From assembly GCF_000353285.1 (NCBI RefSeq), contig NZ_KB731324.1, positions 1,878,577 through 1,942,576 on the forward strand: a stretch of DNA of 64,000 nucleotides, given 5' to 3'. Origin of the DNA: Leptolyngbya boryana PCC 6306. GTDB taxonomy: Bacteria; Cyanobacteriota; Cyanobacteriia; Leptolyngbyales; Leptolyngbyaceae. Below are positions 1-64,000 of the stretch, piece after piece (within the stretch, counting starts at the first letter, position 1; each line of letters opens with the position of its first letter). The position numbers and the translations under genes are program-made. The notes beneath the pieces were generated by a model. That model was not told the origin of the DNA, searched no databases, and worked only from the letters and a program-made list of their open reading frames with translations.

Positions 1-727
1 GGGACGCTAATTCTGCACCAACTCCACACGGATCATTAATAGCAAAGACTGCATCAATTTTCGGGAACGAGGTCAGTAAGTCCGTCATGACGCGCAACCC
101 ACCATCACGGCTCCCTTCAGCATTTTGGTCTTTTGAAAGTAGTTTGATGCCAGGATATTTTGCAAAAACCTTCTCGCAGCCTTCAACGCGATCAAAAACG
201 GATTGCACAGGAGGGCCATTGATAATCACAACATTGCCTTTCCCTTTTAAGCGATCGGCAATGTACTGACAACTGAGTTGTCCCGCTTGCAAGTTGTTCG
301 AGGTAATCGTTGCATCGACTCCTCCATCTGCTCCTGTATCCACTGCAATCACTGCAATGCCAGCTTGTTTTGCTTTTTCAACCGCAGGGGCAATACCTTT
401 ACTATCTCCCGCATTCAGAATAATCAAGTTAGTATTTGCAGCAATAAAGTTTTCGATTTGATTGAACTGTTGATTCAAGTCATATCCACTTGAAACCACA
501 GTTGTCCGAACTGTATCGCCTCCAATTTTTCTAGCTTCTTCTTCTGCTCCTCGACCCATCAGCACAAAGAAAGGATTGCTCAAATCTCCCACTGTAACGG
601 CTACCGATTTCAGCTTTGAATCACTCTGATTAGTCTGCTGTGTAGAGGAACAAGCTAGTAAAAGCCCCCCGATCAGACCCAATACGCCGATCGTGCTTAA
701 ACTACGACGTAGCGCAACTTTATTCAC
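1..727 (-). CDS. Sugar ABC transporter substrate-binding lipoprotein (partial, C-terminus outside window)
   Basis: Periplasmic binding protein of the LacI/ribose-binding type, which would deliver a sugar to an ABC importer. Translating the minus strand from GTG at 727 gives about 242 residues before the window edge. A basic N-terminus is followed by a hydrophobic run and a lipobox (LLAC, Cys26), then the fold's hallmarks: a VTVGDLSNPFF start of the first beta strand, VIAVDTGAD, and a DAVFAINDP segment near the edge. The GTG start is chosen because GGGAGTG lies just upstream and no in-frame ATG precedes it. The permease and ATPase genes would be expected beyond the left edge. The sugar cannot be read from the sequence. 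Confidence 0.85.
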   Translation of the reverse strand, partial: MNKVALRRSLSTIGVLGLIGGLLLACSSTQQTNQSDSKLKSVAVTVGDLSNPFFVLMGRGAEEEARKIGGDTVRTTVVSSGYDLNQQFNQIENFIAANTNLIILNAGDSKGIAPAVEKAKQAGIAVIAVDTGADGGVDATITSNNLQAGQLSCQYIADRLKGKGNVVIINGPPVQSVFDRVEGCEKVFAKYPGIKLLSKDQNAEGSRDGGLRVMTDLLTSFPKIDAVFAINDPCGVGAELAS

Positions 728-755
728 GCCTGTTTCACTCCCAAAAAGTAATTGA

Positions 756-823
756 AGAGAATCAACTGAATCTAACTCTGCGGATTGGATGTAGCTTGCA
801 GCGCTAGATTCAGTTGATTCTCT
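756..823. repeat. 19-bp perfect inverted repeat in the leader of the sugar-binding gene
   Basis: The arms at 756-774 and 805-823 are perfectly complementary over 19 bases and enclose a 30-base loop. They lie 29 bases upstream of the GTG start of the sugar-binding lipoprotein. No T-run follows on either strand, so a simple intrinsic terminator is unlikely. A leader hairpin or a paired regulator site is possible. The rest of 728-1025 shows no gene I can support. Confidence 0.8.
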
Positions 824-1025
824 ATGTTTCATCGTGCGCTGAAGCTGAAATATTCCACATCTATCGAATAGTTTATGCCTCAAGATAGAGCACTTAAGAT
901 GAACTGCTCAAATTATCTCCCTGTAAGGCTTTTCAGAAGTGCGCTGTTGAGGTTCGGCGTGAAGAGTTCATAAAATGTAACCTAACATACAAATAATCGT
1001 ATACATTCAGGGTTAGCGTGATGGC

Positions 1026-1136
1026 TCAATCCGATTTGTTTAACAAGGGCGGGAATCTATTGGAAACCATTGCAGCTTGAGTGCGATCGCGAACATTCAA
1101 CTGGCTCAGAATGTGAATAATAGGTTCTTCTATAGT
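1026..1136 (-). pseudogene. Decayed C-terminus of a LuxR/NarL-type response regulator
   Basis: The minus strand is open from 1136 to a TGA at 1026-1028. It contains HILSQLNVRDRTQAA, which matches the recognition helix end of LuxR-type HTH domains (the usual pattern is NILSKLxxxDRTQAA). The residues before it no longer follow the usual SENTVKTHV pattern. A stop (TGA) lies in frame immediately upstream at 1137-1139, and no receiver domain is found. I read it as a short remnant of a deleted regulator gene. A chance similarity is possible but unlikely given the match length. Confidence 0.6.
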
Positions 1137-1251
1137 TCACTTTGAGATATATGGTGCAGCTGCGATTTCATCATTGCTTGCTTTGCACACTAACCTCAAC
1201 CTCTATCCGATTCGTTCGGTCTAACTCTATCAGTTTTACAAATTTTTTACT

Positions 1252-1416
1252 ATGAACTATAAATTCGCTGTCGGAGCGATCGCACCTTCGATCAGCTTTA
1301 CTATTTTGCTGAGCACATCTGTCTCAGCAGCAGGCACCGAGCGAGCCGCAAGCGCAAACATTTCTAACGAGTCGTCAGTCAATCTGAGTCAAAGTCGCCT
1401 GGGTAGGGAGAATTGA
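1252..1416 (+). CDS. Small secreted peptide, 54 residues, hypothetical
   Basis: An ATG at 1252 opens a 54-codon frame ending at TGA 1414-1416. Residues 1-27 look like a signal peptide: Lys near the start, then a hydrophobic stretch to SVSAAG. The mature part would be about 27 residues rich in Ser, Asn and Ala. No family is recognised. It could also be the truncated 5' end of a longer exported protein. There is no strong ribosome site upstream, so translation is uncertain. Confidence 0.4.
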   Translation: MNYKFAVGAIAPSISFTILLSTSVSAAGTERAASANISNESSVNLSQSRLGREN

Positions 1417-1594
1417 TAGGAGAGAGAAGTAATCTGCACTGCTTAGTTCTGCTTTCGTTTACTGAATTCGATAGATGAAGAAAATTGAGGAATCGCCTAT
1501 GCTAATGCGATCATCAATTCCGTTTGTTTTTTATCAAATTTTCATCCCTCAAAAGGCACATAACTTATCTACACGGAGGAAAGAGATTACAACC

Positions 1595-2011
1595 ATGCTG
1601 ACTCGATACTCACCCTATATTTATGCAATCTTGCGAATCATTGTAGGATTGTCCTTTCTGCTGCATGGAACGCAGAAAATATTCGGGATTCCAAGTGGTA
1701 AAGCTCCGGTTCCGATCACATCATTAATTGGCATAGCCGGAGTACTCGAAGTTCTTTGCGGTCTACTCGTTGCCTTGGGACTCTGGGGAAGCTATGCTGC
1801 ATTTCTTGCGAGTGGTGAGATGGCAGCCGCTTACTTTATCGCACATGCTTCCAAAGGATTTCTCCCGATCGTCAATGGTGGTGAGCTTGCAGTTCTCTAC
1901 TGTTTCATTTTCCTCTACATGGCAGCTCATGGTTCAGGAATCTGGAGTGTGGACGCATTTCTCAATAAAACAGGCAACCAATTATCATCTCCCACTCAGT
2001 TAAGAAACTAA
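1595..2011 (+). CDS. DoxX family membrane protein
   Basis: A 138-residue, four-helix inner-membrane protein of the DoxX family. The characteristic start RIIVGLSFLLHGTQKIFG is at about residues 10-27, followed by GVLEVLCGLLVALGLW and ASGEMAAAYFIAHA. Start ATG 1595 is preferred over an in-frame ATG 40 codons upstream (1475): GGAGGA precedes 1595, the shorter protein has family length, and the extension has no conserved features. DoxX relatives are linked to thiol/redox and small-molecule stress, but the role here is unknown. It converges on the alcohol dehydrogenase gene. Confidence 0.88.
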   Translation: MLTRYSPYIYAILRIIVGLSFLLHGTQKIFGIPSGKAPVPITSLIGIAGVLEVLCGLLVALGLWGSYAAFLASGEMAAAYFIAHASKGFLPIVNGGELAVLYCFIFLYMAAHGSGIWSVDAFLNKTGNQLSSPTQLRN

Positions 2012-2042
2012 GAGGTTTGTGTGCTGTCAGCACAATAGCAAT

Positions 2043-2095
2043 CCAGTCACTTGTTCAACGACTGCAATTTCAGCCGCCGTTAAACAAGTGACTGG
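2043..2095. terminator. Stem-loop between convergent doxX-like and adh genes
   Basis: The arms 2043-2060 and 2078-2095 pair over 18 positions with one mismatch (13 contiguous outer pairs). The 17-base loop completes a hairpin exactly between two converging genes. There is no U-tract on either side, so it may act as a bidirectional transcript end or 3' stabiliser rather than a classic intrinsic terminator. Confidence 0.65.
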
Positions 2096-2107
2096 CGGGT
2101 TAATAAA

Positions 2108-3163
2108 TTATTCAGATTTGAGTGATGCCATATCGATCGAGAAACGATACTTGACATCGGACTTGAGCAGTCGATCGTAAGCTTCATTGACTTTTTGAAT
2201 CGGGATAACTTCAACATCGGCTGTGATGTTGTGTTCGCCGCAAAAGTCGAGCATCTCTTGAGTTTCGGCAATCCCACCGATGTTGGAGCCAGAAAGATTG
2301 CGCCGACCCATGATCAGGCTGAATGCTGCGACCTCCAGAGGCTTCGGAGGCGCACCAACTAGGGTAATATTGCCATCGAGCCGAAGTAGATTGAGATAGG
2401 CGTTAATGTCGTGATTGGCGGCGACCGTATCGAGAATGAAGTCGAAACTGTTCACATGCTGCTGCATCTCGTCCAAGTTGCGGGAGACGACCACTTCATC
2501 AGCACCAAGCCGGAGCGCATCTTCCTTTTTGTCAGGTGAAGTTGTGAAGACGACGACGTGCGCTCCAAGTGCATGAGCAAACTTCACGCCCATGTGTCCT
2601 AGTCCGCCAAGACCAACCACTCCTACTTTTTTGCCTTTAGTCACGCCATGGTGGCGCAGGGGCGAATAGGTAGTGATACCAGCACAAAGCAGGGGCGCAA
2701 CTCCAGCAAGATCGAGATTCGAGGGGACACGCAGCACGAAGCGTTGATCGACGACGATGCTATCCGAATAGCCGCCGTAGGTGACACCATCAAGGTGCTT
2801 GTCCGGAGAGTTATACGTAAGAGTCATGTTCGGGCAGAACTGCTCTAAACCTGCTTTGCATTGGGGACAAGTGCCATCCGAATCGACCATACAGCCCACT
2901 CCTGCAAGATCGCCAGGTTTAAATTTGGTGACTGCTGAGCCGACTTGAGTGATACGACCAACGATCTCATGACCCGGAACGATCGGATAAACCGTAGGCG
3001 CGACGCTCCACTCATTGCGCACCATGTGCAGGTCAGAATGACAAACGCCACAGAAAAGAATTTCGATTTGTACGTCCTGTTCGGTTAGATCGCGACGCTC
3101 GATCGTATCGGAAGCCAGGGGCGAGGTTGCACTGGCGGCGGAGTACGCTTTCGCGTTGGACAT
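2108..3163 (-). CDS. Zinc-dependent NAD(P) alcohol dehydrogenase (YahK / cinnamyl-ADH type)
   Basis: A 351-residue medium-chain dehydrogenase that should interconvert aldehydes and alcohols with NADP(H). The catalytic-zinc segments are CGVCHSDLH (about 38-46) and PGHEIVGRI (63-71). The nucleotide-binding loop is GLGGLGHMGVKFA. The structural zinc lobe is odd: the usual C-x2-C-x2-C-x7-C reads D-x2-C-x2-C-x7-C, with Asp96 in place of the first Cys. Asp can ligate zinc, so loss of metal is not certain. The substrate is not readable. The gene stands alone, with 243 bases of upstream region in which I see no gene. Confidence 0.92.
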   Translation of the reverse strand: MSNAKAYSAASATSPLASDTIERRDLTEQDVQIEILFCGVCHSDLHMVRNEWSVAPTVYPIVPGHEIVGRITQVGSAVTKFKPGDLAGVGCMVDSDGTCPQCKAGLEQFCPNMTLTYNSPDKHLDGVTYGGYSDSIVVDQRFVLRVPSNLDLAGVAPLLCAGITTYSPLRHHGVTKGKKVGVVGLGGLGHMGVKFAHALGAHVVVFTTSPDKKEDALRLGADEVVVSRNLDEMQQHVNSFDFILDTVAANHDINAYLNLLRLDGNITLVGAPPKPLEVAAFSLIMGRRNLSGSNIGGIAETQEMLDFCGEHNITADVEVIPIQKVNEAYDRLLKSDVKYRFSIDMASLKSE

Positions 3164-3406
3164 GAATGATTCTCCTAGATTACAAAATCTTTATCGATGC
3201 GGTTTCGATTGCCCCCAATCGTAGAGATTTGACCCTGATCATTTGCTCTATCCGTAGAGATAAGAGTTTTTGAAACAAGGTTAAGCTGTATGCCGTTTGG
3301 GTGATCGATCGACAAGCGTTTAGTTCAGGAGAAACTGAGTTGGGAGTGCAAGGTATTCTGTGAGAATATACGAACCTAGCACATGACCGAACCTTCTCGT
3401 AGATTC

Positions 3407-3889
3407 CTAATCATCGCCCTTCCACGCTTCAATGATGTCATCGACGGTCTTCCCTAAAATCCGAGACAGGGGAATCAATTGATGACTTTCAATCTCTTCT
3501 CCACTATAAATCTCGCGCAGTTCTGCTCGCGATAATCGATAAGAATCACAGAACTTGGCAAACTCATCATCTGTCAGATCCAAATCGATCTGACGTTCTT
3601 TTAGCAAGACCGCAATCAATGCACTGCCTTGGAGTGGGCGCTCTGCTTTTGCAAGATAGCGCTTTACCAACTCACCTACGCTTTCTGAAGACCCACCCGA
3701 TCGCGCAACCAACTCATAACACGCTAATTGCAATGCCTTTTGAAGCACCTCCGCCTCATTGAGTGATTTGGCAATCTCAGTTGCACAATCTGGGCGACAA
3801 AATCCTACCACTTCTCCCTCAAAAGAAAGCGGTACATAAGCAGATTTGGTAGAGCATTCCCACGGTAGGGGAGGTTTTACTTTTGGCAT
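3407..3889 (-). CDS. Hypothetical cyanobacterial protein, 160 aa
   Basis: A soluble, acidic 160-residue protein with no family I recognise. The N-terminal 35 residues hold three Cys (WECS, GFCRPDCA), which could be a small metal or thiol site. The middle and end are predicted helical (KALQLACYELVAR, DDEFAKFCDSYRLSRAELREIY, LSRILGKTVDDIIEAW). It is read in the same direction as pcyA upstream, with a 51-base gap, so the two may share a transcript. Start ATG 3889 is the only reasonable choice. Confidence 0.75.
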   Translation of the reverse strand: MPKVKPPLPWECSTKSAYVPLSFEGEVVGFCRPDCATEIAKSLNEAEVLQKALQLACYELVARSGGSSESVGELVKRYLAKAERPLQGSALIAVLLKERQIDLDLTDDEFAKFCDSYRLSRAELREIYSGEEIESHQLIPLSRILGKTVDDIIEAWKGDD

Positions 3890-3940
3890 AGTGACACCGC
3901 AACGAAAATCTCTGCTTAAGATTCCCGTTCGCTCGTGACA

Positions 3941-4678
3941 TCACTCAGGCAAATCAAACAAAACTGTCGTAATGTAGCGATCTGCCCAAGCTTCCCCGAA
4001 TGCCTTCTCCAAAACTCGCCGAGTCTTGTCATTCTTTTGCTGCTGAGAACAGTAATAGTGCTGACCTGCCAAAATTTCTGCCTTTCGCTCCGGAGTGGGC
4101 GCAGTCGCGATCGCTCTTTGACAATGAATCTTCAAATATGCCTTCACCTGATCGAGAAACGCATTCTCCTCTTCCGCACTGCCCGGACGCACCAATAAAC
4201 AAAAATCCGAGAAAATATCCCCCCACTCTGGAACTGCCCGACGTTGCACAAATTTCGTTTCGGGAACTGCTTTCAACTCGGTCTGATATTCAAGTGGCAA
4301 CTGGCGATCGTGACTCAATGCCGAGAGATCCGCGATCGCCAAACTCACCTGCCCGGTCTTTCCACCGACTAAATCCGCACCAAACATTGGCAGCACATAC
4401 TCTGGGCGAGGAAACATGACACAGTGCAAGATATCGAGCGAAGAACCCAATTTCGCTAGCTCTAAATGCAACTTCCGAAATTGAGGAGTCTGAAAACACT
4501 TATTTTCAATTACCAATTTCTCCCCTTCCATACGTCCCTCTACATACCCCAAATCTTCAGGGAGGTGATAAGGCGAAAGGTCTAAATGCTCATGCCAAAT
4601 TTGCTCGATCGCATCCGCTAAATTTCGGATTAGGGGATGTTGCTGTTGACGCAGCGAAGGATTTGAAATTGAAGACAT
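3941..4678 (-). CDS. pcyA: Phycocyanobilin:ferredoxin oxidoreductase
   Basis: PcyA performs the four-electron, ferredoxin-dependent reduction of biliverdin IXa to phycocyanobilin, the chromophore of phycobilisomes and cyanobacterial phytochromes. At 245 residues it has family length (about 248 in Synechocystis). The catalytic residues are in place: Glu73 in HLELAK, His85 in DILHCVMFP and Asp102 in FGADLVGG, equivalent to Glu76, His88 and Asp105 of the characterised enzyme. The gene marks the organism as a phycobilisome-bearing cyanobacterium. It is divergent from the protein kinase gene at 4806. Confidence 0.97.
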   Translation of the reverse strand: MSSISNPSLRQQQHPLIRNLADAIEQIWHEHLDLSPYHLPEDLGYVEGRMEGEKLVIENKCFQTPQFRKLHLELAKLGSSLDILHCVMFPRPEYVLPMFGADLVGGKTGQVSLAIADLSALSHDRQLPLEYQTELKAVPETKFVQRRAVPEWGDIFSDFCLLVRPGSAEEENAFLDQVKAYLKIHCQRAIATAPTPERKAEILAGQHYYCSQQQKNDKTRRVLEKAFGEAWADRYITTVLFDLPE

Positions 4679-4805
4679 ATTAAATCAGAGATAAAGGATA
4701 GGGGCAGAGCGATGAACTTTTGCTCAAATTCCTAGCTATATAAGGATATCAGCTTGCGGTTGGTAAATTATCAAAGCTATAACGGCTCTAGAATTCGGTG
4801 AAATT

Positions 4806-5624
4806 ATGGCAGGGCAAATCCTGGGCGATCGTTATCAAGTTGAACGAGAATTAGGGAAACATGCAGGACGCTGGACGTTACTTGCACACGATCTCCATGC
4901 CAAAGAACGGGTTGTGGTGAAATTATTGTGTTCGGATGAAGACTTGCGTCCGGATGACCTGAAACTGTTCGATCGAGAAGTCGAAACTTTAAAGTCTCTT
5001 TCTCATCCTTGTATTCCAAAGTATTTGGGCTACTTCCAACATCGCCTCCCTGGAGGTCGAGCACTGGCACTCGTTCAAACTTACGTAGCCGGTAAATCTT
5101 TGGCAGATTGTCTCAAACGAGGTCGCACCTTTACCGAAGCAGAAGCTAGACAGATTGCGAAGTCAGTGCTCTATATCTTGATCTATTTGCAAGGTCGTAA
5201 TCCCTCGATCGTGCATCGGGATATCAAACCGAGCAACATTTTACTTGGCGATCGCCGAGTGCACCTTGTCGATTTTGGCTCGGTGAAAACGATTTTGAAT
5301 CGGCAAGACGGGACTTCAGCATTCACTTTGGTGAATACACACGACTTCACACCGCCAGAGCAATATACAGGTCGATCGGTAACGGCTTCTGATCTATATA
5401 GTTTGGGTTTGACGATTATGACAGCCCTGACAGGACTTCAACCCTCACAGCTTCCGCGTAAAGGTAGTCGCTTTGATTTGGAAGCGGTGGTTGATGTCAG
5501 CCCAGTCTTTGTCGATTGGTTGCAATGGATGACGGAAACTACACTGGAACGACGGCTTCAGTCGGCAATAGTGGCATTGCAGGCGTTGGATGCAGGTCAG
5601 GTCAGGAATGCGGTCGCGTTGTAG
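4806..5624 (+). CDS. Serine/threonine protein kinase, catalytic domain only
   Basis: A 272-residue Hanks-type kinase made of the catalytic domain alone, with no membrane segment or sensor domain. Lys39 in VVVKLL, Glu60, the catalytic loop HRDIKPSN (137-144), DFGS (156-159) and TPPEQ (182-186, in place of APE) are all present, so activity is expected. The glycine-rich loop is unusual (GKHAGRWT). This short type is common in filamentous cyanobacteria. The target is unknown. Start ATG 4806 leads straight into the GDRYQVEREL start of the domain. Confidence 0.9.
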   Translation: MAGQILGDRYQVERELGKHAGRWTLLAHDLHAKERVVVKLLCSDEDLRPDDLKLFDREVETLKSLSHPCIPKYLGYFQHRLPGGRALALVQTYVAGKSLADCLKRGRTFTEAEARQIAKSVLYILIYLQGRNPSIVHRDIKPSNILLGDRRVHLVDFGSVKTILNRQDGTSAFTLVNTHDFTPPEQYTGRSVTASDLYSLGLTIMTALTGLQPSQLPRKGSRFDLEAVVDVSPVFVDWLQWMTETTLERRLQSAIVALQALDAGQVRNAVAL

Positions 5625-5669
5625 GAGTTTACGACGTTAGTTTTGCAGAGTGGTGAGATAGGGAGGGGT

Positions 5670-5724
5670 GAAATAGGGAGCGGCAACTATAATTTCAGAT
5701 TTTTCTCGGTTCTTCTATCTCCCC
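5670..5724 (+). repeat. Dispersed intergenic repeat, copy 1
   Basis: The segment following the kinase gene resembles, in inverted orientation, the segment at 31531-31583 downstream of the glycosidase gene. About three quarters of a 34-base core agree, including an identical ATTTCAGAT, and both copies carry flanking ATAGGG / CTATCTCCCC motifs. It looks like an intergenic repeat family of unknown origin. Confidence 0.5.
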
Positions 5725-5800
5725 GATGCTCAACCCGTTAAGCTGAAAATTTTGGGCATTGCGGCTCCGCTCAACGCAGCTTGCCTATTTCAGGTGAACA

Positions 5801-5827
5801 CTCCAAGGTTTTCCATTCGCCTTGGAG
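5801..5827 (-). terminator. Hairpin just downstream of obg
   Basis: CTCCAAGG (5801-5808) and CCTTGGAG (5820-5827) form an 8-bp perfect stem with an 11-base loop, nine bases past the obg stop codon on the minus strand. There is no strong U-tract, so termination is probable but not certain. Confidence 0.5.
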
Positions 5828-5835
5828 GTTTGAAA

Positions 5836-6942
<1,107 letters not shown>

Positions 6943-7026
6943 TCAATTTGATTGCAACTCCTGCGCACCAAACGATTCTATAATCCGTCAAAATGGCAAT
7001 AGGGAACACATCGCGCAAAAACTGGC

Positions 7027-8013
7027 ATGGATATCAAACACGGATTCGTAGATACGATCGGCAACACTCCCTTAATTCGGCTCAATAGCTTCAGTGATGA
7101 AACAGGCTGTGAAATTCTAGGAAAAGCGGAATTCCTCAATCCAGGCGGCTCTGTGAAAGATCGCGCTGCACTCTACATTATTGAAGATGCGGAAAGACAA
7201 GGACTTCTAAAGCCTGGCGGAACGGTTGTTGAAGGAACCGCAGGTAATACAGGGATTGGACTTGCCCATATTTGCAACGCGAAAGGCTATAAGTGTTTGA
7301 TCATTATTCCAGAGACGCAATCTCAGGAGAAAATCGATTTATTGCGAACCTTGGGCGCAGAAGTCCGAACGGTTCCGGCTGTGCCTTATAAAGATCCGAA
7401 TAACTATGTGCGCCTGTCTGGCAGAATTGCGTCAGAAATGGAGAATGCGGTCTGGGCGAATCAGTTTGATAACCTGGCAAATCGTCGCGCTCATTATGAA
7501 ACCACTGCGGCTGAGATCTGGGCACAGACAGATGGAAAAGTTGATGTCTGGACGACTGCGACCGGAACGGGTGGAACTTATGCCGGGGTAGCGCTCTATC
7601 TCAAAGAAAAGAATCCTCAAATTAAATGTGTGCTGGCTGACCCAATGGGAAGTGCGCTCTATAGCTATGTCAAAACGGGTGAGACGGTTTCTGAAGGCAG
7701 CTCAGTCACAGAAGGGATTGGCAATAGTCGCGTGACGGCAAATATGCAGGGTGCGCCTGCGGATGATGCAATTCAAATCGACGATCGAGAAGCGCTGCGA
7801 GTGCTGTATCAACTGCTCGAAAAAGATGGTTTATTCCTCGGTGGGTCTGTGGGGATCAATGTTGGGGCGGCAGTCGCACTCGCAAAACAAATGGGTCCCG
7901 GACATACGATCGTGACGATTCTCTGTGATGGAGGCAGTCGATATCAATCTAAGTTGTTCAATCGGGAGTGGTTAGCAACTAAAGGGCTTTTACCCGATTC
8001 TGAGTCATGCTGA
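7027..8013 (+). CDS. cysK: Cysteine synthase family protein (O-acetylserine sulfhydrylase type)
   Basis: A PLP enzyme expected to join O-acetylserine and sulfide to give cysteine. At 328 residues it has the PLP lysine in NPGGSVKDRAA (Lys44), the substrate loop EGTAGNTG (Ala replaces the more usual Ser) and the phosphate-binding TATGTGGTY. Those features fit the cysteine synthase / cystathionine-synthase fold group. The exact sulfur donor is inferred. Its stop overlaps the start of the next gene by 7 bases, so the two are probably translated together. Confidence 0.88.
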   Translation: MDIKHGFVDTIGNTPLIRLNSFSDETGCEILGKAEFLNPGGSVKDRAALYIIEDAERQGLLKPGGTVVEGTAGNTGIGLAHICNAKGYKCLIIIPETQSQEKIDLLRTLGAEVRTVPAVPYKDPNNYVRLSGRIASEMENAVWANQFDNLANRRAHYETTAAEIWAQTDGKVDVWTTATGTGGTYAGVALYLKEKNPQIKCVLADPMGSALYSYVKTGETVSEGSSVTEGIGNSRVTANMQGAPADDAIQIDDREALRVLYQLLEKDGLFLGGSVGINVGAAVALAKQMGPGHTIVTILCDGGSRYQSKLFNREWLATKGLLPDSESC

Positions 8014-8288
8014 CGGTGCGAATTTGTCAGCATCAGTCTTGCCGAAAAAAGGGCGCAGCGAAGGTGATTCAAGCCTTTCGATCGCTTGCGCCTGCTGAAG
8101 TAACAATCGAGCCTTCTAGCTGTCTCGGTCAGTGTGGGAATGGTGTGATGGTACTCGTTTTGCCCGATCAGATTTGGTACGATCGCGTTCGACCGGAAGA
8201 AGTGGGAGCGATCGTCGATCGACATTTAATTCGAGGCGAACCGATCCGAGCTATGCTTTATCGCAAATTTCACCCCACGCAAACTTGA
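8007..8288 (+). CDS. (2Fe-2S) thioredoxin-like ferredoxin domain protein
   Basis: A 93-residue protein with the four-cysteine pattern of thioredoxin-like 2Fe-2S ferredoxins: C-x4-C near residues 7-12 (CQHQSC) and C-x3-C at about 39-43 (SSCLGQCGNG). It should carry one 2Fe-2S cluster and move electrons or sense redox state. It overlaps the cysteine synthase gene (ATGCTGA), implying translational coupling and a tie to sulfur metabolism. The partner is unknown. Confidence 0.82.
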   Translation: MLTVRICQHQSCRKKGAAKVIQAFRSLAPAEVTIEPSSCLGQCGNGVMVLVLPDQIWYDRVRPEEVGAIVDRHLIRGEPIRAMLYRKFHPTQT

Positions 8289-8410
8289 TCAGGATTAATG
8301 CTCATCCGCAGGCCTGGCTAGAAGCACAGAGGAGTAGACCGATTCTTTTCGTCATTTAGGCTTGACTCTACGCTTTGGACAAATTAAGAATCGATCTACA
8401 ACAATCGAAC

Positions 8411-8668
8411 TTACAATCCCAACAAATCATCCAATTCGTCGATCGCATCACATGCAACTGCCTGACTATCTCGATCGACGATCGGTTGGGGTGCATGAAT
8501 CATCGTTGTACCTTGCAATCGTCCGTATAGATAATCATCTGCATACTTGCGAAATACAGCCTCGATCGCAGCGCGAGAATTTTTCAATCCCCATTCTTCT
8601 GCAATCAATTCTGCTTTTTCAATCACATCTTTGCTCAGTCTTACTTTGTTGTCATACATAGCTGCCAT
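8411..8668 (-). CDS. Small partner protein of the ParM-like ATPase (possible ParR-like adaptor)
   Basis: An 85-residue protein whose gene starts inside the 3' end of the ParM-like gene (28-base overlap, or 19 if Met4 is used). The N-terminus (YDNKVRLSKDVIEKAELIAEEW) resembles a ribbon-helix-helix start. The C-terminus is acidic (CDAIDELDDLLGL), reminiscent of the tail by which ParR adaptors touch the actin filament. No firm family match can be claimed; the partner role rests on position and general build. Confidence 0.65.
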   Translation of the reverse strand: MAAMYDNKVRLSKDVIEKAELIAEEWGLKNSRAAIEAVFRKYADDYLYGRLQGTTMIHAPQPIVDRDSQAVACDAIDELDDLLGL

Positions 8669-9663
8669 CCTTCTGCGATCGGAAACAATCCACGAACATT
8701 TGCGAACTGCGGATCCGGCATCACCGCAAACAATTTTCGTCCTGCAAGCCGTTCTGCAATCAAATGAGAACTGCCACCTGTGACTAAAAATCGAGTCACG
8801 CGCGGCATATAAGGGGTGTACTGTGCCTTAATCGTTTGGAAAATCCCTTTAAACCAGGGATCTAAATACTCTTCTAACCACAATGACCAAGAGAGTCCTG
8901 TGTCGGCATAGACATGCCCGGACTTGAAGCCATCCATGACGATCGCCGGATCAACGGTTGTACCCAAGCCATCAATCAATCGGCGATCGAAGCTAATTGA
9001 TGTGGCGAGTTCATAAGAACCTCCGCGATCCATCACGTTTTCATCAATTACATCGCCTTCTGCATCGACGAGCCGTGTTAACCAGGTTCCGCCACCGATG
9101 TCTACGACGATCGTATAGCCGTTGTCAGGAATGAGTCCTAACTGTTGCGCATAACGATATGATCCGATTCCTTCTCGTTCTACTTCAACGTGTTCAACTG
9201 TAACTTTAAATGGAATTCCATTGCGCTTGAATTCATGCACTCCCATCAATTGAGCTTTGATCTCTGCTGCATTGCGGTTTGGATCAGGAGTAGACGCATA
9301 GACATGCAGTGGAAACTGGCTCAGTTGTTCATCGCGTTCCGGTTCTAGGCAAGCATACAGATGCAACCGCGACAAATCGACCTTGTTTTCTACAACAGTT
9401 TGTTGCTGGCGGCGATACTTATACGCTTGTGTGCCAAAATGATATCGCGTTCCATCGGGTAACTCGATCAAGGGAGAGTGATCCGAGAAACGAACGGGAT
9501 CGCGTCCTTGAGGGAGTTGAAACCTCACAGAGCGAATCGCTCTTGGATGTCCTGCACCGTTCCAAAACTTGAGATCATAGTTTCCAGCATCTAGAGCGAT
9601 CGTGCGATGTGAAACTCCAATGGTCTCTTTGGGAGGTCTGCTGCGTGTACCTAATCCGTTCAT
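8641..9663 (-). CDS. ParM/StbA-family actin-like ATPase
   Basis: An actin-fold ATPase of the plasmid-segregation (ParM/StbA) group, which would form dynamic filaments. The phosphate-1 segment is ALDAGNYDLKFW, phosphate-2 is VVDIGGGTWLT, and the adenosine motif is FLVTGGSSHL. Start ATG 9663 is preferred because GAGGAAA lies 8 bases upstream; the longer frame begins at TTG (9696) inside the leader. The gene sits among housekeeping genes, not plasmid genes. It forms a two-gene unit with the overlapping 85-residue partner. Confidence 0.85.
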   Translation of the reverse strand: MNGLGTRSRPPKETIGVSHRTIALDAGNYDLKFWNGAGHPRAIRSVRFQLPQGRDPVRFSDHSPLIELPDGTRYHFGTQAYKYRRQQQTVVENKVDLSRLHLYACLEPERDEQLSQFPLHVYASTPDPNRNAAEIKAQLMGVHEFKRNGIPFKVTVEHVEVEREGIGSYRYAQQLGLIPDNGYTIVVDIGGGTWLTRLVDAEGDVIDENVMDRGGSYELATSISFDRRLIDGLGTTVDPAIVMDGFKSGHVYADTGLSWSLWLEEYLDPWFKGIFQTIKAQYTPYMPRVTRFLVTGGSSHLIAERLAGRKLFAVMPDPQFANVRGLFPIAEGWQLCMTTK

Positions 9664-9704
9664 GGCGTTTTCCTCAACGAGATTTGGGTAATACAAATGT
9701 TTTT

Positions 9705-9719
9705 AGTACTTAGGTACTA
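9705..9719. promoter_or_regulatory. Short dyad upstream of the ParM-like operon
   Basis: AGTAC-TTAG-GTACT forms a dyad of 5-base arms about 42 bases before the ATG of the ParM-like gene. It overlaps a likely promoter region, so it could be the operator or centromere-like site for the small partner protein. Support is by position only. Confidence 0.35.
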
Positions 9720-9775
9720 TAGTCAGTTTGAATCTCTGTGTCAACCTGGGGACGGAAAGTTTTTTCAGATCAAAG

Positions 9776-9816
9776 TTGAAACCCTAGCTTGATATGCGTT
9801 CAAGCTAGGGTTTCAA
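9776..9816 (-). terminator. Strong hairpin downstream of the dacB-like gene
   Basis: The arms 9776-9792 and 9800-9816 are perfectly complementary over 17 bases with a 7-base loop. The hairpin lies 57 bases past the stop of the carboxypeptidase gene and before the ParM promoter. U-runs are weak on both sides. It most likely separates the two transcription units. Confidence 0.65.
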
Positions 9817-9872
9817 TCAGTTCAATTTTTCAATCAAGCATCGATTTCAAAACGTTGCGTTACACGTTCCCA

Positions 9873-11210
9873 TCAGTTTGCTTTTTCAATCAAGGATTTC
9901 AAACTTGCGCGATCGCGATTTGCTGCCAATTGGGCGGGAACTGCTGAAACTGCTCCCCACTGATTTGCAAAAGTATTCACTAGCGACTCTTGCCCTGCCC
10001 GGAACCCTTCTAAGTTTGCGCCTCCGCCATTCATCACGACAAACCAAACCACTCCTTTCTGGCTCGTCGGCAATGCTCCTGCGAGCGCACTAACTTCATT
10101 CAAACTTCCGGATTTTGTAACTAATCCTTTGGGCAGCTTTCGCTGATCCAAAATTCCAGCATCCTCACCCACGATCGCAAAAATATCTCCCACGGTCATT
10201 TGACTCGGTTTGAGATATTGCTCGATCGCGAGAAACATCGCACATACTGCACGCGGCGAAATCCGATTTTCTGGAGAGAGTCCTGAACCGTTGACGAGAA
10301 TCACTTCTTGTTGAGGGACACCTGCTGCCTGTGCAGACTTCAAAGCAACCACTTTTGCTCCACCAACCGCAAGTGCGACCATCTCTGCCATCGCATTGTT
10401 GCTATAGCGATTCATCTTTTTCAGCAGTTCCGGCAAAGGTAGAGAACGATGTCGAATTAAGGTTTGAGCGATTGAGGGATTGGCTGCAACTTTCACATTG
10501 CCCGCGATCGCAATCTGGGGTTTTGGAGTTCCAGCAGGTAAGGTAGCATACTGTTCAGCAACTTCGCCTGTCCAAGTACTCGCATTCAGGGCTTGCTTAA
10601 ATAACTCACCTGACGCGTCTAATTCTGGATTGAAGTTCATAAAGAAGCGACCCGACACAATCAGGTTGCCCGTAACTTTTTTGATGCCCAGTTGTGAAAG
10701 CGCATTGGCAACTGCGATCGCTTCTTCCCAGACAAAGAGAGGATTACCATTGCCCTGAAGAATCAGATCGCCCTTGAGAACGCCGTCTTTGATCGTGCCA
10801 TTGGTTCCAATGACCGTTTCAAACCGATGATCAATTCCGAAAGTCTGAAGGGCTGCAAGAGAGGTGGCAACTTTCGTTAAAGAGGCAGCAGACAGAGGGA
10901 TAGTTCCTTGATTCTGCGCTAATAACGTATTGCCGGATTGCATCCAGATGCCTTGAACCGTTTGCGGATAGCCTTGAGCAGAGATCTGGCTCAAATACTT
11001 TTGAACGATCGCGCTAGTGTTGGGATCGACTGGAGAAGTTGGAGAAACTGATAAAGGTGCAGTCGGGGGAGCAGGCGGAAATGTCAGCGTACGGCGGGCT
11101 TCTTCCGGTGTCGGATTTGGAGATGCAGTCGGAGAATCTGCGGTTTTCGGAGCTGTGCAACTCGTCACAAGCAGCAAACTAACGAAGCACACGAAAGAAG
11201 AGTAGCGCAT
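9873..11210 (-). CDS. dacB: D-alanyl-D-alanine carboxypeptidase / PBP4-type lipoprotein
   Basis: A class C low-molecular-weight penicillin-binding protein that trims or cuts peptidoglycan peptides outside the membrane. Active-site motifs are SLTK (in SAASLTKVATS), SNN (in YSNNAMAEMV) and KSG (TKSGSLNEV). Start ATG 11210 yields a lipoprotein signal ending SLLLVTSC, followed by a Pro/Thr/Ser-rich linker. An upstream in-frame TTG (11240) would add ten residues that spoil the signal. The distance between the SxxK and SxN motifs is shorter than in E. coli PBP4, implying reduced extra domains. Confidence 0.9.
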   Translation of the reverse strand: MRYSSFVCFVSLLLVTSCTAPKTADSPTASPNPTPEEARRTLTFPPAPPTAPLSVSPTSPVDPNTSAIVQKYLSQISAQGYPQTVQGIWMQSGNTLLAQNQGTIPLSAASLTKVATSLAALQTFGIDHRFETVIGTNGTIKDGVLKGDLILQGNGNPLFVWEEAIAVANALSQLGIKKVTGNLIVSGRFFMNFNPELDASGELFKQALNASTWTGEVAEQYATLPAGTPKPQIAIAGNVKVAANPSIAQTLIRHRSLPLPELLKKMNRYSNNAMAEMVALAVGGAKVVALKSAQAAGVPQQEVILVNGSGLSPENRISPRAVCAMFLAIEQYLKPSQMTVGDIFAIVGEDAGILDQRKLPKGLVTKSGSLNEVSALAGALPTSQKGVVWFVVMNGGGANLEGFRAGQESLVNTFANQWGAVSAVPAQLAANRDRASLKSLIEKAN

Positions 11211-11330
11211 GGAACATTTCGCCAAAATAGTCGGAATCAAGCTTAACGCAATCTTTCAACAATTTTGGAATGGTGTGACAGCAAAAATCGGGGATTTATC
11301 CAACCCCCGATAATTCACTCACTCTAGAGG

Positions 11331-11564
11331 CTATCGTGGAATTAACCGTTGCCGCCCCCCAACACCAGGATTAAAAATCGCAGCCAATTCGGATTCCGGG
11401 AATTGTTCCAATGCATTCTCTAGCTCAGTTTCTGTAAACTGATAGCCTCGATCGCTAGCAATTTTCACAAACGTCTGCGGATCGCTTGTTGCCTGCAATC
11501 GGGTTTTCAATGCCTGATCATTGCGAACCGATTTGAAGAACTCAGCAGCATGAAGTTGCGACAT
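11331..11564 (-). CDS. Nif11-like leader peptide family protein
   Basis: A 77-residue member of the Nif11 family, whose members serve as leader regions of ribosomally made, modified peptides or stand alone with unknown function. The signature is complete: FFKSVRNDQALKTRL at the start, FVKIASDRGYQFTETELENAL in the middle and IFNPGVGGRQRLIPR at the end. No cysteine-rich core follows and no modification enzyme (LanM, cyclodehydratase, radical SAM) lies in the window. This looks like the stand-alone cyanobacterial type. Confidence 0.85.
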   Translation of the reverse strand: MSQLHAAEFFKSVRNDQALKTRLQATSDPQTFVKIASDRGYQFTETELENALEQFPESELAAIFNPGVGGRQRLIPR

Positions 11565-11735
11565 ATGAAATTCCTCTCAGATTGAAGTGTGAAGAGACTG
11601 GAACGTAGCGCTAAGATCTCTAACTCTCAGAATAGAGGAACCTGAGAAAAGTAGGATTAAATTGATATCAAAGTTGATTACCCTGTAAATAAGTATTAAT
11701 CTTGCTGTTGGCTTTATCGTTTCATACCTTCACCT

Positions 11736-12368
11736 GTGAAAGTTATCTTGTTCGATTTTGATGGCACGATCGTCGATAGTGTCGAAGTTGGAATTGCGAT
11801 CACGAATCGATTAGCGGCTGAGTTTCGCTTTCCGCCGTTTGATGAAGAAACCTTAGAAGAACTCAAGCAACTCGGATCGCGAGAAGCCCTACGCCGATCC
11901 CGAATTCCGGTTTGGAAACTCCCATTTTTGATTCGACGTTTTACGCAAGAACTCAATCGAGAAATTTCCTCTTTACAGCTTTTCCCAGAAATGAGAGAAA
12001 CGCTTTTACTCTTGAAAGAGCATGGACATTTATTAGGAATTGTTTCGACAAATTCAGTTAGAAATATTCAGGAATTTCTCAGAATCCAAGAATTAACTTC
12101 GACATTCGATTTTGTTTCGGCAAGCTATGCTTTGTTTGGCAAAAGTCGCCTGATTCTTAAGATTTTGCGCCAGCATCAATTCCATCCGTCTCAGGTCTAT
12201 TACGTGGGGGATGAAACCCGTGATATCGAAGCGGCAAGAAAAAGTGGAGTGTGCGCGATCGCGGCAACTTGGGGATTGAATTCTACTGAGATTTTACAAG
12301 CGAATCATCCTGATTTTTTGATTCAGTCTCCTCAAGAATTAGTTCCTTTAATCGTTGACAGATTCTAA
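11736..12368 (+). CDS. HAD-superfamily phosphatase (phosphoglycolate-phosphatase-like)
   Basis: A 210-residue HAD hydrolase. Motif I is FDFDGTIVDS (about 6-15), motif II is VSTNS, and motif IV is VGDETRDIEAARKSG. A helical cap is inserted between motifs I and II, as in subclass I phosphatases such as Gph. The substrate is probably a small phosphorylated metabolite; phosphoglycolate is possible but not proven. Translation starts at GTG 11736, the first codon before the conserved first strand. Confidence 0.85.
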   Translation: MKVILFDFDGTIVDSVEVGIAITNRLAAEFRFPPFDEETLEELKQLGSREALRRSRIPVWKLPFLIRRFTQELNREISSLQLFPEMRETLLLLKEHGHLLGIVSTNSVRNIQEFLRIQELTSTFDFVSASYALFGKSRLILKILRQHQFHPSQVYYVGDETRDIEAARKSGVCAIAATWGLNSTEILQANHPDFLIQSPQELVPLIVDRF

Positions 12369-12433
12369 TTCTGAGGCATTCAGCTTTGTCTCCGTATCAT
12401 TGCTTACTTAAATGGATTGACATTCTTTAGCTC

Positions 12434-12474
12434 ATCTTAAAGAACGCCCCGTTTCGAGAATGCCTTCTTAAGAT
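12434..12474. promoter_or_regulatory. Inverted repeat upstream of fbp
   Basis: ATCTTAA (12434-12440) and TTAAGAT (12468-12474) pair across a 27-base spacer, about 78 bases before the fbp start. It may be an operator or a leader structure of the pentose-phosphate operon. Evidence is weak. Confidence 0.3.
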
Positions 12475-12551
12475 AGAAGTATCCGCACAGTCGCCTTTAC
12501 TAATTTAGAGACGTGTGAAATAAAAACCCTGATCTCAGGGAGGAAACTGGA

Positions 12552-13613
12552 ATGGTCGATGCTCAACCTCTGCTCGATCGCGATTTGACCCTCGATCGAG
12601 ACTGCACTACTCTCTCTCGTCATGTTCTGGAACAACTGCAAAGTTTTTCAGCCGATGCTCAGGATTTGAGTGCGATCATGTCGCGAATTGCGCTTGCTGG
12701 AAAACTCATCGCTCGTCGCCTCAGTCGCGCCGGGTTGATGGAAGGCGTTTTAGGATTTACGGGCAGTACAAATATTCAAGGCGAGTCTGTCAAGAAAATG
12801 GATCTCTATGCCAATGAGGTCTTTATCTCTGTGTTTAAGCAGAGTGGGCTAGTCTGTCGCCTGGCTTCAGAAGAGATGGACGAACCCTATTACATTCCAG
12901 AGAACTGCCCTTTGGGTCGATATACGTTGCTATATGACCCGATCGATGGCTCCTCGAATGTCGATATCAATATCAATGTTGGCTCTATTTTTGCGATTCG
13001 ACAGCAAGAAGGAGACGACGCAGACGGAACAGCACAGGATTTATTGAGTCACGGTCGCAAACAGATCGCCGCAGGCTACATTCTGTACGGCCCGAGCACG
13101 ATGCTGGTTTATTCGATCGGCAAAGGGGTGCATTCCTTCGTGCTTGACCCAAGTTTGGGAGAGTTTATCTTAGCGGATGAAAATATCCGAATTCCTGAAC
13201 ATGGCGCAATCTACAGCGTCAATGAAGGGAATTTCTGGCAGTGGGAAGAGTCCTACCGGGATTTTATTCGCTACGTGCATCGGCATGAAGGCTATACCGC
13301 ACGCTATGGCGGCGCGTTGATTGGTGATTTTCACCGCATTTTGTATCAAGGTGGTGTATTCCTTTATCCCGGTACAGTCAAAAAGCCAGAAGGCAAGCTG
13401 CGATTGCTTTACGAAGCTTCGCCGTTAGCATTTTTGGCAGAACAAGCAGGTGGGCGGGCAAGCACTGGAACCCAGGAAATTCTAGATGTTGTTCCTGATA
13501 AGTTACACGACAGGGTTCCATTGATCATTGGAAGCACCGAAGATGTTGCGCTGGTTGAATCCTTTGTTCAAGAGCGCATCCGAGAAAAGACAATTTTAGG
13601 TTCGTACAAATAG
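12552..13613 (+). CDS. fbp: Fructose-1,6-bisphosphatase, class I
   Basis: Hydrolyses fructose 1,6-bisphosphate to fructose 6-phosphate in gluconeogenesis and carbon return to the pentose phosphate routes. The 353 residues include the metal and substrate site [23 protein letters not shown] and [19 protein letters not shown] lies ahead of ATG 12552. It leads the fbp-tal-zwf-opcA operon, with 11 bases to tal. This arrangement, known from Nostoc and other cyanobacteria, serves oxidative sugar breakdown in the dark. Confidence 0.97.
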
Positions 13614-13624
13614 GAGCAGACCCC

Positions 13625-14773
13625 ATGGTAACGGTAAACCACATTCTCGAAATCAAAGATTACGGTCAAAGTATCTGGATGGATAACTTGGCGCGCGATC
13701 TGATTCAATCCGGCGAACTTAAGCGCATGATTGAAGAGCGTGGATTACGCGGACTAACCTCGAATCCAGCGATTTTCGAGAAAGCGATTAAAGGAAACAA
13801 AATTTACGATGCGGATATCGAAGCAGGGATTCGTGCGGGTAAGCCGTTGCTCGAACTCTATGAGTCGCTGATTTTTGATGACATTCGCAATGCCTGTGAC
13901 ATCTTTCTGCCTGTGTATGAAGAGTCCGGCGGTTTGGATGGCTATGTGAGTATCGAAGTTCCGCCCAATATTGCCAACGATACCGAGAAGACGATTCAAG
14001 AAGCGCGTCGATACTACAAAGAAATTGGTCGTCCCAATGTGATGATCAAGATTCCTGGTACGTCAGCCGGATTGCCTGCGGTGGAAGCGGTGATTGCAGA
14101 TGGGATCAATGTCAACGTGACGCTATTGTTCTCGGTTCAAAGCTATGTCAACACGGCTTGGGCATACATTCGAGGCTTAGAAAAACGCGTTGAAAAAGGC
14201 GAAGACATCAGCAAAATTGGTTCAGTTGCTAGTTTCTTCTTAAGCCGGATTGATAGTAGTATCGATGCTCAAATCGACGAAAAATTAGCAAAAGGTGTAG
14301 ATACTGCTGAACAAGAAGCGAAGCTACGTGCTGTGAAGGGAAAAATTGCGATCGCGAACGCCAAAATTGCTTACCAAGAGTACAAGACGATCATTAATGA
14401 TCCCCGTTGGCTCGCCCTGAAAGAAAAAGGTGCGAATGTTCAACGCCTGCTCTGGGCAAGTACCGGAACGAAGAATCCAGAGTACAGCGATGTGATGTAC
14501 GTCGATGAACTGGTTGGTCCGGATACCGTAAATACGTTGCCGCCAGCCACGATCGAAGCCTGTGCAGATCATTGTGACGTGGCTTCTCGTATCGATACTG
14601 GCGTTGAAGAAGCTTACAACTTGATTGAAAGCTTGAACGATCCCGATATCAATATCAATCTTGCCGGAGTGATGACGGAACTGCTAGAAGACGGCATTGC
14701 AAAGTTTGTGCAGCCGTTTGAATCGTTGATGGCTTCGCTGCAAGAAAAGGTCGATCGACTAGCTGCAGTCTAA
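13625..14773 (+). CDS. tal: Transaldolase
   Basis: Moves a dihydroxyacetone unit between sugar phosphates in the non-oxidative pentose phosphate pathway. It has 382 residues. LTSNPAIFEKAI near the start and the Schiff-base lysine in VMIKIPGTSAG are diagnostic, with SVASFFLSRID and WASTGTKNPEYSD following. Length fits the long bacterial transaldolase group. It sits 11 bases after fbp, and a 192-base gap to zwf holds no gene. Confidence 0.97.
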   Translation: MVTVNHILEIKDYGQSIWMDNLARDLIQSGELKRMIEERGLRGLTSNPAIFEKAIKGNKIYDADIEAGIRAGKPLLELYESLIFDDIRNACDIFLPVYEESGGLDGYVSIEVPPNIANDTEKTIQEARRYYKEIGRPNVMIKIPGTSAGLPAVEAVIADGINVNVTLLFSVQSYVNTAWAYIRGLEKRVEKGEDISKIGSVASFFLSRIDSSIDAQIDEKLAKGVDTAEQEAKLRAVKGKIAIANAKIAYQEYKTIINDPRWLALKEKGANVQRLLWASTGTKNPEYSDVMYVDELVGPDTVNTLPPATIEACADHCDVASRIDTGVEEAYNLIESLNDPDININLAGVMTELLEDGIAKFVQPFESLMASLQEKVDRLAAV

Positions 14774-14965
14774 GTTTAGTCTTGGATAACGCCCCCAATC
14801 CATAGAAATCGCGGCGGACAGACAAAACCGCACAGATGGTCTATCCCATCTCCATAACTGTAAGTGTTCTTATCTGTTCGTCGCGACTTCAACTAACAGG
14901 CTCTCAGCTACTCTCTTCATTAGCTCTGCACTCCGAAATTCACTCCCCTGATTTCCCCTCCCAAT

Positions 14966-16495
14966 ATGGTTACTCTCTTACAGAATCCTCTGCGCGTTGG
15001 ACTTCAACAGCAACGAATGCCCGAACCGAACATCATTGTGTTCTTCGGGGCATCCGGCGATTTGACGAAACGCAAACTTGTTCCGGCTCTCTATCACCTC
15101 AAGCGAGAGCGGAGACTCCCTCCAGAATTAACGATCGTTGGTGTCGCCCGTCGTGAATGGAGCGATGATTACTTCCGCGAACAAATGCGAGAAGGCGTTG
15201 AAGAATTCTCCGATGGCGTTGGCTCCGATGCGCTGTGGCAAGACTTCGCGCAAGGACTGTTCTACTGTCCCGGTGACATTGATAACCCAGACAGCTATCA
15301 AAAACTCAAACAACGCCTAGAAGAAATCGACAAAATTCGAGGCACAAGAGGCAATCGAGTCTTTTACCTCTCGGTTGCACCGAAATTCTTCCCGGAAGCC
15401 ATTCAGCAACTCGGTAAAGCTGGAATGCTCAAAGACGCGCAGAAAACACGCCTCGTGATTGAAAAACCCTTTGGGCGGGATCTCAGTTCGGCGCAAGCGC
15501 TCAACCGCGTGGTGAATGAAGTCTGTCAAGAACATCAGGTTTATCGGATCGATCACTATCTCGGCAAAGAAACGGTTCAAAACTTATTAGTCTTCAGATT
15601 TGGCAATGCGATCTTTGAGCCGTTGTGGAATCGCCAATTTATCGATCATGTTCAAATTACCGTTGCTGAAACTGTGGGCGTTGAAGATCGAGCGGGTTAT
15701 TACGAATCTTCTGGCGCTCTGCGAGACATGGTGCAAAATCACTTGATGCAGCTATTTTGTCTGACAGCAATGGAGCCACCGAACTCACTCGATGCTGATA
15801 GCATTCGGACTGAGAAAGTGAAAGTGATTCAAGCGACTCACCTCGCGGATGTGGCTCGCTTAGAACACTCCGCCGTGCGGGGACAGTATTCTTCAGGCTG
15901 GATGAAAGGCAAGCAGGTGCCAGGATATCGAGAAGAACCGGGAGTCGATCCGAATTCGCTCGTTCCGACCTATGTGGCGATGAAATTTATGGTCGATAAC
16001 TGGCGATGGCAAGGGGTTCCTTTCTATCTCCGCACTGGAAAACGCCTGCCGAAGAAAGTCAGCGAAATCGCCATTCAGTTCCGGGATGTTCCCTATTTGA
16101 TCTTTCAGTCGGCAGCGAAGCAGGCAAATGCGAATGTTCTCGTCATGCGGCTGCAACCGAATGAAGGAATTGGCATGCGGTTTGAAGTCAAAATGCCGGG
16201 AGCGGATCTGAGAACGCGATCGGTGGAAATGGACTTCAGTTATGGGTCTTCGTTCGGCGTAACCGGAGGAGAAGCCTACGATCGCCTACTGCTCGACTGC
16301 ATGATGGGCGACCAAACGCTGTTCACCCGTTCTGACGAAGTAGAAGCCGCGTGGCGTGTTGTCACCCCTGCTCTAACCGCTTGGGAAGCCCGCACTGATC
16401 CGAGCCTGATGCCTCAGTATGAAGCTGGAACCTGGGAACCTTCTGAAGCTGAGCAGTTGATTAACCGTGATGGTCGTCGTTGGCGAAGACTCTAG
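14966..16495 (+). CDS. zwf: Glucose-6-phosphate 1-dehydrogenase
   Basis: Catalyses the first, NADP-reducing step of the oxidative pentose phosphate pathway. At 509 residues it carries the nucleotide-binding [11 protein letters not shown] near residue 30 and the active-site [13 protein letters not shown] with its catalytic histidine downstream. EKPFGRD is also present. In cyanobacteria the enzyme is redox-controlled and activated by OpcA, whose gene follows. Start ATG 14966 leaves about 18 residues before the conserved PNIIVFFG segment. Confidence 0.97.
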
Positions 16496-16602
16496 AGAAA
16501 TTGGGGTTTAGAGATTGGATGAGCGATCGAACTGCCCAGACTCTAAACTCCAGATTCTTCAGAAGCTTGCCTGAGGTTGGATAGCTGATCGCTTGACTCA
16601 GC

Positions 16603-16642
16603 CTCCAAACTCTAAACTCCAAACTCCAAACTCTAAAACTCC
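16603..16642 (+). repeat. Heptanucleotide tandem repeat (STRR-like), zwf-opcA gap
   Basis: About five degenerate copies of the 7-mer CTCCAAA / CTCTAAA run in tandem directly before opcA, with two more at about 16542-16555. This is the form of the short tandemly repeated repetitive sequences of filamentous cyanobacteria. They often sit between genes of one operon. Confidence 0.75.
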
Positions 16643-16650
16643 GCAGTGTT

Positions 16651-18012
16651 ATGGCTCCTAAATCTGCTCCACTCGTTTCACTCCAAGCTCCTAAGGATGT
16701 CTCGCTCAATGAGATCGAACAAGAGCTAAATCAAATTTGGCAAGGGTATCGAGAAGTTGGTGGTGATAATTCAGGTATGGTTGCCACCCGGGCTACAACG
16801 TTTACCTTAGTCGTTTATGAACCAGAAGAAACCCAGCGATTGTTGGCGATGATGGGCTTTTATACTGGTCCCGTGGACGGGATTGACGGTCCGAGAACCG
16901 AAGCTGCCATTCGGGTTGCACAGGCAGCTTATGGGCTGGAAGTGAACGGATATTCCAGTCCTGAACTGTTAGCGAAGCTGCGCGAGGACCTAGCCAAGCG
17001 AAAGGGAGAAATTCCGACTCAGAACTCAGAAGCCCCTCGCTATGTATCAGATGCAGCAGGCTCTGGAATTGCCGATGTCGTTGCGAGCCAAAATCCTTGT
17101 CGAATTATTTCGCTGTTTCCTTTTGCGGGAGAAGATGAAGGCGTTTCGGCTCAGGTTTCGGCTTACTGTCCAATCAATAAAGCCAATCAGGCGGCTCTCG
17201 TCTGTTGTGAGTATGTTTCGTTGAAAGGAACAGAAGCCGCTTTGAATCGAGCCAGTGACTTAGCAACTTCTTTACTGATTAGCGAATTGCCCCGGATTGT
17301 TTGGTGGAAGGGCGCACCGCATCTTGATCAACCGCTCTTTCAACGGTTGTCGAAGCTTTCCAATCAGATTATTTTTGATTCCAGTCGGTTTGCTGCGGAT
17401 GCTGAAGCAGAACTCTTAAAGCTTGCGAACTTACGTGAAGAGGGTGTGTTTGTCACTGACCTCAATTGGCGACGGTTAGCTGCTTGGCAGGAACTTGCAG
17501 CAGAAGCATTTGATGCTCCGGAGCGGCGGGATGCAATTTGGGAAGTCGATCAAGTTGTCATTGATTACGAAAAAGGCAATTCTGCACAAGCATTGATGTA
17601 TCTCGGTTGGTTAGCCAGTCGTTTGGAGTGGGAGCCGGTCTCGCGCGAAAAAGAAAATGACATTTATGATTTGCAGCGCGTCTTCTTTATGGCGGCGAAC
17701 GGGCGCAAAATTGAGGCGGAACTTGCGGGGATTCCGACCGCAGACGTGGGAGAAGTGAAAGGCGATATGGTGAGCTTGAAACTGTCTTCGACGAATTTGC
17801 GCGCGGATTGCTGCACAGTGTTGTGTTCTCAGACGACTGGATGTATGCGAATGGAAGCAGGAGGGGGCGCCCAGGCGTGCCGGATCAATCAAGTGACCCC
17901 ACTGAATGATCAGAAGGCTGAAACGTTGTTGAGTGAACAGCTTCAGCGGGTCGGGCAGGATGTGCTGTACGAGGAAAGTATGGCTGTGACTGCAAAAATC
18001 ATTCAGTTGTAA
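16651..18012 (+). CDS. opcA: Glucose-6-phosphate dehydrogenase assembly protein OpcA
   Basis: Allosteric activator and assembly factor for Zwf; in cyanobacteria its cysteines are reported thioredoxin targets that link G6PDH to light and dark. The 453 residues include an N-terminal segment at about 59-112 (EPEETQRLLAMMGFYTGPVDG onward) that follows the peptidoglycan-binding-1 repeat pattern, then the OpcA domain. Cysteines are clustered near the end (DCCTVLCSQTTGC). It is the last gene of the operon, and a strong terminator follows 36 bases later. Confidence 0.95.
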   Translation: MAPKSAPLVSLQAPKDVSLNEIEQELNQIWQGYREVGGDNSGMVATRATTFTLVVYEPEETQRLLAMMGFYTGPVDGIDGPRTEAAIRVAQAAYGLEVNGYSSPELLAKLREDLAKRKGEIPTQNSEAPRYVSDAAGSGIADVVASQNPCRIISLFPFAGEDEGVSAQVSAYCPINKANQAALVCCEYVSLKGTEAALNRASDLATSLLISELPRIVWWKGAPHLDQPLFQRLSKLSNQIIFDSSRFAADAEAELLKLANLREEGVFVTDLNWRRLAAWQELAAEAFDAPERRDAIWEVDQVVIDYEKGNSAQALMYLGWLASRLEWEPVSREKENDIYDLQRVFFMAANGRKIEAELAGIPTADVGEVKGDMVSLKLSSTNLRADCCTVLCSQTTGCMRMEAGGGAQACRINQVTPLNDQKAETLLSEQLQRVGQDVLYEESMAVTAKIIQL

Positions 18013-18048
18013 CCGTTCAGTTGTCACCAAAGTCGTCAACGAATGCCT

Positions 18049-18077
18049 GATCTTCGAGTTTTCGGAGATCTTTTTTT
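18049..18077 (+). terminator. Intrinsic terminator after opcA
   Basis: GATCTTCG (18049-18056) pairs with CGGAGATC (18063-18070), with one G-U pair and a 6-base loop. Seven Ts follow directly at 18071-18077. This is a textbook Rho-independent terminator closing the fbp-tal-zwf-opcA unit. Confidence 0.88.
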
Positions 18078-18220
18078 GTCAGAAGTTCTATCGCGGTGGA
18101 GAATCGATCGCGCACTCAGTTTGGTTATCTTGGTCGATCGAGACTAAATTTCAACTGGATCTAGTCAGGGGATCAAACTCTGTCAATCCAATGCTGTATT
18201 TAAAAATAGGAGGCTTAAGG

Positions 18221-19903
18221 TTGCGTCGTTTCGGCTTTCTTTTCGGTTTTGCTCTGAGCCTAATCCTAGTGCTTAGTCCAACGACTTTGGCACAAACCCC
18301 AATTCTGCCAACTCCTAAAATTGCCCTTCCCCAAATCAATAGCACCGATATTGTCACGACCGGGATTCAACTTGACGGACGGGAACTCTTCACGATCGCG
18401 CTGCCTGCGACGGCTCAGCCGAATCAACCGAACCAAAGAAGCGCGATCGCAGTTCGTCGTCAAAGTATTGAAGCCACCTTGCAACGATTCGCAAATCAAC
18501 GGAACGCCCCTGACCTTCAAGTTAATTCCACACTAGACGCAAATAGCAACCTGCCGATCATTTCCATCAATCAACGGTATTTGATGACCGTGACAACATT
18601 GGATGCTCAACTTCAGGGACAAGAACCGACTCCTTATGCAGAAGAACTCACTCGGATCATTCGCACCGCTTTACTCGAAGCGGAACGGGAACGACAGCCT
18701 GAAGTGATCACGCAACAAACGGGAAAAGCGATCGCGACTCTGGGTGGCATGTTTGCACTCAGTTGGCTCGTTTCCCGCTTGCAAAAATATTTGCGCAAGC
18801 GACAAAGGCTGCTTGAAGACGAAACGCCGTCCCCTGCTGACATTTTGCCGAACACACCAGAAACAGCGAGTCCTCGCACTCAACTCACTGTCAAACAACA
18901 GATGAAAAGTAGGCGGGAGCGAACCTTGCAAGATATGCAACGGCGATCGCTGCAACTGATGCAGATCGGAATCTGGATGGCTGGCATCTATTTCATTTTG
19001 GGACTCTTTCCAGATTCGCGTCCCCTCCAACCGCTCGTCCTTTCAACACCATTAAAGGTTCTTGGAATTATTGTTGCGACTTATCTGGTGATTCGATTGA
19101 GTGATCTGATCGTCGATCGCATCTTCGGAGCACTTGATATTTCTGAATCAACGCCAGATGCCTCTCAACGGGTGGCACTGAGAGTTTCAACGTTTTCGGG
19201 CGTTGCAAAAGGTATCCTCAGCTTAATGTGGATTAGCATTGGCATTGTGATTATTCTATCGATTATCGGAATTCAAATCCTGCCATTGCTCGCGGGTGCA
19301 GGAATTATTGGGATTGGTATCTCTTTAGCGTCTCAGAATTTGATCAAAGATATGATCAATGGATTTCTCATTTTATTTGAAGATCAATATGCCGTAGGCG
19401 ATATTATTCAAGTCGATGATGTCAGTGGATTAGTCGAATTTATTAGTCTCAGAATTACTCAGATTCGTAGTGCAGATGGACGATTAATCACGATTCCCAA
19501 TAGTTCGATCGCGATCGTCGAAAATCTCTCGAAAGATTGGTCAAGAGTCGATTTGTCGATTGTCATTTCATACGATGCAGATGTCGATCGCGCAATTCAG
19601 CTGATCGAAAAAGTTGGCAGAGATCTCAGCGCAGATCCCGACTGGCACACCAAAATTCTCGAAGCCCCTCAAGTATTAGGCGTTGAGGATTTTAGCAATG
19701 CAGGGATTACCTTACGAACTTGGATTAAAACCCAACCTTTACAACCAGCCGTGGTCGGGCGAGAATTCCGGCGGCGAGTCAAACAAGCCTTGGACGCAGC
19801 GGGGATCTCGATCGGAATTCCCCAACAGGTATTCTCGGTTCGAGAAGCATTCCAAGATGATCCATTTGATTCCCCGAATCGATCCAACCCAGAAAAGCAA
19901 TAG
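18221..19903 (+). CDS. MscS-family mechanosensitive channel with extended N-terminus
   Basis: A small-conductance mechanosensitive channel relative that would release solutes on membrane tension. The conserved pore helix and beta domain lie at GAGIIGIGISLASQNLIKDMINGF and DQYAVGDIIQVDDVSGLVE. A cleavable signal peptide, a soluble exported segment of about 130 residues and extra membrane helices precede them. TTG 18221 is chosen because GGAGG sits 7 bases upstream and the product then begins with a clean signal peptide (MRRFGFLFGFALS). An in-frame ATG at 18191 would add ten residues and has no ribosome site. Confidence 0.88.
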   Translation: MRRFGFLFGFALSLILVLSPTTLAQTPILPTPKIALPQINSTDIVTTGIQLDGRELFTIALPATAQPNQPNQRSAIAVRRQSIEATLQRFANQRNAPDLQVNSTLDANSNLPIISINQRYLMTVTTLDAQLQGQEPTPYAEELTRIIRTALLEAERERQPEVITQQTGKAIATLGGMFALSWLVSRLQKYLRKRQRLLEDETPSPADILPNTPETASPRTQLTVKQQMKSRRERTLQDMQRRSLQLMQIGIWMAGIYFILGLFPDSRPLQPLVLSTPLKVLGIIVATYLVIRLSDLIVDRIFGALDISESTPDASQRVALRVSTFSGVAKGILSLMWISIGIVIILSIIGIQILPLLAGAGIIGIGISLASQNLIKDMINGFLILFEDQYAVGDIIQVDDVSGLVEFISLRITQIRSADGRLITIPNSSIAIVENLSKDWSRVDLSIVISYDADVDRAIQLIEKVGRDLSADPDWHTKILEAPQVLGVEDFSNAGITLRTWIKTQPLQPAVVGREFRRRVKQALDAAGISIGIPQQVFSVREAFQDDPFDSPNRSNPEKQ

Positions 19904-19927
19904 AAATGGGTCTGCGAAGTTCGGGCT

Positions 19928-20836
19928 TTAGATTGCTTTTTTCACAGAGGTTTTCAGAATCCGGTTGACCAACTCAGGAATTTCTGAAGGTCTTTCCGCC
20001 ACTGGAATGCCTGCCCGCTTAAATGCCGCCACCTTACTTTCAGCCGTGCCTAAATCTGGTCCTAGATCTGCTGCCTGCGAATCAATAATCGCGCCAGCAT
20101 GTCCCATCCGGCGATTGCGGGGTGCACTCCGACCCGCAACATAGGCAACGACAGGCTTATCGATCGCTTCTGCAATATAGTGCGCTGCCACTTCCTCACA
20201 ATCTCCGCCAATTTCCCCAACCAGTACAATCACATCGGTCTGAGGATCTTCATCCAAAATCTGCAACCACTGCGGAAACGTCGAACCCATAATCGTATCG
20301 CCGCCAATACTCACCGCGATCGATTGCCCTAAGCCCGCTTGTGACAACACCCAAGCTACCTCATACGTTAGGGTTCCATTTCGACTCACCAATCCGACTG
20401 ACCCAGGTCGATAAAAGTCTGGAGGATGAATCCCGAGGAGCATTTGCCCTGGAACAATCACACCTGGACTATTAGGTCCCACAATGAGCGTATCGGTTGC
20501 CTCAGCTTTACGGATCAGATGTACCATATCTAAAGGAGGAATCCCTTGGCTAATCAGAATAATCTGACGAATTCCAACTGCGATCGCTTCTAAGGCAGCG
20601 TCTAAGGCAGCATAGGGGGGCGAAAAAATTACCGTTGTATCGATCGATCCCAGTTTCGGGATCGCTTGCTCCAGCATGTCAAATACCGGAATTCCAGCCA
20701 GCGAACGACCTCCTTTGCCAGGGCTAACCCCTGCGACAATCTGAGTTCCGTACTTCTGCATCAAAGGAGTATAAATTTCTCCCAATGGTTCCAGAATGCC
20801 TTGCACAATCACTTTGCTGGCTGGCGTAAATATCAT
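19928..20836 (-). CDS. sucD: Succinyl-CoA synthetase alpha-subunit family protein
   Basis: Alpha chain of the ADP-forming CoA ligase family, which conserves CoA thioester energy as ATP. The 302 residues contain the CoA-binding Rossmann part with GVSPGKGG, and the phosphohistidine site GHAGAIID near the end. The beta subunit gene (sucC) lies upstream on the same strand, separated by 374 bases. Start ATG 20836 fits family length. Substrate is inferred: succinate is likely, but related acids are possible. Confidence 0.9.
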   Translation of the reverse strand: MIFTPASKVIVQGILEPLGEIYTPLMQKYGTQIVAGVSPGKGGRSLAGIPVFDMLEQAIPKLGSIDTTVIFSPPYAALDAALEAIAVGIRQIILISQGIPPLDMVHLIRKAEATDTLIVGPNSPGVIVPGQMLLGIHPPDFYRPGSVGLVSRNGTLTYEVAWVLSQAGLGQSIAVSIGGDTIMGSTFPQWLQILDEDPQTDVIVLVGEIGGDCEEVAAHYIAEAIDKPVVAYVAGRSAPRNRRMGHAGAIIDSQAADLGPDLGTAESKVAAFKRAGIPVAERPSEIPELVNRILKTSVKKAI

Positions 20837-21209
20837 AAGAAATAGATGATCGCTGGTAGACTAAAAATCATTCCGCTGAATGGCGCGCGAAACTGTTCAA
20901 AATGAGCTTTTCGCTAGAACTATAGACGGTTGACTTTGGCGATACAATCCGTTTAGGTTCAGCATTCTATGACACAAGTATTCGTATTTCTAATATCACT
21001 ACGGAATTGCAATCTGCTCGAAGCATTCTCGTAGATCCCGTTATGATAACGCTATTCCCAGGATCAAGTCATCCCTAGAATTATAGTTGTGTGAGTTAAG
21101 GCACAGTTGCCTAGATTTGCCAAACTCCAAAAAAGAAACGATTTGGTCAAGCAAAAAATCCGTAAAAACACTCGAATTATATTTTGGTTAAGACAAGGTT
21201 AATACCGTC
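20837..21209. other. Gap between sucC and sucD without a gene
   Basis: There is no convincing coding frame on either strand. It holds the hairpin at the sucC end and probably the sucD promoter; no operator is recognised. Its size suggests sucD has its own promoter instead of being simply co-transcribed. Confidence 0.5.
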
Positions 21210-21215
21210 TTAACC
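21186..21215 (-). terminator. Hairpin overlapping the sucC stop codon
   Basis: GGTTAAGAC (21186-21194) and GTCTTAACC (21207-21215) form a 9-bp perfect stem with a 12-base loop that includes the TAA of sucC. An A/T-rich stretch follows on the minus strand but no pure U-run, so termination may be partial. Confidence 0.5.
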
Positions 21216-22403
21216 TTCGCGCCGCTTTGTGAAAGCAATCAGTTGCTCGATCGCGCTATCGAGATCGTCTAGAACCAAGGCGGGAGTGCTTGCTAGGATT
21301 TCTTTCGCTTCATTCATGTTGGTGCCCAACAGCCGAATCACCAGCTTAGGAACTGGCACGCCTCGGCTAATCCGGAGATTATCTTTATGTGCCCCAATCG
21401 CGATCGGAGGCGCAGGCGGACGCTGGAGAAATTTTGAGATCGTTGAAGCAATACGATCGCTCGGAACCGTTCCACCGACGAGGTTCACTAAAATGACTTT
21501 GACTTGCTTGTTCTGCGACAGCATTTTCAAGCCTTGGTCAACCCGGTCACAGAGCGTTTCAGGTTGCCAATCGTGATGGGTTTCGCTGCCAATGTTGAGA
21601 TAGTGCAGGAGCTTGCCACCCGCTTGACTGACTAAATCCATCGTTGCCATGGTCAAAGCTGCCCCATTACAAAGAATGGCAATCTGTCCATCGGCATCGA
21701 TCGTCGTGAGCGAATCCGGTAAGCGATCGAGCACAAATTTTTGGGGTCGGTTATCCAAAGCAGCAAGCGCTGGATGCCGTCCTAGGGCTGCATCATTCAC
21801 GCTGACTTTTCCGTCGAGTGCCATGACTTCGCCTGCGGCATTCACGCCCAAGGGATTGATTTCGACTAAATCGAGATCTTTATCAATGAACAGGCGATAC
21901 ATTCGCTCCACCACATCACTGACCAAGTTGATCAAATCGCCACTTAGTCCCATTTTGATCGTTAATCGACGCGCATAGAATGAGGAAAATTCTTGATCGA
22001 CGACCACATGCTGCATCTCGTCGATCGAGGTCTGAACATCGATCCCGCCTTTCTTCGATCCCAGTAAGACAGGACGACGAATCGAGCGATTTAACACAAC
22101 CGCCAGATAAAATTCTTGCTGAGCATCGTATTTCGCTTCAGCCAAGAGAACTTTGGGGTATTCGCCGACGATCGATAAATTGAAAATCGAATGAGCGGCA
22201 GCAATGGCATCGATCGTATTACTGACAAAACGAATTCCGCCGACTCGTCCCCGCTCGCCCACGTAAACCTGCGATTTCAGCACCACGGGGTAAGGAATTT
22301 TCAGTGCTTTCAAATCAGTAGGACGCTCAATTCGTTGGGCTGGAAGCACTGGAATTCCAACTTCACGAAATAAGTCTTTGGCTTGGTATTCGAGTAAATT
22401 CAT
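21210..22403 (-). CDS. sucC: Succinyl-CoA synthetase beta-subunit family protein
   Basis: ATP-grasp beta chain partnering the sucD product. Start ATG 22403 gives 397 residues beginning MNLLEYQAKDLF, the standard family start; a longer frame to 22493 adds 30 unrelated residues. LVEINPLGV and the nucleotide-binding VLKSQVYVGERG are seen. The start overlaps the stop of the SDR gene (TAATG), so the two are probably translationally coupled. Confidence 0.92.
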   Translation of the reverse strand: MNLLEYQAKDLFREVGIPVLPAQRIERPTDLKALKIPYPVVLKSQVYVGERGRVGGIRFVSNTIDAIAAAHSIFNLSIVGEYPKVLLAEAKYDAQQEFYLAVVLNRSIRRPVLLGSKKGGIDVQTSIDEMQHVVVDQEFSSFYARRLTIKMGLSGDLINLVSDVVERMYRLFIDKDLDLVEINPLGVNAAGEVMALDGKVSVNDAALGRHPALAALDNRPQKFVLDRLPDSLTTIDADGQIAILCNGAALTMATMDLVSQAGGKLLHYLNIGSETHHDWQPETLCDRVDQGLKMLSQNKQVKVILVNLVGGTVPSDRIASTISKFLQRPPAPPIAIGAHKDNLRISRGVPVPKLVIRLLGTNMNEAKEILASTPALVLDDLDSAIEQLIAFTKRREG

Positions 22404-23317
22404 TACAGGGAGGGCTGACGTTGACGATTTTTCCACTCTTTGGCGACTCGATCGATGCCGTAAAACTTCTGCCAAAAGCGATCGACGATCCATGTCGGTA
22501 ACACCTTAGTCATCATAAACAACAGGAATCCACCCGCCGTCGCTGCTACATATCGGGGTTGAGGATATTCTGCCATGATAGCTTTAACGATGACCGCTGC
22601 AACTTTGTCAGAACTCCAAGCCTGGCTTTTTGTGAGTTTATCTAGGTTATCTAGATTCTCAAAAGCTGCGCGATATGGTGTATCTTTCCCGTCCGGCATC
22701 GTGATATTCACTTCCCGCTCCACCACATCAAAGAATTCTGTACTGACGGGACCGGGTTCAATCACACTAACTCGAATATTAAACGGTTCTAATTCTCGCC
22801 GCAAACTATCACTGAGCGATTCTAGAGCGAATTTAGAAGCACTGTACATTCCACAAAATGGAAATGCAATCCGTCCTCCAAGCGAACTGACATTAATAAT
22901 TTTGCCGCCCCCTTGATCTCGCATCACCGGAATCAGGGCTTGAATTAATGCGATCGCGCCAATCACATTGACTTGAAACTGGCGCTGAGCTGCCTCGATC
23001 GGCATCAGTTCGATCGGTCCCATTTGCCCATACCCCGCATTATTGACTAACACATCAACTCTGCCAAATTTCTCGATCGCGGTGTTTGCCAACGCTTTCA
23101 CTTGATCCGGCTCAGCCATATCTGTTGCAACGGTGAGCACTTCGGCTCCTTTTTTTCGAGCACGATCGGCAACAAGATCAAGCTTGGCTAAGTTCCGCGC
23201 CGCTAAAATTAATCGAATGTTGGGAATGCGATCGGCGAGGGCTTGAGCAAGTGCGGCTCCAATTCCCGCAGATGCACCCGTGATCAGAACAACTTGAGGC
23301 GACGCAGACATAAGCAA
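22403..23317 (-). CDS. Short-chain dehydrogenase/reductase
   Basis: A classical SDR oxidoreductase of 304 residues. Cofactor loop TGASAGIGAALA, NNAGYGQMG, the catalytic Ser in INVSSLGG and YSASKFALE (Tyr and Lys) are all present. A C-terminal hydrophobic stretch (FLLFMMTKVLPTWIV) suggests membrane contact, as in the DltE/retinol-dehydrogenase-like group. NADP preference and substrate are not decided. Its stop overlaps the sucC start by one base. Confidence 0.92.
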   Translation of the reverse strand: MLMSASPQVVLITGASAGIGAALAQALADRIPNIRLILAARNLAKLDLVADRARKKGAEVLTVATDMAEPDQVKALANTAIEKFGRVDVLVNNAGYGQMGPIELMPIEAAQRQFQVNVIGAIALIQALIPVMRDQGGGKIINVSSLGGRIAFPFCGMYSASKFALESLSDSLRRELEPFNIRVSVIEPGPVSTEFFDVVEREVNITMPDGKDTPYRAAFENLDNLDKLTKSQAWSSDKVAAVIVKAIMAEYPQPRYVAATAGGFLLFMMTKVLPTWIVDRFWQKFYGIDRVAKEWKNRQRQPSL

Positions 23318-23386
23318 AAAGAATGATTTCTCCTTCTCAATCCTATGCTAAGTCGATAAATTGTAGCGGATCAGTTATTGCGCGGC

Positions 23387-24721
23387 TTATGAAATCGGTA
23401 AAGTGATACAAAATTGAGTCCCTTGTCCGAGTTCTGAAATGCATTGGATCGTGCCTTTATGCCGCTCTGTAATCACCTGATAGCTAATTGAGAGTCCCAG
23501 TCCTGTTCCTTGACCTATAGGTTTAGTGGTAAAAAACGGGTCAAACAACTTCGCTTGAATTGAAGTTGGAATACCCGTACCATTATCGGCAATCACAATC
23601 GAAACGGAATGCTCAGACTGCATCTCTGAAGTGATCGTAATGGTAGCTGGATTAGCTTCACACTCTTGTTTTGAGCATTGGGATGCAGCTTCATCCAGGG
23701 CATCGATCGCATTCACGAGCAAGTTCATAAAAACCTGGTTCAATTGCCCCGGATAACATTTCAGAGGGGGCAGATTGCCATAATTTTTAATGATTCTAAT
23801 TTCTGGGCGGTCTATTTTTGACTTGAGGCGGTTTTGCAGAATCAACAGAGTACTATCGATTCCCTCGTGGATATCGGCAATTTTCATGCCATCCTCATCC
23901 AAGCGGGAGAAATTCCTTAAGGATTTAACAATTTCTTGAATCCGAATCGTACCGATATCTATCGAAGCTAAAACTTTCGGTAAATCCACACGGAGAAATT
24001 CAAGATCAACCGCTTCGCTCAAATCGACGATCGTCGCGTCCGGATGCGGATACGATCGCTCGTAAGCTTGCAGCATATCCAATAAGTCCTGCATATACTT
24101 CTCAACGTAATGCAAATTTCCGTGAATAAAGTTGACGGGATTATTAATTTCATGAGCAACGCCTGCCACTAATTGTCCTAGGCTAGACATCTTCTCACTT
24201 TGCACCAATTGCATTTGGGTTTGCTGCAATTCCTGGATCGTTTGAGAGAGATCTTGGGTTAACTGGCGGGCTTCGTTGAGTGCTGCATTTTTGGCTTGCA
24301 TTAAAAACAGAAAATCGATGATCGGATCGTGAATCGCAAAATCCTTAAATTTCAAACCCAATTGGGCTAATTGCTGGGTGTCATTGATCCGAGGGGAACC
24401 GAGAAAGAAGATGACATCTTGTTCTTCGACATACACCATTTGCCCTCGAATGTGTAGATCACTATGCAGGAGTTCCAGCAAAAATAGAGCCTGCGACTGT
24501 TTCTGAATTGCCTCAAACTCGAGTTGTATTCTTGGACGGCTGATTTTGAAGTGATCGAGGAGGGAACTGCCAACCAAGGGTTTTCGGCTCATACGTTGCA
24601 ACACTTCCCCGGTTTGAATGATCGTTAAACTGCGATCGTAAACAAAGTGAAAGGGAAATGCGGTCGTAAAGAGATGCGGGGGTAGGCTCCAAGCTTCACG
24701 GGGCAACTCAGGTGAAGTCAT
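23387..24721 (-). CDS. H-NOX-associated sensor histidine kinase
   Basis: A 444-residue cytosolic kinase that should pass a nitric oxide or redox signal from the neighbouring H-NOX protein. The N-terminal 150 residues (FPFHFVYDRSLTIIQTGEVL onward) match the HNOB-associated (HNOBA) domain, followed by a coiled coil. HisKA has LVAGVAHEINNPVNF, and HATPase has VFMNLLVNAIDAL, IADNGTGI and GTGLGLSIS. No transmembrane segment is seen. The gene follows the H-NOX gene by 6 bases. The cognate response regulator is not in the window. Confidence 0.93.
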   Translation of the reverse strand: MTSPELPREAWSLPPHLFTTAFPFHFVYDRSLTIIQTGEVLQRMSRKPLVGSSLLDHFKISRPRIQLEFEAIQKQSQALFLLELLHSDLHIRGQMVYVEEQDVIFFLGSPRINDTQQLAQLGLKFKDFAIHDPIIDFLFLMQAKNAALNEARQLTQDLSQTIQELQQTQMQLVQSEKMSSLGQLVAGVAHEINNPVNFIHGNLHYVEKYMQDLLDMLQAYERSYPHPDATIVDLSEAVDLEFLRVDLPKVLASIDIGTIRIQEIVKSLRNFSRLDEDGMKIADIHEGIDSTLLILQNRLKSKIDRPEIRIIKNYGNLPPLKCYPGQLNQVFMNLLVNAIDALDEAASQCSKQECEANPATITITSEMQSEHSVSIVIADNGTGIPTSIQAKLFDPFFTTKPIGQGTGLGLSISYQVITERHKGTIQCISELGQGTQFCITLPIS

Positions 24722-24727
24722 AGGTGA

Positions 24728-25279
24728 TTAGTCTTGATGGTATTGAATCACAAACTCATCATGGTCAGCCCCTTCTGCTTTGCTTTGTGTCTGGGTCACT
24801 TCTACCTCAGTCTCAAATCGGTTGCCTAAGCCCTTAACCAATCCAACAATCATGGGGGCGAGTCCTTCTCGATGCGTGTGGTATTCCAAAGTTATTGATG
24901 CTTCATCTGTCTCAGTGCACTCAAACGAAGGAGGCTGAAGTTTGGGAAAGGCAACGCCAACTCGTGCATGGAGGGTATCGAGATTCTGCAAGAATTCGGG
25001 TAAGTTCTCTCCACTCATTGCCATCAATTCTCCGTACCCTTCTTCTGCGGTATACTGCACCCAAAATTCACCAAATGCCTGCATGATTTCGGCAGAAGAG
25101 AGTCCCAAGACCTGGCTGGCTGCTTTCACTAACCGATGAGTCAAGTCATCAGGATATCCTTCCATCGTCAGAAAAACGTCGATCTCAATATCAGCTTTTT
25201 GTCGAATTTCGTGCCAAGTTGCCTCACCAAAATGAGCGCAAACCATGTCGCGAATTGCCTTATTCACTAAGCCATACAT
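24728..25279 (-). CDS. H-NOX heme-nitric oxide/oxygen binding protein
   Basis: A soluble 183-residue gas sensor related to the heme domain of guanylate cyclase. The proximal heme ligand is His104 ([19 protein letters not shown]). The porphyrin-binding YxSxR motif appears as YHTHR (133-137), with Thr for Ser, which should still bond the heme propionate. In bacteria such proteins usually bind NO and inhibit or activate a partner kinase, here the adjacent gene. It is divergent from the ECF sigma operon. Confidence 0.94.
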
Positions 25280-25391
25280 AAAATATCTTTCCTTAGATGG
25301 ATGGAAAATTAGTGAGCCTAGTATTCCCAGGAGAATAATCGACCCAACAGAGCGAGATTGCGGTTCGGTGAAGTTGGGGTTGACCGATTGA

Positions 25392-25422
25392 ACTCTTTTG
25401 AACTTAGTGCAGTCAAAAGAGT
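25392..25422. promoter_or_regulatory. Inverted repeat before the ECF sigma gene
   Basis: ACTCTTTTGA (25392-25401) and TCAAAAGAGT (25413-25422) are perfect 10-base arms with an 11-base loop. They lie in the divergent region between the H-NOX and sigma genes, 12 bases before the first possible sigma start. This could be an operator for either operon or a leader hairpin. Confidence 0.55.
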
Positions 25423-25434
25423 ATCCTCAATAAA

Positions 25435-26067
25435 TTGAAGGCACATCTTTCAGTGTTAGCGGTAGCAATTTCTTGGATAGGTTCTACATTTCCGGTGCAA
25501 GCAAATGATTCTTCCTCAAATTCTGCGGATCAGGGCGATCGCGAACTGATTTTAGCTGCGATCGAGGGAGATACTCAGAGCTTCCGTCATCTGTATCGTC
25601 GCTATCATCCGCGTGTGCGTGCTTTGCTCTACCAACTTTGTGATGTCTACGCCATTGATGATCTGGTTCAAGAAGTGTTTCTGCGAGTCTGGAAAGGATT
25701 GCCTAAATTTCGGCAGTCTTCGCAATTCTCGACGTGGCTCTATCGAATTGTTTGGAATGTTGCATCCGACTATCGGCAATCTGCGGCAAAAGGTCGATCG
25801 CGCTTAGAAGTTTTGACTCAACAAGCTTCCAAGCAGCAGGATGCACCGGATCTCATGCAATTACATTACGAAGATATTGTTAGGCGAGGATTACAAGACT
25901 TAAGTTTTGACCATCGAACGGTCTTGGTGATGCATGATTTAGAAGGAATGCAGCAAAAAGAAATTGCGGACATTCTACAAATTCCAGTAGGTACAGTTAA
26001 ATCTCGATTGTTTCATGCGCGTGGTGCGATGCGTCAATTTCTCGATCGTCAAGGAGTCCAATTATGA
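25435..26067 (+). CDS. ECF-type RNA polymerase sigma factor
   Basis: An extracytoplasmic-function sigma factor. Region 2 is FRHLYRRYHPRVRALLYQL to DDLVQEVFLRVWKGL, and region 4 is LSFDHRTVLVMHDLEG with the HTH QKEIADILQIPVGTVKSRLFHARG. The longest frame starts at TTG 25435 and would add a signal-peptide-like N-terminus, implausible for a sigma factor. Internal GTGs at 25453 and 25495 are alternative starts. No ATG is available and no start has a strong ribosome site. The stop overlaps the next gene (ATGA). Confidence 0.88.
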   Translation: MKAHLSVLAVAISWIGSTFPVQANDSSSNSADQGDRELILAAIEGDTQSFRHLYRRYHPRVRALLYQLCDVYAIDDLVQEVFLRVWKGLPKFRQSSQFSTWLYRIVWNVASDYRQSAAKGRSRLEVLTQQASKQQDAPDLMQLHYEDIVRRGLQDLSFDHRTVLVMHDLEGMQQKEIADILQIPVGTVKSRLFHARGAMRQFLDRQGVQL

Positions 26068-26402
26068 AACCTTTTCCTGAAGATGACGAGGATCTGACTC
26101 AGTTTCTCCAACGTCATCGGTCGAATCCTCCCCCTCCTGCCCTCGGCTTAGAAGACCAGATTATTCAATCCCTGCCGCGCAGTTCTGCGCGATCGCGATC
26201 GCTGATTTTTCTAGTGACTGGAATTGCTGCCTGCCTTTTGGCAACGGTGATCACGCGACCTGGACAAACGCCTTATCCGGTGGCTGATGCCGATGAGATA
26301 GAAAGCTTTATGACCAGCAATTGGTCCAGTGTGGTGGAGGGAGCATCGATAAACGATATGCCCGATTATCTTGCCTTGGTTGAACCAAATTTGAATGAAT
26401 AG
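26064..26402 (+). CDS. Putative membrane anti-sigma factor
   Basis: A 112-residue protein with a cytosolic N-terminus (about 1-48), one transmembrane helix (SLIFLVTGIAACLLATVI) and a short periplasmic tail. Its gene overlaps the ECF sigma stop by 4 bases. Size, topology and position fit an anti-sigma factor that holds the sigma at the membrane. There is no zinc-binding HxxxCxxC motif. The assignment is inference from context. Confidence 0.65.
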   Translation: MKPFPEDDEDLTQFLQRHRSNPPPPALGLEDQIIQSLPRSSARSRSLIFLVTGIAACLLATVITRPGQTPYPVADADEIESFMTSNWSSVVEGASINDMPDYLALVEPNLNE

Positions 26403-26414
26403 GAGTTGAAATCT

Positions 26415-26903
26415 ATGTTTCGTCGTGTCGCGATCGTGGCAGCTTCAACCGTGCTTGTTTTAGTGGGAAGCGCGGCGGTTTTGCGGGCGATCGATTTTGG
26501 AAATGAGAATTCACCTACGATCGCCCAGGCTCCTAACGAACGTCCTGGCAAGCGAGGACATGGATTGATGCGTGACTTAAATCTCTCTGCTGATCAGATG
26601 CGATCGATCCAGCAGATTCGATCGCGCTATCGAGATCAATTAGACAACGATCGCACGGCTGCCCGCCAAGCTCAACAAGAGTTACGCAAATTAATGGCTG
26701 GCTCGGCAAAAGACGATGAGATTCGCGATAAATTTCGCCAGGTTCAATCTCTCAGAGCAAAAGCCGCAGAAGCGCAATTCAACAGCATGTTAGAAATGCG
26801 CGGCGTTCTGACTCAAGAACAACGTCAGAAATTTTCGGAACACATGGAGAAACGGCGCGGAGAAATGCGAGAACGGTTTAGAGATAGAATGCCGGGGATT
26901 TGA
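26415..26903 (+). CDS. Spy/CpxP-like periplasmic protein (LTxxQ type)
   Basis: A 162-residue exported protein with an N-terminal signal (FRRVAIVAASTVLVLVGSAAVL) and a mature helical region with the LNLSADQMRSIQQIR and LTQEQRQKF repeats typical of Spy/CpxP chaperones and metal-sensing CnrX relatives. AGGAG (26401-26405) points to ATG 26415, not the in-frame TTG 26406. Third in the sigma/anti-sigma operon, it could be the periplasmic stress sensor or effector. Confidence 0.8.
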   Translation: MFRRVAIVAASTVLVLVGSAAVLRAIDFGNENSPTIAQAPNERPGKRGHGLMRDLNLSADQMRSIQQIRSRYRDQLDNDRTAARQAQQELRKLMAGSAKDDEIRDKFRQVQSLRAKAAEAQFNSMLEMRGVLTQEQRQKFSEHMEKRRGEMRERFRDRMPGI

Positions 26904-26912
26904 TGGGGGAAT

Positions 26913-26938
26913 GGGGAATGGCGAATGATAAATTCCCC
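26913..26938. terminator. Hairpin between the Spy-like gene and ssb
   Basis: GGGGAAT (26913-26919) pairs with ATTCCCC (26932-26938) between two convergent genes. It is preceded by another GGGGGAAT copy, linking it to the heptamer-like repeats found in other gaps. Confidence 0.5.
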
Positions 26939-26952
26939 ACTCTCCTACTTTT

Positions 26953-27321
26953 CTAAAAATCTTCCTCGTAACCTGCCGACTCTCCACCGCCGCCTTCATT
27001 GTCACGCTTCGAGCCGAGTAATTGCAGCCGATCGACTAGAATGACAGGAGACGATCGCGCCGCACCCGAATTTTTATCTGTCCAAGTATCGAGCTTCAGC
27101 GATCCCTTAACCCCGATTAAGCTACCTTTACGAACATAATTGGCAGCCACATCTGCTTGCTTGCCCCAAAGTTCTAAATTAAACCAATCTGGCTGATCGC
27201 TATTGCGTGTCTGACGATTCACTGCCAGCGTCAGCCGACACTTGACGCTGCCTGACTCAAAATACTTGACATCCGGATCTCCACCGACTCGCCCAACCAG
27301 CGTGACAACATTTAAGCTCAT
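26953..27321 (-). CDS. ssb: Single-stranded DNA-binding protein (short form)
   Basis: An OB-fold protein covering single-stranded DNA in replication and repair. The 122 residues begin MSLNVVTLVGRVGGDPDVKYF, with WFNLELWGKQADVAANYVRKG and GVKGSLKLDTW following. The Gly-rich tail is very short and ends EEDF, a degenerate form of the usual acidic DDxPF tip. This short SSB type is common in cyanobacteria and may coexist with a longer paralogue elsewhere. Confidence 0.92.
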   Translation of the reverse strand: MSLNVVTLVGRVGGDPDVKYFESGSVKCRLTLAVNRQTRNSDQPDWFNLELWGKQADVAANYVRKGSLIGVKGSLKLDTWTDKNSGAARSSPVILVDRLQLLGSKRDNEGGGGESAGYEEDF

Positions 27322-27507
27322 GGTTCTTTTGTACTAAATAATGCAGTTGCCTCCCATATTAAATGATTTTCTGGGTCATTGCTCTTAACTTGTGCTAACC
27401 CCTAGACTCAGGGGTGAAACTGTAATAAAATCCACTATCGATCAGCATCATTGCTTACCATTTCATTTGATCAGCGTACTCATTGCAGTTAAAGAGGCAA
27501 GAATCTA

Positions 27508-28545
27508 GTGGGTTTTTTCAATCGCTTCTCCCTCTCGCGGGACATGGGTATCGATCTCGGTACCGCTAACACCCTGGTCTACGTATCCGGAAAAGGTATT
27601 GTTCTCTCAGAACCTTCCGTCGTAGCGATCGACCAGTCTGACAGAGTCCCCTTGGCTGTCGGAGAAGACGCAAAGCGGATGCTAGGTCGAACCCCCGGAA
27701 ACGTTGTGGCATTACGCCCACTTCGAGATGGCGTAATCGCCGATTTTGATACGGCTGAGTTAATGCTCAAACACTTCATTCAGCGCGTGCATGAAGGAAA
27801 AGCATTAGTTTCTCCGCGGATTGTGATTGGAATTCCTAGCGGTGTTACTGGCGTTGAACGCCGTGCGGTGATGGAAGCTGCGTCTCAGGCAGGTGCGCGT
27901 GAGGTTTATTTGATCGATGAACCAGTAGCCGCCGCGATCGGGGCAGGATTGCCGGTTGCTGAACCCACAGGGAACATGATCATTGATATTGGTGGTGGGA
28001 CAACGGAAGTTGCTGTTCTCAGCTTGCAAGGAACCGTTTTGAGCGAGTCGGTTCGAGTTGCAGGGGACGAACTCAGTGACGCGATCGTGCAGTATATGAA
28101 AAAAGTCCACAACCTGGTGATTGGGGAACGGACGGCGGAAGAAATTAAAATTCAGATCGGCTCGGCATATCCGGGTGCAGTCGATGAAGAAATGATGGAA
28201 GTGCGCGGACTTCATTTGCTGTCTGGATTGCCACGAACTGTGACGATTAAGGGACCTGAAATTCGTGAAAGTATGTCAGAGCCTTTGTCTGTGATTGTCG
28301 ATGCTGTGAAACGGACGTTGGAAAGAACTCCGCCAGAACTTGCCGCCGATATTATCGATCGAGGCATTATGTTGGCAGGTGGTGGAGCATTGCTCAAAGG
28401 CATTGATACCCTGATCAGTCATGAGACCGGAATCGTCGTACACGTTGCCGCTGATCCTCTCAGTTGTGTTGTGTTGGGAACCGGGCGCGTGTTAGAAAAC
28501 TTTAAGCAATTAGAGCGGGTGTTTAGCACTCGTCCGCCTCGCTAA
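27508..28545 (+). CDS. mreB: Rod shape-determining protein MreB
   Basis: Actin-like ATPase that guides side-wall peptidoglycan synthesis along the inner membrane. It has 345 residues. Phosphate-1 is [13 protein letters not shown], phosphate-2 is [16 protein letters not shown], and the adenosine motif is [11 protein letters not shown]. An amphipathic N-terminus ([11 protein letters not shown]) fits membrane binding. Translation starts at GTG 27508. It heads mreBCD with a 98-base gap to mreC. Confidence 0.97.
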
Positions 28546-28643
28546 AGTTGTCCTGATGGGATGATTTTAAGTGTGAAAATTGTGTTCAATCTTGCCTCGG
28601 TAAGGTGTATTGTTAGGCTGCTCACTGATTGAGAACGCGCTGA

Positions 28644-29525
28644 ATGTACGAATTGCGTCGCTGGTGGGATCGATTTGGGATCCCATTCACTCTTGCTACT
28701 CTTGGATTGGGAACTGCACTCTTGATACGTCAGAGTCAGGCCGGGTTTGTGATGGAAACTTACCAGTGGTTAACTCGCCCATTTCAGAGTAAGCCAGTGG
28801 CGATGGATCGGTTGATGAATGCTCAAACCCGTGAGTTACAGCAGCGCTTAATCGAGCTAGAGAGCAAGAATCAAAAGCTGGAAGAACTGCTGGGATTCGC
28901 CAAGTCGAAGAAGGCAGAAGGGATTCCAGCCTCAGTGATTGGGCGGAGTGCGGATCATTGGTGGCAGCATGTGACGTTGAGTCGTGGCTCGAACGATGGT
29001 GTGAAAGAAGGAGCCGTGGTCATGAGTCCGGGCGGACTGGTCGGACGGATCATTGATGTTAGCCCGAGTACGAGTCGAGTGCTGTTATTGAGCGATCCTT
29101 CTAGTCGGGTTGGGGTTGCGATTAGCCGTAGTCGATTTATGGGCTATCTGCGCGGGAAAACAGGAAATCGTGCGGTTATGGAATTTTTTGAGAAGGTTCC
29201 AGATGTCCGCAAAGATGATGTGGTGACGACTTCTTCGTTTAGTCAACTGTTTCCGGCGGGAATTCCGATCGGACGAGTTGAATCTGTTGATCTCACCAAA
29301 AGTCCGGCTCCTGAAGCCACGATCGAACTGACTGCCCCGATTAATTATTTAGAGTGGGCAATGATTTATCCGCATTCTCCTGCTCTCGCAGATCCTCAAC
29401 CTGCAGCTAAACCAAATCTGGTTCCGTCTCCCTCTGCCTCGCCTGATCCCAGTGTTTCACCGAGTCCTGATGCTAGTTTGACTGTTTCGCCCACTCCTGA
29501 AGCTTTGCCGAGTTCTACGCCATGA
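28644..29525 (+). CDS. mreC: Rod shape-determining protein MreC
   Basis: Bitopic scaffold of the elongasome. After a short cytosolic N-terminus, one membrane helix (FTLATLGLGTALLI) and a coiled coil (about 55-85), the periplasmic beta-barrel domain carries VTLSRGSNDGVKEGAVVMSPGGLVG and SDPSSRVGVAI. The last 40 residues are a Pro/Ser/Thr-rich tail, longer than in E. coli. The stop overlaps mreD. Confidence 0.95.
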   Translation: MYELRRWWDRFGIPFTLATLGLGTALLIRQSQAGFVMETYQWLTRPFQSKPVAMDRLMNAQTRELQQRLIELESKNQKLEELLGFAKSKKAEGIPASVIGRSADHWWQHVTLSRGSNDGVKEGAVVMSPGGLVGRIIDVSPSTSRVLLLSDPSSRVGVAISRSRFMGYLRGKTGNRAVMEFFEKVPDVRKDDVVTTSSFSQLFPAGIPIGRVESVDLTKSPAPEATIELTAPINYLEWAMIYPHSPALADPQPAAKPNLVPSPSASPDPSVSPSPDASLTVSPTPEALPSSTP

Positions 29526-30082
29526 GCCTGCGTGCGATCGAGAATTTTGTCGATACCTATCCGAGCGCTCGCCCGCTTGTGAATGGAGCCGTAACTGTCG
29601 CATCGGTATTTTTATGTTTGTTGATCTTGCCCCTGCGATTGCCAGGAATGGAACTGGCAGGGATTAGTCCAAATTGGCTCTTAATTTGGGTGGTCGCTTG
29701 GAGTGTCAAACGAGTGGTTTGGCAAGGTGCAATGGCAGGTTTAATCTTAGGACTGCTGCAAGATGGCATGACTGCACCCGAACCGACTCATGCGATCGGC
29801 TTGATGATTGTGGGAGCTTTGACTGCAAAATTACAAAAGCAACGGTACGTGCAAGAAGACTTTATTTCTGTTGCACTCATTGTCTTTCTCATGGCAGTGA
29901 TTTCAGAAACGATCACTGCGCTACAGTTTAGTTTCTTAGGGGAACGATCGCTGTCTGACATTTGGACGTATCACCAATTTATTGCGCTGAGTTCTGCAAT
30001 TTTAAGCAGTTTGTGGGCACCGGTCGTTTATTTTCCACTGAATCGGTGGTGGGAAATGATGGGCATTGACGAACAGAGCTAA
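29522..30082 (+). CDS. mreD: Rod shape-determining protein MreD
   Basis: A 186-residue polytopic membrane protein of the elongasome. About five hydrophobic helices are visible, with GLILGLLQDGMTAPEPTHAIG matching the conserved GLxxDxxxxxxxG region. It overlaps mreC by 4 bases (ATGA), so translation is coupled. Sequence conservation in this family is weak, and the call leans on operon position. Confidence 0.9.
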   Translation: MSLRAIENFVDTYPSARPLVNGAVTVASVFLCLLILPLRLPGMELAGISPNWLLIWVVAWSVKRVVWQGAMAGLILGLLQDGMTAPEPTHAIGLMIVGALTAKLQKQRYVQEDFISVALIVFLMAVISETITALQFSFLGERSLSDIWTYHQFIALSSAILSSLWAPVVYFPLNRWWEMMGIDEQS

Positions 30083-30393
30083 ATCGATTTTAGATTGGGA
30101 TTTTTAGACTGGGGATGGCTCAGTCTGAATTTGCGATCGACATAAATTTTGAAGATCAAGCGTGAATGAGGGGGTTAAACTAACGACCTCAAGATTTCGC
30201 GCGCAACTTAGATTGAGTAGCATAATATACTCACCTAGACTGATTTTTTGCTGTGAAATTACTTGCATTATTTTCTGCGATCGTTCACCCGTAACCGCTA
30301 GCATTGCCTTTGTTGTTGAAAGTGAGCACGATTGCGAATGCAATGATTTGAAAAGTAGATCAGCGTGCTGAGTTCGTTATCTTACTTTGAGCC
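30083..30393. other. Gap between mreD and the glycosidase gene
   Basis: No gene recognised. At about 30215-30232 GAGTA...TACTC flank an AT-rich stretch with a TATACT -10-like hexamer, a possible promoter for the downstream gene. A 79-codon frame on the minus strand has no conserved feature. Confidence 0.35.
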
Positions 30394-31485
30394 ATGATAT
30401 TTCATCGAGCTTCTCGCAACTTAACCCGCAGGCAGTTCACCGCACTTTCGACTTTTGGTTTTCTCAATTTGATGGCTGCTAGTGCAGGGGCAACGATCTC
30501 TCTGCCGGATCTTGTTACTCCACCTCGATCGATGAAATTAGGGACGACGTTTAGCCAGTTGCAATGTTGGTATTTGGGATTGGATTATCGTGAGACATTC
30601 CAAGCGATTTGCGATTTGGGATTTAAGCAGTTGCGGCTGTGTGCTTATTGGCATGAATTGCAGCCGCAGGCGAATCAGTTTGATTTCAGTAAGATTGATT
30701 GGCTCTTAGATGAGAGCCATCGACGCGGGATTCAGGTCGTATTAGCAGTCGGTATGAAAGCGCCTCGCTATCCTGAGTTTCATTTTCCAGATTGGATGCG
30801 AGCAAAGTACGATACGACGAGTGCGAGGGTTTTGGATCGAGATCCTGCGATCGCAGATTTGACGTTAAAGATGCTCGATCGCGTTGTCAGTCATGCAAAA
30901 ACGGCTCCAGCGATTCGGTATTGGCAAGTTGAGAATGAGCCATTTACAACGTTAGAAATTACGCATGGGCGATCGTTAAGTGAGAAGTTTGTTCGACAAG
31001 AAGTGAAATTAGTACGATCGCGCGCGCAAGCAGGTCAGAAAATTTTGCTGACGAATGCAATTACCCTCCCAGATGGACAGGGACAAGAAGACGATCAAGC
31101 CTTTCGAGCCAGTCTTTGGTTAGCCGATGCGATTGGATTTAATGTGTATACGAAAGTGCCACAAGGGGCGAGTCAGGCATATCTTGAGGCGCAGCCTTCG
31201 TATTGGAAAAAGTTAAAAGATTGGCGATCGCAGTTGCGACGATGGGGCAAAGAGAGCTGGATTGCTGAAGCACAGGCGGAACCTTGGGAAGCGAATGAGT
31301 TGGTTCCGGTGTCGCGGCTTGAGTATCCAAGTTCATCCCCACTTCAGGCAACGAGTATTGTCGATCGAGTTCAAGAAATCGGCTTTGATCCGGTGATGTT
31401 GTGGGGCTGTGAATATTGGTATTGGCAGCGCAAGCAAGGGCGCGATCAGTGGTGGCTGGCAATGCAGCAATTGTTGAGTTTGTGA
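30394..31485 (+). CDS. Tat-exported clan GH-A glycoside hydrolase-like protein
   Basis: A 363-residue exported TIM-barrel protein. The N-terminus has a twin-arginine signal (TRRQFTALSTFGF). The barrel begins with LGTTFSQLQCWYLGL and DLGFKQLRLCAYWHEL. The clan-A acid/base is Glu in YWQVENEPF and the likely nucleophile is Glu in ESWIAEAQAEPW, so hydrolytic activity is probable. Resemblance is to beta-glycosidase/endoglucanase families, but the exact GH family and polysaccharide are not clear. It stands alone. Confidence 0.78.
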   Translation: MIFHRASRNLTRRQFTALSTFGFLNLMAASAGATISLPDLVTPPRSMKLGTTFSQLQCWYLGLDYRETFQAICDLGFKQLRLCAYWHELQPQANQFDFSKIDWLLDESHRRGIQVVLAVGMKAPRYPEFHFPDWMRAKYDTTSARVLDRDPAIADLTLKMLDRVVSHAKTAPAIRYWQVENEPFTTLEITHGRSLSEKFVRQEVKLVRSRAQAGQKILLTNAITLPDGQGQEDDQAFRASLWLADAIGFNVYTKVPQGASQAYLEAQPSYWKKLKDWRSQLRRWGKESWIAEAQAEPWEANELVPVSRLEYPSSSPLQATSIVDRVQEIGFDPVMLWGCEYWYWQRKQGRDQWWLAMQQLLSL

Positions 31486-31530
31486 TATCTCTTAATTGCT
31501 TCTGAGCGAGTCATTGACCGCAATAAATCT

Positions 31531-31583
31531 GATAGGGGGATAGGGTGAAGATCTGAAATCATGGTTTCTGCTCCTATCTCCCC
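31531..31583 (-). repeat. Dispersed intergenic repeat, copy 2
   Basis: Inverted relative of the element at 5670-5724, located just after the glycosidase gene. GATAGGGGGATAGGG on one side and CTATCTCCCC on the other give partial dyad symmetry. Confidence 0.5.
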
Positions 31584-31602
31584 AAGCGCACTTTTCCTCT
31601 CT

Positions 31603-31938
31603 TCAGGCGACACCATAGTCTGTATAGGGTCGTTTGTAAGGCGGCTGTAATCCTAAAACAATGTCTTCTCTAGGTACGCCCATCTTGATTAGCTCCTCAG
31701 CCGGATTCTGATCAGTTAGGTTCTGTTGAATCCAAATTTTTTCATTTTTGATATCAATGTGCATGACACAACGGTAGATCCGATTCAACCCTTGCCAACC
31801 AACATTCATCCACTGATAATGATCCCGTTCAGCATCAAGAATGAGTTGCACCTCAACTTGCTCATCTGAAATATCATCGCTGGCGTACTGGCTCAACAGC
31901 GTTTGAATATACTGGCGGTATTGAGTTAGTTTATCCAT
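31603..31938 (-). CDS. xisI: XisI family protein
   Basis: A 111-residue homologue of XisI, which in Anabaena helps control excision of the fdxN element. The family core WMNVGWQGLNRIYRCVMHIDI and the terminal PYKRPYTDYGVA are clear. It overlaps the xisH gene by 13 bases, forming a two-gene unit. No recombinase or fdxN lies in the window, so the role here is open. Confidence 0.93.
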   Translation of the reverse strand: MDKLTQYRQYIQTLLSQYASDDISDEQVEVQLILDAERDHYQWMNVGWQGLNRIYRCVMHIDIKNEKIWIQQNLTDQNPAEELIKMGVPREDIVLGLQPPYKRPYTDYGVA

Positions 31939-32342
31939 TGCATGATCACCTCATTGGCAGGATCGTACACAATTATTAGAACTTGATAGCGTTGTATCGC
32001 AATTTGGGTGAATTCGTACTGAAAAAAGGTTTGATAGGTATCGAACGGGACTGCAAGGTATAAGGTTCGATCAGGATGAATTGATTCTAGAGCAAGGCGA
32101 TAGCTCAGAAATTGCCCTAATGCAGCGTAGAAATCTGTAATTGCTGATGGATTGAGAAAACTTTTGATTTCGACTGCGATTTTCTCGCCCGATCGCTCTG
32201 CGGCAAGCAGTTGTTCTGCTCCTAAATCAACTTGAAAGTTGACGTTGCCAAATTTGAACTTCAAAGGATCGTCTGTGATCGTCCATTGTTCTTTCTGCAA
32301 TGCGTGTTTGACAGCATCATGAAAAAAATCTTTGGCAGACAC
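31926..32342 (-). CDS. xisH: XisH family protein (nuclease-like fold)
   Basis: A 138-residue homologue of Anabaena XisH. MSAKDFFHDAVKHAL at the start and the restriction-endonuclease-like signature, Asp39 in FQVDLGAEQ and Glu58-x-Lys60 in AVEIKSF, are visible. These match the PD-(D/E)xK pattern and suggest DNA cleavage ability. Paired with xisI. Many cyanobacteria carry several such pairs away from any excision element. Confidence 0.92.
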   Translation of the reverse strand: MSAKDFFHDAVKHALQKEQWTITDDPLKFKFGNVNFQVDLGAEQLLAAERSGEKIAVEIKSFLNPSAITDFYAALGQFLSYRLALESIHPDRTLYLAVPFDTYQTFFQYEFTQIAIQRYQVLIIVYDPANEVIMQWIN

Positions 32343-32376
32343 AGATCGAATCTCATTACGGCAAACTTATGATACT

Positions 32377-32412
32377 TTGTGCGATCGCTGTATTTTTGAT
32401 GCGATCGCACAA
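32377..32412. repeat. Hairpin built from two HIP1 sites
   Basis: TTGTGCGATCGC (32377-32388) and GCGATCGCACAA (32401-32412) are perfect 12-base arms with a 12-base loop, each holding most of a HIP1 octamer. It lies 34 bases upstream of xisH and may be part of its leader. Confidence 0.6.
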
Positions 32413-32459
32413 GTGCAAAGCGATTTGCTAATCGTTCAAAAACTAAATCTATCGCAGCG

Positions 32460-32492
32460 CTGCTCAAAGTCGCGATTAACAACTTTGAGCAG
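32460..32492 (-). terminator. Hairpin directly after era
   Basis: CTGCTCAAAGT (32460-32470) and ACTTTGAGCAG (32482-32492) are perfect 11-base arms with an 11-base loop, four bases past the era stop. It most likely ends the era transcript. Confidence 0.7.
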
Positions 32493-32496
32493 TTCA

Positions 32497-33429
32497 CTAC
32501 TCTTCCTCGACTCGATAGCCAAATTCTGCAAGCTTGACTCGCGATTGTCGCCATTTCGGCATGACTTTCACAAATAGCTCTAAGTGAATTTTGCCCTCGA
32601 CTAGCTTTTGCATTTGCTCGCGGGCAGCAGTCCCGATCGCTTTAATCATTCCTCCACCTTTTCCGAGCAAAATTGCTTTTTGTGAAGGACGTTCAACATT
32701 GATTGCCGCAAAGACTCGCGTAATCTTTTCTTCTTCCACAACTTTCTCAATTTCAACTGCAACCGAATGTGGAACTTCTTCACGAGTCATCATCAAGATT
32801 TGTTCTCGAATCAACTCGCCCATAATGAAACGTTCGGGCTGATCGGTGACTAAATCCGGTGGATAGTAGTAAGGCCCTGGTTCAAGCTGTTCGATAATTG
32901 CCTGCTGCAATTCTTCCATGCCATCGCCTTGCAGGGCTGAAAATTTTGCGATCGTCCAGTTTCGATCCGCTGCCAAGGCTTGGTAAGTCTGATCGAAGTC
33001 CGCATCAGATTGTTGATCGGACTTGTTCAAGCCTAAAATGACGGGAGTTTCAGTCTGGGCTAAAAGTTCTGCAACATAGCGATCGCCTCCTCCTGCGACA
33101 ACAGAGCAATCGACGACAAATAGAACGACATCCACTGAGTCGATCGCACTTTGAGCATTTTTGACTAAGACTCGTCCGAGTTGATGATGCGGTTTGTGAA
33201 TCCCAGGGGTATCCACAAAGATAATTTGGGCTTCAGGCGTGGTTAAAATGCCCCGTAACCGATTTCGAGTTGTCTGGGCAACGGGAGAGGTGATCGCGAT
33301 CTTTTGACCCACGAGAAAGTTCATAATCGTGGACTTGCCGACATTGGGGCGACCAATAATGCCAACAAAGCCCGATCGATAGTTCTCAGGCGGCGTGGGA
33401 ATCGTGAAAATGTCTGGATGTTCTGACAT
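32497..33429 (-). CDS. era: GTPase Era
   Basis: GTPase that binds 16S rRNA during 30S maturation. It has 310 residues with G1 GRPNVGKST, a VDTPGIHKP switch, NKSD and SALQGDGMEEL, then the C-terminal KH domain with GKGGGMIKAIGTAAREQM. It diverges from pfkA across an 80-base gap. Confidence 0.96.
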   Translation of the reverse strand: MSEHPDIFTIPTPPENYRSGFVGIIGRPNVGKSTIMNFLVGQKIAITSPVAQTTRNRLRGILTTPEAQIIFVDTPGIHKPHHQLGRVLVKNAQSAIDSVDVVLFVVDCSVVAGGGDRYVAELLAQTETPVILGLNKSDQQSDADFDQTYQALAADRNWTIAKFSALQGDGMEELQQAIIEQLEPGPYYYPPDLVTDQPERFIMGELIREQILMMTREEVPHSVAVEIEKVVEEEKITRVFAAINVERPSQKAILLGKGGGMIKAIGTAAREQMQKLVEGKIHLELFVKVMPKWRQSRVKLAEFGYRVEEE

Positions 33430-33509
33430 TCCTAAATGAATTCTGTAATCTGGGACACTGTCTGACGTGGCGTATTAAACTCACACAGCCTATTCAGTGT
33501 AGGGGATTT

Positions 33510-34589
33510 ATGGGTGAAGTCAAACGGATTGGAATTTTAACCAGTGGTGGAGACTGTGCTGGGTTGAATGCGATCATTCGCGCTGTGGTGTATCGAGCGA
33601 CGGGCTATGGCTGGAAAGTGTTTGGAATTTCACGAGCGACAAACGGGCTGATGGCTCGCCCGCCAGAGTTTACGGCTTTGGAGATTGAAAAAGTCGATCG
33701 CATTTTGACCCAGGGTGGCACGATGCTAGGAACGACGAACAAAGGCAATCCCTTCGCTTTCCCGATGCCGGATGGGCAAATTCTCGATCGCTCTGAGGAG
33801 ATTATCGAAGGCTATCGTATGCTCAACCTCGATGCCATCATTGGAATCGGGGGCGATGGCAGTATGGCAATTCTTCGCAAACTGGCGCAACAAGGCGGAA
33901 TGAACCTCGTCACCATTCCGAAAACCATTGATAACGATGTCGATATTACAGAACAATCGATTGGATTTGATACGGCTGTGAATATCGCTACAGAAGCGCT
34001 CGATCGCTTACATTTCACAGCGGCAAGTCATTCGCGCGTGATGATTTTAGAAGTGATGGGACGAGATGCCGGACATATTGCCATTAGTGCGGGAATTGCC
34101 GGGGGAGCGGATGTGATTTTGATTCCTGAAATTCCCTATACGATTAGCAATTTGTGTCGCAAGCTCGATGAACGGCAAGCCCAAGGTAAAAATTATTCAT
34201 TGATTATTGTTTCAGAAGCAGTCAAAACTGAGGCAGGTCAAGCCGTCAATTGTACTCATGCATTTGGAGAGATGCGCTATGGCGGAGTCGGACAGTATCT
34301 TGCCGATGTCATCCATGAATGTCATGGTGCAGAAACACGGGTGACTGTGCTAGGACATGCTCAGCGCGGCGGCACACCTTCACCGCTCGATCGCTTACTG
34401 GCTTCTGCCTTTGGAGTTGCCGCAGTGGATCTGATCGCGCAAGGTAAGTTTGATCGTATGGTCGCTTGGCGCGATCGCAATGTGATCGATGTACCGATTT
34501 TGGATGCCATTCAGCAGTACTGTGTGGTCGATCCAGATAGTACACTCGTCAGGACGGCACGAGGGTTAGGAATTTATTTGGGAGATTGA
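33510..34589 (+). CDS. pfkA: 6-phosphofructokinase
   Basis: Phosphorylates fructose 6-phosphate. The 359 residues carry GILTSGGDCAGLN, GIGGDGSM (114-117 GGDG) and the catalytic PKTIDNDVD. The donor-determining positions are mixed: Gly117 (as in ATP enzymes, equivalent to E. coli Gly104) with Lys138 (as in PPi enzymes, equivalent to Gly124). That mix defines a known PFK group, usually read as nucleotide-using. The next gene, surE, starts with no gap after the stop codon. Confidence 0.95.
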   Translation: MGEVKRIGILTSGGDCAGLNAIIRAVVYRATGYGWKVFGISRATNGLMARPPEFTALEIEKVDRILTQGGTMLGTTNKGNPFAFPMPDGQILDRSEEIIEGYRMLNLDAIIGIGGDGSMAILRKLAQQGGMNLVTIPKTIDNDVDITEQSIGFDTAVNIATEALDRLHFTAASHSRVMILEVMGRDAGHIAISAGIAGGADVILIPEIPYTISNLCRKLDERQAQGKNYSLIIVSEAVKTEAGQAVNCTHAFGEMRYGGVGQYLADVIHECHGAETRVTVLGHAQRGGTPSPLDRLLASAFGVAAVDLIAQGKFDRMVAWRDRNVIDVPILDAIQQYCVVDPDSTLVRTARGLGIYLGD

Positions 34590-35267
34590 ATGACGGTTAT
34601 TTTGACAAATGATGATGGCATTGATGCCCCAGGCATTCGAGCTTTACTGAAAGCGGTGAATGGATCTGGAATTTTGGTTGCTCCAAGTGGTCATTATTCC
34701 GGCTGTGGGCATCAGGTCACGACGACTGCACCGATTCGAGTTGAGAAAAGAACCGATCAAGAATATGCGATCGCGGGCACTCCGGCGGATTGTAGTCGCA
34801 TTGCGCTAAATTATCTTTTTCCTGATACTAAGCTAGTTCTGTCAGGTATTAACTCTGGTGGTAACATGGGCGTTGATGTTTATATTTCAGGAACGGTTGC
34901 AGCAATTCGAGAAGCAGCATTTCATCGTGTGCCTGGAATCGCCATCTCACAATATAAAAAAGGTAGAATTCCGGTGGATTGGGAACGCTCGGCACGATGG
35001 GCAGCCCGAGTTGTCGAGCATCTCGCAAATCGTCCCTATGAGCCGGGATTTTATTGGAATGTGAATCTTCCCTACGTTGAACCTGATGATCCTGAGCCTG
35101 AAATGGTGTTTTGTCATCCTTGCACTCAGCCCTTACCAACGGATTTTCGGATTGAGGGGGATGAGTTTTATTACTGCGGTCAATATGGGGCAAGAAAGCG
35201 CGATCGCGGTTCTGACGTTGAGATTTGTTTGTCTGGAAAGATTGCGATTACTTACCTCAGCATTTAG
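34590..35267 (+). CDS. surE: 5'/3'-nucleotidase SurE
   Basis: A metal-dependent phosphatase acting on nucleoside monophosphates. It has 225 residues with the DD motif in LTNDDGIDAPG, the metal/phosphate loop VAPSGHYSGCGHQ, GTPADC and SGINSGGNMG. It begins at the base following the pfkA stop, so the two are translated from one message. Shorter than the E. coli enzyme only in the C-terminal arm. Confidence 0.94.
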   Translation: MTVILTNDDGIDAPGIRALLKAVNGSGILVAPSGHYSGCGHQVTTTAPIRVEKRTDQEYAIAGTPADCSRIALNYLFPDTKLVLSGINSGGNMGVDVYISGTVAAIREAAFHRVPGIAISQYKKGRIPVDWERSARWAARVVEHLANRPYEPGFYWNVNLPYVEPDDPEPEMVFCHPCTQPLPTDFRIEGDEFYYCGQYGARKRDRGSDVEICLSGKIAITYLSI

Positions 35268-35297
35268 AATTAGTACAAAACAACTCAAGGCATACAA

Positions 35298-35663
35298 ATG
35301 GCAAGGCTGAGAAGGATTTGCCCATTTATTCCAGCAGGTGACGATGTTGCAAAGACGATCGCATTCTATGAGCAGAAGCTAGGCTTCAAGCGTCAATGGC
35401 AAGATAGCGAAACACCTGAATTAGCTTTGATTGCGCGCGATGACATTGAGTTGTTTCTACAAAAGAACCCTGATCCAGAGTGTGCGGAATGGACAACCTT
35501 GAGAGTTGAAGTGCAGGACATTGCCGACCTGTATCGGGAAATTGTGGAATGCGATCGTACCCTGATTCATCCCAATGGCAGGTTAGAAAAGAAATCTTGG
35601 GGAAGTACTGACTTTACGATTCTCGATTGCAATGATGTTTGTATTACTTTTTATGAGTTCTAA
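35298..35663 (+). CDS. VOC superfamily protein (glyoxalase/bleomycin-resistance fold)
   Basis: A 121-residue single-module VOC protein with the two beta-alpha-beta-beta-beta units (RICPFIPAGDDVAKTIAFYEQ; LRVEVQDIADLYREIVEC). The strand DFTILDCNDVCITFYE closes the fold. Metal ligands typical of glyoxalase I are not obvious. The bleomycin-binding type is possible. Substrate unknown. Confidence 0.82.
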   Translation: MARLRRICPFIPAGDDVAKTIAFYEQKLGFKRQWQDSETPELALIARDDIELFLQKNPDPECAEWTTLRVEVQDIADLYREIVECDRTLIHPNGRLEKKSWGSTDFTILDCNDVCITFYEF

Positions 35664-35725
35664 CGGGTTTTGGTAGTTCATTGCAGTGGTTTACATCAGT
35701 TCAAACAGCAAAGAAGCAAAACGAC

Positions 35726-35769
35726 AAAGCCTTGGAACTAGGAGATTTAGATTCTAGTTCCAAAGCTTT
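35726..35769. terminator. Bidirectional terminator between VOC and PEP-CTERM genes
   Basis: TTGGAACTAG (35732-35741) and CTAGTTCCAA (35754-35763) pair perfectly. The stem extends past one mismatch to AAAGC / GCTTT at 35726 and 35769, and the loop is 12 bases. It sits between two convergent genes. Confidence 0.75.
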
Positions 35770-35784
35770 CTCATGCGCTAATTG

Positions 35785-36477
35785 CTAAGCAAATCGTTTA
35801 CGCAAACGATTGATTCCACACAGCAGACCAGAAACCGCTAACCCTGGAAGCGGCGTGAAGCCGAAAGGCACAGGCGTTGCCTCTCCGACTTGAAGACTGC
35901 TAATTCCTGCTGCTCTCAGATCCGCGTCACCTACAGCAATCTGGATTTGGTCGAATGTTACCCCTGTGAAGCCATAGTATTCTCCGGGAGGTCCATTAGT
36001 GACACTACTAGAGGTGAACGATTCTATCGGTGTGCCATTCAGCAGGGCTGTGAAGGTTACAGTAGGCGTACTACTGTAGATTTTGAAGGCTGCGCGTGTT
36101 TGGGGAGATGTGAACTGGATAGAGAAGGGGTTTACAGTTGTCATTCCATTGGAAAGACTAGTGATATTGAATGCAGATGCTGAATCTTTGTAAGGGAATT
36201 CGCCAAAACTTATAGTGTCAAAATCCGCAGACCCCACAAAATAAAGGTTAGAAAACGTGACTCCTGCGCTGGAATATTGATTAGTAAGCGCAGTGGTACC
36301 AACCGGTGCCTCGCCAGCGAGGTCACTAAAGTCGATCGTTTGAGCCGGATTTGTAAGTCCAGTTGGCGAGGTATCAATTGCTAACGCATGAGCCGGGGCA
36401 ATATCAACACTCGATAGTGCGATCGCTATCGCTGCTCCAGCTTGAGCAACGAGCGTACACTTCAAAAATGAGTTCAT
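35785..36477 (-). CDS. PEP/PFE-CTERM-type exported protein
   Basis: A 230-residue secreted protein. It has an N-terminal signal (CTLVAQAGAAIAIALSS), a beta-rich middle (TIDFSDLAGEAPVG and following) and a C-terminal sorting tail VPFGFTPLPGLAVSGLLCG ending in RLRKRFA: short motif, hydrophobic helix, basic end. That tail matches the cyanobacterial variant of the PEP-CTERM exosortase signal, in which a PFxF motif replaces PEP. The protein should be processed and displayed outside the cell. No exosortase gene is in the window. Confidence 0.8.
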   Translation of the reverse strand: MNSFLKCTLVAQAGAAIAIALSSVDIAPAHALAIDTSPTGLTNPAQTIDFSDLAGEAPVGTTALTNQYSSAGVTFSNLYFVGSADFDTISFGEFPYKDSASAFNITSLSNGMTTVNPFSIQFTSPQTRAAFKIYSSTPTVTFTALLNGTPIESFTSSSVTNGPPGEYYGFTGVTFDQIQIAVGDADLRAAGISSLQVGEATPVPFGFTPLPGLAVSGLLCGINRLRKRFA

Positions 36478-36678
36478 CGTCTAACACCTGTTAGGAAACA
36501 AGACCATTTTGTTGATCTCTTAACCTGCGCCATCCACAGTTCTGCTTACATCTATTCTCTTGCATTTAGAGAAAATGTGAAGATATACTGACTTGTTTTT
36601 CCAATGCACCTCGCAATTCTCGCCATACTTTCGATGTCACCCCAATTATGCAAGGCAGTACAACGTTACGACGCACAC

Positions 36679-39600
36679 TCACTTACTTGCTCCCGTCAAC
36701 ACAGGCTCAGGCAACGCTCCTTGCATTCGACCTAGCCAATCGATCAAATTGCTCAATTGTTGATCTGCACTTAGCGCACCTAAACCGCGCACAGTGACTT
36801 TTCCAGCCGTGAAGATAAAGCGCGATCGCAAATGATCGGGTAAGTTCTCTTTCAGCAGATTCCAAGCGGGTTCTTCCATTGGAGTCTCTAAAATCACATG
36901 CTGCTTGCCTTCTGGCTTGATGCGTGAGAAACCGAGCTTTTTCGCAATTTGCTTGAGTTCCATGACTCTTAGCAATTGCTGAGCAGCGAGTGGAATCTGT
37001 CCATACCAATCAATCCAATCGGCTGAAACTTGCATCAGTTCAGTTTTGGATTGAGCCGCAGCGACCGCACGGTAAGCGGACATTTTCTGATCGAGATCGG
37101 GAATGTAATCGGCGGGAATAAATGCCGTCAGGCTGAGATCAATCTGCGTGTCATCGACTTGCGGAATCTCTTGACCTCGAATCTCTTGAATCGCTTCTTG
37201 CAGCATTTCCATGTAGAGATCAAACCCGATCGCATCCATCTGTCCCGATTGTTCTGCACCGAGTAAATTACCAACTCCTCGAATTTCCATATCTCGAACA
37301 GCTAATTGATAGCCCGATCCAAGCTGTGTAAATTCTTGCAAGGCTCGAAGTCTTTGTCTGGCATTATCTGAGAGTTGATGTTGTTTTGGATAGAACAACC
37401 AGGCATGCGCTTGAATTCCTGCCCGTCCGACTCGACCTCGAAGCTGATAAAGCTGTGATAAGCCAAACTTCTGAGCATCTTCGATGAGAATCGTATTGAC
37501 TCTGGGAATGTCTAACCCAGATTCGATAATCGTGGTGCAGAGTAAGACATCTGCTTCGCCTGCTCCAAACGTCAGCATCACTGATTCAAGTTCAGATTCG
37601 GGCATCTGACCATGCGCGATCGCAATTCTCACACCCGGAATCATTTCTCGAATGCGCGCTGAAATCTCTTCAATTCCTTCGACACGCGGCACAACATAAA
37701 AGATTTGTCCCCCACGATCGAGTTCTTGGCGAATTGCCGATCGCACCATTTCCCCATCGTAAGGAGAGAGATGCGTTTTAATCGGACGACGCGAAGGAGG
37801 TGGAGTCGTAATTAAACTCATTTCTCGCACCCCTGAAAGTGCCATATACAAGGTTCTCGGAATTGGAGTTGCACTGAGCGTCAGCACATCAACTTGCGTT
37901 TTCAGGGATTTGATCTTCTCTTTCTGATTCACTCCAAATCGTTGTTCTTCATCGACCACGAGTAAACCTAAATCTTTGAATGCAACGCCTTTTCCGAGAA
38001 GCTGATGGGTTCCGACAACAATGTCAAGTTCACCTGTGATCATTCGACGCTGAATATCTTTGCGTTCTTCGGCAGATCGAAATCGATTCAGCAATCCAAC
38101 TTGAATCGGGTATGGGGCAAACCGTTCTTTGATCGTGTGATAGTGCTGCTGAGTCAGAATGGTCGTCGGTGCGAGTAACGCAACTTGCTTTCCAGCCGTT
38201 ACTGCTTTGAAAATCGCTCGAATGGCAACTTCGGTTTTACCAAAGCCAACATCGCCGCAAACTAAGCGATCCATCGGTCGATCGCTTTCCATATCAAGCT
38301 TCACATCTTGAACTGCTTTTAACTGATCCGGTGTGGGCTGATAGGGAAAAGAATCTTCCATCTCTTGTTGCCAAGGCATATCAACCGGATAAGTAAATCC
38401 CTGCTGCTGAGCGCGTTGTGCATAGAGTTGAAGTAAATCGACTGCAACTTTTTTAACAGCTTTGCGAACCTTGCTTTTCGTTTTTTCCCAAGCTTTACTC
38501 GACATTTTGTTTAGCTCAGGCTTGGCATCGCCCATGCCTCGAAAACGTGAGAGTGAACCAAGCTGATCCGCTGCAACTCTGAGTAATCCGTCTGCATATT
38601 TCAGAACGAGATATTCGCGAGTTTCATTGTTAATCGTCAAGCTTTCGAGCTTGATAAACTGCCCGATACCATGACTCTTGTGAACGACAAAATCGCCTTG
38701 CTCTAGCTTGTTCGGATCGACTTGCTTTGATGCAGCTCGACGACGTTTGCGAACATAGGTTGGAGTTGCTAGCGTTTGCTGTCCGAAGAATTCTTTATCA
38801 GTAACGACGACTAAGCGAAACGTCGGCAGAATGAACCCTTCAAGTTCTGCTAAGCCAGAGTATTTGACTGCGACAGGAACGTGTTGAATTTGCAGTTTCT
38901 CGATCGCTAAATAATCTTTCGGATTCGGAACGAACTGTGCCGGACAGTCATGTTCTTGAAGCAATGCCACCGAGCGAGAAGGCTGTGCTGAAACGAGCCA
39001 AATTGCAAAATTACGATCGCGTTCCCCCCTCAATGTCTCGGCTAATCGCGCAAACTGATGCGGAATTGCTGGAACCGGACGACTTGCAAGGTTCAGACCA
39101 TTGTTGACCTCTGCTAACTCAGTGAGATTAATCCGCTCGAACCTTGCCAATTCGACCAGCGAATCCTCGAACGATCGATGAATCTTGGGCACAGTCGGCT
39201 TAACTTCTTGCCAATGCTCTTCGACATGTTCCAGCCAGCGATCGCTGTGGGCTTGTGCCATGTCTGGCTCATCGAGTGCCACCAGCGTATTCTCAGGTAA
39301 ATAGTCGAGCAAAGAAGCTGGCTGCTCAAATGCCAAGCCTAAAAAGCGGCGAATTCCTTCGATCGGTGTTCCTTCTACAAATCGCTCTTGGTCTTCAGGT
39401 GAGAGAAGATCGAGAACGTCTTCTCCGAGTGCAGATTGAATAATCGGGCTAAAGCTCGTCGGTGTGAAGGTAACTTGCGTGACGCGATCGAGCGATCGCT
39501 GCGTAGACGGATCAAACTCCCGAATCTGATCCAACTCGTCGCCAAATAGTTCTAAGCGCACAGGGAGTTCTGCGGCAACGGGAAACACATCAATAATGTC

Positions 39601-40146
39601 GCCTCTGCGGCTCCACTGCCCTTCGGTCTCGACCAAGTTCGATCGCTCATATCCCAACTTCGCCAACGTATCGCTTAACTGAGCGAGATTGAGGCTACTG
39701 CCTTTCTCTAACGTCAGAAAATAGGGCAAAAAAGCGGCAGGCGGTGGTAAATGGGGCTGGAGCGCGCGCTCGGTTGCCACGATCGCAATCTTCTCTCCCG
39801 CTTTTACTAGATCCGCGAGCGTCTGCAACTGTCCCCAAGTCATCTCCGCTTCCGGGTCAAACGGTTCATACGGCGAAGATTCCGATGTGGGATAAAAATG
39901 CACCGTATTCCAGCCCATCGCATCCATCTGGACACTCCATCGCCCGGCTTCTTCCAAAGTCGAAGTTACGACTAAAAGCGTGCGATCGCTTGCCTGTGCC
40001 AACGTCGAAGCGACAATTCCTTTCGCCAAACGAGAAAGACCACTCAAATTCAGTGTCGAATTTTGTTTCAGTTTGCTCAGGAGTTCTGCCGTGAGCAGCG
40101 ATCGACCCAGTGCGCGAATAATCGAAGAAAAAGCCATGTCGGACAA
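36679..40146 (-). CDS. mfd: Transcription-repair coupling factor
   Basis: Removes RNA polymerase stalled at DNA lesions and recruits UvrAB. The 1155 residues hold the UvrB-homology modules (1-350), the polymerase-interacting CarD-like domain ([17 protein letters not shown]), the RecG-like translocase ([14 protein letters not shown] Walker [10 protein letters not shown]) and the TRCF C-terminal domain. Start ATG 40146 is preceded by a divergent promoter region shared with the CNNM gene. Confidence 0.97.
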
Positions 40147-40279
40147 GAGGAGCTGAAATGAGTCTTTACATTGTATCGAATCCCGTTTCTGCTGGTTGGC
40201 AGAAGATCTCTCGCCTCAATGAACTCACCATTCAGGGATACACTAATACGGTCGGATTTAAGCTTTTTCAAATTCCCCG

Positions 40280-41602
40280 ATGAATTCGTTCACTACAGAT
40301 TTACTGATTATTTTGTTACTGACGCTAGCAAATGGGCTATTTGTCATGTCCGAGTTAGCGATCGTCTCGGCTCGCAAAATCCGACTTCAGCAAAACGCCA
40401 ATCAAGGTGATACCCGAGCTAGAGCCGCACTCCGCTTGGCTGAAGAACCGAACAATTTTTTAGCGATCGTTCAAGTCGGGATCACGTTGATTGGGATTGC
40501 ATCGGGTGCATTTGGGGAACAGGCATTAACAAAACAATTAGAACCGTTTTTCAGTTCAATTCCATTTTTACGTGGGTATAGTCAGCCGCTTTCTTTCGGG
40601 ATTGCAATTCTGACTTTGACGTATTTAACGCTGATTGTCGGGGAATTAGTTCCCAAACGCGTCGCGCTGAATTCACCGGAGCAGATTGCATCCTGGGCAG
40701 CCGTCCCCATGAGTCTGATGGCAAAAGCTGCGGCTCCGATCGTCTACCTGCTCAGTGCTTCAACGAATGTCGCAGTTCGATTTTTGGGAATTCGCCCCTC
40801 GGATGATCCGCCCGTCACTGAGGAAGAAATCCGCGTCATGATCGAGCAGGGAACTGAAGCCGGGATGTTCGAGCAGGCAGAGGAGGACATCATGAAACGG
40901 GTGTTTCGATTGGGCGATCGTCGAGTCAGTTCGCTGATGACACCTCGATTAGAAATCACCTGGATTGATTTAGAAGATTCCGAAGATGAAATTCGCCGCC
41001 AAATGATGGAAAGCGCTCATTCAAGATTTCCAGTCTGTCAGGGTGGACTCGACAATTTGCTGGGTATTGTCCAGACCTATGATCTGCTCGTTAAAACCAT
41101 GTATGGTCAATCTCTGGATGTTCGCACTTCGCTGCAACCTCCCGTGTTTGTGCCAGAAAGTACTCGCGCACTGAAAGTGTTGGAATTATTTAAGCAAACC
41201 GGAACTCAAATCGCATTTGTAGTCGATGAGTATGGCGTGATTCAGGGCTTAGTGACGTTGACGGATGTTCTACAAGCGATCGTCGGTGACATTCCCACCG
41301 TTGAAGAGTTGGCAGAACCTCAAGCGATTCAGCGCGAGGATGGAACTTGGTTACTTGATGGCATGTTACCGATTTACCAATTTAAGGAAATTCTCCATAT
41401 TGAAGATCAGGAATTGCCGGGAGAGCAACGGGGGAGCTATCAGACTTTAGGCGGATTTGTGGTGATGTATTTAGGAAAAATTCCCACTGCTGCTGATCAT
41501 TTTGAGTGGGAAACCCTGCGCTTTGAAGTCATGGATATGGATGGAAATCGAGTAGATAAGGTGCTCGTTGGGGAAGTACATCCAGGAACTACGACATCTT
41601 GA
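40280..41602 (+). CDS. CNNM/CBS-domain hemolysin-family transporter
   Basis: A 440-residue membrane protein of the CNNM/CorC (HlyC) family, connected with magnesium or sodium-coupled ion export. It has an N-terminal DUF21 domain with three to four helices (LLIILLLTLANGLFVMSELA), two CBS domains (about 205-330, with SLMTPRLEITWIDL and VPESTRALKVLELF), then the C-terminal CorC-HlyC domain. Ion specificity is not decided. Its stop overlaps the longest version of the next frame, whose real start is further on. Confidence 0.93.
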   Translation: MNSFTTDLLIILLLTLANGLFVMSELAIVSARKIRLQQNANQGDTRARAALRLAEEPNNFLAIVQVGITLIGIASGAFGEQALTKQLEPFFSSIPFLRGYSQPLSFGIAILTLTYLTLIVGELVPKRVALNSPEQIASWAAVPMSLMAKAAAPIVYLLSASTNVAVRFLGIRPSDDPPVTEEEIRVMIEQGTEAGMFEQAEEDIMKRVFRLGDRRVSSLMTPRLEITWIDLEDSEDEIRRQMMESAHSRFPVCQGGLDNLLGIVQTYDLLVKTMYGQSLDVRTSLQPPVFVPESTRALKVLELFKQTGTQIAFVVDEYGVIQGLVTLTDVLQAIVGDIPTVEELAEPQAIQREDGTWLLDGMLPIYQFKEILHIEDQELPGEQRGSYQTLGGFVVMYLGKIPTAADHFEWETLRFEVMDMDGNRVDKVLVGEVHPGTTTS

Positions 41603-41652
41603 GGTTTCGCAAGTTTTGCAGTACAACAAAGATATTGAATCGAGCGATCCCC

Positions 41653-41871
41653 ATGATTAATACTGAACATGCAGACTTGCTCAAACTCAGTCCTTCTGAA
41701 CGTCTCTTGTTAGTGCAAGATCTGTGGGACAGCATAGAAGCAGAAGATATTCCTCTCACAGATTGGCAGAAAGACGAACTGGATCGTAGAAAAGCAGCTT
41801 ATCAAGCCGATCCTTCTACAGGTCGTTCGTGGGAGGACGTGAAACGGCGCATTATTGAGAAACATGGCTAA
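41653..41871 (+). CDS. Addiction-module antitoxin (unstable antitoxin family)
   Basis: A 72-residue protein of the short antitoxin family next to ParE/RelE-type toxins. LLKLSPSERLLLVQDLWDSI and LTDWQKDELDRRKAAYQADP are the hallmarks. Start ATG 41653 is preferred; the longer frame from 41599 adds 18 unrelated residues overlapping the CNNM stop. The toxin frame overlaps its 3' end by 8 bases but is broken (next entry). Confidence 0.85.
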   Translation: MINTEHADLLKLSPSERLLLVQDLWDSIEAEDIPLTDWQKDELDRRKAAYQADPSTGRSWEDVKRRIIEKHG

Positions 41872-41962
41872 AAGGATTACGCTCACTCCTGAAGCGGAGG
41901 ACGATATCGACCAAGGATATTTTTGGTACGAAAGTAGAAAGATTGGATTAGGCTTACACTAG
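41864..41962 (+). pseudogene. Truncated ParE/RelE-type toxin
   Basis: From ATG 41864, overlapping the antitoxin stop, a frame of 32 residues starts as a ParE-type toxin (ITLTPEAEDDIDQGYFWYE) and ends at TAG 41960-41962. Full toxins have about 95-105 residues, so two thirds are missing, including the catalytic/gyrase-binding C-terminal half. The break coincides with the 3' end of the convergent ProA-like gene, which suggests a deletion. Confidence 0.75.
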
Positions 41963-43215
41963 CTTCCAACGCCTTGCACAATATGTTTCACGGTCGTTAA
42001 GGTTTCTAGTCCAATCAATCCGCGTCGATGTCCTTTCTGATTGGACATGCCGAGAAAGATTGCATCGCCTCGCTTCGGATTGCGATAAAACCGAGGCGAC
42101 GTATTGATATAAGTTGAAGCACTATTTACCCCGAGGGCAAACTGCCGACTCTCCTGATAAGATTCGCTGACTAAACAATCGGCATGACCACTACTGTAGT
42201 GATTGATCAAATCGATCGCGCTAGTCAAGCCATCTACCATTCTAAAGCTGACAATACGATCGAGATAAGCCTGTCCCCATTCGACATCTTCTGTTAGTCG
42301 CAAGCCTGGAAATTGTTCGACTAAATTCACATCACCTCGAATCTCAAATCCTTTCTCGCGCAAGCTATCCCACAGCATCACGAGAGACGAAAAATTTTGC
42401 TGTCGATGAATTAAAACTTTCTCGATCGCATTGACCGGATCAGGCTCACTCAAATGGCTATCGACGATCATCGATCGCGCCAGATCCAAACTGCCCGACG
42501 GCGACCAATATAAATAACAATTGCCCATTGCCGATCGTAAAACTGGAGCCGTTGCCTGTCTTACGACTTGTTGCACTAAGCTCGGTCTTCCGTAAGGAAT
42601 GATCAGATTGAGATAGCGATCTTGACTGATCAAATCCCGAATCGGCGTACTTTCGACCGGAAGCAGTTGCACACTCTCGATCGGGAGTCCTTCATCTTCT
42701 AAAGCCTGTGCCAGCGTTTCAGCAATTACACTATTCGAGTGACTCGCCTCATTTCCACCTCGCAGCACCAGACAATTTGCTGTTTTGATACACAATCCAG
42801 CCGCGATCGCACTGAGTTCTGGAAACGCTTCATAAATCAGGGCGACGACTCCAAGCGGCATCAACTGCGAATAAGTCTGAGCACGATCGACTTGAAAATT
42901 GGCAGGCATCACCCGCCCGATCGGATCTGGCAACTCACTCAGGCGATTGAGAATTTGCACTGTATTTTGAATCCGCTCCGGAGTTAATTTCAGCCATTCC
43001 AGCAGCAAGTCTGAAATCGCCATCTCTCGACTAATTTCGAGATCGAGCGTATTCGCCTCCAAAATATCCATTTGGCGACGACACAACGCTTGCGCCATTG
43101 CCTGCACTGCCCGACTCCGGTTCACACCACTTGTCGCCGCTAAAGCCAGCGAAGTTGTATGAGCCGATCGCAGCGTTGAAATCGGGTCAAATGCTCCCAG
43201 AGAATCCGTTGTCAT
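41959..43215 (-). CDS. ProA-like glutamate-5-semialdehyde dehydrogenase homologue, catalytic Cys absent
   Basis: Homologue of gamma-glutamyl phosphate reductase (proline synthesis). Start ATG 43215 gives 418 residues, family length. NADP-site features (PLGVVALIYEAFPE, LRGGNEASHSN) and the C-terminal TYINTSPRF are kept. The catalytic cysteine, normally in RPxxCNAxETLLVH, is Val261 here (EPDPVNAIEKVLIH). Reductase activity is therefore doubtful. Synechocystis is known to have two proA-type genes, so this may be a diverged paralogue. It is 5 bases downstream of a membrane-protein gene. Confidence 0.85.
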   Translation of the reverse strand: MTTDSLGAFDPISTLRSAHTTSLALAATSGVNRSRAVQAMAQALCRRQMDILEANTLDLEISREMAISDLLLEWLKLTPERIQNTVQILNRLSELPDPIGRVMPANFQVDRAQTYSQLMPLGVVALIYEAFPELSAIAAGLCIKTANCLVLRGGNEASHSNSVIAETLAQALEDEGLPIESVQLLPVESTPIRDLISQDRYLNLIIPYGRPSLVQQVVRQATAPVLRSAMGNCYLYWSPSGSLDLARSMIVDSHLSEPDPVNAIEKVLIHRQQNFSSLVMLWDSLREKGFEIRGDVNLVEQFPGLRLTEDVEWGQAYLDRIVSFRMVDGLTSAIDLINHYSSGHADCLVSESYQESRQFALGVNSASTYINTSPRFYRNPKRGDAIFLGMSNQKGHRRGLIGLETLTTVKHIVQGVGS

Positions 43216-43220
43216 TGGGC

Positions 43221-43703
43221 TTACCGCCGATAGGCTAACCAAACCATTAAGGCGGGCAGCACGGCTAACACCAGCGCTACGATCGCCCACAACATAATAC
43301 TGGCTCCGGACGGCGAATGAAGCGCAACGGGTAGCCAAATACTCAACAGCACTAGGAGAATACCGAGTGCTAGGGGTAAATAACTGTCTCCAAGTCCAGG
43401 CTGGACAATATTCCACTGGTGACCTGTCCAACGCCACGATCGCTTGTAAGGATAGCTGGTCGCGAGCTGTTCGATCACGTAGCCGTTTTCTTCGAGGACG
43501 AAGATCTGCTGACAGCGATCACAGCCAAATGCGTCAGTTAGCGCGATCGGGACAAGGCGACCGCGACGGCGGCACGGACAGGGATAATCCGTACTGAGTT
43601 CGATCTTTTGGTGCTTCTGGGTCTGCACGAGTAATAGAAGTTTTTTTAAATTCAAGTTGATCGGTATCTTTGCGGCGGGATAATTTCCACTGCACCCAGT
43701 CAC
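43221..43703 (-). CDS. Hypothetical zinc-ribbon membrane protein
   Basis: A 160-residue protein from GTG 43703. It has an N-terminal zinc-ribbon-like segment (YPCPCRRRG and GCDRCQQIF, two CxC/CxxC pairs) and two C-terminal transmembrane helices (LPLALGILLVLLSIWLPVAL and LWAIVALVLAVLPALMVWL). A second in-frame GTG at 43625 would begin nearer the ribbon. It is probably co-transcribed with the ProA-like gene 5 bases downstream. Function unknown. Confidence 0.72.
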   Translation of the reverse strand: MTGCSGNYPAAKIPINLNLKKLLLLVQTQKHQKIELSTDYPCPCRRRGRLVPIALTDAFGCDRCQQIFVLEENGYVIEQLATSYPYKRSWRWTGHQWNIVQPGLGDSYLPLALGILLVLLSIWLPVALHSPSGASIMLWAIVALVLAVLPALMVWLAYRR

Positions 43704-43829
43704 ATCCTAAACTTGAGCAGTATACTCAACTTCTGAAGGTGACGATGATCGAAATTCTATCATTTTCACTCTAGAGACACAGACTCTTTAAGATTGACAT
43801 TACGATTGCTCTGTAACATTTATTCATTT

Positions 43830-44192
43830 ATGGCGAAGAAACCCACCGATCGCAACGGTTCCGGCACAGGCAAGCAGGATCGCATTGTTTACTCTGAGTT
43901 TGGCAATTCAGAGGAGGTGTTCGAGCGGGCGGTTCCCGATTTGCCTCCGAATCAGCAAAATCTTCGGGTGCAGGTGTCACGCAAAGGTCGTGGGGGGAAA
44001 ACGGTGACAGTGATCTCTGGGTTCCAAAGCAAGCCGGAAACGCTGAGCGATTTGGCGAAGAAATTAAAAGCGCAGTGTGGAACTGGGGGATCAGTGAAAG
44101 AGAACACGATCGAGATTCAAGGGGATCATGCTCAGAAGTTAGTACAACTCTTAACAGGACTCGGATATAAGGCAAAAATTAGCGGCGGTTAG
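43830..44192 (+). CDS. SUI1/eIF1-type translation initiation factor (YciH family)
   Basis: A 120-residue protein of the SUI1 family, small ribosome-binding factors related to eIF1. The core is LRVQVSRKGRGGKTVTVISGF, then LAKKLKAQCGTGGSVKENTIEIQG. ATG 43830 is chosen over an upstream ATG (43794) because the family begins near MAKKPTDR. In bacteria its role in initiation fidelity is not essential. Confidence 0.9.
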   Translation: MAKKPTDRNGSGTGKQDRIVYSEFGNSEEVFERAVPDLPPNQQNLRVQVSRKGRGGKTVTVISGFQSKPETLSDLAKKLKAQCGTGGSVKENTIEIQGDHAQKLVQLLTGLGYKAKISGG

Positions 44193-44193
44193 T

Positions 44194-44553
44194 TTACGTA
44201 AAGATCAGTTGCTGCTTGATGCCGATCGAGGCTCGCGCGTGGAGATAAACCGGATCGGGTTTGTGCTGAATGGCGCGATCGTAAGACGCGATCGCGTTGC
44301 CATAGGCTGCCATTTCAGTTAGCATGGCTCCCCGATTGAACCAGGCTGCATGATAGTCAGGCTTTAGAAAGACCGCTTGATCGTAATCTCTCAATGCCTC
44401 GGCATAGCGCTTTAATCCGGAGAGTGCATTCCCTCGATAGTTCCAAGCCGTCGCACAGGTTGGATCGGCTTGAATCGCTTGATCGAAATGGGCGATCGCT
44501 GTTAGAAATTCACCCTGCTGACAACATTCGCATCCTTGTTCTAGGCGGTTCAT
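44194..44553 (-). CDS. TPR-repeat protein
   Basis: A 119-residue protein with three tetratricopeptide repeats (about 7-105, for example AWNYRGNALSGLKRYAEALRDY and AWFNRGAMLTEMAAYGNAIASY). It is a likely protein-binding scaffold with unknown partner. ATG 44553 is preferred to 44622 because GGAG lies 7 bases ahead. It ends one base beyond the convergent SUI1 stop. Confidence 0.82.
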   Translation of the reverse strand: MNRLEQGCECCQQGEFLTAIAHFDQAIQADPTCATAWNYRGNALSGLKRYAEALRDYDQAVFLKPDYHAAWFNRGAMLTEMAAYGNAIASYDRAIQHKPDPVYLHARASIGIKQQLIFT

Positions 44554-44702
44554 TTTTTTACTCCATAGGCTCACTTGAATTGTCGAAGCAAACTGCGTTG
44601 CTGTCCGGGTGGGATTTCTCACCAGAATTGAGCCGGATTTACGACTGCAATATTGACGAGTGCGATCTACATTTAAGAGTTAAAGCCCTTGAGGAAAATG
44701 CT

Positions 44703-45305
44703 GTGGATTTGACTCTTCATACGGTGATTGAATTGCTTCTGGGCATCAGTTTGAGTGCAGCGGCAGGATTTCGCGTCTTTGTGCCACTGCTAGCGCTGAG
44801 TGCGTTCTCGGTTTTGGGACACTACGATTTGCCGAGTAATTTTGATTGGATTGAGAATCAGCAGGCATTGACGTTATTCGCGATCGCAACCGTTCTCGAA
44901 ATTATTGGCTACTCCATTCCTTGGTTTGACCATGCACTTGATGTTTTAGCTACTCCAGCCGCAATGATTGTCGGCACGATTGTGGCAGCATCGGTTTCGC
45001 CAGATATGAATCCGTTAATTCAATGGACGTTAGCGATCGTTGCTGGAGGCGGAACAGCAGGAATTACGAAGCTATTCACAAATCTGCTGCGCGGAACTTC
45101 AACAGCAGCTTCAGGAGGTTTGACGAATCCGATTTTTGCAGCGATTGAACTTGTGATTGCGACTGCATTGTCGGTTTTGGCTTTTACAGTTCCAGCGCTA
45201 GCAGGACTATTGGTGATTGGATTATTCGGATTTGGAATTTCTCGGATTACACAGCTTGTCATGCGCTGGCGGACTCGCGATCGAGGAGCAAGTCCAGCGA
45301 AATAG
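44703..45305 (+). CDS. DUF4126 membrane protein
   Basis: A 200-residue polytopic membrane protein with about five helices. The family start is IELLLGISLSAAAGFRVFVPLLALS, followed by the Gly-rich loop VAGGGTAGITK. GTG 44703 is selected because GAGGAAAA precedes it. A longer frame to 44394 runs antisense through the TPR gene and has no conservation. Function unknown. Confidence 0.82.
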   Translation: MDLTLHTVIELLLGISLSAAAGFRVFVPLLALSAFSVLGHYDLPSNFDWIENQQALTLFAIATVLEIIGYSIPWFDHALDVLATPAAMIVGTIVAASVSPDMNPLIQWTLAIVAGGGTAGITKLFTNLLRGTSTAASGGLTNPIFAAIELVIATALSVLAFTVPALAGLLVIGLFGFGISRITQLVMRWRTRDRGASPAK

Positions 45306-45313
45306 AGTCTCCC

Positions 45314-45334
45314 ACTCCCCACTCCCCACTCCCC
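45314..45334 (+). repeat. Heptanucleotide tandem repeat (ACTCCCC)3
   Basis: Three exact tandem ACTCCCC units follow the DUF4126 stop. The same unit appears twice at 53762-53775, and related 7-mers occur before opcA. STRR-like. Confidence 0.7.
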
Positions 45335-45523
45335 ACCAAATTTCTAGTAGCCCAACCATTTACGGAACCTACTCTTCTGCTCGTGTGTCTTTACTTATGC
45401 AATCTCCATCAGTTTAGGAAAAATTGAGATTCCTGTTTTTAGAGGATGCCGTTTGTCAGTAAATGACCCTTGACAGTTCGACAACGCCATCTCGCTAAAC
45501 TCTAACGCTACAGACACCCGAAA

Positions 45524-46576
45524 ATGACAAACTTAAAATTGTTTTCTTTGGTTGGCACGGCTCTGACTTTAGTAAGTTGTGCCGTTATAAATTCTTCGCC
45601 GCGCGCAGTCTCTCAACCTTCGGCACAACCTGTGCAAGATAATCTCATTGGGCTTTTCATGCTCAAACGTAACAATCTCAATCAACAGTATCGAGGAGAA
45701 ATTTATCCGATCGCACAATACAGGAACGGACGCTACACCGATGCTAGCCTCGACGTAACTCCAGAAGTTCGAGAAGATTCAAAAGAAGCAGAGATCGTTC
45801 AGCGCAATGCGGCAAACAGTGTGCTCAATACGAATCCGACTTTCACGATCGCGAATCCAGGTTATGCCCTGGGCAAATTCAGCGTCGATCGACTGGGAGT
45901 AGGTCAATTTGCTTGTTCTGCGGTTTTAGTTGGACGAGGAAAGCTTGCGGGACAGTCAGATCTCAACCTCGCATTTAATCAGCTTCCTCGCGCTAGCCAA
46001 AGAACCTCAAGTGGTGTCTTCAATGGTCAAGAATTTGATGAAACTTGGCGTTCCGCGATCGCTGCAAAAGTAACGACTCCGGCTACAACAGTTCGCCCAA
46101 CTCGTGCCCAACTCGATCAATATCGCAAAGATTTAATTCGGATTGGGACAAACGAAATCGCCAAGAACCCACAGGCAAAATCAGTTCAAGGAACAGTCAC
46201 ACTCGTTGAACTCCGAGTGTTTGATCTCAATGGCGATGGGCAGCCAGAAGTGTTTGGAAAGTTAAGGAAAGCTCCGGCACGAGGGGTTCAACCCAACCGA
46301 GATCGACCAACTGTTAGCTCAATCTATGCCAATGTTTGGTTAGGCTATGGCGCGTCTCAACCGCAACTTCTTTCATCTCAGGCTGTTCCTTACTTTGTGC
46401 CTGCTATCGAGGCTGGACGAATCTATGAAATTGTCGGCACGATCGATGCAAATGGAGATGGTCAACAAGAAGTACTGATTCAGAACAATGGGTATGAAGC
46501 CATTACTTTCAGCCTTTACGAATTACAAGGAAACCAGTTGAAATCGGTGTTCACGGGCGGAGGCTATGGTTGCTAA
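45524..46576 (+). CDS. Hypothetical lipoprotein with calcium-type DxNxDG repeats
   Basis: A 350-residue predicted lipoprotein (LTLVSCAV lipobox, Cys19). Two loops near the end, FDLNGDGQPEVFGKL and IDANGDGQQEVLIQN, have the DxNxDGxxE pattern of calcium-binding FG-GAP/EF-hand-like repeats in extracellular proteins. No named family is recognised. It is converging on the lipase gene and separated from it by a terminator. Confidence 0.72.
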   Translation: MTNLKLFSLVGTALTLVSCAVINSSPRAVSQPSAQPVQDNLIGLFMLKRNNLNQQYRGEIYPIAQYRNGRYTDASLDVTPEVREDSKEAEIVQRNAANSVLNTNPTFTIANPGYALGKFSVDRLGVGQFACSAVLVGRGKLAGQSDLNLAFNQLPRASQRTSSGVFNGQEFDETWRSAIAAKVTTPATTVRPTRAQLDQYRKDLIRIGTNEIAKNPQAKSVQGTVTLVELRVFDLNGDGQPEVFGKLRKAPARGVQPNRDRPTVSSIYANVWLGYGASQPQLLSSQAVPYFVPAIEAGRIYEIVGTIDANGDGQQEVLIQNNGYEAITFSLYELQGNQLKSVFTGGGYGC

Positions 46577-46629
46577 ACCCCGCTTTAGACTTGCATTGTA
46601 ATCTCAACCTTCTTCATCGAACTGAATTG

Positions 46630-46654
46630 AAAAGCCAGCTTATCACTGGCTTTT
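46630..46654. terminator. Bidirectional intrinsic terminator
   Basis: AAAAGCCAG (46630-46638) and CTGGCTTTT (46646-46654) form a perfect 9-bp stem with a 7-base loop. It is flanked by A/T runs suitable for both directions, between two convergent genes. Confidence 0.85.
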
Positions 46655-46668
46655 GCTGTTTCATCTCT

Positions 46669-47427
46669 CTATTTCACCAACTGTTTGAGCACGTTGATGT
46701 AGCAGTCGATCGCGTGATCTTTGAACCGTTGGCTAATAAAGTTTAGACTGAAGCGTTTGCCAATCCGAATTTCCTTATCGACTGATTTATAACCTTGCCA
46801 CCATCGCGGTAGCTCTGGCACGAGATCCATTCCATGAACAATTCGATAGGTATTCGGAACCCGCTCATTGTAGGAATCTCGAAATCCACCATTTCCCACT
46901 GCGGGTGAACCGTAAGTATAAGATTCGACCGTAATCTTTGCTGAAAAATTGTATTGCAGATCGACGGCACACAATGTTGCCAATGCTCCCCCTAAACTAT
47001 GCCCAGTCGTAACCACATTCGTGACTTCACTCGTCCTAATGTAATCATGAATTTGATTGCGAACGGCAAAGTAAGCCGCTACAAACCCGCTATGCATCTG
47101 CGCGTTTGAACTATTCTTCGTTGCATAAGGATAGGTTTTCTCTTTAGGTTCGACAATTAACTCCTGAATCACATTTTGATCAAACTGGGCGCGCTCTAAT
47201 CGTGTAGTAAAATCAGTTTCCCAATCCTGAGACGAATCACTACCTCGAAAGACGATCGTGGCAGATGTTCCTTCGGTGAGAATGGCGCACTGCGTATCTG
47301 TTTTCGCTTCGCTGATCAAGACTGGAGTGAGAGTGATGCCGTCAAAACGAACTGTGTCAAAGTTTTCGTAGACTTTTTTACAGAAGAGAGCACACTTTGC
47401 GGCTTTTGAGTAGTCGATCGACATCAT
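46669..47427 (-). CDS. Class 3 lipase family protein
   Basis: A 252-residue alpha/beta hydrolase of the fungal-type (class 3) lipase family. The nucleophile elbow is TTGHSLGGALAT. An oxyanion region IVFRGSDSSQDWETDF, the acid near RIVHGMDLVPELP and a late His complete the expected triad. There is no signal peptide, so it probably acts on membrane lipids from inside. Start ATG 47427 or 47424. Confidence 0.9.
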   Translation of the reverse strand: MMSIDYSKAAKCALFCKKVYENFDTVRFDGITLTPVLISEAKTDTQCAILTEGTSATIVFRGSDSSQDWETDFTTRLERAQFDQNVIQELIVEPKEKTYPYATKNSSNAQMHSGFVAAYFAVRNQIHDYIRTSEVTNVVTTGHSLGGALATLCAVDLQYNFSAKITVESYTYGSPAVGNGGFRDSYNERVPNTYRIVHGMDLVPELPRWWQGYKSVDKEIRIGKRFSLNFISQRFKDHAIDCYINVLKQLVK

Positions 47428-47572
47428 GACCCCTGGAATTATGGATATTATTGGTCAATACTGACTACCATAAGCACTCAGCAATTTCCAAACGATCGAC
47501 GTAAATCTATACGTCTTAATCTTTGACAATCCTCGATCTCTGATTGGAACTCAAGCCCAAAATCTTGCAAGC

Positions 47573-48898
47573 TCATTTCTGTGCATGAATATAATCTACA
47601 AAGTAAAACTTCGGACGAAGCCAAAACTTTAGTCCACCATAAATGCCTAGTCCCAAAACTGCGATCGCAATGCCGGGTAGACCGAGTTTCAATCGGAGCG
47701 CATCTGGCAAAAGTGCAACGATCGCGACTGTGAGCGCAAAGTAAATTAAGAGTGCTATCTGTAAGCGATCGATCGTTAAGAGTGCTTTACGACAGCTACT
47801 ACAATGCTGTGTGTGTTGTTGATAGCGATCGAGAACCTGCTCACGATGATCATTCCAGCGCGGTTGTGCTTCGAGTCCAACTTCGCTCCACGGCAGGTGT
47901 CCTTGGCAATATTGATCGAACCAGTTGCGAAACTCAATGACTAAACGATCTGCGCTCGTCGGTAACTTATAGGCAGTTTTCCAACTTTCGGTGCGCGTTT
48001 TTTGATGCAAAAAATACTCTTGCTGCTGAAGTAAAATCATATCTCCATCTAGCACCTGATTGCGCGTCTGGATATGTTCCCACCAGCGCGGCGTAAATCG
48101 ATGCAGGGCTTGTGCAAAGTTGCGCGGGAACTGAGCGACAATTCTCGATTTTCCTGGAGACACAGGAATGCAATAGGTCACGAGTCCCACTTGCTTGCCG
48201 CTATCCCCAAACTGAATGGCATACTCTAAACGGCAAGGAGGCTCAAACGTAATTGTTGCAGGAAATCGCCCTGAAGCAGTTGCTTCAATCCGTTCGGGTG
48301 TCGATTGCACAATTTTAATGGGCATTGGGGCGGCTTTATTGCGATCGCCTTGGACTCCGTGATGTGCAAAAGGCACATGACTCGGATCAGTGACATTTTC
48401 GACTAAGGTCTGCCAGTCGTATTCTAGATCGCGCACGAAAGAAGACCAGACAAAGCCTTTACTTGCATCGATCTGAGGCGATAAAGGCAACGGAGTTTGT
48501 GCAGCTTGCTCAGGAGATGCTGGATCGAGCCAAACCCAAAGTAACTCTTGCTGCTGTTGCACCGGAAACGCGATCGCGCATAAATTATCTTGATTTTTAC
48601 TGACTAATTCTGGATTGTCCGCTTGGGGAATCTGAGTACAAACGCCTCGCGAGTCAAATTGCCAGCCGTGGTAGCTACACATCAAATTTCCCGTTTTTTC
48701 GTCAATTCGCCCTTCGCTGAGTGGAGCAAGACGGTGAGGACACTGATCTAAGAATACTTGAAACGTCTCAGCAGACTTCGGTTTCCAGATGACTAGCCGT
48801 AATCCTAGTACGGTGACTGCGGTAGGTTGATTGATCTCTAGATCTTCAATAGGAGTAAGCGGATACCAGTGCTGAAAGAAGTTAAATTGAGGTTTCAT
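47573..48898 (-). CDS. Rieske 2Fe-2S oxygenase, pheophorbide a oxygenase (PaO/TIC55)-like
   Basis: A 441-residue mononuclear-iron oxygenase. Rieske ligands are C53PH55 (DQCPHRLAPL) and C74SYH77 (CSYHGWQF). The catalytic iron site is ENVTDPSHVPFAHHG. A CxxC (HCSSCRKAL) and two C-terminal membrane helices match the PaO/TIC55/chlorophyllide a oxygenase family. In plants PaO opens the chlorophyll macrocycle. In cyanobacteria the substrate of these proteins is not settled. A large palindrome lies just upstream of the start. Confidence 0.92.
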   Translation of the reverse strand: MKPQFNFFQHWYPLTPIEDLEINQPTAVTVLGLRLVIWKPKSAETFQVFLDQCPHRLAPLSEGRIDEKTGNLMCSYHGWQFDSRGVCTQIPQADNPELVSKNQDNLCAIAFPVQQQQELLWVWLDPASPEQAAQTPLPLSPQIDASKGFVWSSFVRDLEYDWQTLVENVTDPSHVPFAHHGVQGDRNKAAPMPIKIVQSTPERIEATASGRFPATITFEPPCRLEYAIQFGDSGKQVGLVTYCIPVSPGKSRIVAQFPRNFAQALHRFTPRWWEHIQTRNQVLDGDMILLQQQEYFLHQKTRTESWKTAYKLPTSADRLVIEFRNWFDQYCQGHLPWSEVGLEAQPRWNDHREQVLDRYQQHTQHCSSCRKALLTIDRLQIALLIYFALTVAIVALLPDALRLKLGLPGIAIAVLGLGIYGGLKFWLRPKFYFVDYIHAQK

Positions 48899-48928
48899 CT
48901 ATTTTGATCTGAATCGTTGAACTGAAAG

Positions 48929-48974
48929 AGCGATGATGTCTCACAATGAGATCTCATTGTGAGACATCATCGCT
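48929..48974. repeat. 46-bp perfect palindrome in a divergent promoter region
   Basis: Bases 48929-48951 and 48952-48974 are exact reverse complements with no loop, centred on AGATCT (48949-48954). Allowing one G-T pair, symmetry runs to 48926-48977. It begins 31 bases before the start of the Rieske oxygenase gene and about 200 bases before the divergent secreted-protein gene. On the plus strand TTTT ends the element. Confidence 0.92.
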
Positions 48975-49175
48975 TTTGGCAACTATCCTACCTCTAACTC
49001 TACCTCTGATGTTCTGTGTTGTGCTTTAATGGTGGCTTGAATTGGGTGCTGGATTGTGAAGGTAGTAGTTCCAGACAAACTTTTTTAGAAACGCTTGAGT
49101 TTTGAACAAGTGAGTTCATTCTCTTTGGTTCCAAGGGTGTGATCCAAGTCGGAATGTCATTGATTTTTAAGCAAT

Positions 49176-50324
49176 ATGAAAACATCCACGATTTTTTTAA
49201 GCTCGCGGCTAAGTATTGTGCTTGCCGCTGGACTTGTGCTTGGTTTATCTACAGTAGCTAGAGCGCAGAAACAGCCAGCGATCGACGAATCCTTTGCCCG
49301 TGCTGCTCTGATTGTGAAAGTGTTTGATCAGTTGTCTACTCAATGTGCAGCAGGGCGGAGTTTTAATGCTAGTGAATCCGCATCTATCGCTGCTTGGGAA
49401 AAGGGACAAAATGTGACTGCGCTTCGGACTCAAATTCAGGGGCTATCCGCGGATATGCAGCGCCAACTGGACAAAGGAGCTTCAATTTTGCTCACTGCTC
49501 TGACTCAGAAACAGCCCAATGCTGATCCCTGTAATCTTGCTGTATCGGTTACACGGCTTGCTTCACCCACAGTCGCAACCGCAGGTTCACCATCGACGAA
49601 CAATACCAAGCCACAGCAGATCACAAATTCTGGGTCTAGAACGACGAATCGTTCAAGCAATCCAACAGCGATGTCGTCTAAATCTGACTCTGATGTTTCC
49701 AAGGTAGTTGCGACGATCGACTCTTTTGGTTTCAATATGCGAACCATTATGGGCGTTGGTGGATTCTTGACGCAGGATATCTATCCGGTTGTGCTGTTTC
49801 GGAATGGCGAAGCGCTCACCGATGTGAAAGGTTTGATGTATGCGGGTGGCCTGGATGCCTATCGACGCGCCCATCCTGAAGATTGGACGCAGTGGCAGCG
49901 CAGCGGCGGACGGGTGCAATTAAAAACTGCTAAAGGATGGAAGGCACTCCCTTTTCCCACGACTTATCAATCTTTACCGAGTCAGTTTCGCTTAAATGGA
50001 ACCTATCGATCTCTTTCCGGGACGGGCAACGTCGCGATCGGTGGAAGTGCTTCTGTGGCAGCGTGGCGTGCTTACACGTTTTTTCCAGATGGTCGAATTG
50101 TACGAGGTAATGGTGCGGGTTCATCCGCATCAAGTGGGGGCAGTAGTGTGGTCACATCCTCGGTCGCACCGAACCAACGGGGACGGTACCAAATCGATGG
50201 GTTAGTCTTGCGGATTAACTATGACGATGGGACGACAGAAAACCGCATCATTATTACCGATCCCAAAGACCCCAAGAGTGCGATTTGGCTGAATGGCACG
50301 GGTTATGTTAGACGCGGTAAATAA
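49176..50324 (+). CDS. Hypothetical secreted protein
   Basis: A 382-residue exported protein with a signal peptide (LSIVLAAGLVLGLSTVARA). A helical N-terminal region has two cysteines (STQCAAG and DPCNLAV). It is followed by a Thr/Ser/Asn-rich linker (about 130-165) and a beta-rich C-terminal half (AYTFFPDGRIVRG, RGRYQIDGLVLRINYDDGT). No known family is recognised. Confidence 0.75.
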   Translation: MKTSTIFLSSRLSIVLAAGLVLGLSTVARAQKQPAIDESFARAALIVKVFDQLSTQCAAGRSFNASESASIAAWEKGQNVTALRTQIQGLSADMQRQLDKGASILLTALTQKQPNADPCNLAVSVTRLASPTVATAGSPSTNNTKPQQITNSGSRTTNRSSNPTAMSSKSDSDVSKVVATIDSFGFNMRTIMGVGGFLTQDIYPVVLFRNGEALTDVKGLMYAGGLDAYRRAHPEDWTQWQRSGGRVQLKTAKGWKALPFPTTYQSLPSQFRLNGTYRSLSGTGNVAIGGSASVAAWRAYTFFPDGRIVRGNGAGSSASSGGSSVVTSSVAPNQRGRYQIDGLVLRINYDDGTTENRIIITDPKDPKSAIWLNGTGYVRRGK

Positions 50325-50339
50325 GTCGTTCTCGTTTGC

Positions 50340-50425
50340 ATCTCGCCCCGCATTGAAAATACGGGTCTAACTGTGCGAAGTAGGTTGAAACCCACTGAAT
50401 TCGGGGCGAGATAGAACGGAGCGAG
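50340..50425 (+). repeat. Stem-loop element A with ATAGAACGGAGCGAG box
   Basis: ATCTCGCCCCG (50340-50350) pairs with CGGGGCGAGAT (50402-50412) around an inner loop with its own small hairpin (GGTTGAAACC). The right side carries ATAGAACGGAGCGAG (50411-50425), which recurs exactly at 53695-53709 inside another stem-loop. It is located after the secreted-protein gene and may serve as its terminator. Confidence 0.65.
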
Positions 50426-50538
50426 AGAACTTGCCGAACTGGTGTTGAATTATGCTCATCTACTTGGAGTGTCGATCGCGCAATCCACGTTTAGTTTAGA
50501 TTAAGGAAACTAACGCTTGATTGAGAGGTGGGCAGATC

Positions 50539-50913
50539 ATGTTGATCCGAAAATTGAATGAGTGTGAAGAATTTTTTGCAGGAGATCAAACGATCCTATG
50601 TGAGCTTTTACACCCCGATAAGCAACCGATCAATCTGCGCTACAGTCTCGCTCATGCAATTTTGCCTGTCGGTGCAACTTCACTTCCGCATTCACTCACG
50701 ACTTCTGAGGTTTACTACATTCTGAGCGGCACAGGAGAAATGTCGATCGATAACGAATTGCAAATGATTGAGCCTGGAGATGCAGTCTATATTCCGCCGA
50801 ATGCGGTTCAATTCCTTCGCAATACTGGAACCGAAGCGATCGTATTTATCTGTATCGTTGATCCGGCTTGGAGAAAAGAAGATGAAACTGTATTTTCAGA
50901 GACTATATCCTGA
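50539..50913 (+). CDS. Cupin-domain protein
   Basis: A 124-residue single-domain cupin. The beta-barrel motifs are LPHSLTTSEVYYILSGTGEMS and PGDAVYIPPNAVQFLRNTG. The usual metal ligands are partly replaced: the first motif has one His and a Glu, and the second lacks the His (VQF). Metal binding and catalysis are therefore uncertain. ATG 50539 is preferred over TTG 50521 (GAGGTGGG upstream). It is followed by chrA after 22 bases. Confidence 0.82.
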   Translation: MLIRKLNECEEFFAGDQTILCELLHPDKQPINLRYSLAHAILPVGATSLPHSLTTSEVYYILSGTGEMSIDNELQMIEPGDAVYIPPNAVQFLRNTGTEAIVFICIVDPAWRKEDETVFSETIS

Positions 50914-50935
50914 GTCTTATTACAGAATTTAGGTT

Positions 50936-52132
50936 ATGTCTTCCTCATTACATTCTGCTCGACTGATCGAACTTGCGCACCTCTTTCTGAAACTTGGCAC
51001 AATTGGCTTTGGTGGCCCAAATGCCCACATTGCCATGATGGAAGAGGAAGTCGTCGTGAAGCGACAATGGCTCAGGCGCGAAGAGTTCCTCGATCTGATT
51101 GGGGCGACTAACTTGATTCCAGGTCCCAATTCGACTGAGATTGCTATTCATGTTGGGTATCTCTATGCAGGTTGGTTAGGGCTGATCGTAGCAGGGGTGT
51201 GTTTTATTCTGCCTGCGGTGCTGATTACGCTCGGATTTGCCTGGGCTTATGTTGCGTTGGGTGCGCTGCCACAGCTTGCTTTTTTGCTCTATGGCATTAA
51301 GCCTGCGGTACTTGCGATCGTCGTTGATGCCCTGTGGCGATTGGGCAAGAAAGCAGTGAAGAATCGCATATTATTTGCGATCGCGCTGATCGTGATTTTG
51401 CTCGTCTGGTTCGCTCGTGTGAGTGAAATTGTCGCTTTGCTGCTCGGTGGTTTTCTAGGAATGCTCTGGCTGAAAACACCGCACGATCGATCAAACGAGC
51501 AGGCGAATTTATTGATCACAGGGTTGACGCTTACATCGGCTCTGAAAGCAACGGCAGCAGTCGGGCTGACTACCGTTCCATTCTCACTCTGGCAATTAGG
51601 CTGGACATTTCTGAAGATTGGAAGTGTGTTGTTTGGGGGTGGATATGTCTTAATTGCCTTTATTCAAGGATCGTTTGTTGACAATTTGGGTTGGTTAACT
51701 CAGCAGCAATTGTTTGATGCGATCGCAATTGGTCAATTTACACCAGGTCCAATTCTTTCGACAGCAACATTCATTGGCTATGTAATCGGAGGAATTCCTG
51801 GGGCGATTGTTTCGACGATCGGAATTTTCTTACCGTCGTTTGTGTTCGTGGTGCTGCTGAATCCTGTGATTCCGCTCTTACGTCGTTCTGAATGGGCTTC
51901 GGCATTCTTAGATGCAGTGAATGTCAGTGCGGTCGGATTAATGGTTGTCGTAACGGTGCAACTCGCGATCGCAACGCTTGGAAAATCGTCAGCTCCATTT
52001 ATCGATGTTTTAGCAACTATGATCGCACTCATGAGTGCCTTGCTTGCGATTCGATTTCGAGTCAGTGCCGTCTGGTTGGTACTTGGTGGAGCCGCGATCG
52101 CTTGGGCTGCTTCTTGGTTAGGGTATCTATAG
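50936..52132 (+). CDS. chrA: Chromate transporter ChrA family
   Basis: A two-domain CHR-family membrane protein of 398 residues with about ten to twelve helices. Both halves carry the repeat motifs: [18 protein letters not shown] and [13 protein letters not shown] in the first, [16 protein letters not shown] and [17 protein letters not shown] in the second. Homologues export chromate, though many members may handle other anions such as sulfate. It is followed by msrA, an oxidative repair gene, which fits a stress role. Confidence 0.93.
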
Positions 52133-52170
52133 AATGCGATTCTAGATGTAGAGCGTTTCAGAGAGATGAT

Positions 52171-52644
52171 ATGGAAAAAGCAACGTTTGGAGCAGGATGT
52201 TTTTGGGGGGTAGAAGCCGCATTTCGTAAGATTTCGGGCGTGAAATCTACTTCTGTTGGGTATATGGGTGGACATTTCGAGAATCCTTGCTATCTGGATG
52301 TGCTCTCGCGAATTACTGGACATGCGGAAGTCTGCCAAGTTGAATATGATCCGGCACAGGTCAGTTATGAGGCTTTACTGGATGTGTTTTGGCGAATTCA
52401 TGATCCAACGAGCTTAAATCGACAAGGTGCAGATCGAGGCGATCAGTATCGTTCTGTGATTTTTTATCACACCTCAGAACAAGCCGCGATCGCGCGCCAA
52501 TCTAAGCTGGCTTTAGATCGTTCAAACCGCTATGACAAGCCAATTGTGACTGAAATTCAACCTGCTGCTGATTATTGGTTAGCGACAGAGGATCATCAAC
52601 AGTATTTTGAGAAACAAGCCGCACAGAGAGAAGTAGCAACATGA
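52171..52644 (+). CDS. msrA: Peptide methionine sulfoxide reductase A
   Basis: Reduces methionine-S-sulfoxide in proteins. ATG 52171 starts 157 residues beginning [14 protein letters not shown] with the catalytic Cys in [22 protein letters not shown] and [12 protein letters not shown] follow. A longer frame overlapping chrA in another phase is ignored. Its stop overlaps the next gene by 4 bases (ATGA). Confidence 0.95.
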
Positions 52645-53648
52645 TTACAGGCATTTACGATGTGTGCATTGGAGTTTCTGATATCGATAGCGCGATCGCG
52701 TATTGGCAGCAGTTTGGCTACAGTGTGGATCAAACAGGTAGCCTTTCAGCCGAGAGCGCTCAACGGTTATATCAATCAAATTCTGCTTTGCATTCAGTGC
52801 GACTGACGCATCAAACGGCGGATCATGGTTTGATCCGACTCATGCAGTGGGAGCATCCCCGAAATGAAGGCTTAGGGCTGGCATCAATGCGAGTCAGAGG
52901 TAATCGTTGGGCAACGACGATGACAGCAGATGTGCTAACGATTCTCAATCAGGCAGAAGAAGCCGATCGCGCAGGATTTCCAATTCGTTACACAATGCCG
53001 TATTGGGAGATCATTTACAACAAAGATCGCAAGATGCGCCCGTTTCTAGACGATACGATCGGGGTTCGTGAAGCCCTACTATTGCAGCCTTTGACGCGAC
53101 AGGTTTTATTTCAACGCTTTGGGTATAGTGTGCCAAACTATGGGCAGATCAATGAACAATCTGCATTCAAAGCCAGCCAAGTCACTCACATGGGCATGAT
53201 TGTTCAGGATGATAGCAAGGAAACCATCCAGTTTTACGAAGATGTTTTGGGATTGTTGCGAGTGCGGGACGATGTAGAAACGTTCTATGAGTTTTCAGAG
53301 GCGGGGCGCGTGTTTTTTGATTTGCAACCCGGCGAGAAGTTTATTGTGACTGCATTTGATGATCCGCGATCGTCTGCGACAGATTGGCAAGCCGCGCGGT
53401 CTGGACGATTGTACATTGTGAGATTTCCAGAAGCATCTGTAGTCCCAGAGCAGTTTGAGAAGGCACAACCTGGATGTTTAGGAATGTCCTTATATACCTA
53501 TCGAGTTGGGGAGGTTGAGGAATATCGCGATCGCATTCAGGCAAGTTCTGCTCGAAATGTGACTGAAATTTGTTTGGATGAATTTGGCGATCGTAGCTTT
53601 TCTTTTACTGCTCCTGATGGTTACTTCTGGACATTAATCGAGAGTTAA
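52641..53648 (+). CDS. Two-domain VOC superfamily protein
   Basis: A 335-residue protein with two glyoxalase/dioxygenase-fold modules. The first begins [21 protein letters not shown] and the second begins [27 protein letters not shown] metal set may be formed by His and Glu of the second module ([14 protein letters not shown] region), but it is not clear. It overlaps msrA, suggesting one transcript with chrA and msrA. Substrate unknown. Confidence 0.8.
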
Positions 53649-53738
53649 GAGGATGTTTGCAACGTATCGTTCATCGCCTTCACCCGCCCCCGGAATAGAA
53701 CGGAGCGAGGAAATTCTTGATACGTTTCAAACACCCTC
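53649..53738 (+). repeat. Stem-loop element B with ATAGAACGGAGCGAG box
   Basis: The 20-base ends 53649-53668 and 53719-53738 pair with two mismatches. Inside lies ATAGAACGGAGCGAG (53695-53709), identical to the box at 50411-50425. The element begins at the base after the VOC stop codon and is about 90 bases long. Two ACTCCCC heptamers follow at 53762-53775. Confidence 0.7.
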
Positions 53739-53776
53739 ATGAAGACAAGAAAAGAACCCCTACTCCCCACTCCCCG

Positions 53777-54580
53777 CTAAGCCGCCGGAATCGGAAAAGT
53801 CTCCCCCGCCAGATAAGCATCAAAATGCTTCTCAAAGTAAAGCCAAGAAGTCATATCTTCCGTATCTAGCTGATCTGCTGGAGCATCTCGATACAGTGGC
53901 ATTCGCGTATTAATCTCATCTTGAAGCAACTGAGGCAACTGCTCAAAGCCATCGACTTTCTTACCCGTAGCACTGTAGATTAAGTATCCAGCGCGATCGC
54001 CCATTTTCATCCAAGGTAACCAAGGCCCAATGCGATCCCAACTCAGCCAGAGCTTAGAAATCGAGAGGACTTGGTCATCAAATAGCTCATCTGTCGGAAT
54101 CATAAACTTAAACAACTCCGCAGCTTGGTAATCGGGATTGGGGAAGTACTCGGCAAACTTTGGATCAGCAAGGGGACTGGGATAAGCCGGAAAGATATCA
54201 AACGATAGAGTTGTCGTTTCATCATCGACTTGGGCAGGAAACTGTCCTTTGAAAAGTCCTTGAATCGGATTGTTTGCAACATGCATGACGGGCAGAACTT
54301 CCTCAGTCCAGGGATTTTTCCAAGTTTCGAGCTTCTCACCTGTCTGTGGGTCTAAGTAGTACGTTAATTCTCTAGAGGTGAACTTCCAACTATTCTCCTC
54401 AGTGGGAAGACAACGACTCACGCTCATTCCGACCATTTTGAACAAGCGCTGTCGCTTTTCACCAGGGATAAACGAGTGAATCGAACCTGTCCAGATTAAG
54501 AAATTCGATTGCGTCGGGTCGAGCGACGATCGCACTTTTACCCAATGTTTGGCATCGAGAAGCTGAGTTGAAACTGACAT
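53777..54580 (-). CDS. DUF1838 family protein
   Basis: A 267-residue soluble protein matching DUF1838. The family features are WTGSIHSFIPGEKRQRLFKMVGMSVSRC, a YLDPQTGEKLETWKNPWT segment and WLYFEKHFDAYLAGETFP at the end. No catalytic residues are known. No signal peptide here, whereas some homologues are exported. It is divergent from the eleven-gene metabolic region by 125 bases and probably belongs with it. Confidence 0.82.
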   Translation of the reverse strand: MSVSTQLLDAKHWVKVRSSLDPTQSNFLIWTGSIHSFIPGEKRQRLFKMVGMSVSRCLPTEENSWKFTSRELTYYLDPQTGEKLETWKNPWTEEVLPVMHVANNPIQGLFKGQFPAQVDDETTTLSFDIFPAYPSPLADPKFAEYFPNPDYQAAELFKFMIPTDELFDDQVLSISKLWLSWDRIGPWLPWMKMGDRAGYLIYSATGKKVDGFEQLPQLLQDEINTRMPLYRDAPADQLDTEDMTSWLYFEKHFDAYLAGETFPIPAA

Positions 54581-54705
54581 GTCAGGATTCCCCCATGTTG
54601 CACTGCCTGAATTATATTGGCGTTTCTCTCAAGTTTTACAACGCAAGTCGGTGAGAATCGTTGTATCGATGCTAGAATTCACGCGCAATCCTCAGCAGCA
54701 GCACT

Positions 54706-55743
54706 ATGATGATTGACCATGAGCTTGCTTATCAAGCATTAGCACTTCAGGTAACCTGTCATGCGATTAATCAAAGCCGCGATCGACAAGAAGCCCGATC
54801 GCGAATTCAAAGTGCGATCGCGCGGTTAGAACCTCAAATTGCTGCAAGCCTTGCATTTATTGGGTCGAGATGTCGCTTAATTGTTTTGCCAGAATATTTC
54901 CTCACTGGGTTTCCACTGGGCGAATCTCTGGAAGATTGGGCAGAAAAAGCTTGTTTGGAAATGGCAGGTGCAGAGTACGAAGCTTTAGGCAAAATCGCTC
55001 AAACTCATCGAATTTTCTTAGCCGGAAATGCTTACGAAGTCGATCCACATTTCCCAGGCTTATATTTTCAAACTTGCTTTGTGTTAGACCCGAGTGGCTC
55101 AGTTGTTTTGCGCTATCGCCGCTTGAATTCACTGTTTGCGCCTACTCCTCACGATGTGTGGGATCGTTATCTTGATCAGTATGGATTAGAGGGTGTGTTT
55201 CCCGTCGCTCAAACCGAAATTGGCAATCTTGCAGCAGTCGCATCAGATGAGATTTTGTTTCCAGAAGTGTCGCGCTGTTTGGCAATGCGTGGGGCGGAAG
55301 TGTTGCTCCATCCGACTTCTGAAATTTATGGTCAAGCCCGTGCGCCGAAAGAAGCAGCAAAGATTAGCCGCGCTGTAGAAAATATGATGTATGTAATTTC
55401 AGCAAATACTGCCGGAATTGCAGATAGTCCGATTCCCATTTCATCTGTCGATGGCGGGTCTAAAGTTGTCGATTATCGGGGCTTAGTACTCGCAGAAACC
55501 GGGGCGGGTGAGAGTATGGCAGCTTTTGCAGAAGTCGATTTAACTGCTTTGCGCCGCTATCGTCGGCAGCCTGGATTGGGAAATTTACTATCGCGTCAAC
55601 GGTTTGATGCTTATGTGGAGAGCTATCAGAATGCAGAGTTCTATCCTAAGAATACAATGGCAAATGGCGCGATCGAGCGTAAGCATTTTATTCAAACTCA
55701 GTTAGCAACGATCGAACGTTTAGCGAAGCGGGGAGTGATTTGA
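54706..55743 (+). CDS. Nitrilase-superfamily protein with altered catalytic triad
   Basis: A carbon-nitrogen hydrolase fold protein of 345 residues. The catalytic Glu is kept (Glu63 in VLPEYFLTG). The Lys position is Arg139 (RYRRL instead of YRKxHL) and the Cys position is Ser180 (AAVASDEILFPE instead of a CxE motif), so the Glu-Lys-Cys triad reads Glu-Arg-Ser. Surrounding structure is well conserved. It may be a distinct subfamily with changed chemistry, or inactive. It is followed by the aldehyde dehydrogenase after 3 bases, the first pair of the cluster. Confidence 0.82.
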   Translation: MMIDHELAYQALALQVTCHAINQSRDRQEARSRIQSAIARLEPQIAASLAFIGSRCRLIVLPEYFLTGFPLGESLEDWAEKACLEMAGAEYEALGKIAQTHRIFLAGNAYEVDPHFPGLYFQTCFVLDPSGSVVLRYRRLNSLFAPTPHDVWDRYLDQYGLEGVFPVAQTEIGNLAAVASDEILFPEVSRCLAMRGAEVLLHPTSEIYGQARAPKEAAKISRAVENMMYVISANTAGIADSPIPISSVDGGSKVVDYRGLVLAETGAGESMAAFAEVDLTALRRYRRQPGLGNLLSRQRFDAYVESYQNAEFYPKNTMANGAIERKHFIQTQLATIERLAKRGVI

Positions 55744-55746
55744 ACC

Positions 55747-57144
55747 ATGTCAAGCATTCCGGTTCGTAATCCTCGCACAGGAGAGATCGATTACTGGATT
55801 ACTCCTCCAAAGCTTTCTGAGGAGTGCGATCGCTTACGAATGGCTCAACCTGTTTGGGCTGAAAGCTTAGAACAGCGAATCAGTGCACTCCAGCAGTGGC
55901 AACAAGCGATTCAAACTCATCGCGAAGCTTTACTAACCGCATTAGTTGCAGATACAGGTCGATTCGGTGTTTCAGTGCTAGAGATTGATTCTGTACTATC
56001 GAGTCTCGATCGCTGGTGTAAGCTAGCTCCAGAACTGTTACAAGAAATCGAGAAACCTACTGCAATTCCATTCATTCATCTCAAACAAGATTCTGTTCCT
56101 TATCCACTGGTCGGTGTGATCAGTCCGTGGAATTTTCCATTTTTACTAGCAATGATTGATACGATTCCAGCCTTACTTGCTGGATGTGCTGTGATTGTAA
56201 AACCGAGTGAGATTGCACCTCGATTCATTCAACCCTTGTTAAAAACGTTGGATGAAGTTCCGAAACTGCGCGAGATATTTACTGTTATTGAAGGAGCGGG
56301 AGAAACGGGAGCGGCTTTAATCGAGCAGGTTGATTTAGTGTGCTTTACAGGGAGTGTGAAAACTGGGCGAATCGTTGCGGAGGCGGCAGCAAAGCAATTT
56401 ATTCCTGCTTTTTTAGAATTGGGCGGAAAAGACCCTGCGATCGTTCTAAAATCCGCAGATTTAGATCTCGCAACTTCTGCAATTTTATGGGGTTCAGTGG
56501 TTAATACAGGACAGTCTTGTTTGTCGATCGAGCGAATTTATGTGGATCAATCGATCGCTGAACCTTTTACAGAACAGCTCGTTTCTAAAGCAAAACAACT
56601 CAAACTTGCCTATCCAACTGTGAATAGTGGCGAAATTGGGCCAATGATTGCCGAGCGCCAAGCCGCAATTATTTCAGATCAATTACAAGATGCGATCGAC
56701 AAAGGTGCGATCGTTCAATGTGGCGGAAAAGTTGAAAATCTAGCAGGCGGATGGTGGTGCTATCCAACAGTGCTCACGAATGTAGATCACAGCATGAAAA
56801 TCATGACTGAAGAAACATTCGGAGCAATCATGCCGATTATGCCTTTTACAACTGTAGAGGAAGCGGTGCAATTGGCAAACGATACTATCTATGGGCTAAG
56901 TGCAGCCGTATTTGCAGGGTCAGAAACAGAAGCATTATCTGTAGGCGATCGCATTCAAGCAGGTGCAATTAGCATTAACGACGCAGCCTTGACCGCTTTG
57001 ATTCACGAAGGAGAGAAGAATGCGTTTAACTATTCTGGTATGGGCGGATCGCGCATGGGTTCTGCTGCTTTGAAGCGATTTATGCGCAAGAAAGCGTATT
57101 TGATCAAAACAAAACCTGTTACTGACCCTTGGTGGTTTCAATAG
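55747..57144 (+). CDS. NAD(P)-dependent aldehyde dehydrogenase
   Basis: Oxidises an aldehyde to the acid. The 465 residues have the cofactor segment VGVISPWNFPF, VKPSE, FTGSVKTGR, general base Glu in ELGGKDP and the nucleophile Cys in NTGQSCLSIERI. All catalytic parts are intact. SxERIYV and the GMGGSRMG end resemble the succinate-semialdehyde/medium-chain group. It lies 3 bases after the nitrilase gene and 9 before the next, so it is cotranscribed. Confidence 0.95.
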   Translation: MSSIPVRNPRTGEIDYWITPPKLSEECDRLRMAQPVWAESLEQRISALQQWQQAIQTHREALLTALVADTGRFGVSVLEIDSVLSSLDRWCKLAPELLQEIEKPTAIPFIHLKQDSVPYPLVGVISPWNFPFLLAMIDTIPALLAGCAVIVKPSEIAPRFIQPLLKTLDEVPKLREIFTVIEGAGETGAALIEQVDLVCFTGSVKTGRIVAEAAAKQFIPAFLELGGKDPAIVLKSADLDLATSAILWGSVVNTGQSCLSIERIYVDQSIAEPFTEQLVSKAKQLKLAYPTVNSGEIGPMIAERQAAIISDQLQDAIDKGAIVQCGGKVENLAGGWWCYPTVLTNVDHSMKIMTEETFGAIMPIMPFTTVEEAVQLANDTIYGLSAAVFAGSETEALSVGDRIQAGAISINDAALTALIHEGEKNAFNYSGMGGSRMGSAALKRFMRKKAYLIKTKPVTDPWWFQ

Positions 57145-57153
57145 GAGGACACA

Positions 57154-57609
57154 ATGGAAAATATTCGAGAAGAAATGCCTGTTTTAGCTCGACATGAAGG
57201 GGATTGGGTGGGAACCTATACCTTGATCGATTGCGACGGGAATGTGCTCGATCGTCATCGATCGCATTTGACTTGTTCATTTCCAACCGACGATCCGACG
57301 AAGTACTATCAAATCAATCGCTACACTTGGGACAATGGTAAGCAAGAAGAGCATCAGTTTCCAGGAGCTTACTGTGATAAAAAGCTCTGGTTTGATACTG
57401 AGCGCATTAAAGGTCATGCTTGGGAAGTAGACGATTCAACTGTGATTCTGTGGTTTGCTTACAAATCGGTTCCAGATTTCTACCTCTATGAAATGATTCA
57501 GATTAGTCCCTGTAACAATCATCGTGCGCGAACTTGGCATTGGTTCAAGCAGGACAAAATCTATCAACGGACTTTGATTCAAGAAGAACGGCTTAACTCA
57601 ACTATTTAG
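57154..57609 (+). CDS. Small beta-barrel-like protein (DUF3598/lipocalin-like)
   Basis: A 151-residue protein with a lipocalin/FABP-like pattern: HEGDWVGTYTLIDCDGNVLDRH at the start, then alternating strands with many Trp and Tyr (YYQINRYTWDNG, KLWFDTERIKGHAW). Similar N-terminal segments occur in cyanobacterial DUF3598 proteins. It may bind or shape a small ligand. No catalytic motif is seen. GGAGG is well placed before ATG 57154. Confidence 0.65.
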   Translation: MENIREEMPVLARHEGDWVGTYTLIDCDGNVLDRHRSHLTCSFPTDDPTKYYQINRYTWDNGKQEEHQFPGAYCDKKLWFDTERIKGHAWEVDDSTVILWFAYKSVPDFYLYEMIQISPCNNHRARTWHWFKQDKIYQRTLIQEERLNSTI

Positions 57610-57636
57610 CAACTATTTAGCGACTGTATCAGAATT

Positions 57637-58455
57637 ATGGTTTCTCGAATTAAACGTGCTTTTCTCGATACTGAAGATGGTCAAATTCATTACCGCGTTG
57701 GTGGTGAAGGAAAGCCGCTGTTACTCCTCCATATGAATCCTCGTAGTAGTGATGAATATCGCGAATTAATGCCGATATTCGTTCAACAGGGAAGACAAGT
57801 CATCGCGATGGATTTGATGGGATTTGGTGATTCAGATAAGCCACCTCGGTTATATTCCGTGACGGACTATGCTAAAACTGCGATCGCACTGCTTGACGAA
57901 CTTGGCATCGAGAAAACGGATGTTTTAGGCAATCACACAGGCGCATTTGTTTCTGGTGAAATTGCAGTAGCGTATCCTGATCGCGTGAACAAACTAATTT
58001 TGGGCAATGTTGCAGGTTTTGGTGAAGCCGGAAAAGCAGAGCTAATGCGGCGATTTGAAGAAGGCTTTGTGATCAAAGACGATGGTTCTCATCTCATGGA
58101 ACGTTGGCTTGCTCGCAGTCGCTACGTGGGTTCAGCCCAGTTAAATCACCGTTGGGTCTTAGATGATCTCAAGTGTTTCGGCTATCCGTTGTATGCAGTT
58201 TGGGCAGTGGGTAACTATTGCATTGATGCCGCCGAACGATTTCGATCGATTCAGTGCCCAACAATGATTTTGTGGGGCATTGATGATGTGCAAGAATTTG
58301 AGCATTTAGGATTGGCGCTTGCAAAAGATCGTTACTTCGTATCTCAAGCGATTCCCCACGGCAAAGTCGTTGAGATTCAAGGCGGCACAATTTGCATGAT
58401 GAATCAGATTCCAGAACAAATCTCTAAGGTTGTCATTGAGTTTCTAAATGAATAG
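57637..58455 (+). CDS. Alpha/beta hydrolase with His at the nucleophile position
   Basis: A 272-residue alpha/beta hydrolase fold protein. The fold is clear (LLLLHMNPRSSDEYRELM, AMDLMGFGDSDKP, MILWGIDD). The nucleophile elbow reads GNHTG, so His100 stands where Ser, Cys or Asp is usual. The region of the catalytic His reads GGTICMM, with no His. GxHTGA elbows occur in a recognisable subgroup, so this is probably not random decay. Ordinary esterase activity seems unlikely. It is 27 bases after the barrel-like gene. Confidence 0.82.
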   Translation: MVSRIKRAFLDTEDGQIHYRVGGEGKPLLLLHMNPRSSDEYRELMPIFVQQGRQVIAMDLMGFGDSDKPPRLYSVTDYAKTAIALLDELGIEKTDVLGNHTGAFVSGEIAVAYPDRVNKLILGNVAGFGEAGKAELMRRFEEGFVIKDDGSHLMERWLARSRYVGSAQLNHRWVLDDLKCFGYPLYAVWAVGNYCIDAAERFRSIQCPTMILWGIDDVQEFEHLGLALAKDRYFVSQAIPHGKVVEIQGGTICMMNQIPEQISKVVIEFLNE

Positions 58456-58501
58456 CAATCTCAAACGATAGCGATTGTCTTGAAAAATCAGGAGGAAGAC
58501 C

Positions 58502-59452
58502 ATGAACGGCAAACTACCGCTTATCATCGAGTGTCGCAGCAACGATACGGACTACCGTAAGGAGAATCCCAACTGCCCACACAGCCCACAGGAAATCGTT
58601 CGGGAAGCTGTTCGTGCTTGGGAAGCGGGAGCCTCAATCTTTCATTGGCATGGGCGAGATCCAGTTAGTGGTGCGTGGATTAGTGATGTTGACATTTATC
58701 TTGAAGCGATTCAGGGAATTCGAGAAAAGACTGATCTGATTATCAATCCCACGTTGAACTACGTTACCAAACAAAGTCATGTCAGCGATCGCGTCAAGCA
58801 CATCCTAGCAGCAAAAAATAATCCAGCGTTGGGAATTGATATGGTTCCTTTAGAGTTTGGCTCCCTGAATATAGACTTCTGGAACCCACAGACAAAGCAA
58901 TTTCAAACATACGATCAAGTCCATATTAGTTCTCGTGCTTACATGCAAGAAGTTCTAAAAATACTAAAAGAAAACGATATCTTTGTGAGTACAGTCTGTT
59001 GGGATGTGGGACAAATTCGTACAGCGCTCTGCTTTCGAGAAATGGGACTTCTCCCAGAGAATACGTTTTGGGAATTTGTATTCACAGGGGAAATCATGCC
59101 AAGTGGCATTCTGCCAACACTCTCCAATTTACAAGCGGTAGTAGATTCTATTCCCGCAGGTGAGCCTTGGTTGGTGATGTGCTGGAATGGGGACGTGATG
59201 CACTTAGCAGCCTGGGCAATCACACAGGGAGGTCATGTCGGCATTGGATTAGGGGATCATCCTTACACCCGCTTTGGCACACCGCACAATGGCGAGTTAG
59301 TCGAGAAGGTTGCACAGATGGCACATATCCTGGGTCGAGAAGTTGCAACGCCAGCACAGGCTCGCGAGATTCTCAAGATGCCGCCGCGAGATTCTGCAAG
59401 CCATCCAGGGAAACGCTCCTCTCTGGAGGATGAGGTAATAGAGGTAAGGTAG
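58502..59452 (+). CDS. DUF849 / beta-keto acid cleavage enzyme (BKACE) family protein
   Basis: A TIM-barrel protein of 316 residues in the family of 3-keto-5-aminohexanoate cleavage enzyme (Kce), which joins a beta-keto acid and acetyl-CoA. The zinc pair His48 and His50 (FHWHGRDP) and Glu10 are present. In the signature normally HVRVGLEDN, this protein has HVGIGLGDH: the substrate-carboxylate Arg (Kce Arg226) is Gly247 and the zinc ligand Glu230 is Gly251, while catalytic Asp231 is kept as Asp252, and His253 follows. Chemistry is likely modified. AGGAGG precedes ATG 58502. Confidence 0.88.
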   Translation: MNGKLPLIIECRSNDTDYRKENPNCPHSPQEIVREAVRAWEAGASIFHWHGRDPVSGAWISDVDIYLEAIQGIREKTDLIINPTLNYVTKQSHVSDRVKHILAAKNNPALGIDMVPLEFGSLNIDFWNPQTKQFQTYDQVHISSRAYMQEVLKILKENDIFVSTVCWDVGQIRTALCFREMGLLPENTFWEFVFTGEIMPSGILPTLSNLQAVVDSIPAGEPWLVMCWNGDVMHLAAWAITQGGHVGIGLGDHPYTRFGTPHNGELVEKVAQMAHILGREVATPAQAREILKMPPRDSASHPGKRSSLEDEVIEVR

Positions 59453-59516
59453 CAGATGATCGAATTGGCAGTGAAGGTGAGCATCTGCTTTTACTGCCCA
59501 TGAACTCAACAGTAGA

Positions 59517-60524
59517 ATGATGTCAAAAACTTACAAAAAACTGATTGCAACCCGATTGAGTGATGATTTTAGAAGTGCGATCGACATTCAAGAACTCCCC
59601 ATTCCTACTCCAAATTCTGGCGAAATCCTGATTCGCAACAAATTTGCTGGCATCAATGCTGGATTCGATACATTACTATGCAAAGGCAATGTTCCTTACG
59701 TGAATCTCACTCCTCCATTTGATCTCGGTGTTGAAGCAGTTGGCGAAGTTGTAGAAATCGGGGAAGAGGTGAACACGATTCAAATTGGAGATGCCGTCGC
59801 GACCACTGTGCGAGGTGGTGGTTATCGCGAATACCAAGTGATTTCTGCACACCAAGCAATCAAAATTCGCGAAGCTATTCCTGAAGTTCTCACACTGATG
59901 CCTACTGGAATGTCAGCACTCGTTGCCCTCGAAGAAGTTGGAGAGATGAAAAGCAGGGAAACTGTCTTAGTAACAGCCGCAGCCGGAGGTGTCGGACATA
60001 TTGCGGTGCAGCTTGCTAAACTTGCTGGAAATCATGTGATTGGGGTTTGTGGCTCTGAAGTAAAAGCAAAATTGTTGGAAAGTTTGGGATGCGATCGCAT
60101 CATCAATTATCGAAACGAAACACTAGATACTGTTCTCCAACAAGAATATCCCAACGGAATTAATTTAGCTTTTGATTGCGTTGGAAAACAAACTTTCGAT
60201 ACCTGTGTGGAGCATTTAGCAGTTCGAGGGCGATTGGTTGTTGTTGGTTTTATTTCTGAGTATGCGAATGATTTAGAATCTGTGACTCAACCGCGAATTT
60301 ATCAAAAATTGTTTTGGAAATCTGCTTCAGTGAGAGGTTTTTTGATGCCGCACTTTTCTGAATATGCAGAGGAAGCCCGCGATCGCTTACTCGATCTGTT
60401 TTACACAGGTAAGCTCAAGGTTGCGGTTGATCCTAGAGAATTTCATGGCATTGAGGCGATACCGGATGCCGTCGAGTATCTCCTCAGTGGTCAGAACTGC
60501 GGCAAGGTCGTCGTAAAATTCTAG
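59517..60524 (+). CDS. MDR-family quinone oxidoreductase-like protein
   Basis: A zinc-free medium-chain reductase of 335 residues. The substrate domain has GINAGFDTLLCKGN and FDLGVEAVGEVVEIG. The NADPH loop is TAAAGGVGHIAVQLAKLAG, with DCVGKQTFDTC downstream. No zinc-lobe cysteines are present. It is related to zeta-crystallin and PTGR-type enoyl/quinone reductases. Its 3' end overlaps the convergent RidA gene by 4 bases. ATG 59517 and 59520 are equivalent starts. Confidence 0.92.
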   Translation: MMSKTYKKLIATRLSDDFRSAIDIQELPIPTPNSGEILIRNKFAGINAGFDTLLCKGNVPYVNLTPPFDLGVEAVGEVVEIGEEVNTIQIGDAVATTVRGGGYREYQVISAHQAIKIREAIPEVLTLMPTGMSALVALEEVGEMKSRETVLVTAAAGGVGHIAVQLAKLAGNHVIGVCGSEVKAKLLESLGCDRIINYRNETLDTVLQQEYPNGINLAFDCVGKQTFDTCVEHLAVRGRLVVVGFISEYANDLESVTQPRIYQKLFWKSASVRGFLMPHFSEYAEEARDRLLDLFYTGKLKVAVDPREFHGIEAIPDAVEYLLSGQNCGKVVVKF

Positions 60525-60955
60525 GGCATCAGAACGGCTGTACATTTAATTTCTACAATTAACCCAGGAGTCGAAAGCGTTGTCACTCCAACTCCTGTCC
60601 AAGTGGGATAGGGATTCGTAAAATAGCGATCTTTCACCTGCATGAACAACGCGAGATAAGGAATTGTAAAAGGTTGTTGCTCTGATGCAGCATACAATTC
60701 TGGACTCGTCACATGGTAAGTTACCATTTCAACAACATGATCAAACGTTGCACCCGCAGCATCTAAGACTCTTCTGACATTTTCAAAAGTTTGAACAAAT
60801 TGTGCTTCCGGTTCCGTTACGACTTGCATATTTTCATCTCGACCAACTTGTCCAGCGATATACAAAGTGTTACCAATTTTAATACCAGGACAATAATGAT
60901 AGCGTTCGTATAACATTTCCATCCCTTTTGGGACAATGACTTCACGAGTTGCCAT
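60521..60955 (-). CDS. RidA-family protein lacking the catalytic arginine
   Basis: A 144-residue RidA/YjgF/UK114-fold protein, normally a trimer that clears enamines or imines. LYIAGQVGRD and FENVRRVLDAAGATFDHVV are typical. The Arg needed for deaminase activity (E. coli Arg105, in PARS) is Trp119 (YPTWTGVGV). It thus belongs to the Rid groups without proven deaminase activity. ATG 60955 has GAGG upstream; a TTG two codons earlier (60961) is weaker. It lies on the strand opposite to its neighbours. Confidence 0.88.
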   Translation of the reverse strand: MATREVIVPKGMEMLYERYHYCPGIKIGNTLYIAGQVGRDENMQVVTEPEAQFVQTFENVRRVLDAAGATFDHVVEMVTYHVTSPELYAASEQQPFTIPYLALFMQVKDRYFTNPYPTWTGVGVTTLSTPGLIVEIKCTAVLMP

Positions 60956-60991
60956 GATCAACCTCTAGAACAACGTTAGAGCCATTTTAGT

Positions 60992-61387
60992 ATGACCTCA
61001 GAATCTGCCAATACATTAGCTGTTGCTCAGCAAGCATTCACGCATTTTGAGCATGGACTTGCGACCGGAGACTGGCAAGCTTTTTTCGATATGCTGACCG
61101 ATGATTTTTCGTTCTGGTTTCCGCTTGGGAAATTTTTGGGATTAAATGTCGGGAAGGAACGCGCGATCGAGTTTTTTAACTATGTGTCTGAAGTTTACGA
61201 GCAGGGCTTAACATTGACCCTCGATCGTGTCACTAGCAACGAAACGACAGTCGTATTCGAGTTCCGCGATCAAGGACTGATGCGGGGAACGCCGTACAAA
61301 AATCGCGTTGCAGTTTCTTTCGATGTACGCGGAGACAAAATTTGTGGCTATCGAGAGTATCTCGGCAGCGATGGCAAATCGAACTAA
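60992..61387 (+). CDS. SnoaL-like (NTF2-fold) protein
   Basis: A 131-residue protein of the SnoaL/NTF2-like cone fold. AVAQQAFTHFEHGLATGDWQ and MLTDDFSFWFPLG start the domain, and VVFEFRDQGLMRG and FDVRGDKICGYREYL close it. Members act as cyclases, hydratases or isomerases or bind ligands. It diverges from RidA by 36 bases and overlaps the AspH-like gene tail to tail by 4 bases. Confidence 0.82.
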   Translation: MTSESANTLAVAQQAFTHFEHGLATGDWQAFFDMLTDDFSFWFPLGKFLGLNVGKERAIEFFNYVSEVYEQGLTLTLDRVTSNETTVVFEFRDQGLMRGTPYKNRVAVSFDVRGDKICGYREYLGSDGKSN

Positions 61388-62184
61388 GCCCCCAATCCTT
61401 TGTCCCATTCCAACTGATGACTTAGACCATACAGAACAAAGTCTTCAGGCTTGGCTTTGTCATTCTTGCCAAAAACACCCAAGCTATAAGGATCTTCCTC
61501 CATGCGCTGCTTGACTAACTCTTGCTCAAATCGGGCAACGTCTTCTCTCGGCTGATCCGTTTTGAAGAAATCGACGACTAGCACCGTTCTTTCATAGTCT
61601 GTATAGTTATGCGGGCAGTGCGGATAGCTATGATCGAGCACCATAAACTCGCCCTCATGCCAGTACAGCTTGTCATGACAGATTTTCATCGCAATATCGC
61701 CTTCTGGCACAATCAAACCGAGATAGCCCCGATTCATATGGGGATTGTAGTTCACATGCAGCTTCACATCTAACCCCGGCAGAAACGTTCCAAAATAGAC
61801 GTTTCTTAAAACATTCTCATGCAGGGCGTTCGTTTGCGCGATCGCGGTTGCTAGCTTCGGGAAATAGTGATTTCTTAACTCAAGTACTTTTTCCGAGACA
61901 TTCTGTAACTCATACTGCGGATATGTAAGGTGATGTGCCTGAATATATTGTTCAATAAACATTCCTTGAAATAGCACACCAAACGCACTATATTTCGACT
62001 TACCTTTTGTTTTAATTGTTTTACTTTTTGGCCCCATCACATTGAAGGCAAGCTCTATTTCTTCGGGAGAAGCATTCTGCCTGAATGAAATAAATTCATC
62101 TCGAATCGCTTGCCAATTTTCCTGAAGAAGATTTAGGAAAGAAAACTGTTTGGGATCTAAATGATACTCGTTAAACTGTGCCAT
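61384..62184 (-). CDS. Aspartyl/asparaginyl beta-hydroxylase-like dioxygenase
   Basis: A predicted Fe(II)/2-oxoglutarate dioxygenase of 266 residues. The family block runs from VNYNPHMNRGYLGLIVPEG through WHEGEFMVLDHSYPHCPHN to RTVLVVDFF; His in NPHM and His in SYPHCPH are likely iron ligands, with Arg in YERT for 2-oxoglutarate. ATG 62184 (GGGAG 8 bases upstream) is preferred over TTG 62199. It could hydroxylate a small amino-acid-type substrate of the cluster. It diverges from the cyclic amidohydrolase. Confidence 0.88.
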   Translation of the reverse strand: MAQFNEYHLDPKQFSFLNLLQENWQAIRDEFISFRQNASPEEIELAFNVMGPKSKTIKTKGKSKYSAFGVLFQGMFIEQYIQAHHLTYPQYELQNVSEKVLELRNHYFPKLATAIAQTNALHENVLRNVYFGTFLPGLDVKLHVNYNPHMNRGYLGLIVPEGDIAMKICHDKLYWHEGEFMVLDHSYPHCPHNYTDYERTVLVVDFFKTDQPREDVARFEQELVKQRMEEDPYSLGVFGKNDKAKPEDFVLYGLSHQLEWDKGLGA

Positions 62185-62238
62185 AGGTTTTGCTCCCAAC
62201 CTAGAATCTCACTTCATTCTAAGAGCTTTGGAGGCGTT

Positions 62239-63702
62239 GTGAATCTGCTGGATAAACTGATCAAAAATGTGCGGGTTGTCCGCCCCAACCAATCTGAAGT
62301 TGAGTGCCTCGACTTAGGGATCAAAGACGGGAAATTCGTTCAAATTTCACCCGAAATCAGCGCTGACCAAGCCAAAGAAGTCCTCGATGCTCAAAATCTG
62401 CTTGGCTTTCCGGGTGTAGTCGATGCTCACATGCATATTGGAATTTATCGACCCCTTGAACAAGATGCGATCGCAGAAAGTAAAGCTGCTGCAATGGGAG
62501 GCGTAACGACGAGCCTCAATTACATGCGCACCGGACAGTATTACCTGAACAAAGGCGGCTCGTACAAAGATTTTTTTCCAGAGGTACTTTCTCTATCAGA
62601 AGGTAACTTTTTTGTTGACTATAGCTATCACATTGCACCGATCAGTGCTCAACATATTGATGAAATGCAATGGCTATTTGAGCAGCATGGCGTTGCTTCG
62701 TTCAAAATCTTTATGTTCTATGGAGGCTATGGCTTGCATGGTTTGTCTGATCAGCAAAATCTCTTCTTAATGATCAACAAAGAAGAGCGCTATGATTTTG
62801 CTCATTTTGAATTTATTATGCGAGGCTTGTCTAAACTCCGAGAGCGCTATCCCAATGAGGCAATTAGCCTCAGTCTCCATTGTGAAGTCGCTGATATTCT
62901 GAATGCTTACACCAAGATAGTTCAGCAAGATTCAAGTCTCACAGGACTCAGTGCCTATAGTGCTGCGCGTCCTCCACATTCCGAAGGCTTAGCAATTTGT
63001 ATTGCATCTTATCTCGCTCATGAAACGAACTGTATCAATATCAATCTGCTGCATCTGAGTTCTCGTAAAGCGATCGAGGCAGCACTGATGATGCAAACGA
63101 TCTTTCCTCATATCAATTTCAAGCGAGAAGTTACAGTAGGTCATCTTCTCTTAGATGTCGAAACGCCGACAGGCAAATGGGCAAAAGTCAATCCTCCGAT
63201 TCGACCGCGATCGGATGTTGAAGCGCTTTGGAATGCGGTGATTCAAGGTCAGATCGATTGGATTGTCAGCGATCATGCTTGCTGTGCTGCGGAGAAGAAA
63301 GCTAGTCTTCAAGATCCAGACAACATTTGGCTTGCGAAAGCAGGTTTTGGCGGAACAGAATACTTACTGTCTGGAGTGGTCAGTGAAGGGAGCAAGCGGG
63401 GGCTGTCTTACAATCAAATCGCAAAGTTACTGTGCTGGAATCCGGCTCAACGATTTGGATTATCGCAAAAGGGAGATATTGCGATCGACTATGATGCTGA
63501 CCTAGTGCTGGTTGATCCGAATGAAACCTTTGTAGTTCATGCTGCTGAATCTCTGTCACAACAAGGATATACACCGTTTGAAGGGATGGAGCTAACCGGA
63601 CGAGTCAAGCAAACCTTCTTGCGAGGAAACCTAATTTACGATCGAGGACAAATCTTAGGAAACCCGCAAGGGCATTATTTACCGCGATCGCGCAACTTGT
63701 AG
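62239..63702 (+). CDS. Cyclic amidohydrolase (dihydroorotase/hydantoinase type)
   Basis: A metal-dependent amidohydrolase expected to open a cyclic amide, imide or ureide ring. From GTG 62239 it has 487 residues. All binuclear-metal ligands are present: His64 and His66 (DAHMH), carbamylated Lys156 (SFKIFMF), His214 (LHCEV), His272 (LLHLSS) and Asp345 (VSDHA). ARPPHSEG is the dihydroorotase-type substrate segment. The substrate is unknown; length fits hydantoinase/allantoinase better than short DHOases. GGAGG precedes the GTG; a longer frame to 62161 overlaps the divergent gene. Confidence 0.9.
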   Translation: MNLLDKLIKNVRVVRPNQSEVECLDLGIKDGKFVQISPEISADQAKEVLDAQNLLGFPGVVDAHMHIGIYRPLEQDAIAESKAAAMGGVTTSLNYMRTGQYYLNKGGSYKDFFPEVLSLSEGNFFVDYSYHIAPISAQHIDEMQWLFEQHGVASFKIFMFYGGYGLHGLSDQQNLFLMINKEERYDFAHFEFIMRGLSKLRERYPNEAISLSLHCEVADILNAYTKIVQQDSSLTGLSAYSAARPPHSEGLAICIASYLAHETNCININLLHLSSRKAIEAALMMQTIFPHINFKREVTVGHLLLDVETPTGKWAKVNPPIRPRSDVEALWNAVIQGQIDWIVSDHACCAAEKKASLQDPDNIWLAKAGFGGTEYLLSGVVSEGSKRGLSYNQIAKLLCWNPAQRFGLSQKGDIAIDYDADLVLVDPNETFVVHAAESLSQQGYTPFEGMELTGRVKQTFLRGNLIYDRGQILGNPQGHYLPRSRNL

Positions 63703-63856
63703 AAGAAACAGAACAAAAGAAGCGATTCCCTTGATCAATCATACAAAGTGGCAACAAAAACTCGCCCTAAAATCAGTCTCCCCCAAGCCAAAATGGTATA
63801 ACTCGGGAACAAGTGATCGCACACTCAAATGTAGTGTGTGAGTTTAGGGAGTCATC

Positions 63857-64000
63857 ATGTGTCAGTTATTGGGGATGAACTGTAATGTGCCCACCGATAT
63901 TTGCTTCTCGTTTGAAGGATTTTGTGCGCGGGGTGGGAAAACAGACGATCATAAAGACGGTTGGGGGATTGCCTTTTTTGAAGGTTTAGGATGTCGGATC
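63857..64000 (+). CDS. Class II glutamine amidotransferase (partial, C-terminus outside window)
   Basis: The first 48 codons encode a YafJ-type class II glutamine amidotransferase. The nucleophile is Cys2 ([19 protein letters not shown]), with [18 protein letters not shown] following. The reaction would release ammonia from glutamine or a gamma-glutamyl compound. A small dyad, CACACT / AGTGTG (63820-63838), lies just upstream. The remainder is past the window edge, so its link to the metabolic cluster cannot be judged. Confidence 0.88.

Follow-up and report, generated by a model that had tools for sequence, protein, structure and literature searches.

A cyanobacterial block of about 12 enzyme genes was found in the window, i.e. 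the whole 64,000-nucleotide stretch of DNA analysed here; it is reshuffled in other cyanobacteria and partly present in unrelated bacteria. The block is almost certainly a conserved functional module, and the region appears to be a mosaic, an accessory catabolic island whose genes are inherited as a module. The best overall explanation, put forward tentatively, is an island that opens cyclic imides and handles the product as a substituted maleate, the imides possibly being derived from pigments. The original prediction was an undescribed route that opens or forms a cyclic N-compound or builds a small natural product; a conserved route with cyclic amide or imide opening is upheld, and the natural product is not. 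Among the titles and abstract openings listed in searches of open-licence PMC papers, none was recognised as a description of the island.

Organisation and recurrence of the island

All eleven ORFs predicted between 53777 and 63702 were found at their coordinates, and Pfam confirmed their protein families, with a refinement for the 'BKACE' protein. A VOC gene outside that range is a twelfth member, as it directly adjoins the DUF1838 gene in three loci (L002, L044 and L074) and lies in the same locus in a fourth (L040); its family was detected in 4 of the best 80 of at least 577 loci of the cyclic amidohydrolase (AMH).

52641..53648, + strand: VOC (glyoxalase-fold) protein, PF00903
53777..54580, - strand: DUF1838 protein, PF08894 (350 bits)
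54706..55743, + strand: NIT, nitrilase-fold protein, PF00795
55747..57144, + strand: aldehyde dehydrogenase (ALDH), PF00171
57154..57609, + strand: DUF3598_N single-domain beta-barrel, calycin-like, PF12204
57637..58455, + strand: alpha/beta hydrolase (ABH), PF00561
58502..59452, + strand: 'BKACE' TIM barrel, cis-epoxysuccinate-hydrolase-like, PF05853
59517..60524, + strand: MDR zinc-type NAD(P)H oxidoreductase, PF00107
60521..60961, - strand: Rid-family protein without the RidA arginine, PF01042
60992..61387, + strand: SnoaL-like protein, PF12680
61384..62184, - strand: AspH-like (Asp/Arg hydroxylase) dioxygenase, PF05118 (ORF to 62199, likely ATG at 62184)
62239..63702, + strand: AMH, cyclic amidohydrolase of the hydantoinase/allantoinase branch, PF01979 (likely GTG at 62239, ORF from 62161)

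The packing is compact, as predicted, with gaps of 3 to 125 nt instead of 3-126, and both 4-base tail-to-tail overlaps are present (MDR/RidA-type, 60521-60524; SnoaL/AspH, 61384-61387). Three genes (DUF1838, RidA-type and AspH-like) lie on the minus strand, and not two as first proposed. The AMH ORF start at 62161 overlaps the AspH gene, and the alignments of most homologues begin only at about residue 27-30; from reading by eye, the GTG at 62239, behind a GGAGG, is likelier to be the start than 62161, and together with the ATG at 62184 for AspH it would put the two divergent genes about 54 nt apart. Scanning the window for Rfam families and tRNAs gave no hit.

For comparison, 80 AMH loci, the best 80 of at least 577 confirmed candidates, were fetched together with flanks of up to 10 kb either side, several of them on short contigs. 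Within these best 80 of at least 577, the families AspH (68), SnoaL (36), MDR (34), DUF3598 (31), ABH (29), NIT (24) and ALDH (24) were the most frequent, and RidA-type (10), DUF1838 (8) and 'BKACE' (5) were rarer; at least three of the ten other island families occurred in 47 loci, at least five in 25, and at most one in 20. AMH itself was tallied in 78 of the 80, although tblastn shows it in L078 and L079 too, because the ORF clustering missed two high-GC AMH genes. Among 386 cyanobacterial genomes, 16 have AMH and 21 have NIT, and all 16 AMH genomes have NIT (hypergeometric 2e-24, a value that ignores kinship); in 10 of these 16, NIT lies hundreds of kb from AMH or on another contig. DUF3598 was present in all 21 NIT genomes and in none of the 9 tested genomes without NIT. 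NIT, ALDH and DUF3598 were also found together in four Burkholderiales-order genomes and in Nonomuraea, and thus form a core shared by cyanobacteria, members of that order and an actinomycete. A DUF1838 relative (38%) occurs in L095.

The region was to be regarded as a chance grouping if its homologues were co-localised in no other genome; the neighbourhood search revealed co-localisation in many cyanobacteria, partial co-localisation in Burkholderiales-order genomes and three of the genes in Nonomuraea. A chance grouping of unrelated metabolic genes would fit the variable gene order, the 20 loci with at most one other island family and the presence of the housekeeping gene hisS inside or close to the cluster at 24 loci (both among the best 80 of at least 577), but it is very improbable given that the genes are co-inherited without adjacency and recur in other phyla. 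HisS was considered as a self-resistance gene and rejected, being a housekeeping gene: 23 of 25 genomes searched carry one full copy (one of them with a second short fragment), including four of four Nostocaceae without NIT, and no match at 1e-40 was obtained in the window genome and G461. An AroA family seen in 5 of the best 80 of at least 577 loci is likewise a likely housekeeping neighbour.

Catalytic residues of the island proteins

As judged from the aligned residues, every part of the binuclear metal site typical of cyclic amidohydrolases is present in AMH. The six residues (HxH, Lys, His, His, Asp) are kept in 79 of 79 clustered sequences including that of the window, and no residue of the site is lost in 78 cyanobacterial rows, that of the window among them, or in any of the 9 rows from elsewhere, which stand for 8 distinct genes because one was fetched twice. 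AMH thus shares its family and all metal-site residues with the dihydropyrimidinase/imidase group, from which it differs in reaching no NCBIfam cut-off. Among the 25 of 53 families listed, the best was allantoinase (239.5 bits; cut-off 357.85), with hydantoin-5-propionate amidohydrolase (201 bits) and dihydropyrimidinase/D-hydantoinase (187 bits) matched as well, all below their cut-offs, so that the named equivalogs allantoinase, hydantoinase and dihydroorotase were not reached. We lean towards a cyclic imide or a close relative as the AMH substrate.

Because the top family scores are those of allantoinase and hydantoin-5-propionate hydrolase, AMH might instead open another cyclic amide (a hydantoin, dihydropyrimidine, allantoin-like compound or lactam) to an amino-acid or N-carbamoyl product, in the style of the Rut or hydantoin pathways, and a hydantoinase/oxoprolinase A/B pair does lie near AMH in Rhodococcus (L082). 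This alternative is unlikely, as none of the scores attains its curated cut-off, an N-carbamoylase would require the Cys that is missing from NIT, the RidA Arg is absent from the Rid protein, and the neighbours in other genomes seem to favour branched dicarboxylates over amino acids. The parallel drawn originally with Rut and hydantoin breakdown also has against it the His at the ABH nucleophile position and the loss of Arg and Glu from the 'BKACE' protein; the accompanying statement that RutA and dihydropyrimidine dehydrogenase are missing is correct, neither being among the island genes.

Alignment of NIT to solved nitrilases placed Glu63, Arg139 and Ser180 at the Glu-Lys-Cys positions, a set kept in 25 of 25 sequences, and the same Ser and Arg replace the catalytic Cys and Lys in 5 of 5 sequences outside cyanobacteria. 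Of the Glu-Lys-Cys triad of nitrilase-superfamily amidases, NIT therefore retains only the Glu. Because the catalytic Cys is Ser, a role as half-amidase or N-carbamoylase was dropped as the default reading, and these residues make a normal amidase unlikely. As for a half-amidase, the window genome offers only a weak isochorismatase match and a 38% PuuE homologue located far away, which counts against the overall reading. The catalytic Arg of RidA, which we take to be of the Arg105 type, is replaced by Trp in 11 of 11 Rid-family sequences (position placed by eye); the protein thus lacks the mark of a RidA deaminase, and RidA-type chemistry was rejected. The nucleophile elbow of the window ABH reads G-N-H-T-G, with His and no Ser at the nucleophile position, which in 39 family members holds His (26), Leu (10), Val (2) or Thr (1) and never Ser; L107 and L109 have single-domain ABH genes in which G-x-H-T-G was not found. 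Even with a substrate other than an imide, the island would be a clear target for enzyme discovery, with a core kept over three phyla, Ser for Cys in all 30 NIT sequences and this ABH position.

ALDH has the catalytic residues of an aldehyde dehydrogenase (Cys258, Glu224 and Asn129, intact in 25 of 25), its best NCBIfam match being succinic semialdehyde dehydrogenase at 346 bits, below the cut-off of 521. His148, His190 and Arg204 (ORF numbering) of the AspH-like protein are kept in 69 of 69. The structure model of DUF1838 was poor (pLDDT 59.5).

The 'BKACE' label holds for the family (PF05853) and fails for the chemistry. The catalytic Arg and the third metal ligand Glu of BKACE are presumably R226 and E230; in the six sequences compared, the former site is Gly in 5 and Ala in 1 and the latter is Gly in all 6, and BKACE chemistry was rejected on account of both replacements. 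The nearest solved chain is a cis-epoxysuccinate hydrolase, CESH[D] (5zmu), matched with 190 bits over nearly the full length, the next different protein reaching 90 bits. As far as the accessible text of PMC6429283 describes CESH[D], the window protein resembles it in lacking the third BKACE metal ligand and in keeping two His, and differs from it in having Asp where the alignment places Glu14. The two His are kept in 6 of 6 sequences, and the Glu14-aligned position, assuming a 20-residue tag in 5zmu, is Glu in 4 and Asp in 2. The substrate of cis-epoxysuccinate hydrolase is the epoxide of maleate. The presence of the gene in only 5 of the best 80 of at least 577 loci counts against the overall reading.

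Relatives outside cyanobacteria and the proposed fate of the product

Eleven AMH places were found outside cyanobacteria and ten were fetched, the Nonomuraea hit H3 being left out. Six of the ten (L079, L081, L082, L092, L094 and L095) carry a hydratase/lyase-type kit, consisting of a LeuC/LeuD-type hydratase, a PEP-mutase/methylisocitrate-lyase-like enzyme, or RipB/RipC homologues with CoA transferases; the kit was absent from the fetched stretch in L083, L093, L096 and L097, the last on a contig of 3.6 kb. The neighbourhoods of L083 (Streptomyces) and of L078 and L096 (Chloroflexi) were uninformative. The LeuC of L095 scores as an ordinary isopropylmalate dehydratase, and the NCBIfam matches of AMH, PrpB, RipB, RipC and PuuE are all below the curated cut-offs (RipB-like, 149-247 bits for a cut-off of 340; RipC-like, 155-188 for 375).

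In one Burkholderiales-order genome (G283), AMH, ALDH, NIT, DUF1838, DUF3598 and an ABH relative lie within 48 kb together with LeuC, LeuD, Amidase, PuuE-like, RipB-like and RipC-like genes. Three genomes of the same order (G072, G192 and G223) keep NIT, ALDH and DUF3598 and have PuuE-family homologues, and no AMH match was found in their clusters. Cyclic imide hydrolases of the known type are PuuE relatives according to the available part of PMC9304392. The case for PuuE replacing AMH in these clusters is weak, because the PuuE-like gene common to all four coexists with AMH in G283; of the four clusters compared, G072 and G192 alone showed extra PuuE copies.

We propose that AMH would act on a five-membered imide ring, that of a substituted maleimide or succinimide, and yield a half-amide; the freed product would then be handled as a substituted maleate, a fate to which we give an even chance. 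In the window, the cis-epoxysuccinate-hydrolase-like enzyme, ALDH and MDR would process it; elsewhere, homoaconitase/isopropylmalate-type hydratases would act with methylisocitrate-lyase-like or RipB/RipC-like enzymes. Hematinic acid, for example, once opened and deamidated, would yield a methyl-homoaconitate, which a homoaconitase-type hydratase and a methylisocitrate-lyase-like enzyme could convert to pyruvate and glutarate.

Known pathways offer partial precedents. The 2,3-dimethylmaleate branch of anaerobic nicotinate fermentation uses the hydratase DmdAB and dimethylmalate lyase; members of the same families (aconitase-type two-subunit hydratase and PEP-mutase/isocitrate-lyase-type enzyme) adjoin AMH in L079 and L094, whereas ring opening in the island would be due to a different amidohydrolase branch, and no nicotinate or B12-mutase gene happened to come to notice. 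RipB- and RipC-like genes with class III CoA transferases, as in itaconate degradation, occur in L082 and the Burkholderiales-order clusters, but with scores below the cut-offs, and their substrate is probably a larger homologue. The same logic is found in the nicotinate pathway of Aspergillus nidulans, as presented in the accessible part of PMC9304392: HxnM opens a cyclic imide, the amidase HxnN acts next and a dicarboxylic acid results. The PuuE-family proteins of the Burkholderiales-order clusters are kin of HxnM, which, however, is not an AMH-type metal amidohydrolase, and the part of that source consulted includes no NIT/DUF3598/AspH core.

The relatives outside cyanobacteria look catabolic, with transporters, CoA transferases and lyases. 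Alternatively, the genes could be a detoxification set that destroys reactive pigment or carbonyl fragments (aldehydes, epoxides, imides) and supplies no carbon or nitrogen; ALDH, the epoxide-hydrolase-like barrel, the quinone-reductase-like MDR and the VOC protein are all part of one island, and the island genes of the window include no transporter. We consider this quite improbable, since CoA-ester routes accompany this core in Burkholderiales-order clusters, one of which (L108) has a Pfam-confirmed TonB receptor, and this suggests that the compounds serve as nutrients.

Possible origin of the imides from tetrapyrroles

With less confidence, the imides of the proposed pathway would be what is left of chlorophyll or bilins once these are broken down to single rings (hematinic acid, methyl-ethyl- or methyl-vinyl-maleimide); DUF3598 would bind a pigment-like ligand, and AspH, SnoaL, VOC and DUF1838 would act earlier on larger fragments. 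From the gene content, such an origin is possible and rather doubtful. A dedicated route finishing chlorophyll and bilin breakdown across cyanobacteria, Burkholderiales and actinomycetes, in which linear pigment fragments would be bound, cut to substituted maleimides and opened, and their carbon and nitrogen returned to metabolism, seems somewhat unlikely; the core protein NIT would then use serine for cysteine or play a new role. If this reading is true, the island names genes for the last step of chlorophyll and bilin breakdown and gives a context to the plant-type RCC reductase (RCCR) found in some few cyanobacteria, whose presence there PMC2716323 treats as a puzzle.

The DUF3598 model (pLDDT 93.7) gave Foldseek matches to BFA1, Npun_R4044 (DUF3598), Ycf58, the CpeS lyase and nitrobindin; the modelled fold resembles phycobiliprotein lyase and nitrobindin and hints at tetrapyrrole fragments. 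The ligands of calycin folds are diverse. Among the weaker fold matches are the spirocyclases OlmO and OssO, which, with accessory genes that differ between strains, would suit a gene cluster that makes a small natural product, in which the SnoaL, AspH-like, calycin and cupin proteins would be tailoring enzymes. Such a cluster is improbable: recurring neighbours comprise 26 non-island families in at least 4 loci (best 80 of at least 577), and among the 9 of these put through Pfam no PKS, NRPS or other core synthase and no precursor-peptide family was recognised, while the non-cyanobacterial relatives have uptake, CoA-transferase and lyase genes.

Turning back to pigment breakdown, the RCCR homologues beside NIT described below hint at tetrapyrrole fragments as well, and the TonB receptor of L108 belongs to the same line of evidence. 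A CpeT-family gene is present in G283, and a PaO-like Rieske family, one member of which was Pfam-checked, occurs in 6 of the best 80 of at least 577 loci; CpeT-family and Rieske genes carry no pigment specificity. Homologues of the plant chlorophyll-breakdown proteins PaO and RCCR thus occur in relatives of the island, whereas the window has neither gene, and RCCR was not found in the window genome at 1e-15. PMC2716323, in its accessible part, notes the RCCR-like genes of Nostoc and Anabaena without mention of a neighbouring island. Of 386 cyanobacteria, 13 have RCCR homologues, and 9 of these 13 are NIT genomes; RCCR is missing in 12 of the 21 NIT genomes, and NIT in 4 of the 13 RCCR genomes. 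In-frame stops were reported at 6 of 15 RCCR places. In 8 cyanobacteria the RCCR homologue closely precedes NIT in the same orientation, and 32-201 nt separate the two matches.

Layout and conservation of the island

All eleven predicted ORFs were found with the family assignments originally given to them, as were both 4-base tail-to-tail overlaps. The gaps measured 3-125 nt instead of the 3-126 first given. The RidA-type and AspH-like genes lie on the minus strand as described, but so does the DUF1838 gene, and the count of two inverted genes was thus wrong. Because these three genes are on the minus strand, the island comprises several transcription units. DUF1838 diverges from the series NIT (nitrilase fold)-ALDH (aldehyde dehydrogenase)-DUF3598-ABH (alpha/beta hydrolase)-TIM barrel-MDR, the RidA-type gene from the SnoaL gene, and the AspH gene from AMH (cyclic amidohydrolase). 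The upstream border in the window is as follows.

50936-52644: chromate transporter (ChrA) gene and MsrA gene, immediate upstream neighbours not counted as island genes
52641-53648: VOC (glyoxalase-fold) gene, upstream of DUF1838

The VOC gene was included in the island block, since it directly adjoins DUF1838 in three of the fetched loci (L002, L044 and L074). The start of the MsrA ORF as listed seems too far upstream.

Genome contigs were scanned for AMH, and the best 80 of 577 confirmed candidate loci were analysed with up to 10 kb fetched on each side. Among these 80, at least three of the ten other island families were present in 47 loci, at least five in 25, and at most one in 20. Loci L002 and L004 have a gene order close to that of the window, but without ABH, TIM barrel and RidA-type genes; elsewhere the genes are rearranged and additional families accompany them, one member of each being checked by Pfam.

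Families joined to the island set (number of loci among the best 80 of 577 candidates)
DUF4437 cupins (two families): 35 and 10
Second MDR: 6
PaO-like Rieske protein: 6
RCC-reductase homologue: 6
SDR: 5
Arylmalonate-decarboxylase/EutA-like protein: 4

AspH and AMH frequently occur as a pair apart from the remaining island genes (L016, L024, L026 and other loci) and may therefore form a unit of their own. In L009, L012, L045, L046, L047 and 19 other loci, all cyanobacterial and mostly from Nostocaceae, hisS lies in or near the island; this is the housekeeping copy, and the island looks as if it had landed beside a housekeeping gene.

Co-inheritance and residue states

AMH was found in 16 of 386 cyanobacterial genomes, every one of which is also among the 21 with NIT (hypergeometric 2e-24, ignoring kinship, 14 of the 16 coming from one family). 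DUF3598 was present in 21/21 NIT genomes and in 0/9 NIT-less genomes tested. As NIT lies hundreds of kb from AMH or on another contig in 10 of the 16, this co-inheritance extends beyond linkage. The island is a real, conserved catabolic module, and the original view of it as a gene unit is upheld; no description of it was found in the literature searched.

All six metal-site residues of AMH are kept, as are the catalytic residues of ALDH (25/25) and, in the AspH-like protein, two His and one Arg (69/69). Alignment to solved nitrilases showed Cys to Ser and Lys to Arg replacements in 25/25 NIT proteins, and both changes are present in 5/5 relatives outside cyanobacteria. The nucleophile elbow residue of the window ABH is His; across the family this position is His in 26/39 and Ser in none of the 39. 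The family motif G-x-H-T-G (window 57637-58455) stands in place of G-x-S-x-G. Two-domain ABHs from three Burkholderiales clusters, about twice as long (L108:4470-6221, L110:5290-6996 and L112:5264-6970), also have HTG, and two single-domain ABHs from such clusters do not. The RidA-type protein has Trp at the presumed Arg site (11/11). In the TIM barrel neither the Arg nor the Glu assigned to BKACE is kept, and its nearest relative is cis-epoxysuccinate hydrolase. The third metal ligand of that enzyme is Glu14, as stated in an excerpt of PMC6429283; assuming a 20-residue chain tag, the aligned site is Glu in four of six TIM-barrel relatives and Asp in two, including the window.

Relatives outside cyanobacteria and the ring probably opened

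AMH at 56-73% identity occurred in 6/399 Burkholderiales genomes, in one Chloroflexi and one proteobacterial bin, and on Rhodococcus and Streptomyces plasmids; a third plasmid match, from Nonomuraea, was 41% identical. A hydratase or lyase kit accompanied AMH in six of the ten non-cyanobacterial loci fetched, and none was seen in the other four (L083, L093, L096 and L097).

Hydratase and lyase genes at non-cyanobacterial AMH loci
L079, L092, L094: LeuC- and LeuD-type subunits, flavocytochrome-c-type FAD protein
L079, L094: additionally a methylisocitrate-lyase-like protein
L081: methylisocitrate-lyase-like protein, flavocytochrome-c-type FAD protein
L095: LeuC and LeuD
L082 (Rhodococcus): RipB-/RipC-like proteins, class III CoA transferases, MmgE/PrpD, amidase, FAD protein

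With NIT of L095 as query, which shares 49% identity with the window protein, matches were obtained in 4/349 Burkholderiales genomes and in Nonomuraea; ALDH is adjacent and DUF3598 within 17 kb in all five. In one of them, G283, 48 kb hold AMH, ALDH, NIT, DUF1838, DUF3598 and an ABH relative together with LeuC, LeuD, Amidase, PuuE-like, RipB-/RipC-like and CoA-transferase ORFs and a CpeT-family gene. AMH gave no match at 1e-100 in G072, G192 and G223, nor was it present in their fetched stretches. In G072, locus L107 encodes an isochorismatase-fold protein as well as hydratase subunits whose scores exceed the cut-offs of the homoaconitase and LeuD/DmdB families.

It is slightly more likely than not that AMH acts on a cyclic imide or a close relative. 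The cyclic imide hydrolases known so far are related to PuuE, according to an excerpt of PMC9304392, and PuuE-family genes were present in 4/4 NIT-bearing Burkholderiales genomes, with two extra in each of G072 and G192; they could therefore provide another imide opener where AMH is missing. Such an exchange is weakened because G283 carries both. This coexistence also slightly lowers the weight of the imide reading, of the overall explanation and of a pathway for pigment breakdown, and raises that of the rival, the opening of another cyclic amide, which we still consider unlikely. The predicted central role of ring opening stands, and the likeness to pyrimidine or hydantoin breakdown has lost weight.

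Proposed route and possible tetrapyrrole link

Beside the observed conservation, co-inheritance and residue states, we tentatively propose a catabolic island for imide opening and the fate of a substituted maleate. AMH would open the imide, and an amidase (Amidase or the isochorismatase-fold candidate in Burkholderiales clusters) would then free ammonia. The substituted maleate would pass to hydratase and lyase in proteobacteria, and to cis-epoxysuccinate-hydrolase-like and redox enzymes in cyanobacteria, a route limited by the presence of the TIM barrel in only 5 of the best 80 of 577 candidate AMH loci. With hematinic acid as substrate, the proteobacterial products would be pyruvate and glutarate. 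The substrate proposal is directly testable.

Chlorophyll and heme oxidation products include hematinic acid and alkylmaleimides, and in leaves hematinic acid was detected and no maleimides, as far as excerpts of PMC7318184 state. RCC-reductase homologues were found in 13/386 cyanobacteria, nine of them NIT genomes (hypergeometric 4e-10, ignoring kinship). In eight genomes the homologue directly precedes NIT in the same orientation, with 32-201 nt between the two matches. Against the link, NIT is absent from the other four, the homologue is missing from 12/21 NIT genomes, the window genome included, and 6/15 RCCR places were reported with in-frame stops. An excerpt of PMC2716323 notes RCCR-like genes in Nostoc and Anabaena, one strongly expressed in hormogonia. 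The DUF3598 model was of high confidence (pLDDT 93.7), and its best Foldseek matches were BFA1 and Npun_R4044 (DUF3598). Next came Ycf58 and CpeS, a phycobiliprotein lyase, closely followed by mycobacterial proteins, nitrobindins, designed barrels and one spirocyclase. Neither calycins nor CpeT-family or Rieske proteins point specifically to pigments. The RCCR, DUF3598-fold and maleimide evidence are associations, and a pathway finishing chlorophyll or bilin breakdown via substituted maleimides appears rather doubtful.

Carotenoid-oxygenase (RPE65), truncated-globin-type and DUF3034 genes adjoin DUF3598 in G283 (L100:2149-6209). A second DUF3598-like gene is present in G072 (L113:12395-12904), its neighbours being, by eye from ORF starts, a GntR-like and two MmgE/PrpD-like ORFs.
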